Shown here one piece after another: positions 1 to 22,578 of a DNA stretch of 22,578 nt. A program made the position numbers and the translations under genes. Origin of the DNA: a virus; IMG/VR virus record IMGVR_UViG_3300001242_000097, positions 1 to 22,578 of that record; one strand, 5' to 3'. The stretch's first letter is position 1; each line of letters opens with the position of its first letter. The notes beneath the pieces were generated by a model. The model saw nothing but the letters and a program-made list of their open reading frames with translations. It had not been told where the DNA came from and searched no databases.

Positions 1-70
1 ACTCATACATTGGCGAACTAGATAGTATTGTATGCTCGAATGATTTGGCGTGCCATATTATCTTCTTCAT
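1..70 (-). CDS. 5' fragment of a duplicated small gene, cut by window edge
   Basis: An ATG at 70 is preceded by the ribosome binding site AAAGGAGAG and opens a frame that runs off the left edge after 23 codons. These codons are identical at DNA level to the start of the gene at 988-1176, because both lie in a 101-bp exact direct repeat. The fragment starts MKKIIWHAKSF. Whether the rest of the gene matches its relative cannot be seen here. The function is unknown. It follows the gene at 73-723 with only a two-base gap, so the two are probably cotranscribed. Confidence 0.6.
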   Translation of the reverse strand, partial: MKKIIWHAKSFEHTILSSSPMYE

Positions 71-101
71 ATTTACTCTCCTTTCTCTTTAAGGTTAGAT
101 A
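1..101. repeat. Exact 101-bp direct repeat, copy A (open to the left)
   Basis: Positions 1-101 are identical base for base to 1107-1207. The repeat carries, read on the minus strand, the last codons of an upstream gene (ending SNLKEKGE, stop TAA), the ribosome binding site inside those codons, and the first 23 codons of the next gene. The right boundary is sharp: base 102 differs from 1208. The left boundary lies outside the window, so the true length may be greater. Confidence 0.95.
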
Positions 102-723
102 TTATCTTGTTAAATGTCCTCTCGGATAGTAGTTGGGATATAAAATCTAATACTAATCCCTCCCTTTCATCTTCCGACACCAAACCCTGTTGTAGGTTTA
201 TATCAAAATCACCATTTAGTTTCCTATATCTTTCTCTCCACTCCTCTTGCTTCTCTGATTCAACTAATGGTTCTGTATTTAATTCTTTTAACTCCCCTTT
301 CTTCCCTCTAAATATAACATCCTCATTATGTTCAACCTTTTCCAACTCTGATTTAAAATCTATATTCTTTGCTACTACTCCCCCTTGCTTCTCTGGTTCT
401 GTTGAACAGGTTGTTGTGCTTGTAGGAAAGTCTCCTATATAGGTTGTTGTTGATTCTGGTATTACAGTTCCCTCTGGATTAGAGTTTACATATTCTTTCC
501 CCTCTGGTTGCTCACTTTGTTGACATCTTTTCTCTTTAGGCAACAAGCTATCCTCTTTTGTTGACATCTCTGGTTGCTCTTGGGAATTCAATCGGTCTTG
601 ATTATATGCTTCTACTAATTCGTTTATCTTATCTACTATCTCAACACACCTATCTAATAATAATATTTCACCAATTTGGAAATCTTCTTCTCCTAGTCTT
701 TTTAACTTCTCAATCTTATCCAT
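73..723 (-). CDS. Unknown 216-residue early-region protein, low-complexity middle
   Basis: No family is recognised. The N-terminal 45 residues look helical and charged (LGEEDFQIGEILLLD..., then VDKINELVEAY). A hydrophilic linker rich in Glu, Pro, Ser and Thr follows at about residues 47-110, including two TTT runs. A charged C-terminal part, about 115-216, holds QEEWRERYRKLNGDFDI and ends SNLKEKGE. That ending is shared with the otherwise different protein at 1179-1379, because both genes end in the 101-bp repeat. There is no membrane segment or signal peptide. The start at 723 lacks a clear Shine-Dalgarno sequence, but no better start is in frame nearby. The ribosome binding site of the next gene lies within its last codons, so the two are coupled. 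Confidence 0.7.
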   Translation of the reverse strand: MDKIEKLKRLGEEDFQIGEILLLDRCVEIVDKINELVEAYNQDRLNSQEQPEMSTKEDSLLPKEKRCQQSEQPEGKEYVNSNPEGTVIPESTTTYIGDFPTSTTTCSTEPEKQGGVVAKNIDFKSELEKVEHNEDVIFRGKKGELKELNTEPLVESEKQEEWRERYRKLNGDFDINLQQGLVSEDEREGLVLDFISQLLSERTFNKIISNLKEKGE

Positions 724-771
724 CTTTTTATCTTAATAAATTAAATAGAGCCGTGTCGGGTCAATGAACGG

Positions 772-975
772 CTAGATTTCTACACCACCGATTCTTATTT
801 TTCCATCACCATCCCCTTCGAGGGATTCCTCACTATCATATATATGTTGTACACGATAACCATGTGTAAAGAACGAATCATCAGAAGAAGAATGAGATTT
901 TGTATCAATCGTGCTAATAGTCGTAAGTCCAATGACAAGAATAAAAGCCATTACATATATCATCCATTCTTTCAT
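772..975 (-). CDS. Small membrane-anchored protein, 67 aa
   Basis: No family is recognised. Residues 4-24 form one hydrophobic segment (WMIYVMAFILVIGLTTIS) with a Lys near the N-terminus, which fits a signal anchor or uncleaved signal peptide. The remainder, about 25-67, is short, polar and acidic (SHSSSDDSFF, then EESLEGDGDG) and would face outside if the anchor follows the positive-inside rule. The start is supported by AAAGGAGAG a few bases upstream. It lies between 988-1176 and 73-723 in the same operon. A surface or exclusion role is possible but nothing in the sequence shows it. Confidence 0.65.
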   Translation of the reverse strand: MKEWMIYVMAFILVIGLTTISTIDTKSHSSSDDSFFTHGYRVQHIYDSEESLEGDGDGKIRIGGVEI

Positions 976-987
976 TTCCCCTCTCCT

Positions 988-1176
988 TTACTTAACTAAT
1001 TTATATACGATTAAAATTCCAAATTCATTTTGATTTATAACGACAAACTCCTGTATATTATTTTTATTAAGAAATTTTACTAGTTTCTGCGAAGCCATCT
1101 CTCCAAACTCATACATTGGCGAACTAGATAGTATTGTATGCTCGAATGATTTGGCGTGCCATATTATCTTCTTCAT
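988..1176 (-). CDS. Unknown 62-aa protein, duplicated at the window's left edge
   Basis: No family is recognised. The protein begins MKKIIWHAKSFEHTILSSS and has an alternating hydrophobic pattern in the second half (FVVINQNEFGILIVYKLV), compatible with a small alpha/beta fold. There is no membrane segment. The ribosome binding site AAAGGAGAG precedes the ATG at good spacing and is embedded in the last codons of the upstream gene 1179-1379. Its first 23 codons and upstream region form the repeat found again at 1-101, so the gene exists at least as a 5' duplicate. The two copies may be full paralogues. Confidence 0.7.
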   Translation of the reverse strand: MKKIIWHAKSFEHTILSSSPMYEFGEMASQKLVKFLNKNNIQEFVVINQNEFGILIVYKLVK

Positions 1177-1207
1177 ATTTACTCTCCTTTCTCTTTAAGG
1201 TTAGATA
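1107..1207. repeat. Exact 101-bp direct repeat, copy B
   Basis: This segment equals positions 1-101 exactly. It covers the 3' end of 1179-1379, the intergenic ribosome binding site and the 5' end of 988-1176. Outside it the two upstream genes are unrelated, so the repeat marks a recombination or duplication junction inside coding sequence. Both upstream proteins keep the same frame through the junction. Confidence 0.95.
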
Positions 1208-1379
1208 AGAATTTCTTATTATCATCTTCAAGATTAGATACCAACATTAAAAGCATATTTGCAAGATTCTCACCGTTCTTTGCTAGTTGAGGAGGATATG
1301 CAATTATTGCCATCTTAATTCCTCGGAGTATTTCTTCTCTCCCCTTTATCCTAGACTCTTCTATTTCTTTCTGGTTCAT
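1179..1379 (-). CDS. Unknown 66-aa helical protein
   Basis: No family is recognised. The sequence is probably all helical: a charged N-terminal helix (QKEIEESRIKGREEILRGIK), then a more hydrophobic segment around AIIAYPPQLAKNGENLANML, then a charged tail ending SNLKEKGE that derives from the 101-bp repeat. It is too polar for a membrane protein. AAAGG lies upstream of the ATG at acceptable spacing. It sits in the run of small minus-strand genes between 1407-1619 and 988-1176. Confidence 0.6.
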   Translation of the reverse strand: MNQKEIEESRIKGREEILRGIKMAIIAYPPQLAKNGENLANMLLMLVSNLEDDNKKFLSNLKEKGE

Positions 1380-1406
1380 TACTCTAACCTTTAATAATTT
1401 AACTAA

Positions 1407-1619
1407 CTATTCCATCCACCCTACACACTCATTTTCGCAAAAGGCGTGGATATGTCCATTAACACTATTTGCCATTCCATAACGAATCTTTCCTCCACAA
1501 TAAGGACACTCTAATTCTCCAGATACATCTTTACCCTTCTTAATCTCTTCTCTATGTTTATCTAAAATCATTTTACGAACCACCCCTATCTTTTCTATTG
1601 TTTTATCTATTTCTTTCAT
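1407..1619 (-). CDS. Small zinc-ribbon protein, 70 aa
   Basis: Residues 38-65 contain two cysteine pairs, C38-P-Y-C41 and C61-x3-C65, with a His-x-His in between (G-H-I-H). This is a typical zinc-ribbon layout. The N-terminal 30 residues are a charged helix. The ribosome binding site AAGGAGG upstream of the ATG is among the best in the window. Small zinc-ribbon proteins of this type are common in phage early regions, where they bind nucleic acid or host proteins. The specific role cannot be read from the sequence. Confidence 0.7.
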   Translation of the reverse strand: MKEIDKTIEKIGVVRKMILDKHREEIKKGKDVSGELECPYCGGKIRYGMANSVNGHIHAFCENECVGWME

Positions 1620-1641
1620 CTCTATTCCTCCTTAAATTAAA

Positions 1642-2388
1642 TTAAACCTTTCTAATCTTTAATTTTTTAACATCTACTCCTAACGCTTTCGCAACCTCGT
1701 CCATAGAGTATTCATTACTCTTAATGCTCAATTCCTTCTCAACGTCTATTCCACTTATCTCCAGGAATAGTTCATTGTTCCAATTAGGCAATGTTAATGT
1801 CTTTCTTCTATCCTCATCACTCGCATTTTCCCAACTCTTCCTGAATGCCTCTTGGTATTCATAACTTCTTAAATAACCACCAGTCGTTTTATAAGTATCG
1901 TGTTCTGTCTTCTCTTCTTCTGTCATTGCATTTTCTGGTATCCATTCCGTAATATCAAAATAGAAGTAATCAGGAAACTCTAAATCGTTCATCGCAATCT
2001 CGCAGTCCATATTAAATATTCTTACTTTCGGTTCTGTAGTATTTAAGAACCCTGTATTACTATCCCCTGTATTCCAATTCCCTGTATTCCTATACCCTGT
2101 ATTCCGATTCCCTGTATTCCTATTCCCTGTATTACTATACCCTGTATTACTATACCCTGTATTCCTATCCCCTGTATTCCAATTCCCTGTATTCCTATAC
2201 CCTGTATTCCGATTCCCTGTATTCCTATTCTCTGTATTCCAATTCCCTGTATTCCTATTCCCTGTATTACTATACCCTGTATTCCTATCCCCTGTATTAT
2301 AATCCCCTGTATTACTATCTTCTACTACCGTTTTGATAGAATCCTTCTTCACATACTCAACCCCATCCACCACTATTTCGTTTTTCAT
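1642..2388 (-). CDS. Pentapeptide-repeat protein with conserved phage C-terminal domain
   Basis: Residues 25-119 are 19 tandem five-residue units of the form x-N-T-G-x, where the first position is mostly Arg, Ser, Trp or Tyr and the last is Asn, Asp or Tyr. Pentapeptide repeats are known to fold as a right-handed quadrilateral beta-helix. The NTG type resembles the NxGx repeats of several bacterial and phage proteins. One unit has Glu in place of Gly (NTE) and the last is NTT. The C-terminal domain, about 120-248, contains F-D-I-T-E-W-I-P, a KTTGGYL motif and an acidic C-terminus. I have seen this pairing in phage proteins of unknown function. The start at 2388 has no Shine-Dalgarno sequence. 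A role as a DNA mimic or adhesin is only a guess. Confidence 0.8.
   Translation of the reverse strand: MKNEIVVDGVEYVKKDSIKTVVEDSNTGDYNTGDRNTGYSNTGNRNTGNWNTENRNTGNRNTGYRNTGNWNTGDRNTGYSNTGYSNTGNRNTGNRNTGYRNTGNWNTGDSNTGFLNTTEPKVRIFNMDCEIAMNDLEFPDYFYFDITEWIPENAMTEEEKTEHDTYKTTGGYLRSYEYQEAFRKSWENASDEDRRKTLTLPNWNNELFLEISGIDVEKELSIKSNEYSMDEVAKALGVDVKKLKIRKV
2032..2316 (-). repeat. Tandem 15-bp repeats coding the NTG pentapeptides
   Basis: Nineteen consecutive 15-bp units, readable on the plus strand as variants of CCCTGTATTCCTATT, encode the pentapeptides. Differences cluster at the codons for the first and fifth residues. A higher-order unit is visible: the four-pentapeptide order RNTGN-RNTGY-RNTGN-WNTGD occurs twice, seven units (105 bp) apart. 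This suggests growth by duplication of blocks, and the array is likely to vary in length by recombination or slippage. Confidence 0.9.
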
Positions 2389-2421
2389 ATTAAAAATAAT
2401 TAAAATTAAAGTACACTCTAT

Positions 2422-2535
2422 GAGATACTCTGGGTAAGGATTTGAACCCTACATAGATATTGTCTAGCCGTCTAATATCGTCAATTGGGCTAAACGCATA
2501 CACTCCCTAGATACTTTCTGCCACCAAAGTACCTC
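2422..2535 (-). ncRNA. tRNA-like structured RNA with a perfect T-arm
   Basis: On the minus strand, 2451-2435 form a T-arm: stem TAGGG/CCTTA around the consensus loop TTCAAAT. A long terminal helix closes the element: GAGGTACTTTGG at 2535-2524 pairs with CCAGAGTATCTC at 2433-2422 over 12 bp with two G-U pairs. Between them GATATT/AATATC and TTTAGCC/GGCTAGA offer competing helices. At about 114 nt it is too long for an ordinary tRNA, and I could not place a seven-base anticodon loop or a normal D-arm. It may be a degenerate or unusual tRNA or a tRNA mimic. There is no encoded CCA directly after the helix. Confidence 0.4.
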
Positions 2536-2580
2536 ATACAGCATATTATTCAATTTTTAAGAGCAACTAAAAGACTATTC

Positions 2581-2622
2581 CTTGTTCGCAGGCAATAACT
2601 TAACCCACAATCAGGGAACAAG
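2581..2622 (-). other. Hairpin just after the 2626-2829 gene
   Basis: CTTGTTC at 2581-2587 is complementary to GAACAAG at 2616-2622, giving a 7-bp stem with a 28-base loop directly after the stop codon of the upstream gene. A short T-rich stretch (TCTTTTAG) follows about 8 bases further on. It may be a weak terminator or processing signal between the membrane-protein gene and the tRNA-like element. The 236-bp gap 2389-2625 holds no open frame that I would call a gene. Confidence 0.35.
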
Positions 2623-2625
2623 CTT

Positions 2626-2829
2626 TTAATTTAACATCACCTCACAGTACTCAACGCTATGTCCATTGTCTATGCAATTATTCAATGCCTTACTATATCC
2701 ATTTCCGAATAATACGATCAATAACCATATAAACAACAACCCCATTATAGAAAGTGCTATATAACCAAACCAGTAGAGTTTTAAGTTCTTGCTACTCTCT
2801 ACTTTTTTAATTCTTCCTAAAATTTTCAT
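2626..2829 (-). CDS. Small one-helix membrane protein with Cys pair
   Basis: A basic N-terminus (KILGRIKK) precedes one strong transmembrane segment at about residues 19-43 (YWFGYIALSIMGLLFIWLLI). The tail contains C52-IDNGHSVEY-C62. A C-x4-H-S-x3-C pattern near the C-terminus recurs in small phage and bacterial proteins, as far as I recall, without known function. The first gene behind promoter P1 is this one, with a leader of roughly 25 bases, so it is probably made early. It could act at the host membrane, for example in exclusion, but that is not shown. Confidence 0.65.
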   Translation of the reverse strand: MKILGRIKKVESSKNLKLYWFGYIALSIMGLLFIWLLIVLFGNGYSKALNNCIDNGHSVEYCEVMLN

Positions 2830-2840
2830 TCTTCATTGCC

Positions 2841-2903
2841 TTCAATTTATTTATATCTATATATTACTCCTCTAAAGTACCATTGCAAGTGCTTATAGTA
2901 ATT
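2841..2903 (-). promoter_or_regulatory. Promoter P1, one of two near-identical 63-bp boxes
   Basis: Read on the minus strand: -35 TTGCAA at 2888-2883, a 16-base spacer, and -10 TAATAT at 2866-2861. Identity with promoter P2 covers the 26 bases from the -10 into the transcribed leader (2866-2841) and the 20 bases around and upstream of the -35 (2903-2884, containing ACTATAAGCACTTGCA). The 17 bases between these blocks differ, but the spacing is kept. The conserved part upstream of the -35 could be an activator or repressor site. It drives the gene at 2626-2829. Confidence 0.75.
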
Positions 2904-3135
2904 ATTTCTTCTTTAACTTCCACTTACTAGGACTTGATTCTTTCTTTCTGAACACTCCATCAAAAGATTTGTAAAATCCTTCTTCTCTTGCCAACTTTGG
3001 GTGCTGGTGTATCTACATGTGACAGGGGTGGCATACTTTCCTAATAGACTTCCCATTGTTAGTTCTTCTGAAGTCATGATGGCCCTCTAGGTTACAGAAT
3101 ACATGACACCTTTCACACTTACCTGTTTCTATCAT
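2902..3135 (-). pseudogene. Zinc-ribbon/HNH-like gene interrupted by one in-frame TAG
   Basis: An ATG at 3135 overlaps the stop of the upstream gene (TAATG). The frame codes 40 residues with C7-x2-C10, then HHDFRR, and C35-H-P-C38-H-M, then meets TAG at 3015-3013. It continues in the same frame with IHQHPKLAREEGFYKSF and a lysine-rich tail to TAA at 2902. The continuation fits the small phage family with C-x-x-C-H-x-W-I-H-x-N-P-x-x-A-R, as I remember it. A Trp (TGG) at the TAG position would need one base change. Options are a nonsense mutation, a sequencing error, or readthrough. A 40-residue product with an intact cysteine cluster would be made in any case. Confidence 0.7.
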
Positions 3136-3440
3136 TAAAATCCTCTAAAAATAAAATTACCTCCCTTAGACTGTTTCAAGTCCTTAGCCTTTTGAACTTC
3201 CTTGCTTGATCGCAATTCAGGGTGTAGTTCTTGTACCTTTCTTCTAGCTCTGGTGATTGATTCAAAACTAGGGGCTTTCAGAAAATTGTCTATATTAATA
3301 AGCCCGTAACCAACACCCGCTTCTGCAACATACCCCATCGTGTACAAAACATTCCAGATTAGTTTCTTATCAGAATTCCTGCTTACAGGGGATTCTCTTA
3401 ATATCCTTAGAACAATATCGTATATATTCTTCTTGGGCAT
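3135..3440 (-). CDS. Conserved phage protein of unknown function, 101 aa
   Basis: The order LRESP-x-x-RNSDKKLIW, then a tyrosine- and glycine-rich middle, then APSFESITRARRKVQELHPELR looks like a small protein seen often in phage replication regions, where the ITRARRK-Q segment is the most constant part. The C-terminal half is basic and may bind nucleic acid. No enzyme motif is visible. There is no Shine-Dalgarno sequence at the start. The stop TAA overlaps the ATG of the next gene (TAATG), which points to coupled translation with the zinc-ribbon gene 2902-3135. Confidence 0.7.
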   Translation of the reverse strand: MPKKNIYDIVLRILRESPVSRNSDKKLIWNVLYTMGYVAEAGVGYGLINIDNFLKAPSFESITRARRKVQELHPELRSSKEVQKAKDLKQSKGGNFIFRGF

Positions 3441-3451
3441 ATCAATTAATA

Positions 3452-3565
3452 TTATAAATTAATTAACTTTGTGAATACACTCTTACCAGTATCTTTAGCT
3501 ATCAATCTTTGGGTTGGCTTCTTTGACTTCTTAGCTTTCTTAAATATTTTGAAGATGTTTTTCAT
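3452..3565 (-). CDS. Very small basic protein, 37 aa
   Basis: A 37-codon frame starts with ATG at 3565, preceded by CAGGAG at good spacing, and ends with TAA at 3452. The product begins MKNIFKIFKKAKKSKK and ends FTKLINL. Its first half is strongly basic and amphipathic. The good ribosome binding site and the fit in the gap between two genes support it as real. No function is known. It could bind nucleic acid or the membrane. Confidence 0.5.
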   Translation of the reverse strand: MKNIFKIFKKAKKSKKPTQRLIAKDTGKSVFTKLINL

Positions 3566-3577
3566 CTTAACTCCTGA

Positions 3578-3826
3578 TTAATTTATTTTAGGTCTTCTCC
3601 TGTAAAGTCCTACAGGAACGTTCCACAAGTTCAGTTTATCCCTATCTGCAAACCTATTTACTGTTCCATCAGGAAGCATAATTTCTTGTACGCCCCATCT
3701 CTCCTTTGCATACTTGCTTCTAAATCTCGTAGCGACTGTATTGATAGAATCTACCCAACCTTTAGGATATATCTCATTGAATACATCGTGTACTTGCATT
3801 TGTTTATCTTTATTGTATTTCCTCAT
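3578..3826 (-). CDS. Unknown 82-aa basic protein
   Basis: No family is recognised. The protein is soluble and basic (KYAKERWGVQ, ending YRRRPKIN), with a central stretch IMLPDGTVNRFADRDKLN that looks like a beta hairpin. It lies in the early operon behind the Rad52-like gene with a 16-base gap. There is no clear Shine-Dalgarno sequence. A nucleic-acid-binding role would fit its charge and position, but no motif proves it. Confidence 0.6.
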   Translation of the reverse strand: MRKYNKDKQMQVHDVFNEIYPKGWVDSINTVATRFRSKYAKERWGVQEIMLPDGTVNRFADRDKLNLWNVPVGLYRRRPKIN

Positions 3827-3842
3827 GTTTATCTAGTATAAA

Positions 3843-4373
3843 TTAAACTTTCTTCTGGCAATCGAAACAAAGAACTTTCTTAAACTTTCCCTTTGAATAT
3901 TCTGCAACTTTTTCCGTAACCTTCTCACCACATACATAACATACATCTGATTGCCCATTCTCAGGGGTTATAGCAGGGCTAGAACTAGCGGAACTGTCGT
4001 CCGAGTATCTTTGCACCTTCTCCATTTCTTGACGGCTAGGACGCTTATTCCCAGACATGTCCATATTTGCTAATGCTCTGCCAATTGCAGAGGTTTCGCA
4101 GTTCTCAGTCCAGCTACTAAAATTCACAGGCTCATACTCTCCACCTTCCTTGGTTTTTTGTTTCCCCATCCTTTCTTCTTCTGCTATCCCTGTAGCCTTA
4201 GGACATTTGTGTGTTTGATCTACCACGTTTAGATATATAAATGCTTTTACCATACTTCTATTACCATCTTGAAATAAAATCTTCGTAATGATTCTTCCAT
4301 CTTCGTTCTTAGCATAAAAATCTTTTATCCTCTTTGCTACGTCATCGTACTCGCTTAGATTAAACTTTCCCAT
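3843..4373 (-). CDS. Putative Rad52-like ssDNA annealing protein with zinc ribbon
   Basis: The N-terminal part (residues 6-50, SEYDDVAKRIKDFYAKNEDG and following strands) and the motif WTENCETSAIGRALANM at 89-104 match, from memory, a phage family related to Rad52-type single-strand annealing proteins, in which ETSAIGRAL is the hallmark. Such proteins promote phage recombination and repair during replication. A Ser-rich linker (about 125-140) leads to a C-terminal zinc ribbon with C145-x2-C148 and C169-x2-C172. The neighbours, a DnaD-like gene and small zinc proteins, agree with a replication and recombination module. The family assignment is by motif only. A general ssDNA-binding role is the main alternative. 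Confidence 0.55.
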   Translation of the reverse strand: MGKFNLSEYDDVAKRIKDFYAKNEDGRIITKILFQDGNRSMVKAFIYLNVVDQTHKCPKATGIAEEERMGKQKTKEGGEYEPVNFSSWTENCETSAIGRALANMDMSGNKRPSRQEMEKVQRYSDDSSASSSPAITPENGQSDVCYVCGEKVTEKVAEYSKGKFKKVLCFDCQKKV

Positions 4374-4375
4374 AA

Positions 4376-4660
4376 TTATAAGTTTCTATAAATTAAAACC
4401 TTACTTGCGTGTTCCTTACAGTCTGAACATATACCACTTTCATCAATATCTGCTCCACAGCAATTACTTGCTGTCTCGTGCGTCCCGAAAAATAAATCCG
4501 TAAATTTGATCTCCTCGTCATTCAAGTTATATTCCTTATCATTCACATATACCTTTGTAGTTTCTAACCTTGCTATCTCCAATCCTCTCATAAACCTTTC
4601 TACTATTTTCTGCCTATCCTCTAAGAACTCTTTGAATATTTTTTCTATTTTTTCGTTCAT
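4376..4660 (-). CDS. Small protein with C-terminal zinc ribbon, 94 aa
   Basis: The first 35 residues form a charged helix (EKIFKEFLEDRQKIVERFMR). A beta-rich stretch follows (TTKVYVNDKEYNLND), and residues 67-81 hold C67-C68-G-A and C78-x2-C81, which can bind one zinc ion. CCGA...CxxC is a common phage zinc-ribbon ending. The role is unknown. The gene lies two bases from the Rad52-like gene, so the two are probably cotranscribed from promoter P2. Confidence 0.65.
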   Translation of the reverse strand: MNEKIEKIFKEFLEDRQKIVERFMRGLEIARLETTKVYVNDKEYNLNDEEIKFTDLFFGTHETASNCCGADIDESGICSDCKEHASKVLIYRNL

Positions 4661-4668
4661 GGTATTTA

Positions 4669-4917
4669 TTAAACTAAGTTATGTTGTTTAGCTTCTGCGT
4701 AACTGTTAGACATCTTGATGACGTTATACATATTGTTCATACACTTTTCGTAGTTATCTGATTTATAGAATGCATTAACGAATGCCTGCGTCTTGGTTCC
4801 TGTCTTGGTTTTTGCATACTCTTCGTTCCTAGCCTTGTGGTCTAACTTGATTGGCTTTCTACCGTAGCTTTGATCTATTTCTTTAACAACGTTTGCTATC
4901 TGTTTTCTAATACCCAT
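4669..4917 (-). CDS. Unknown 82-aa protein, first gene after promoter P2
   Basis: No family is recognised. The N-terminal half is basic (GRKPIKLDHKARNEEYAK). The C-terminal half looks helical (KCMNNMYNVIKMSNSYAEAK). No cysteine pair or membrane segment is present. It is the first gene behind P2, with a leader of roughly 25-30 bases that lacks a Shine-Dalgarno sequence. As first gene of an early transcript it could be regulatory, but nothing in the sequence shows it. Confidence 0.6.
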   Translation of the reverse strand: MGIRKQIANVVKEIDQSYGRKPIKLDHKARNEEYAKTKTGTKTQAFVNAFYKSDNYEKCMNNMYNVIKMSNSYAEAKQHNLV

Positions 4918-4929
4918 TGTTATATATAA

Positions 4930-4992
4930 TTCAATTTATTTATATCTATATATTAGCATATACAAATAGACCTGCAAGTGCTTATAGTAATT
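4930..4992 (-). promoter_or_regulatory. Promoter P2, second copy of the 63-bp box
   Basis: On the minus strand the -35 is TTGCAG at 4977-4972 and the -10 is TAATAT at 4955-4950, with a 16-base spacer. The 26 bases from the -10 into the leader (4955-4930) and the 20 bases around the -35 (4992-4973) are identical to P1, separated by the same distance. The box begins directly after the stop codon of the upstream gene, as at P1. It drives 4669-4917 and the recombination genes behind it. Confidence 0.75.
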
Positions 4993-5402
4993 TAATCATC
5001 AAAGTCAATGAACTCTTTTCTACTACCCTTTTTATCCTTTTTCTGGTGTTCTAGGCATGACTTCCTACCAATGTTGTATATACTTTCTACCTTTGGATAT
5101 TTTGCTATGTAATGGAATTCTTGCTCTCCTGCCTTATATGGTTTACTTATTTCCCCAAGCCTCGCAATGTCTATTAAGTCATCAATCTCAAGATAAACCT
5201 GTTTAGGTGTTGACGGTATCTTTTCTTTGATATCATCTATAACCCATCTAAAATAAGAATACATTTGGGCTTTCTTTTCGATCATTCCATCCACAAGATT
5301 GAATCTTATATCCCCATCACGAGTTATAATTCCCTGTTTGAATAGCCAGTTGGCGTTATCTCTTGTTATCAATCCTACGTCTGTTTTTGCTAAGTCGTTC
5401 AT
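4992..5402 (-). CDS. Unknown 136-aa early protein
   Basis: No family is recognised. The protein is soluble and mixed in charge, with TPKQVYLEIDDLIDIARLG in the middle and a Lys-rich, then acidic end (KKDKKGSRKEFIDFDD). It directly follows the DnaD-like gene with a 13-base gap and no Shine-Dalgarno sequence, so it is probably translated from the same message. The position suggests a part in replication, such as a loader or partner of the initiator. That is inferred only from context. Confidence 0.65.
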   Translation of the reverse strand: MNDLAKTDVGLITRDNANWLFKQGIITRDGDIRFNLVDGMIEKKAQMYSYFRWVIDDIKEKIPSTPKQVYLEIDDLIDIARLGEISKPYKAGEQEFHYIAKYPKVESIYNIGRKSCLEHQKKDKKGSRKEFIDFDD

Positions 5403-5415
5403 ATTAAATAAATAC

Positions 5416-6150
5416 TTAATTTAGTTTGCCTCGGTATTCTCTCCAGAGCTTGGCCTTCTCTCGGAGTTTATCAATGCTATTCACTAGGTACTCATCTTCC
5501 TCAGTTTCCTGTAGATACAAGATCAAGAACTTCTTTATATTGTTCTTCCAGTTATCATCCATCCATTCATCCTGATTTTTTCTTTTAGAACATATCTGTT
5601 TAAGGTTCTGTAGCTTTCTTGTATCAGTTACACCCATTAGAGGCTTTGGATAATTCTTCATCAAGAACTCCTTCAAGGAAATTAGATCTTTATTTCCATA
5701 GACTGGCGTAGCCGTATCGTTAGATATATTATTATCATTCTTTACATTATTAACATTCTTGTTTGTGTATCGTTTGTTGTCTTTCTGTTGTCTTTCTGTT
5801 GTATCGTCTGTTGTTCCATCTTGGTATTGGCAATAGTTAATTATCTTGGTGATACTTGTTATTTTGTATAATTTCTGTTGTTCTATTTGTCCATCATTTT
5901 CTAAAAGTTTCAAGAATCTTCTAACTTTGTTTCTACTCCATTGCCACCTCTTTGCCATGGTAATTTCACTCCACCCGATTCCCCCCCTCTTTATGGTAAT
6001 CAAATTCCCATGGATTTCAATAACTTTGTCTTTGTGATTCGCATTTAAGAGAAGATCAATCCAAGCCTGTGCTTTTGTAAATGGTTCTAAAAACCATAAC
6101 TTGGAATCGTTTATCTTTCTATGAAGTTTTATCCAACCATTGTCTTCCAT
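5416..6150 (-). CDS. DnaD-like replication initiation protein
   Basis: The N-terminus (GWIKLHRKINDSKLWF, then KAQAWIDLLLNANHKDK) is typical of phage replisome organisers and DnaD N-terminal winged-helix domains. Residues 45-100 form a winged helix with the pattern SEITMAKRWQWSRNKVRRFL and a following EQQKLYKITSITKIINYCQYQ strand pair. A polar, Asn- and Thr-rich linker (about 112-150) leads to a helical C-terminal part with W-rich segments (EWMDDNWKNNIKKF). Such proteins bind the phage origin and recruit the host helicase loader. No origin repeats are evident inside the gene. The linker is rich in Asn, Thr and Gln codons. Promoter P4 and a leader hairpin lie upstream. Confidence 0.75.
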   Translation of the reverse strand: MEDNGWIKLHRKINDSKLWFLEPFTKAQAWIDLLLNANHKDKVIEIHGNLITIKRGGIGWSEITMAKRWQWSRNKVRRFLKLLENDGQIEQQKLYKITSITKIINYCQYQDGTTDDTTERQQKDNKRYTNKNVNNVKNDNNISNDTATPVYGNKDLISLKEFLMKNYPKPLMGVTDTRKLQNLKQICSKRKNQDEWMDDNWKNNIKKFLILYLQETEEDEYLVNSIDKLREKAKLWREYRGKLN

Positions 6151-6171
6151 AATATTCCTTTTAACTTTGTA

Positions 6172-6208
6172 GGGCGTTAAGGAAAGTTAGGACAAACCTT
6201 AACGGCCC
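6172..6208 (-). promoter_or_regulatory. Hairpin in the leader of the DnaD-like gene
   Basis: GGGCGTTAAGG (6172-6182) pairs with CCTTAACGGCCC (6197-6208) over 11 bp with one bulged G, leaving a 14-base loop. It lies between promoter P4 and the start codon at 6150, about 20 bases before the ribosome binding site AAAAGGAA. It is not followed by a T run, so it is more likely a leader control element or RNA stabiliser than a terminator. Confidence 0.55.
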
Positions 6209-6262
6209 ACAGAGTTACCTAACTAATTTAATTTCTGATAATGTCCTACTTTTCATAATTTA

Positions 6263-6290
6263 ATAATACACCTTTGTTTTACCTGTGCAA
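6263..6290 (-). promoter_or_regulatory. Promoter P4 upstream of the DnaD-like gene
   Basis: On the minus strand the -35 is TTGCAC at 6290-6285 and the -10 is TATTAT at 6268-6263, with a 16-base spacer. It shares the TTGCA core of P1 and P2 but not their longer identical blocks. The leader to the start at 6150 would be about 105 bases and contains the hairpin at 6172-6208. The rest of the 178-bp gap is A/T-rich with no gene. Confidence 0.6.
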
Positions 6291-6328
6291 CTGCTTGTAT
6301 AATTAACTTATAGGATTATGACTTATCC

Positions 6329-6610
6329 TTACAGGACGGTTACTTTCTTGGGAATAGGGATTAACTCTTCTACATAATAACTATCGTTTCCTTCGTGTAA
6401 ATATTTGTATGTCATTCTCTTACCGTCTGCGGTTCTTGATTTACATGGGAAGTAGACAATTTCGCCCATTGCATTGGTTACTTTCTCAATATTATATTCC
6501 ATGGAAAATTTGATCGCTTCTTTCTCATAGTCGAACTCTTTAATAAGCTTGTCAGTCTTTGGGTTTCTTTTAGGGAAGTTAGAAAACTGGTGTACTTCGT
6601 ATACTCTCAT
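6329..6610 (-). CDS. Unknown 93-aa early protein
   Basis: No family is recognised. The protein begins MRVYEVHQFSNFPKRN and contains EFDYEKEAIKFSMEYNIEKV, likely a helix that counts positions along a sequence, then strands with YFPCKSRTADGKRMTYKYL. It is basic and soluble. It is the first gene behind promoter P3 with a very short leader of about 20 bases and no clear Shine-Dalgarno sequence. As the first product of the early region it could be a regulator or host takeover protein, without direct evidence. Confidence 0.6.
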   Translation of the reverse strand: MRVYEVHQFSNFPKRNPKTDKLIKEFDYEKEAIKFSMEYNIEKVTNAMGEIVYFPCKSRTADGKRMTYKYLHEGNDSYYVEELIPIPKKVTVL

Positions 6611-6636
6611 ATTTTTAGTGATAATCTTAATACACT

Positions 6637-6675
6637 ATTATCCTATTAAATCTATATTCACTCAAGTTCTTATAG
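6637..6675 (-). promoter_or_regulatory. Promoter P3, start of the early block
   Basis: On the minus strand the -35 is TTGAGT at 6665-6660 and the -10 is GATAAT at 6642-6637, with a 17-base spacer. The sequence just upstream, ACTATAAGAACTTGAG, differs from that of P1 and P2 at only two positions over 16, so the same factor may act on all three. It lies just after the terminator of the lysis block. Confidence 0.65.
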
Positions 6676-6676
6676 T

Positions 6677-6739
6677 AAAAACTAAAGAGGAGATTGTATG
6701 TTTGACAGCGAAAGACGCTAGACGTATACAAATCTCCTC
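6677..6739 (-). terminator. Terminator of the late/lysis block
   Basis: On the minus strand GAGGAGATTTGTAT (6739-6726) pairs with the arm ATACAATCTCCTC (6699-6687) over 13 bp with one bulged base. Inside the loop AGCG and CGCT can form a small second stem. The arm is followed at once by the T-rich stretch TTTAGTTTTTA. The long loop is unusual for an intrinsic terminator, but position and T run fit: it directly follows the last gene of the block and precedes promoter P3. Confidence 0.6.
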
Positions 6740-6747
6740 AATAGGCA

Positions 6748-7092
6748 CTACAAACCTTTCAACATGCTAAAAGCTAAATCTGTAACTCTGTTACTACCAT
6801 CTACCTTTACTATCCCCCTATGGATAGTTACAACGTACTGAGACGGATTAGGAATGATGTTATCTCCTATAAGCGTTCCAGTCTCACCCGTTAGAGTGAT
6901 TAATACCTTTCGGTATTTGCGTGTATCTACCCAGAAAACATAACATAACGGATACCGTTTCCCCTCAAATGGGATTCCGTTGATGGCTATGTCCAACTCT
7001 TTCGGGCTTAAACCCTCGTAGGACTGTCGTTCTGTCAGGTATCGGTAATCTATGTCCCTCCACTTCTTGTTCGCTTTCGGCTTCATCTTCAT
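6748..7092 (-). CDS. Unknown 114-aa protein, overlaps the zinc-finger gene
   Basis: The frame is open from 7209, but I place the start at the ATG at 7092. GGAGG lies six bases before it, and upstream residues in this frame would be a shadow of the zinc-finger gene. The protein begins MKMKPKANKKWRDIDYRYL and has strands such as YPLCYVFWVDTRKYRKVLI, a TGETGTLIGDNII segment and a hydrophobic C-terminus (TDLAFSMLKGL). It ends with TAG. No family is recognised. It shares 128 bases with the upstream gene in another frame. It is the last gene before the terminator. Confidence 0.6.
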   Translation of the reverse strand: MKMKPKANKKWRDIDYRYLTERQSYEGLSPKELDIAINGIPFEGKRYPLCYVFWVDTRKYRKVLITLTGETGTLIGDNIIPNPSQYVVTIHRGIVKVDGSNRVTDLAFSMLKGL

Positions 7093-7234
7093 GATATTCC
7101 TCCATGGGAACAAGTTGAAATGGAAGTGTACGGATACACTTATGACAGGCGTGATATTCATAATCCACACCAACAGACCTACAAGCGTAGGTTTTTCTGA
7201 ATTTACCACAGAAATTGCATATTGATTCTACCAT
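6965..7234 (-). CDS. Small Cys4 zinc-finger protein, 89 aa
   Basis: C6-N-F-C9 and C30-H-K-C33, with a further C18 and H28, form a compact zinc finger in the first 35 residues. An acidic stretch (EEYHEDEAESEQEVEG) and a basic end follow. The ribosome binding site AGGAGGT upstream of the ATG is the best in the window. The last 42 residues lie over the start of the next gene in a different frame, so this tail may be little constrained. The partner or nucleic acid target is unknown. It follows the lysis genes after a gap with two hairpins. Confidence 0.65.
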   Translation of the reverse strand: MVESICNFCGKFRKTYACRSVGVDYEYHACHKCIRTLPFQLVPMEEYHEDEAESEQEVEGHRLPIPDRTTVLRGFKPERVGHSHQRNPI

Positions 7235-7257
7235 TGTAGTACCTCCTGTTAATGAAC

Positions 7258-7319
7258 TGTACGATTAAATTCGTACCTTTATAGCCTTGAAGACTAATCA
7301 GTGATGGACACCTCTTAGA
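7258..7319 (-). other. Two hairpins between holin and zinc-finger gene
   Basis: On the minus strand the first hairpin pairs CAGTGGTGG with CCATCACTG over 9 bp with one G-U pair (about 7334-7300, reaching just past the holin gene end region). The second is GTACGA/TCGTAC at 7275-7258 with a 6-base loop. The G-U pair is possible only in RNA from the minus strand. No T run follows, so this is probably an RNA stability or processing element, or it may reduce readthrough from the lysis genes. Confidence 0.4.
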
Positions 7320-7344
7320 CGTGGCCACCACTGTTAATCCTCAA

Positions 7345-7692
7345 TTACTTAGAAGACTTAATCAACACTCTCTTAGTAGCAATACTCTCCGTAAGCTTTT
7401 GTATTGTATCTGGATCTCCTTGTGCTGCCAAAACCTTTGTTCCAGCTTTAACATAGATTTCCTGTACTACATTAACCACAGCTGTTAATAGTGGAATCAA
7501 TCCTGCTATTATAATCTGTAGGTACTCATTTGTAACAGCCTCATTAAAGTTAGTCATATCTCTTATGAGAAGATTGATCACGCCTGAAACTATAAATGAA
7601 GTAGTTACCATCAAAGCAATCTTTAGCTTTGGGTGAAGTGGATTATAGACTTTTGCAAACAACACGCCGATACTATCGAAAAACTTAGCCAT
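7345..7692 (-). CDS. Putative holin, two transmembrane helices
   Basis: Two hydrophobic segments are visible at about residues 24-43 (KIALMVTTSFIVSGVINLLI) and 57-77 (YLQIIIAGLIPLLTAVVNVV). They are joined by a short polar loop and followed by a basic soluble tail ending KRVLIKSSK. Size, topology and position next to the M23 endolysin fit a phage holin that opens the inner membrane at lysis time. The start ATG at 7692 lies one base after the stop of the 58-residue membrane gene, so the two are coupled. Family identity is not certain, since holins are diverse. An antiholin role is possible for either neighbour. Confidence 0.65.
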   Translation of the reverse strand: MAKFFDSIGVLFAKVYNPLHPKLKIALMVTTSFIVSGVINLLIRDMTNFNEAVTNEYLQIIIAGLIPLLTAVVNVVQEIYVKAGTKVLAAQGDPDTIQKLTESIATKRVLIKSSK

Positions 7693-7693
7693 T

Positions 7694-7870
7694 TTATATA
7701 CCTGTAAATAATTTAATTAAGACTATAACACCAAGAATAAAAACTGAGATTGTCATTACAAAATATGTAACCACATCATCTTCCTGTCCCATTCTTGATT
7801 TATATGAACTATACAAAGAGCGATTTGATTTATCTCTAAATCCACTAAATACATGGTCTATCGTACGCAT
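7694..7870 (-). CDS. 58-aa one-helix membrane protein in the lysis cassette
   Basis: A 58-codon frame starts with ATG at 7870 and ends with TAA at 7694, one base before the holin start. Residues 1-32 are polar and basic (MRTIDHVFSGFRDKSNRSL). Residues 35-57 form one transmembrane segment (YFVMTISVFILGVIVLIKLF). Position between endolysin and holin and tight coupling suggest a lysis role such as antiholin, pinholin-like or spanin-like. No lipobox is present. The frame fills a gap that would otherwise be empty. Confidence 0.6.
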   Translation of the reverse strand: MRTIDHVFSGFRDKSNRSLYSSYKSRMGQEDDVVTYFVMTISVFILGVIVLIKLFTGI

Positions 7871-7887
7871 ATATTAACATTAATAAC

Positions 7888-8523
7888 TTAGTCCGATTTA
7901 AAAATACTCTGGAGTAAATCGGTAAAGAACTGGATTAATTCCTGTAGGAATGTTTTATGCTCAATTGGCTTCTCCAAGAGAGGGTCTTCGGCTGGAGGTG
8001 TGGTTGGTATGCTTGTAGGGGTATCGTTCACTGGTGGGGCTGTAGGAGGCTCAGGGACAGGGTCTGGTGTCGGAGTTATAACTGGAGGAACTACTGGTGG
8101 AACAGCTACTGGTTTGTCATTCAAAATATGGTTTGCTGGGTCTTTATAGACTCCATACTTAGTTAATTGACAATGTAGATGATCTCCAAAGCTATACCCC
8201 TTATTTCCAGTAACATATATCTGTTGACCAACTTTGATTTTATCACCAACCTTAACGATTTGATCCTTTACATCTCCATGTACTAAACACATTACCCAAC
8301 CATTTGGATATGAATACCAGATTGTGGCTGCGTCTTTGTAAAGTATTTTGTTGTATGTATAACTCTTCGTATATTTAGTAACAGTACCAGCACCAAATTT
8401 TGTAGGGGAGTATATCTTATTTTTGGTTTTATAATTACCCATATCTAGGGCTTTGTGCGAATCCGAATATGGAGTGGTTACATGGACCTTTCCCTTGAAT
8501 AACGAACTATATATTTCTGCCAT
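7888..8523 (-). CDS. M23 family peptidase endolysin
   Basis: The N-terminal 135 residues are a LytM-type M23 metallopeptidase: H23-x3-D27 (SHKALDMG), a VHG segment with H82, and the zinc motif H115-L-H117 (GDHLHCQL). Such enzymes cut peptide bridges of peptidoglycan. No signal peptide is present, so export should depend on a holin. Residues 138-185 are a Pro-, Thr- and Val-rich linker. The end, about 190-211, is an amphipathic helix (FLQELIQFFTDLLQSIFKS). No known cell-wall binding domain is recognisable. The start has no Shine-Dalgarno sequence. A virion-associated lysin is the alternative, but the neighbours favour lysis. Confidence 0.8.
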   Translation of the reverse strand: MAEIYSSLFKGKVHVTTPYSDSHKALDMGNYKTKNKIYSPTKFGAGTVTKYTKSYTYNKILYKDAATIWYSYPNGWVMCLVHGDVKDQIVKVGDKIKVGQQIYVTGNKGYSFGDHLHCQLTKYGVYKDPANHILNDKPVAVPPVVPPVITPTPDPVPEPPTAPPVNDTPTSIPTTPPAEDPLLEKPIEHKTFLQELIQFFTDLLQSIFKSD

Positions 8524-8561
8524 GATTATATTTTACTATTTTGATAACTAAGTACAACTAC

Positions 8562-8858
8562 TTACAGTTGGCGTGAAGAAAGTATGATAGCAATTACTGC
8601 TCCCACAGCACTTAATATCCAGCCAATTGTGTTTCCTATTGCTACTTGTTTGCTCTTCCAGAATTTATTCTCGTTATATGCTTCCCACATCACTTTATCT
8701 CTTTCATAAAGCCCACCATCTCCCTTTATATCAGGGTCCCCAAAGAGTTTAACATAAATCTTATCTATCATGTCGCTCATATTGTCGAGTTTATTACAGA
8801 ATTGATTCCATTCAACTCTTGTTATTTGCACAACCTCTTTTTCATCTCCTTTAGGCAT
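8562..8858 (-). CDS. Small C-terminally anchored membrane protein, 98 aa
   Basis: A helical, charged N-terminal part (VEWNQFCNKLDNMSDMIDKI, likely coiled coil) precedes a transmembrane segment at about residues 74-94 (IGNTIGWILSAVGAVIAIIL). The layout resembles XhlA/hemolysin-type small proteins that accompany phage holins, although I cannot assign the family. The ATG at 8858 overlaps the stop of the upstream gene (TAATG), so the two similarly built proteins are probably made in a fixed ratio and may interact through their coiled coils. Confidence 0.6.
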   Translation of the reverse strand: MPKGDEKEVVQITRVEWNQFCNKLDNMSDMIDKIYVKLFGDPDIKGDGGLYERDKVMWEAYNENKFWKSKQVAIGNTIGWILSAVGAVIAIILSSRQL

Positions 8859-9151
8859 TATTGTATAGGTAAAAATTCAGTTACATCAGCCAATTGAGAC
8901 TGAAATAGACATTGCAATAGTATCCCCACACCTACAAGTGTTATTAAAATGTATCCAATTACTATTAGTGTAGTCAGCATTGCATGTAATTTATCGTAAT
9001 CTAGTTTAGAGTATATCTTTGACACGATATCCTCAACGATTGTTGGCTCATCTTTCTTTGTACCAAACATTGCTTTTTCTATTTTATCCATTTTCTTATT
9101 TAGCATTTCAATTTTCGTTTCTACTGCTTCTGGTTCTGGATTCTTGGGCAT
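8858..9151 (-). CDS. Small membrane protein with coiled coil, 97 aa
   Basis: After MPKNPEPEAV, a predicted coiled coil spans about residues 11-50 (KIEMLNKKMDKIEKAMFG). A transmembrane segment follows at about 58-82 (AMLTTLIVIGYILITLVGVG), and a short tail ends the protein. It shares the MPK start and the coil-then-helix plan with its neighbour 8562-8858, but not an obvious sequence. The stop overlaps the next ATG. It probably belongs to the lysis cassette. Confidence 0.6.
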   Translation of the reverse strand: MPKNPEPEAVETKIEMLNKKMDKIEKAMFGTKKDEPTIVEDIVSKIYSKLDYDKLHAMLTTLIVIGYILITLVGVGILLQCLFQSQLADVTEFLPIQ

Positions 9152-9156
9152 GGCTT

Positions 9157-9243
9157 CTATTTCTTAATTTTAAGTCGTCTTTGTGTTACTTTAACTTTTT
9201 TTCTTTTAATATTTACTTTTTTTGTTGGCATTTTAAGTTTCAT
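9157..9243 (-). CDS. 28-aa strongly basic peptide
   Basis: An ATG at 9243 overlaps the stop of the tail gene (TAATG). The 28-codon frame ends with TAG at 9157, five bases before the next ATG. Eleven Lys and three Arg make half of the peptide (MKLKMPTKKVNIKRKKVKV...). There is no independent ribosome binding site, so expression would depend on coupling. An A-rich spacer would also give a Lys-rich reading, which lowers confidence. The exact fit between two coupled genes raises it. Function unknown: membrane or nucleic acid binding is plausible. Confidence 0.4.
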   Translation of the reverse strand: MKLKMPTKKVNIKRKKVKVTQRRLKIKK

Positions 9244-10433
9244 TATATCTTATACGCCATTCTGAAATTAGCTCTTTTTCCGCTGGATGTAGTCCATCCA
9301 GTAGCCGAAGCATTAAGTTGAAGCGTTACTACTGTAACAGCAGAGGATATTACGGCAGTCGTTCGACTTGCAGCATCCACAGTTGCGTTGTTATTGATAG
9401 AGTTGACATCAGATAATACCTCCAAGTAATTTGTCAATGTTACAGCTGCAAACGGCAAGCCTATTGTGAATGTATTTGCGTTACTTGTTCCGTCTGTCAT
9501 TCTTATATATATCTGAATTAGTTCTGGGGTAATACTGTTCCACTGGTATATTCCATTAGGAGCACCAGAGAATCCCACGAATGCAGGAACATAGTTGAAG
9601 CTAGTTGGAAAACCCACAGGATTATCGATGTATGATAGGTATGTATCTGTTATTGTCGCTGCCGCCATTGCATAATCTGAATTAGTAATCAGCGTAATTG
9701 TTGTATTTGGAGAAGAATAAACGCTACTCCCAATGACACCATATTCGTAAGAACTGCCGTCCTTATATCTGACCTTAGTTCCTTTTCTGTACACAGAGGT
9801 TACATTACCAGCAATAGTGAAAGCGAAATCTCCTGTTCTAGTCCAGGTATTGGTTACCTTATTCCAACCATCATAATTTACATTAAGATAAACGTTAGTC
9901 CTTGAGTCTGTTATATCAGCGTCAACTATGGACGAGAATCCATTAGATACCGCAACCTCGGCAAGTTTAAGATGATTATCTGGTACTGCTGGTGCTGTAG
10001 GAGATACTGCTGGTGTGCCTTCAACTGCTATAAGTTCTGCCACATTATTACCCTCATCATCTGGTGTGGCTGTAGGGTCTACCTTGATACAAATGATATC
10101 TATTCTAGGATTCCCTGAAATATTGTCTGTTATTGTTACATCGGTGTCCCCACCCATTTTAGCTCTCCAATACCTTTGCTCTGAAAGAGATGTAGCTGAG
10201 TAATCTGCGTTTAAGACATAACCAACACCTCCAGCGACAGTTACTTTCTTTCCAGGGGTATCAGCTTGAGTTACCTCATAGTCGTCTGCACCAACGACTC
10301 CTGCATTATCTATAAAGTCCTCAGATATGTGCATGTGGTCATTAGCTTCCATCCCTGTAGTAGAGAATGAACCTCCACCAAGGTCTGTGATAGCACCCAT
10401 TCCATTAATTGATGTTATTTGTATTTCGCTCAT
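9243..10433 (-). CDS. Distal tail/baseplate or fibre protein, 396 aa
   Basis: The protein is rich in Thr, Ser, Asn, Gly and Val, with few Lys and Cys, and is predicted almost wholly beta. The N-terminal part (about 30-180: VTQADTPGKKVTVAGGVGYV, RIDIICIKVDPT, LKLAEVAVSNG) resembles upper baseplate or fibre anchor domains found in many siphophages, where IDIIxIxVD and LAEV segments are recurring. A separate C-terminal module (about 270-396) ends FRMAYKI, as receptor-binding domains often do. It lies last in the tail block, directly before lysis. No depolymerase motif is seen. The start has an A-rich leader without Shine-Dalgarno. Confidence 0.65.
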   Translation of the reverse strand: MSEIQITSINGMGAITDLGGGSFSTTGMEANDHMHISEDFIDNAGVVGADDYEVTQADTPGKKVTVAGGVGYVLNADYSATSLSEQRYWRAKMGGDTDVTITDNISGNPRIDIICIKVDPTATPDDEGNNVAELIAVEGTPAVSPTAPAVPDNHLKLAEVAVSNGFSSIVDADITDSRTNVYLNVNYDGWNKVTNTWTRTGDFAFTIAGNVTSVYRKGTKVRYKDGSSYEYGVIGSSVYSSPNTTITLITNSDYAMAAATITDTYLSYIDNPVGFPTSFNYVPAFVGFSGAPNGIYQWNSITPELIQIYIRMTDGTSNANTFTIGLPFAAVTLTNYLEVLSDVNSINNNATVDAASRTTAVISSAVTVVTLQLNASATGWTTSSGKRANFRMAYKI

Positions 10434-10458
10434 GGTTTTATTTTAACATTATGTAAAA

Positions 10459-11217
10459 TTAAAGACTGAATACTTCTGTAGAATCGATCACTTGGTATCC
10501 AGTAGCAAACGCCAAGCCTGATGTCGGTGCTATATTTATTGCATACGCTGTGGCTGAAGATGGGTCTGCTAGATATACTGCATGCAAGAATGTAGTACCT
10601 CCTGATGTATCCGTAGCCAGTGGATTCTGTCCAACTAAAGATGATTGTTTACCTGTTACAGTGGTAGCCACAAATGGGAGAGGAACATCTATATACAAAG
10701 TCCCTGCTGGCAATGTTGCCGTTTCCAAGTCCCAATATATGTTTACCATTCTACCTACCATAGATATCTGCATCTCCTGTTTAATGTTAAAATCATAAGA
10801 GGCTTGTCCTCCTCCAGTCGTTACGAATGTCTCTGGTATTGTATAGGTCATTGTTGGGAATCCTGAAGCTGAGGCTTGTTTGTTAAGTGATATTGCAGTA
10901 AACGCTCCATTAGTGAAAGTCGCTGCGTCCCCGCCGAGTAAGTATAACCTGTTATTTGTTGTATCTACCCAAGTAACATAAAAGTATTTCGTAGTTGTTT
11001 GTGTAATTCTTAAATGGTCTCCAATAGCAAATAAAGTTTCTACGACTAGGTTACTATCCACAGTTATGACATTATTTGCGTGATATATGAACAGGGAAGG
11101 ATTTAAAGCGTACCAATCGATTAATTGTGGTTGTGTAGTCCTCTCAAGATGGGATACTCTTCTATCAATATCTTTTACTTTATCTAAGAATATTTCTGTT
11201 TGCATACTGTTATCCAT
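10459..11217 (-). CDS. Putative minor tail or fibre protein, about 252 aa
   Basis: I place the start at the ATG at 11217 (MDNSMQTEIFLDKV). AGAGGT lies eight bases upstream and the overlap with the gene before is only eight bases. A TTG at 11226 would add three residues. The first 30 residues are a short coiled coil (KVKDIDRRVSHLERTTQ), common at the trimer base of fibres. The remainder is beta-rich, with repeated Thr, Ala and Ser segments and a C-terminus of about 90 residues similar in style to that of 9243-10433. A trimeric tip or receptor-binding protein is likely. The host target cannot be inferred. Confidence 0.6.
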   Translation of the reverse strand: MDNSMQTEIFLDKVKDIDRRVSHLERTTQPQLIDWYALNPSLFIYHANNVITVDSNLVVETLFAIGDHLRITQTTTKYFYVTWVDTTNNRLYLLGGDAATFTNGAFTAISLNKQASASGFPTMTYTIPETFVTTGGGQASYDFNIKQEMQISMVGRMVNIYWDLETATLPAGTLYIDVPLPFVATTVTGKQSSLVGQNPLATDTSGGTTFLHAVYLADPSSATAYAINIAPTSGLAFATGYQVIDSTEVFSL

Positions 11218-12271
11218 ATATTTCAACCTCTAAACTTATTGTTTTAACTCCTTCATTATCTACCGAAGCTGGTATACTTTTAACTCTGGCTTTTCTATTA
11301 ATAAACTCAAGATGGTTTCCTATCTTTAGATTACAAATAACAGTATCCCCGACCTCAAGGCCCGATTTGTTTAGTGTACTACTTGGCATTATTATTAGAT
11401 TTAACCTGTACCCCTCAACCTTGTTTTCGTTGAGTAAGGTCTCACCTTTCTTTTGTAAGGTATCATACTCCGATACGTCCGAGGCTTTTTCATAGCCCTC
11501 TATTCTAGTGTACGCTTGTTGAGACGATGGGTCGCTACTTTCATAGATAAGTGGTATACCCGTGCCAGACCCTTCCACGATTACAGTATTATATAATTCT
11601 GATATTGTTGTCCACGATACAGAGGATACATTTATACCCATTTCTAGTTTCCCCAAGTCCTCTCTAACGCTCCCCTTCGTAGGGTAGTATACATTGAACA
11701 AGACTGAACTTAATCGGCCATCAGAATCGAGTACAGGCTCGAAACCAAAATCAAACCCGTTTATTACATTTGCAAGGTTAGTTAGAGCTTCGGCAATCTC
11801 ATAAGTTTCATAAGTCCTATCTCTTAACATTGAGGTAGGATTCAAGCCCTGCGTTATTAGTAATGTTCCATTAGTTTCTGATTGTGAGGTATTTATTAAA
11901 TCCCATGCTATTGCACTTTGTTGTACCTGTGAATATATCTGACTCTTATTAGTATTTCTAAACTTGAAATAGTACAGCCATGAATAACCTGTAACAGTAA
12001 TATATCCGTCTAAATCTTCATAGTCTCCCGTTTGATTAGCCATTGGACCAAACCATACACAAGTGCCATTCTCTTTTATTACTATAATAGTACTCATTCT
12101 CCTCATGTACTTAGGTTTAGCATATTCATCAAGGATATTTATGTCAAAGGTGCACGACCCTACATCTAAAAGAGCTGCTTCATAGGTAAGATTAGAGAAC
12201 GTTAAACACTCCCCGAGATACTCGAATTCTGCACTTGCCACATTAAGATTGTAGAACTCTATACTAAACAC
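11210..12271 (-). CDS. Gp37-like/Tal-type baseplate hub protein
   Basis: A GTG start at 12271 overlaps the end of Dit by eight bases. The 353-residue protein opens with strands typical of phage hub proteins (FEYLGECLTFSNLTYEAALLDVGSCTFDI; in shorter terms, an alternating beta start and a DVGSC turn). It carries W-F-G-P and YITVTGYSW segments and an LNKSGLEVGDTV-x-C motif near the end, which recurs in the Siphovirus ReqiPepy6 Gp37-like family. Such proteins close the tail tube beneath Dit and carry receptor-binding or lytic domains. No lytic domain is attached here, so penetration must rely on another protein. Confidence 0.7.
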   Translation of the reverse strand: MFSIEFYNLNVASAEFEYLGECLTFSNLTYEAALLDVGSCTFDINILDEYAKPKYMRRMSTIIVIKENGTCVWFGPMANQTGDYEDLDGYITVTGYSWLYYFKFRNTNKSQIYSQVQQSAIAWDLINTSQSETNGTLLITQGLNPTSMLRDRTYETYEIAEALTNLANVINGFDFGFEPVLDSDGRLSSVLFNVYYPTKGSVREDLGKLEMGINVSSVSWTTISELYNTVIVEGSGTGIPLIYESSDPSSQQAYTRIEGYEKASDVSEYDTLQKKGETLLNENKVEGYRLNLIIMPSSTLNKSGLEVGDTVICNLKIGNHLEFINRKARVKSIPASVDNEGVKTISLEVEIYG

Positions 12272-13082
12272 TTATATATTGATTGGCATAAGTTAATTCA
12301 AGAGAAGCACCCGCAACGTCTGCTCCTGTGAATACAATGTTATTATTACCAGTCTGTAGTCTGAAATAAGTCCCATTGAAATACTGATTATATTCATTAT
12401 TCTCGCCAGCATGAATTCCACTCTCATCAAATGAAATGGATATTGGGCCTGTAGCTGCATTTACTGTCATTTCCAATTGGAATGTTTCCCCTGTGGTTTG
12501 ATTTGTTACTCTTGGATTAGTTATACCAGGATTTATCGTATAACTTGGGTATGAACCATACTCCCCTGTGATATCAATTGTTACTGTATTAGTAGCCTTT
12601 CCTCCTAGTGGTGTAGGTACAACCGTGGAAACAGGAAACCCTGAGACTGAGGCTGCGTAGATCGTAACAGTTGTGTAAGCTCCTCTATAATATGGATTCT
12701 CAGCAGACACAACTACCTGAAAGTCTCCTTCGTATGCTTTTCCTTCTTCTTCTTGAATTACGGGTAGACTTATTGTTTTACAATCAATGTATCTTACATC
12801 TCCGTTAGATAGCGTTATCTCAAGTGTCTTTGAACTTCCGTCACCTATTGCAAAAGCGTTTATTAGATTCCTCCATGCTGTTTGATAATCGCTTGCTGTA
12901 TCTCCAATCATTACTCCTCCAATGGTTACTGTTCTGCTATCATATAATCTCTTCCAAATGATTCTACCGTCCCTTCCTGTTATTACTTGAGAGCTTGTTC
13001 TAATTGGTAAATCAGTTAAGTCTATATCATTAAAGACATAGTGGTCATCAAATGTAAATGTTCCAAATTTTAAGCTATACAT
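12264..13082 (-). CDS. Distal tail protein (Dit)
   Basis: The 272-residue product starts with beta strands and the segment RTSSQVITGRDGRIIWKRLY, typical of Dit N-terminal domains. The pattern VTIGGVMIGDTASDYQTAWR-N-LINAF is the usual strand-helix of phage tail proteins of this family. A galectin-like C-terminal half (about 150-272) matches the common two-domain plan. Dit forms a hexameric ring at the end of the tail tube and anchors the hub and fibres. Its ATG overlaps the tape measure stop (TAATG), and TAG ends the gene inside the next start. This supports strict TAG termination here. Confidence 0.8.
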   Translation of the reverse strand: MYSLKFGTFTFDDHYVFNDIDLTDLPIRTSSQVITGRDGRIIWKRLYDSRTVTIGGVMIGDTASDYQTAWRNLINAFAIGDGSSKTLEITLSNGDVRYIDCKTISLPVIQEEEGKAYEGDFQVVVSAENPYYRGAYTTVTIYAASVSGFPVSTVVPTPLGGKATNTVTIDITGEYGSYPSYTINPGITNPRVTNQTTGETFQLEMTVNAATGPISISFDESGIHAGENNEYNQYFNGTYFRLQTGNNNIVFTGADVAGASLELTYANQYISV

Positions 13083-14926
13083 TATCTTAGTTTCCTATAC
13101 ATCCAATTTAGATTTCTTGATAGTACTGCCATACTAACTCCGTTACCAACGTTAAAAACATTGTTCACCGTCATCTGTTTTCCACTTTGTTTTCCAAGAA
13201 CACCCTCAGTCTCCCTATTATTAAGAACCCTTGCACCTTTCTGTCCGTAGATTAACTCAGGCCCATTCTCATCTACAAGTGCTGTATTCTTATTGATTAT
13301 TCCTCCTGTAGCCCACGAACCACCACCAGCCCCAGCACCGACTTTGATCTCAGGTATTTTAGCAGGTATACCAAGAATTCCTTCTATTAGGTCTCCAATC
13401 GCAGAACCAGCTAAGCCAATATTCTCGTATAGATTAAAGAACCCCTTGATTGGGTTTTTAAGAGCTTCCCCTATATTCCCAAGGTATTCGAGTATCTTAT
13501 CTTTCATCTCCTGTAATTGAAGCTTCATATTATTAAGATATCCAACAATCCCAGAAGCAATGGTAACGAGTCCTGTTATAAACCTTATGGCTAGAACCAA
13601 CGCCCCTACAACAGTAATCCCAATTAACGTAGCCAAAGTTTCAAAGAAGAATTTCAATTTTTCTTTGTCTTCTTCACTCATATTTAGGAATTCACCGAGT
13701 TGCCTTCCCAACTCTTCTATTGCTGGAATAAGTTCTTTTTTTATCATGTCCCACAAGAATTCAAATATTGGTTTAAGAACTTCATCGTAGAACTTCTTCA
13801 TAGGGTTATATATTTTGTTTATAAACCAAGTACGAACTTCCTCCACCTTTAGCATAAAATCATCATAGAATTTTATTAGATTCTCAGAGGTGAATGTTTC
13901 CGCCATCCACGTCTTTATTTCCGTAAATTTGTCCTTTACCGTCGTTATGAAATCCCCGAGTTTTTTCCCAACTTCTATTGGATCTAATCCTAGTGCTGTA
14001 AGCAAATCGAAACTGAATCTTTGGAAGCCTTCTTTCATTGCAGGGATACCACGCTCAAATATCCATTGTATAGCCTCTTTTATTTTTACAAAGAATCCAA
14101 CTATTTCTGGTGTAGCACCAGAGAACCAATTCAGGAAACCTTCAGCCAATCCTTTTACAAATTCAAATATGCCCGTCTGTTCCCCAATCTCCCAAGTTAA
14201 TTGTGTGAACGTATCTTTTATATTGCTCCATATTCCAGCTAGGGTCTTAGACTGTTTGACCATAAGATTCTTAAATTGGTTCTGTTCGATTTGCTGTATG
14301 GTTTTTAATACGCCCTCGTAGGAAATATCTAAATCTGCAATGTTACCTGTTAATTCCTCTACACTAATACCAAGGGTCTTTGCTAATTCTTTTGCAATAG
14401 GTAATCCAGTCTCCGTTAATTGCAAGAATTCTTGTCCTGCTAATTTCCCTTTTGCTCTAATTTGTCCTAAGGCTCTGATAATGATAGGCAAAGAATCCTT
14501 CCCCAGGCCTGCTGCTATATTACCAACTGTAGTAAGCGTAGGTATTAACTCACCACTGGCAAAACCGTAGGCTAGCAATTGTTTAGTGTATTTCTGTAAA
14601 TCAGCCAACTCGAATGGGGTTTCTTTTGCAAATGTAGCCAGTGTTTCTAATAAGTCTTTTGCCTTTTCTGCACTACCAAGCATAGCTTCAAATGCTACAG
14701 TATTCTGTTCAAGTTCTGAGGTGTTTTTGATCACTGCTACAGTAAGAGAACCAAGGGCAGCCGCGGCGACTACCGATAGGGCTGTCGCCAGTTTTCCTAG
14801 TTTAGCTACTAATGCTGAGGAAGAGTTCCCAAACGTGGTCATACCGTTATTGGCTTGACCAAGAGAGGTCATGTACTGTTTGTTATCGAGTGTTAGTTTT
14901 GCTGATAGCTCTCCTAGAAGGTTCAT
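13082..14926 (-). CDS. Tail tape measure protein
   Basis: Residues 1-55 (GELSAKLTLDNKQYMTSLGQ, then alternation of small and hydrophobic residues) and a hydrophobic stretch at about 45-67 open the protein. The conserved tape measure domain is at about 70-250 (ETPFELADLQKYTKQLLAYG, GQEFLQLTETGLPIAKELA). Two further hydrophobic stretches lie near 425-460. The C-terminus carries GGIINKNTALVDENGPELIY, the conserved end of many tape measure proteins. The protein sets tail length and helps DNA entry. With 614 residues, it predicts a tail near 90 nm by the usual 0.15 nm per residue. The start lies within the end of the frameshifted chaperone gene. Confidence 0.9.
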   Translation of the reverse strand: MNLLGELSAKLTLDNKQYMTSLGQANNGMTTFGNSSSALVAKLGKLATALSVVAAAALGSLTVAVIKNTSELEQNTVAFEAMLGSAEKAKDLLETLATFAKETPFELADLQKYTKQLLAYGFASGELIPTLTTVGNIAAGLGKDSLPIIIRALGQIRAKGKLAGQEFLQLTETGLPIAKELAKTLGISVEELTGNIADLDISYEGVLKTIQQIEQNQFKNLMVKQSKTLAGIWSNIKDTFTQLTWEIGEQTGIFEFVKGLAEGFLNWFSGATPEIVGFFVKIKEAIQWIFERGIPAMKEGFQRFSFDLLTALGLDPIEVGKKLGDFITTVKDKFTEIKTWMAETFTSENLIKFYDDFMLKVEEVRTWFINKIYNPMKKFYDEVLKPIFEFLWDMIKKELIPAIEELGRQLGEFLNMSEEDKEKLKFFFETLATLIGITVVGALVLAIRFITGLVTIASGIVGYLNNMKLQLQEMKDKILEYLGNIGEALKNPIKGFFNLYENIGLAGSAIGDLIEGILGIPAKIPEIKVGAGAGGGSWATGGIINKNTALVDENGPELIYGQKGARVLNNRETEGVLGKQSGKQMTVNNVFNVGNGVSMAVLSRNLNWMYRKLR

Positions 14927-15436
14927 TCGTTGTTTTTAATGTAGAATTAAATAGGGCAACATCTGCCTTTTTCTTACCACTATATTCTACACTTTTGTTA
15001 TCCTTAGACTTAGACGTCTTAATATTATTAACCGTCTTGTAAAATTCTATATAAGCAATTACAACGGAGTACGGTAGAGATTGGATATATTCTAATGTCC
15101 AACCCGTGTCCCTTGCGATTAGGAACTCGATTTCTCCGACCCCGCTGGCACTTTTTTTAGTTTAACCGAATTCATAAGCCCTTCTACAATTAACCCGATT
15201 TGTCTTACTGACATACTTTTAACGAAAGCTCTTTTTTCTTCTATAGCTCCTTCATAAGAACCCATTAAAGAAACTATAACTTCTGCTAGCTTGTCCACTA
15301 TGTCTGCGTCCCCCTCTTTTATATCCTTATAAGTAGATATTGATTCAATCTGCCCTAATGTAGCTTCTTGAAGGTTGAGTTCTATACTATCCACTTTAAC
15401 AGTGAATGTTGACTTCTCTAATATTGGTAAATTCAT
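14883..15436 (-). CDS. Tail assembly chaperone long form (G-T fusion) by -1 frameshift
   Basis: After 95 codons of the short chaperone, a -1 slip on A AAA AAA at 15158-15152 continues through 89 further codons to TAA at 14883, giving a 184-residue product. The extension contains EIEFLIARDTGWTLEYIQSL, which is typical of the T part of siphophage chaperones, then a basic tail. The extension has no start codon of its own and overlaps the tape measure gene by 44 bases. In lambda the equivalent gpG and gpGT bind the tape measure and recruit tail tube subunits. The ratio is usually a few percent, but it is not measurable here. Confidence 0.85.
15119..15436 (-). CDS. Tail assembly chaperone short form (G)
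   Basis: A 105-residue, acidic, helical protein between the major tail protein and the tape measure gene. It begins with a beta segment (STFTVKVDSIELNLQEATLG) and continues with helices (KLAEVIVSLMGSY, MSVRQIGLIVEGLMNSVKL), as usual for this chaperone family. In the zero frame the last ten residues after the slip site are VPAGSEKSSS. AGGAGC lies only one base before the ATG, closer than is usual. The long form from the same start is listed separately. Confidence 0.85.
   Translation of the reverse strand: MNLPILEKSTFTVKVDSIELNLQEATLGQIESISTYKDIKEGDADIVDKLAEVIVSLMGSYEGAIEEKRAFVKSMSVRQIGLIVEGLMNSVKLKKVPAGSEKSSS
15152..15158 (-). promoter_or_regulatory. Slippery heptamer A AAA AAA for -1 frameshifting
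   Basis: On the minus strand the zero-frame codons read CTA AAA AAA GTG, so the seven As have exactly the X XXY YYZ phase. After a -1 slip the next codon is AGT and a long frame opens. I see only weak base pairing downstream, so stimulation by a stem or pseudoknot is not established. Confidence 0.85.
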
Positions 15437-15457
15437 GCTCCTAATGAATTAATTTAA

Positions 15458-15958
15458 TTAAGCGTTCTCTGCACCTGAGTCTACTACAAGTTTGATTTCC
15501 TTACACATAATGTCTATGGTTTTGCTTCCATATCCTTCTGTTGAAAGTGCATCATTGTTTGTAGAGATTACTGGGCCGACTAATTGATACTGATATTGTC
15601 CACTTACTGTTCCATCATCATTATCAACATTTACAGTTACGAAGATTGTAGCGTCATCCTGTTGTCCGTCATATACCTCATACTCTGTTCCACCTGATAC
15701 AGGAGAAGAAGAACTGAAGAAATACTTGGAAACCTGAGACCATTGACCTTGGACTGTGCATGATAGACTTTGCTCTAATGAACTTCGTCTTATTGCTCTC
15801 TTCTTTATAGAGTTTAGAGTTCTCAAGTCTTGCATTGTGAACCCCTGATTGATTGTGATGTCAGAAACATCTACATTGTACCCACTTGCGAGGGTTAGAA
15901 ATCCAGAGTTAAATGAAATTGATTCACTAACTGCTGAACCTACTGCTGTTTTTCCCAT
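15458..15958 (-). CDS. Major tail (tube) protein
   Basis: The 166-residue protein is beta-rich, with many Ser, Val and Thr residues (GFLTLASGYNVDVSDITI, TIFVTVNVDNDDGTVSG). A central helix-like basic stretch (NSIKKRAIRRSSLEQSL) matches the loop-helix of tube proteins. It stands at the usual place between tail terminator and chaperones. It forms stacked hexameric rings around the tape measure. No Ig-like extra domain is attached. The leader is A/T-rich without Shine-Dalgarno, although this should be among the most expressed genes. The family call rests on position and general composition more than on a specific motif. Confidence 0.75.
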   Translation of the reverse strand: MGKTAVGSAVSESISFNSGFLTLASGYNVDVSDITINQGFTMQDLRTLNSIKKRAIRRSSLEQSLSCTVQGQWSQVSKYFFSSSSPVSGGTEYEVYDGQQDDATIFVTVNVDNDDGTVSGQYQYQLVGPVISTNNDALSTEGYGSKTIDIMCKEIKLVVDSGAENA

Positions 15959-15975
15959 TTTATTTAATTATTAAA

Positions 15976-16368
15976 TTAACCTTTTCCCCAAATTCGGAAT
16001 CTGAAAACCTTGCTCCAAAGGTCTCTTTCCTCTTCAGGTAGATCTAGCTCTCCGCTATATCTAATCCATACTATGTTTTTGTTCCAGTTCTGTCTATACT
16101 GCAAAAGTGTGTATACCCTAGCCACTATATCCTCACACACCGTTTTATTCTTACCAAATACTCTGAATTCTATTGTGATATCCCTTGCATTAGGTGGTAC
16201 TGTCCTAGAATCCCCACTAAATACCTGATAGGTTAAACAAGGAAAGCTCTCAAAGTTCTTCGGTATAGTACCAAATATCTTGCTGTTACCTGACGTAGCA
16301 CCAAGCAGCCCGTCTAAGGTTGAATCTGATGTTAATACTGTATATATATCTTCTTGTATTGTCTTCAT
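15976..16368 (-). CDS. Tail terminator protein
   Basis: A 130-residue protein with the usual features of the tail terminator/DUF3168-like group: an N-terminal helix (TIQEDIYTVLTSDSTLDGLL), a central YQVFSGDSRTVPPNARDI strand pair, then FRVFGKNKTVCEDIVARVYT, a helix that lies between strands. It sits between the gp10-like protein and the major tail protein. It should form the ring that stops tube growth and joins the tail to the head. The start overlaps the stop of the preceding gene by four bases (ATGA), implying translational coupling. Confidence 0.75.
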   Translation of the reverse strand: MKTIQEDIYTVLTSDSTLDGLLGATSGNSKIFGTIPKNFESFPCLTYQVFSGDSRTVPPNARDITIEFRVFGKNKTVCEDIVARVYTLLQYRQNWNKNIVWIRYSGELDLPEEERDLWSKVFRFRIWGKG

Positions 16369-16748
16369 GACTTTAATGTAGATAAAATTACTTGCCTTAA
16401 AGTTTCTTGGCTATTCTGAATCCCATGAGTAAAATAATGTCTACCAGGGAATCTTGAAGTTCCAAACTCCACGGCTCTAGCGTATGGTACATTAGTACCA
16501 AACTCTCCGACTACTCTTTGTGCAATCCCCATTCTCTTCTGAGTATCTACACTGTATATACTGTCCCTACCTACTCTTGTTGCAAGACTACCCTTTAATC
16601 TCCCCGTCTTGACTGGTACAAACGGCAATGTGTATGACCTCATGACCTCTAGCCCTCTCGACACGGCTAGAACAGATTTATTGCTTATTGAAGACATGTT
16701 TTTACTTATTCCCCTAGGTATTGTGTTCTTAATTATTGTTAGTCCCAT
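16365..16748 (-). CDS. HK97 gp10-like neck/tail protein
   Basis: Residues 46-52 (KTGRLKGS) and 82-97 (FGTNVPYARAVEFGTS) are the classic motifs of the HK97 gp10 family, ending in a FPGRHYF turn and a C-terminal helix (ETLRQVILSTLK). The length of 127 residues is typical. Members sit in the neck and help to join tail and head. The ATG at 16748 overlaps the stop of the head-closure gene by one base (TAATG). Confidence 0.85.
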   Translation of the reverse strand: MGLTIIKNTIPRGISKNMSSISNKSVLAVSRGLEVMRSYTLPFVPVKTGRLKGSLATRVGRDSIYSVDTQKRMGIAQRVVGEFGTNVPYARAVEFGTSRFPGRHYFTHGIQNSQETLRQVILSTLKS

Positions 16749-17095
16749 TATTTATTCTCTAAAGTAATCTCATTGTGATCTAAATCGGTTGAATTGGCTT
16801 TCACTGCTGGATTGATTCCATCTACAAGTCCCAAGTACAGTCCTGTATCGTAGTTGGTTATTTCATCTTGTGGCAGTAACACATACTCAGGTGGTATATA
16901 TATGATTGTTTTATTAACAGTTCTTAACCCTCCACCGTTATATTGAATAGTTTCACTGTAACTTTCTATCCTGCATGGTATGTAATCATTTGAGTTAACT
17001 GCACTTGATGAATTCGTGAAAGTACCAAGACTATCTTGGCTATTATTATAGTAACGCAGTGCTGTGATTTTGTGTATGTATAAGCTATCTAACAT
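16748..17095 (-). CDS. Head closure (stopper) protein
   Basis: The 115-residue protein has the short beta-barrel pattern of head closure proteins: an opening segment LYIHKITALRYYNNSQDS, the strand IPCRIESYSETI, and TVNKTIIYIPPEYVLLPQDE, where an I-x-P turn before a P-Q-D-E segment is common. It closes the connector after DNA packaging and is the platform for the tail. Its position between connector and gp10-like protein matches the HK97/SPP1 order. It overlaps the connector stop by 11 bases. Confidence 0.65.
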   Translation of the reverse strand: MLDSLYIHKITALRYYNNSQDSLGTFTNSSSAVNSNDYIPCRIESYSETIQYNGGGLRTVNKTIIYIPPEYVLLPQDEITNYDTGLYLGLVDGINPAVKANSTDLDHNEITLENK

Positions 17096-17780
17096 TGCTA
17101 AGTTTGTAACGTTTAAGTAAATCGATTACCCTACTCATTTTTGCGTCACTCTCGGCCGAGGAATTCTTCTGAGAGTATGTTTGCGTACTAAAGGAGTCGA
17201 TTCCACTTACAACATCAAAACCTGCGAATAGATAATCTACCAATAGTGCTGTAGCCATTCTTACATCGTAAGGGACTTCGTTATCTGTTTCAGTACCAGA
17301 GTAATCAACCTTGTAACCAGACACATATCTAACCCATATATTGTTTGCCGACTTATCTATATAGTATGGGTATGGAACTGTAGCACTTTTACTAAACGTA
17401 GGTAAGATTTTTATAATCCCCTCTGCTGTAAGTACTTGTAGATATGTATCAGATATCTCAGTAAACGTACCAACTACCTGAGTCCATACTTTTGTTACAC
17501 TTACAAGAGGAACATTCATAAGTACAAACTGGTTGTACTCTGAACTTCTTAATACCTGATTAGGGAATATCTCATCAATGGTTTGCTGTAGGAAGTATCT
17601 ATTGCACATATCATCTACCATACCGCAAGCTGCGATAATAGTATCGTTAAGATATGGGGATTTTGTTACATCCGTAGAATATTTTACTAGGTTCGGAAAC
17701 ATACTTGTCCGAATCCAACATTCATCGATCGTTGTTGGATGCCTAGGATTGTTCTTTGTACCATCTGGCGTTAAAGACAT
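17085..17780 (-). CDS. Head-tail connector (gp6/gp15-like)
   Basis: The 231-residue product has the helical plan of head-tail adaptors. An early helix (YLNDTIIAACGMVDDMCNRY) is followed by a beta pair (FVLMNVPLVSVTKVWTQV) where LxxxPLVSVTKV is characteristic, then WVRYVSGY, a motif very common in phage gp6-like proteins. A last helix pair (YDVRMATALLVDYLFAGF) and a basic end follow. It forms a ring beneath the portal. TAG ends it inside the next gene's start. Its start has a weak leader. The glycosyltransferase gene separates it from the capsid gene, which is not usual. Confidence 0.8.
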   Translation of the reverse strand: MSLTPDGTKNNPRHPTTIDECWIRTSMFPNLVKYSTDVTKSPYLNDTIIAACGMVDDMCNRYFLQQTIDEIFPNQVLRSSEYNQFVLMNVPLVSVTKVWTQVVGTFTEISDTYLQVLTAEGIIKILPTFSKSATVPYPYYIDKSANNIWVRYVSGYKVDYSGTETDNEVPYDVRMATALLVDYLFAGFDVVSGIDSFSTQTYSQKNSSAESDAKMSRVIDLLKRYKLSNVR

Positions 17781-17833
17781 TGTTTGATAACATTAACTTA
17801 TTTTATACTTTAATATTATCATTTTGTCCTAAC

Positions 17834-19114
17834 CTAGAACTTTCTATCTAAATAATCAACTAATTGTTGTGCAACGGTTACATTGTTGTAGTTTTCAAGT
17901 ACAAACTTTCTAGCTTTCTTACCTTTCTTCTCTGCTTTGTCCCTATTGTTGTATACCTCTCTCATAAGCTCTACAAGGTGGTCTACGCTAGGTTCGGCCC
18001 ATTGCATACCATCTGCTTGTAATGAAGGTGGATAGCCCTTCCAATCGCCTCTAGGGACGTCCACTATCTTATAGTTCAATGGATATGCTACATCAGGGAG
18101 TACAAAGTCTCCAGTTCCACTCCAATTGGTCGCTATGGTTGGAAGTCCAACACACATAGCCTCTAGTGGTGGTAATCCGAAGCCTTCTCCCCTTGTAGGG
18201 AATACAAAACAGTTAATCTTTGCAAAGAACTCTGATATTAGTTCCTTAGGGCTTAATGATTGAGTATACAAGCGGATTCTATCATCGCTCTTTAGTAGTT
18301 CACCATCGGCAAACCAGGCGTGAGCAATACCGCCAACAGGAATAGTCTTAATGAATATGCCTACATTAGGGTAGTCCTTCTTAGGGAATGCCTTTCTGAA
18401 TGCTTTTACGAGTACATCAGTACCTTTTCTATATGTAAGTGTACCCATTGTTCCAAATATGAATTCATCATCTTTAGGTGGCTTGACCTCAGGGAAATTG
18501 TCCACCTCAAGGCCAATAGGGATAACTTCCACGTCTCTTTTGACACCACTATCGATAAAGGCTTGCTTCTGGTGTGAACATGGTACAATTACCCTTTCGC
18601 AACTGTTATTCATGTTGTCTACCCAACTCTGTGGAATTCTTGAGGCTTCTAACATAGTATATCCTATATATCTTTCCGCTACTCTGTTCTTGAATTCAAA
18701 GGCAGGGAAGCATTTAACATAGAATGAATCTATTTTGTCCGTAGTCCTCTCTAATATCTTTGATAATCTGTCAGGAATATAGTGTAAATCCGTTCCTTGC
18801 CATGTACTAGCCACAACAGATAGATTACAAACCTTGTCCAATCCTAGCATGAACCCTGAAGAAGCGTTACCATAGCCGTTGTTATACCCTATCGGGCCGT
18901 CCCAAATGAGTTTCCTGTCATCTTTCCACTTAGCGGGGTCAAATGGGGAATATGGAAATGAGGTCTTTTCGCTTACAGCTATCGTATATTCCTTGTTTCT
19001 AGCTAATTCCAACGCCATAGAATCTGGAATCTCACACGAACCATTCATAAATTGATAAATCTGCCCTTTTAGGAATACAGAAATGTTTGGATACCTTTCA
19101 CAGAATACTTTCAT
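17834..19114 (-). CDS. GT4 glycosyltransferase with phage-type N-terminal extension
   Basis: Residues from about 65 on form a GT-B glycosyltransferase of family GT4. The second domain carries FGTMGTLTYRKGTDVLVKAF (with R229-K230, sugar-nucleotide phosphate contacts in the family) and the EX7E motif E310-GFGLPPL-E318, then GLPTIATNWSGTGDFV. The donor is presumably a nucleotide sugar, and the acceptor is unknown: virion protein, DNA or host envelope. Residues 1-45 (KGQIYQFMNGSCEIPDSMAL, then ELARN) look, from memory, like a small stand-alone protein that often follows the capsid gene in phages. The gene has its own leader after a terminator, with AAGGAGC nine bases before the ATG. TAG stop. Confidence 0.85.
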   Translation of the reverse strand: MKVFCERYPNISVFLKGQIYQFMNGSCEIPDSMALELARNKEYTIAVSEKTSFPYSPFDPAKWKDDRKLIWDGPIGYNNGYGNASSGFMLGLDKVCNLSVVASTWQGTDLHYIPDRLSKILERTTDKIDSFYVKCFPAFEFKNRVAERYIGYTMLEASRIPQSWVDNMNNSCERVIVPCSHQKQAFIDSGVKRDVEVIPIGLEVDNFPEVKPPKDDEFIFGTMGTLTYRKGTDVLVKAFRKAFPKKDYPNVGIFIKTIPVGGIAHAWFADGELLKSDDRIRLYTQSLSPKELISEFFAKINCFVFPTRGEGFGLPPLEAMCVGLPTIATNWSGTGDFVLPDVAYPLNYKIVDVPRGDWKGYPPSLQADGMQWAEPSVDHLVELMREVYNNRDKAEKKGKKARKFVLENYNNVTVAQQLVDYLDRKF

Positions 19115-19170
19115 ACTATTTTGCTCCTTAATTTAAGTAGGGAAAGTGGAGCGACTTTCCCCATATACAT
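19111..19170 (-). CDS. Possible 19-aa leader peptide before the glycosyltransferase
   Basis: An ATG at 19170, five bases after AAAAGG, opens a 19-codon frame (MYMGKVAPLSLLKLRSKIV) whose TGA overlaps the glycosyltransferase ATG as ATGA. The overlap would couple translation, and the frame runs through the 8-bp leader hairpin. It is short and could be due to chance. The precise overlap is the main argument for it. Confidence 0.3.
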   Translation of the reverse strand: MYMGKVAPLSLLKLRSKIV

Positions 19171-19225
19171 TCTACCTTTTAGTACATTGCTCCTATGTAC
19201 TTTTTCCTAAATAGAATATAGCACA
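19115..19225 (-). promoter_or_regulatory. Structured leader of the glycosyltransferase gene
   Basis: On the minus strand an extended -10 (TGCTATATT at 19223-19215) lies right after the capsid terminator, without a good -35. Two hairpins follow. The first is GTACAT-AGGAGCA-ATGTAC at 19200-19182, with a Shine-Dalgarno-like loop. The second is GGGAAAGT-CGCTCC-ACTTTCCC at 19161-19140. The second loop contains GCTCC, which is complementary to GGAGC in the first loop and in the real ribosome binding site. Confidence 0.4.
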
Positions 19226-19227
19226 TT

Positions 19228-19261
19228 GTACAAAAAAGGGGGTGTTTTACCACCCCCTTTT
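19228..19261 (-). terminator. Intrinsic terminator after the major capsid gene
   Basis: An 11-bp perfect stem, AAAAGGGGGTG (19261-19251) with CACCCCCTTTT (19244-19234) in minus-strand reading, encloses a 6-base loop and runs into six Ts. It begins 18 bases after the capsid stop codon. This is the strongest terminator in the window and separates capsid from glycosyltransferase expression. The opposite strand also reads TTTT after the stem, so it may act both ways. Confidence 0.9.
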
Positions 19262-19279
19262 CAAAATCTACCAATAGAC

Positions 19280-20323
19280 TTAGAGAGTATCTAAGACGTT
19301 CGTGATTTTTGCCATCCATGGTTCAGCCTTGACTTCCATGGCGGTATACTCATTGACAAAGAAATCTCTCTTGTCAGCGGTTCTACCTAACTCTTCCATT
19401 CCAAGAGCCTGTAAATCAACCATTTTGATATAAGGCATAGATAGAATGAACACTGTTGAAGTTGTTGCACCACTTGGAGTACTTGTTGATCCATTATCCA
19501 AAGGATATGTGTTCCCAGGATTAATGAAGAAATCAGGTTGTACATTCAAGTTTCCAATGCTTGTTAAGATATTCTTTACTCTTTGTCCGTAGACAATATT
19601 ATCTCTAACTTCACCACTTACAACTGTAACTGAGGTTGTACTCTCATAGAGGTTACTGATTTTGTCAGCTACTCTGAATGATGTGAACATATCAGTTGCG
19701 AATCCACCCTGTTGACCAATTAAGTTACAAGCCTGGTCTATCAAAACCTTTGATATTGTTGCACCTGCAGCGTCTACTACGTTAGTAGTAATCAAAGAAT
19801 CTAAACCATTGTAAGCAGCTTCTCCTGTAGTTGGGTCTATATAGGTACTATCACCCCAGAAGTTCAACCACTCTTCAGCTTGAATTGCTCGTCTTGTAGT
19901 AGCCTCAATCTCCTCTGCGTATAGGTTTACTAATGCAGCACCTTGAGCTTGTGCCATTCCTGTTACTGTTCCGCTATAACCAACTGCTTTGTAGCTTGTG
20001 GTTCTAGTGTAGTATAGGCTGGACTTTGCTTGTGGCAATGCACCATCACCATATACTGCTTTTCTTGGGTCTGTACTCTCACCTGAAGCAAATAATGCCT
20101 TTCTTAGGTTGAATGTGAATGCACTACCCACACCCTGTCTTCTTGAGACCATATCTCTAAAAGGTGTATTTCTGTTTGCGATACTTAGCAAAACGCCATC
20201 CAAATCCTGTCTTGGTGTTATTGCGTTTGCTGTCCCTACGGTAGGACCATTGATATCAGATGTATCGATAGCTTTCTCAATTCTTTCGACATTCTCCGAC
20301 ACTAATTTTCTAATGTCTTTCAT
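19280..20323 (-). CDS. Major capsid protein (HK97 fold)
   Basis: The 347-residue product lies directly after the protease/scaffold gene, is rich in Ala, Thr and Gly, and shows the usual elements: a short N-terminal helix (RKLVSENVERIEKAID), the P-F-R-D-M-V-S-R-R-Q-G-V-G segment near residue 55, a spine helix region (YAEEIEATTRRAIQAEEWLNF), and the C-terminal P-domain strand FFVNEYTAMEVKAEPWMAKI. This resembles the SU10/DUF5309-like branch of capsid proteins. No long N-terminal delta domain is present, which fits an external scaffold supplied by the upstream gene. The leader lacks Shine-Dalgarno (AAAAACAAGAACA). A strong terminator follows. Confidence 0.85.
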   Translation of the reverse strand: MKDIRKLVSENVERIEKAIDTSDINGPTVGTANAITPRQDLDGVLLSIANRNTPFRDMVSRRQGVGSAFTFNLRKALFASGESTDPRKAVYGDGALPQAKSSLYYTRTTSYKAVGYSGTVTGMAQAQGAALVNLYAEEIEATTRRAIQAEEWLNFWGDSTYIDPTTGEAAYNGLDSLITTNVVDAAGATISKVLIDQACNLIGQQGGFATDMFTSFRVADKISNLYESTTSVTVVSGEVRDNIVYGQRVKNILTSIGNLNVQPDFFINPGNTYPLDNGSTSTPSGATTSTVFILSMPYIKMVDLQALGMEELGRTADKRDFFVNEYTAMEVKAEPWMAKITNVLDTL

Positions 20324-20341
20324 TGTTCTTGTTTTTAAATA

Positions 20342-20920
20342 TTATGCTAACTGTTCTGCCACGTCTGTTATAGTCTTAGGCTTGTCTTCGTTGTCGGTTG
20401 ATTTCTCAATAACTGGTAAACTTGCCCTTGTCTTTTTCTGAAGTGGTAGCCTTTCCAAATTCTCGACCTTATCCTGAAGTGATTTAATAATTACGTTGTT
20501 TTTTTGAATCATTTCTAAAGCTTCCTCAATTGGTGTTAGAGGCTTTGGCTGCGAAACAGGTTCATCGACCTTATCAGTCTTATTAACAACTAGCTTACTA
20601 ACCAAGTCAGTCAAATTCTCGACTTTCTGGTTTAACTGTTCAATTTTATCCTCTTGAGATTCAGATTTGTCTTCCTCAGCAGAATCGGTAGTTTCCACTT
20701 CCTCTTCTTGCTTAGATTCCTCTTCTTGAACTGCCTCTTGGGCTTCTTCTTGAGCATCATTCTTTTCCTCAGCTACTTCTTCGGATTTCTCCTCTTCTTT
20801 AGCTTCAGTGGCCTCTGATACTTCCACAACTTCATCAACCTCCTCAGATTTCTCTGGTTCGATTGATTTGGTTTCTTCTACAACAGGTTCTACCTGCTCT
20901 TCTTTTATAATCTCTGTCAT
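20342..20920 (-). CDS. Nested scaffold protein from an internal start
   Basis: Codon 189 of the protease gene is an ATG at 20920 preceded by AAAAAGGAGC at six-base spacing, a better ribosome binding site than that of most genes here. It is in frame with the protease, so it would give a 192-residue protein consisting only of the acidic, coiled-coil scaffold part. This is the arrangement of lambda C/Nu3, where the short form is the true scaffold. A chance Shine-Dalgarno in a Lys/Glu-rich stretch is the alternative, because AAG GAG codes Lys-Glu. Confidence 0.6.
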   Translation of the reverse strand: MTEIIKEEQVEPVVEETKSIEPEKSEEVDEVVEVSEATEAKEEEKSEEVAEEKNDAQEEAQEAVQEEESKQEEEVETTDSAEEDKSESQEDKIEQLNQKVENLTDLVSKLVVNKTDKVDEPVSQPKPLTPIEEALEMIQKNNVIIKSLQDKVENLERLPLQKKTRASLPVIEKSTDNEDKPKTITDVAEQLA

Positions 20921-21484
20921 TTCTTGCTCCTTTTTAATATTATCTTCTTGAGTCTTTTTATAACTCTTAGAAACTACTTCCAAAAATGATGGCTGGTAAG
21001 CAGGCCTTGTTGTTATGCTTATAGCCTCTGGTTGAATATCAATGTATTCAGTAATGAACTTCTGTAACATTTCACTGTAAACAGTCTTAGCCTTTTTAAG
21101 TAATCCTTCTACAGAAAACGCATACTTTTTACCTTGCCCTACCTTTTTGACGAGGTATGGTACTGCTGGATGTTCTTTGTCTAATCTAGCCTTAATAAAC
21201 AAACTATCGTCTTCTAATAGTCTAGCCTCAACAACTTCTCCAAGATTTGCCAATACTTCTCCCTTTTCGTGGTTATCAGTAAGTGGTAGAGGCAATCCAT
21301 CTACGAACTTCTGTAATGCACTTCTGCTAAACCTACAATCATCTAAGTCCTCGCTTGTTCCACTTGCTATACCTTGAACAAACCAGTCCCCTGATTCCTC
21401 ATAAGCCTTTTCAATTTGTACAAAGTATTTGAAATCTCCCATAAGAGATATTGTATCACTTCGTTTTTTGACTACTTTAGACAT
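20342..21484 (-). CDS. Prohead protease fused to acidic scaffold domain
   Basis: Residues 18-170 are a phage prohead serine protease of the XkdF/HK97 type. They include VQGIASGTSEDLDDCRFS, the likely catalytic His72 in LTDNHEKGE, the likely nucleophile Ser124 in YAFSVEG, and an acidic segment with the typical EAISITTRPAY at about 153-163. Residues 180-275 are extremely rich in Glu, and 280-350 form a coiled coil (SQEDKIEQLNQKVENLTDL). This is as expected for an internal scaffold that the protease later digests. The capsid protein lacks its own delta domain. The gene overlaps the preceding small gene by eight bases. An internal start at 20920 is listed separately. Confidence 0.85.
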   Translation of the reverse strand: MSKVVKKRSDTISLMGDFKYFVQIEKAYEESGDWFVQGIASGTSEDLDDCRFSRSALQKFVDGLPLPLTDNHEKGEVLANLGEVVEARLLEDDSLFIKARLDKEHPAVPYLVKKVGQGKKYAFSVEGLLKKAKTVYSEMLQKFITEYIDIQPEAISITTRPAYQPSFLEVVSKSYKKTQEDNIKKEQEMTEIIKEEQVEPVVEETKSIEPEKSEEVDEVVEVSEATEAKEEEKSEEVAEEKNDAQEEAQEAVQEEESKQEEEVETTDSAEEDKSESQEDKIEQLNQKVENLTDLVSKLVVNKTDKVDEPVSQPKPLTPIEEALEMIQKNNVIIKSLQDKVENLERLPLQKKTRASLPVIEKSTDNEDKPKTITDVAEQLA

Positions 21485-21719
21485 CTAAATCGTTGATTAA
21501 AAGTTTAATCTGCTCCGTCTCACTCATTCCTTCTTCTGCTTCCTTGATATCATCTTTGTACATACCTATCTCCTTATCTAATCCAAGTAGCATATCCTTT
21601 TTCTTCTGCTCTCTAATCAATTTCCTTACTGTTACCATGTTGCCATCAGCGTCTTCCACTTCTGCTAACATGAATAACTTAATAAACTTTCCCTTACTCT
21701 TTTCTACTTTGTACATCAT
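21477..21719 (-). CDS. Unknown 80-aa protein before the protease
   Basis: No family is recognised. The N-terminal part looks beta (KFIKLFMLAEVEDADGNMVT). The C-terminal part is helical and acidic (KEIGMYKDDIKEAEEGMSE). GGAA precedes the start with two adjacent ATG codons. It overlaps the protease start as ATGTCTAA. The position, upstream of head genes, suggests a small head or decoration factor, without direct support. Confidence 0.6.
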   Translation of the reverse strand: MMYKVEKSKGKFIKLFMLAEVEDADGNMVTVRKLIREQKKKDMLLGLDKEIGMYKDDIKEAEEGMSETEQIKLLINDLDV

Positions 21720-21766
21720 TGTTCCAATGTGTATAAATTTATATATAACTTATTATAGTATTTTGT

Positions 21767-22576
21767 TTAATTTGGACTCGCACACGGTGCTCGATACTTT
21801 TTACCAGCGATTGGTCCTTCAATATCTAAATAAAACTGGTAGAAGTTTGCGTCCTCATTGGTTGCGTCTTCATCTCTATCTGTGAACACTACTAGGTATC
21901 TTGTATCTGTTACATGAGCATAATTTTGATAACCATAGAACGTAAGAGTAGAGTCTACAATCGGCCTATCTATATGTGTATCCTTTCTATATCCAGTAGG
22001 TGTAGAAAATGCATCCTCTGCATAAGCCCAATAGATAAACAGTCCTTCATCATTTATATTGTATTTAGCCGTGGTGTAGTACGTCCTTCTATCTGCTCCC
22101 AAGACGATTAGTTTATCTCCGTGTAAGAATGTGGTCGGTGCAGGAGTAAAATAGGGTGCTCCTATGTTTGTCCTTGTCGGTGTACTCCATGTTGCACCAT
22201 AGTCATCACTCGTAATCTGGTAATAATTAGAGCCATAGGTGGTATAGTTTTGGTCTCTACATATACAGATTATCTTACCCCCTCCAATATACGAATAACT
22301 CGGCTCGCTTAAATTGTATTCGTGGCCAACGGTATAGTCCCCGACAATCACTTCATCTCCCCATGTAGCTCCGTCCGTGCTAAATTGTACAGACAGTCTA
22401 TAACTTGTAGCCTCGTCAAAGAAGCCTTTCATATACCCTTTTGTAGGAACAACTATTATATTTCCGTAAGCCACAGGGTCAGTAAGAGAGGAAACAACGT
22501 CCACTGGGTCGCTCCATGTGTCTCCATCATCATCACTGTAAAAGGTTACCCCTGTTTTTATGGCAGGAGCGGTATA
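21767..22576 (-). CDS. Asp-box (BNR/sialidase-like) protein, 3' part only
   Basis: The frame is open to the window edge, so only the last 269 residues are seen. The GTG at 22504 is internal: 24 more codons upstream include SDDDGDTWSDP. Three Asp-boxes (S-x-D-x-G-x-T-W type) are visible: SDDDGDTW, STDGATW and SDDYGATW. They mark a beta-propeller as in sialidases and other BNR-repeat proteins. Catalytic Arg, Tyr or Asp residues cannot be judged from this part. The end (FYQFYLDIEGPIAGKKYRAP) is beta-like. The position ahead of the head genes is odd for a tail fibre or receptor enzyme. A head decoration or fibre role is possible. Confidence 0.75.
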   Translation of the reverse strand, partial: YTAPAIKTGVTFYSDDDGDTWSDPVDVVSSLTDPVAYGNIIVVPTKGYMKGFFDEATSYRLSVQFSTDGATWGDEVIVGDYTVGHEYNLSEPSYSYIGGGKIICICRDQNYTTYGSNYYQITSDDYGATWSTPTRTNIGAPYFTPAPTTFLHGDKLIVLGADRRTYYTTAKYNINDEGLFIYWAYAEDAFSTPTGYRKDTHIDRPIVDSTLTFYGYQNYAHVTDTRYLVVFTDRDEDATNEDANFYQFYLDIEGPIAGKKYRAPCASPN

Positions 22577-22578
22577 AT

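Follow-up and report, generated by a model that had tools for sequence, protein, structure and literature searches.

A GT4 glycosyltransferase with an added N-terminal domain behind the capsid gene of an uncultured phage lineage: a candidate virion-modifying enzyme

Why does a glycosyltransferase (GT) gene stand among the head genes of a virus, and what is the role of the residues that precede its catalytic domain? Both questions are raised by a locus on the minus strand of the window, the whole stretch of 22,578 nucleotides of viral DNA that was analysed. Gene order on that strand is protease/scaffold, capsid, GT4 and head-tail adaptor, followed by the tail genes, which places the GT gene between a terminator-ended SU10-type capsid gene and the adaptor gene. 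The genes and protein domains are as follows.

20342-21484, minus strand: protease/scaffold gene
19280..20323, minus strand: SU10-type major capsid protein gene (PF17236, E=7e-19), whose product is a candidate substrate
17834..19114, minus strand: N-domain + GT4 glycosyltransferase gene, 426 aa (ORF, Pfam, PHROGs, EX7E motif)
18977..19114, minus strand: N-terminal domain in residues 1-46 (bbbbab), with about 20 linker residues after it (AF2 model, family conservation)
17837..18916, minus strand: GT4 catalytic domain, residues 67-426, predicted GT-B fold
18161..18187, minus strand: GT4 EX7E motif (E310-E318); in the alignment E310 is invariant and E318 nearly invariant
17781-17833: AT-rich gap of 53 bp between the GT and adaptor genes, with the inverted repeat TGATAATATTAA...TTAATGTTATCA (fold z=-4.2)
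17085..17780, minus strand: head-tail adaptor gene (phrog_442), the conserved downstream neighbour

The enzyme and its place behind the capsid gene

The GT reading frame is complete, with AAGGAG upstream of the ATG at 19114. Its product matches PF00534 (E=3e-17) and, over residues 73-423 only, phrog_2170 (E=3e-36); these matches and the neighbouring genes confirm the preliminary description of a GT4 gene behind the capsid gene in the head block. An AF2 model built from a 35-sequence alignment (mean pLDDT 87.5) aligns over residues 62-426 with the GT-B enzymes BshA and HepE (VIA-align Z about 31), and the structural matches also include TarM and PimA. The basic diphosphate-binding residues R229-K230 are conserved across the family alignments together with E310 and E318. 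The likeness to BshA, HepE and PimA thus covers the fold, the EX7E motif and the full length of residues 62-426, whereas the extra N-terminal domain and the capsid-adjacent locus set the window enzyme apart. From the model it is clear that the gene encodes an intact GT4 enzyme with a GT-B fold, which is predicted to catalyse a retaining transfer with a nucleotide-sugar donor.

The preliminary description took the GT gene to interrupt the normal capsid-to-connector order. An alignment-based scan of viral contigs for GT relatives returned one protein (L026) that is 47% identical across residues 1-426 and numerous others at 29-41%, about 17 of which bear the N-domain. A second scan was seeded with the capsid profile only and recovered 41 loci, which form 36 clusters at 95% capsid identity; synteny was counted in the 34 of these that have 1.5 kb or more of sequence downstream of the capsid gene. 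An N-domain + GT4 gene lies 3' of the capsid gene in 32 of the 34, and in 21 of those 32 no more than 180 nt separate its start from the capsid stop. In L111 the gene is 3.4 kb away from the capsid gene, and the two exceptions, which have no such gene within 6 kb, are L113, where other sugar genes are found, and L115. A scan seeded with the adaptor agrees, adding an N-domain + GT4 gene upstream of the adaptor in L238 and a single new contig without the gene (L250), in which a 1497-aa ORF unnamed by Pfam occupies the slot. The seeds of both scans came from GT-bearing loci, so that the prevalence in these counts is perhaps overstated. Distances between capsid proteins correlate with those between the GTs (r=0.88) and between the N-domains (r=0.63; Mantel p<0.0005).

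Within this uncultured lineage capsid-GT-adaptor is therefore the normal order, and nothing has been broken by the GT gene. It is a phage-encoded, near-core gene at a fixed place, conserved and co-inherited with the capsid gene. The capsid protein itself has no tblastn match among 50,697 phage records. Capsid genes of some relatives are themselves interrupted: one carries a group I intron (L032 795-1052; Rfam E=2e-19), and those of L039/L140 and L143 are split as well.

Two further contigs belong to the same virus, being 100% identical to the window across their overlaps, and one of them (L010/L011) supplies the upstream part of the genome. It adds genes for a phosphoribosyltransferase-like protein, a SAM methyltransferase, a second GT4 and GDP-mannose 4,6-dehydratase (GMD), which form a sugar module 5' of the terminase gene (L010 2226-5447), as well as terminase, portal, Mu-F-like protein and three fibre-like genes. 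The fibre-like genes (L010 11430-15572 and window 21767-22576), which encode a 1037-aa repeat protein, a CBM5/12 protein and a BNR protein, are inserted between the genes for the Mu-F-like protein and the protease/scaffold. Short-repeat proteins are encoded at window 1642-2388 and L010 1025-1438 (NTG-x-x repeats; GSGYGNGSGYG repeats).

The N-terminal domain

Matches of the GT protein to PDB structures begin at residues 60-67, leaving residues 1-61 outside the GT4 fold, and aligned phage and plasmid GTs show homology from about residue 67 and have no counterpart of residues 1-66. Modelled alone with AF2, residues 1-46 adopt a bbbbab arrangement with pLDDT over 90 for residues 1-40. On these models the N-terminus is an added domain separate from the GT4 fold, which begins at residue 62, and this part of the preliminary description holds against the refuting condition that it set, an N-terminus belonging to the GT4 fold itself. 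By HMM the domain was found on none of 80 cellular GTs in a scan of a genome collection; the GTs on which it was found are all from phages.

What the domain resembles is less clear-cut. The preliminary description likened it to a small phage protein that normally stands alone behind the capsid gene, an identification that a weak likeness of fold may favour and that sequence profiles do not bear out. The best viral matches in Foldseek are mostly small phage proteins, and the top PDB match is YqbF (Z 4.6, rmsd 5.9), a weak match since values below Z 8 possibly reflect just a common arrangement. In the skin element of B. subtilis the yqbF gene follows yqbE, the capsid gene. YqbF and the DUF7349-type small phage proteins, to which the domain bears a weak fold resemblance, are stand-alone proteins and have no sequence-level match with the fused domain. 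Neither alone nor as a 35-member family did the domain give a significant Pfam, PHROGs or PDB sequence match, including to YqbF (PF14553), and on its own it has no tblastn match among the 50,697 phage records. A by-eye likeness to stand-alone post-capsid proteins was not borne out by a profile comparison against 3662 ORFs, which did not single out the candidates: 11b gp27 ranked 148, P12002L gp20 224, a small ORF of L113 892, phi10:1 gp078 1008 and a small ORF of L111 1534. The link to such proteins is accordingly weak, and the single plausible stand-alone relative is a small ORF at L083 4939-5202 (profile rank 5). Matches to the GINS B-domain (Z 3-4) were read as chance likeness of a small fold.

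The domain is the least conserved part of the locus, with a median identity of 28% compared with 48% for the GT and 68% for the capsid protein, more divergence than would be expected of a domain held in constant contact with so conserved a protein as the capsid protein. This divergence, and profiles without significant homology to stand-alone phage proteins, would suit an appendage that helps this GT subfamily to fold or oligomerise and has no docking role. We consider that reading doubtful, though it retains appreciable weight. It accounts poorly for a domain that is predicted to fold separately, resembles small phage proteins and is found also on a second, different GT-like protein. The gene for the latter (L043 325-1275; N-domain HMM E=0.002, phrog_12406 E=1e-4) adjoins the N-domain + GT4 gene of its contig, and its sequence is the best sign that the domain is a module, suggesting one that is movable and recruits the enzyme to which it is attached.

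RNA elements at the capsid 3' junction

In the window the capsid and GT genes are separated by a terminator and a leader with the following features.

19232..19262, minus strand: intrinsic terminator directly 3' of the capsid gene, a GGGGGUG/CACCCCC stem followed by U6
19215..19223, minus strand: extended -10-like TGCTATATT past the terminator, a possible promoter by consensus resemblance only
19181..19201, minus strand: leader hairpin 1, AGTACAT-AGGAGCA-ATGTACT, whose loop repeats the Shine-Dalgarno-like GGAGC
19140..19162, minus strand: leader hairpin 2, GGGGAAAGT-CGCTCC-ACTTTCCC, with the loop GCTCC complementary to GGAGC of the GT Shine-Dalgarno
19123..19127, minus strand: Shine-Dalgarno core GGAGC, which may pair with hairpin 2 as the 3' strand of an H-type pseudoknot

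The strong terminator noted in the preliminary description is confirmed by folding: the 68-nt region reaches -25.6 kcal/mol compared with -13.1 for shuffles (z=-4.7), and a consensus terminator scanner overlooked it. The structured leader is likewise present, its two hairpins reaching z=-1.8 when the leader is folded on its own. The claim that the GT gene forms its own unit stands only with respect to the terminator before it; no GC-rich terminator follows the gene, only the AT-rich gap with its inverted repeat, and the gene heads the next transcription unit. TATAAT-like boxes precede the GT start also in terminator-class relatives (L036, L123 and L038).

A simple pseudoknot in the window leader may mask the ribosome-binding site of the GT gene; the 5-nt match of loop and Shine-Dalgarno on which it depends is expected by chance in about 2% of cases. 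A switch is conceivable because the loop of hairpin 2 can pair with the Shine-Dalgarno and that of hairpin 1 repeats GGAGC. In one relative (L108) a hairpin loop, GCGTCTA, is complementary to bases just 5' of the GT start. Most of the 17 genes checked lack a strong Shine-Dalgarno, a possible hint that the host makes little use of this signal. No Rfam family was found in the window.

A different structure, composed of an outer stem, an inner hairpin and a pseudoknot between the loop and the 3' side, occurs at the capsid 3' junction of 19 of 37 relatives (18 scored and L031 by eye). It was scored in 18 of the 37 junctions and in none of 1110 shuffles, a count that is somewhat flattering in that the thresholds were set after examples had been seen; 7556 tiles of the same contigs gave two other sites. 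Besides the junctions at L034 3938-4003, L142 7069-7131 and L115 7017-7075, the scored set comprises 15 more. At most positions of the stems three or four kinds of Watson-Crick pair are seen, the covariation of a conserved structure, and pairing is far lower in both stems when partners are swapped. The pseudoknot strands are pyrimidine/purine biased, and swapping lowers their pairing less (0.69 vs 1.00). Rfam searches around the capsid-GT junctions of nine relatives gave only chance or unrelated matches and no family for the element.

Element and terminator occur together in no junction (0/19/10/8, Fisher p=1e-4). The element adjoins the capsid gene even when an extra ORF precedes the GT gene (L030, L117, L134), and it is retained in L115, where the GT gene is absent; it therefore belongs to the capsid side of the junction.

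A proposed role in virion modification

We hold with moderate confidence that the gene encodes a lineage-wide, virion-modifying GT4 whose N-domain would dock the enzyme to a particle protein. A cytosolic GT4 would be made late in infection beside the capsid protein, the N-domain would bring it to a particle protein, and the enzyme would add sugar there, the most likely acceptor being the capsid protein or else a different major protein of the particle. A GDP-sugar is the probable donor because the same virus encodes GMD, as does L026, where the GMD gene lies directly between capsid and GT genes and is followed by aminotransferase, oxidoreductase and acetyltransferase genes. The same virus thus has sugar-nucleotide and methyl modification genes (GMD, methyltransferase, second GT4). 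A virion-directed role, as the preliminary description envisaged, agrees with the almost universal placement next to the capsid gene and with the shared inheritance of the two genes, though adjacency in sequence would not by itself prove that the capsid protein is the substrate.

GT4 genes are found within virion-protein blocks elsewhere. Gp29 of Arthrobacter phage Kitkat is encoded between the tail terminator and the assembly chaperones, and in L083 (2809-5202) methyltransferase-like, GT2 and GT4 genes and the small ORF that resembles the N-domain of the window protein (blastp E 0.016) are located between a putative tail terminator and a putative major tail protein. In both, the GT genes have tail genes as neighbours instead of the capsid gene, and the GTs lack the fused domain, which in L083 would correspond to the separate ORF after the GT. 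Glycans on mycobacteriophage capsids and tail tubes have been reported (Freeman 2023, as cited in PMC12619734 and PMC11256854). Che8 and its relatives resemble the window virus in encoding GTs together with sugar and methyltransferase genes. Their GT genes lie elsewhere in the genome, near the 3' end in Maravista (PMC11256854), no N-domain fusion is described for them in those two accounts (PMC11256854, PMC12619734), and for the window virus the glycan is a predicted one.

The enzyme might instead glycosylate an envelope polymer or lipid of the host, blocking superinfection or changing serotype, with its place in the late block a matter of timing only. Many phage GTs do modify the host surface (PMC12619734), and a GT4 could equally use lipid or cell-wall acceptors, as enzymes of this family often do, TarM and PimA among the structural matches being examples. 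We nevertheless regard this role as unlikely: position-fixed, near-universal conservation with the capsid gene is untypical of accessory morons, and expression with the structural block would be late for excluding a superinfecting phage. Glycosylation of phage DNA bases, an activity phage GTs can have (PMC12619734), is highly improbable for a head-block gene in a virus in which no base-modification genes were recognised among the examined proteins of the window and L010, and whose sugar-nucleotide and methyltransferase genes better suit a protein or glycan target. It is just as improbable that a moron was recently inserted between the capsid and adaptor genes, a possibility that the preliminary description had allowed; the terminator 5' of the gene, its own leader and the only strong, well-spaced Shine-Dalgarno among the 17 genes checked would fit one, yet the same gene in the same slot, with matching distances, is not sporadic in this lineage, being present in 32 of the 34 capsid clusters.

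Returning to the docked, virion-modifying enzyme, a broader and more tentative proposal is that the junction 3' of the capsid gene serves the lineage as a point of control and modification. A capsid-docking GT4, with the N-domain as a movable adaptor, would glycosylate the assembling particle, and the capsid mRNA would end in either a terminator or the previously undescribed stem-hairpin-pseudoknot RNA. If confirmed, that RNA would be a new class of cis element at the 3' end of a capsid gene. A few mycobacteriophages are documented to have glycosylated particles, and a lineage with a capsid-fixed GT would add to them if the proposed role is true. The findings suggest that virion glycosylation may be inherent to a large uncultured lineage, and a fixed GT with an added domain offers a handle on how such an enzyme finds its substrate on the particle.
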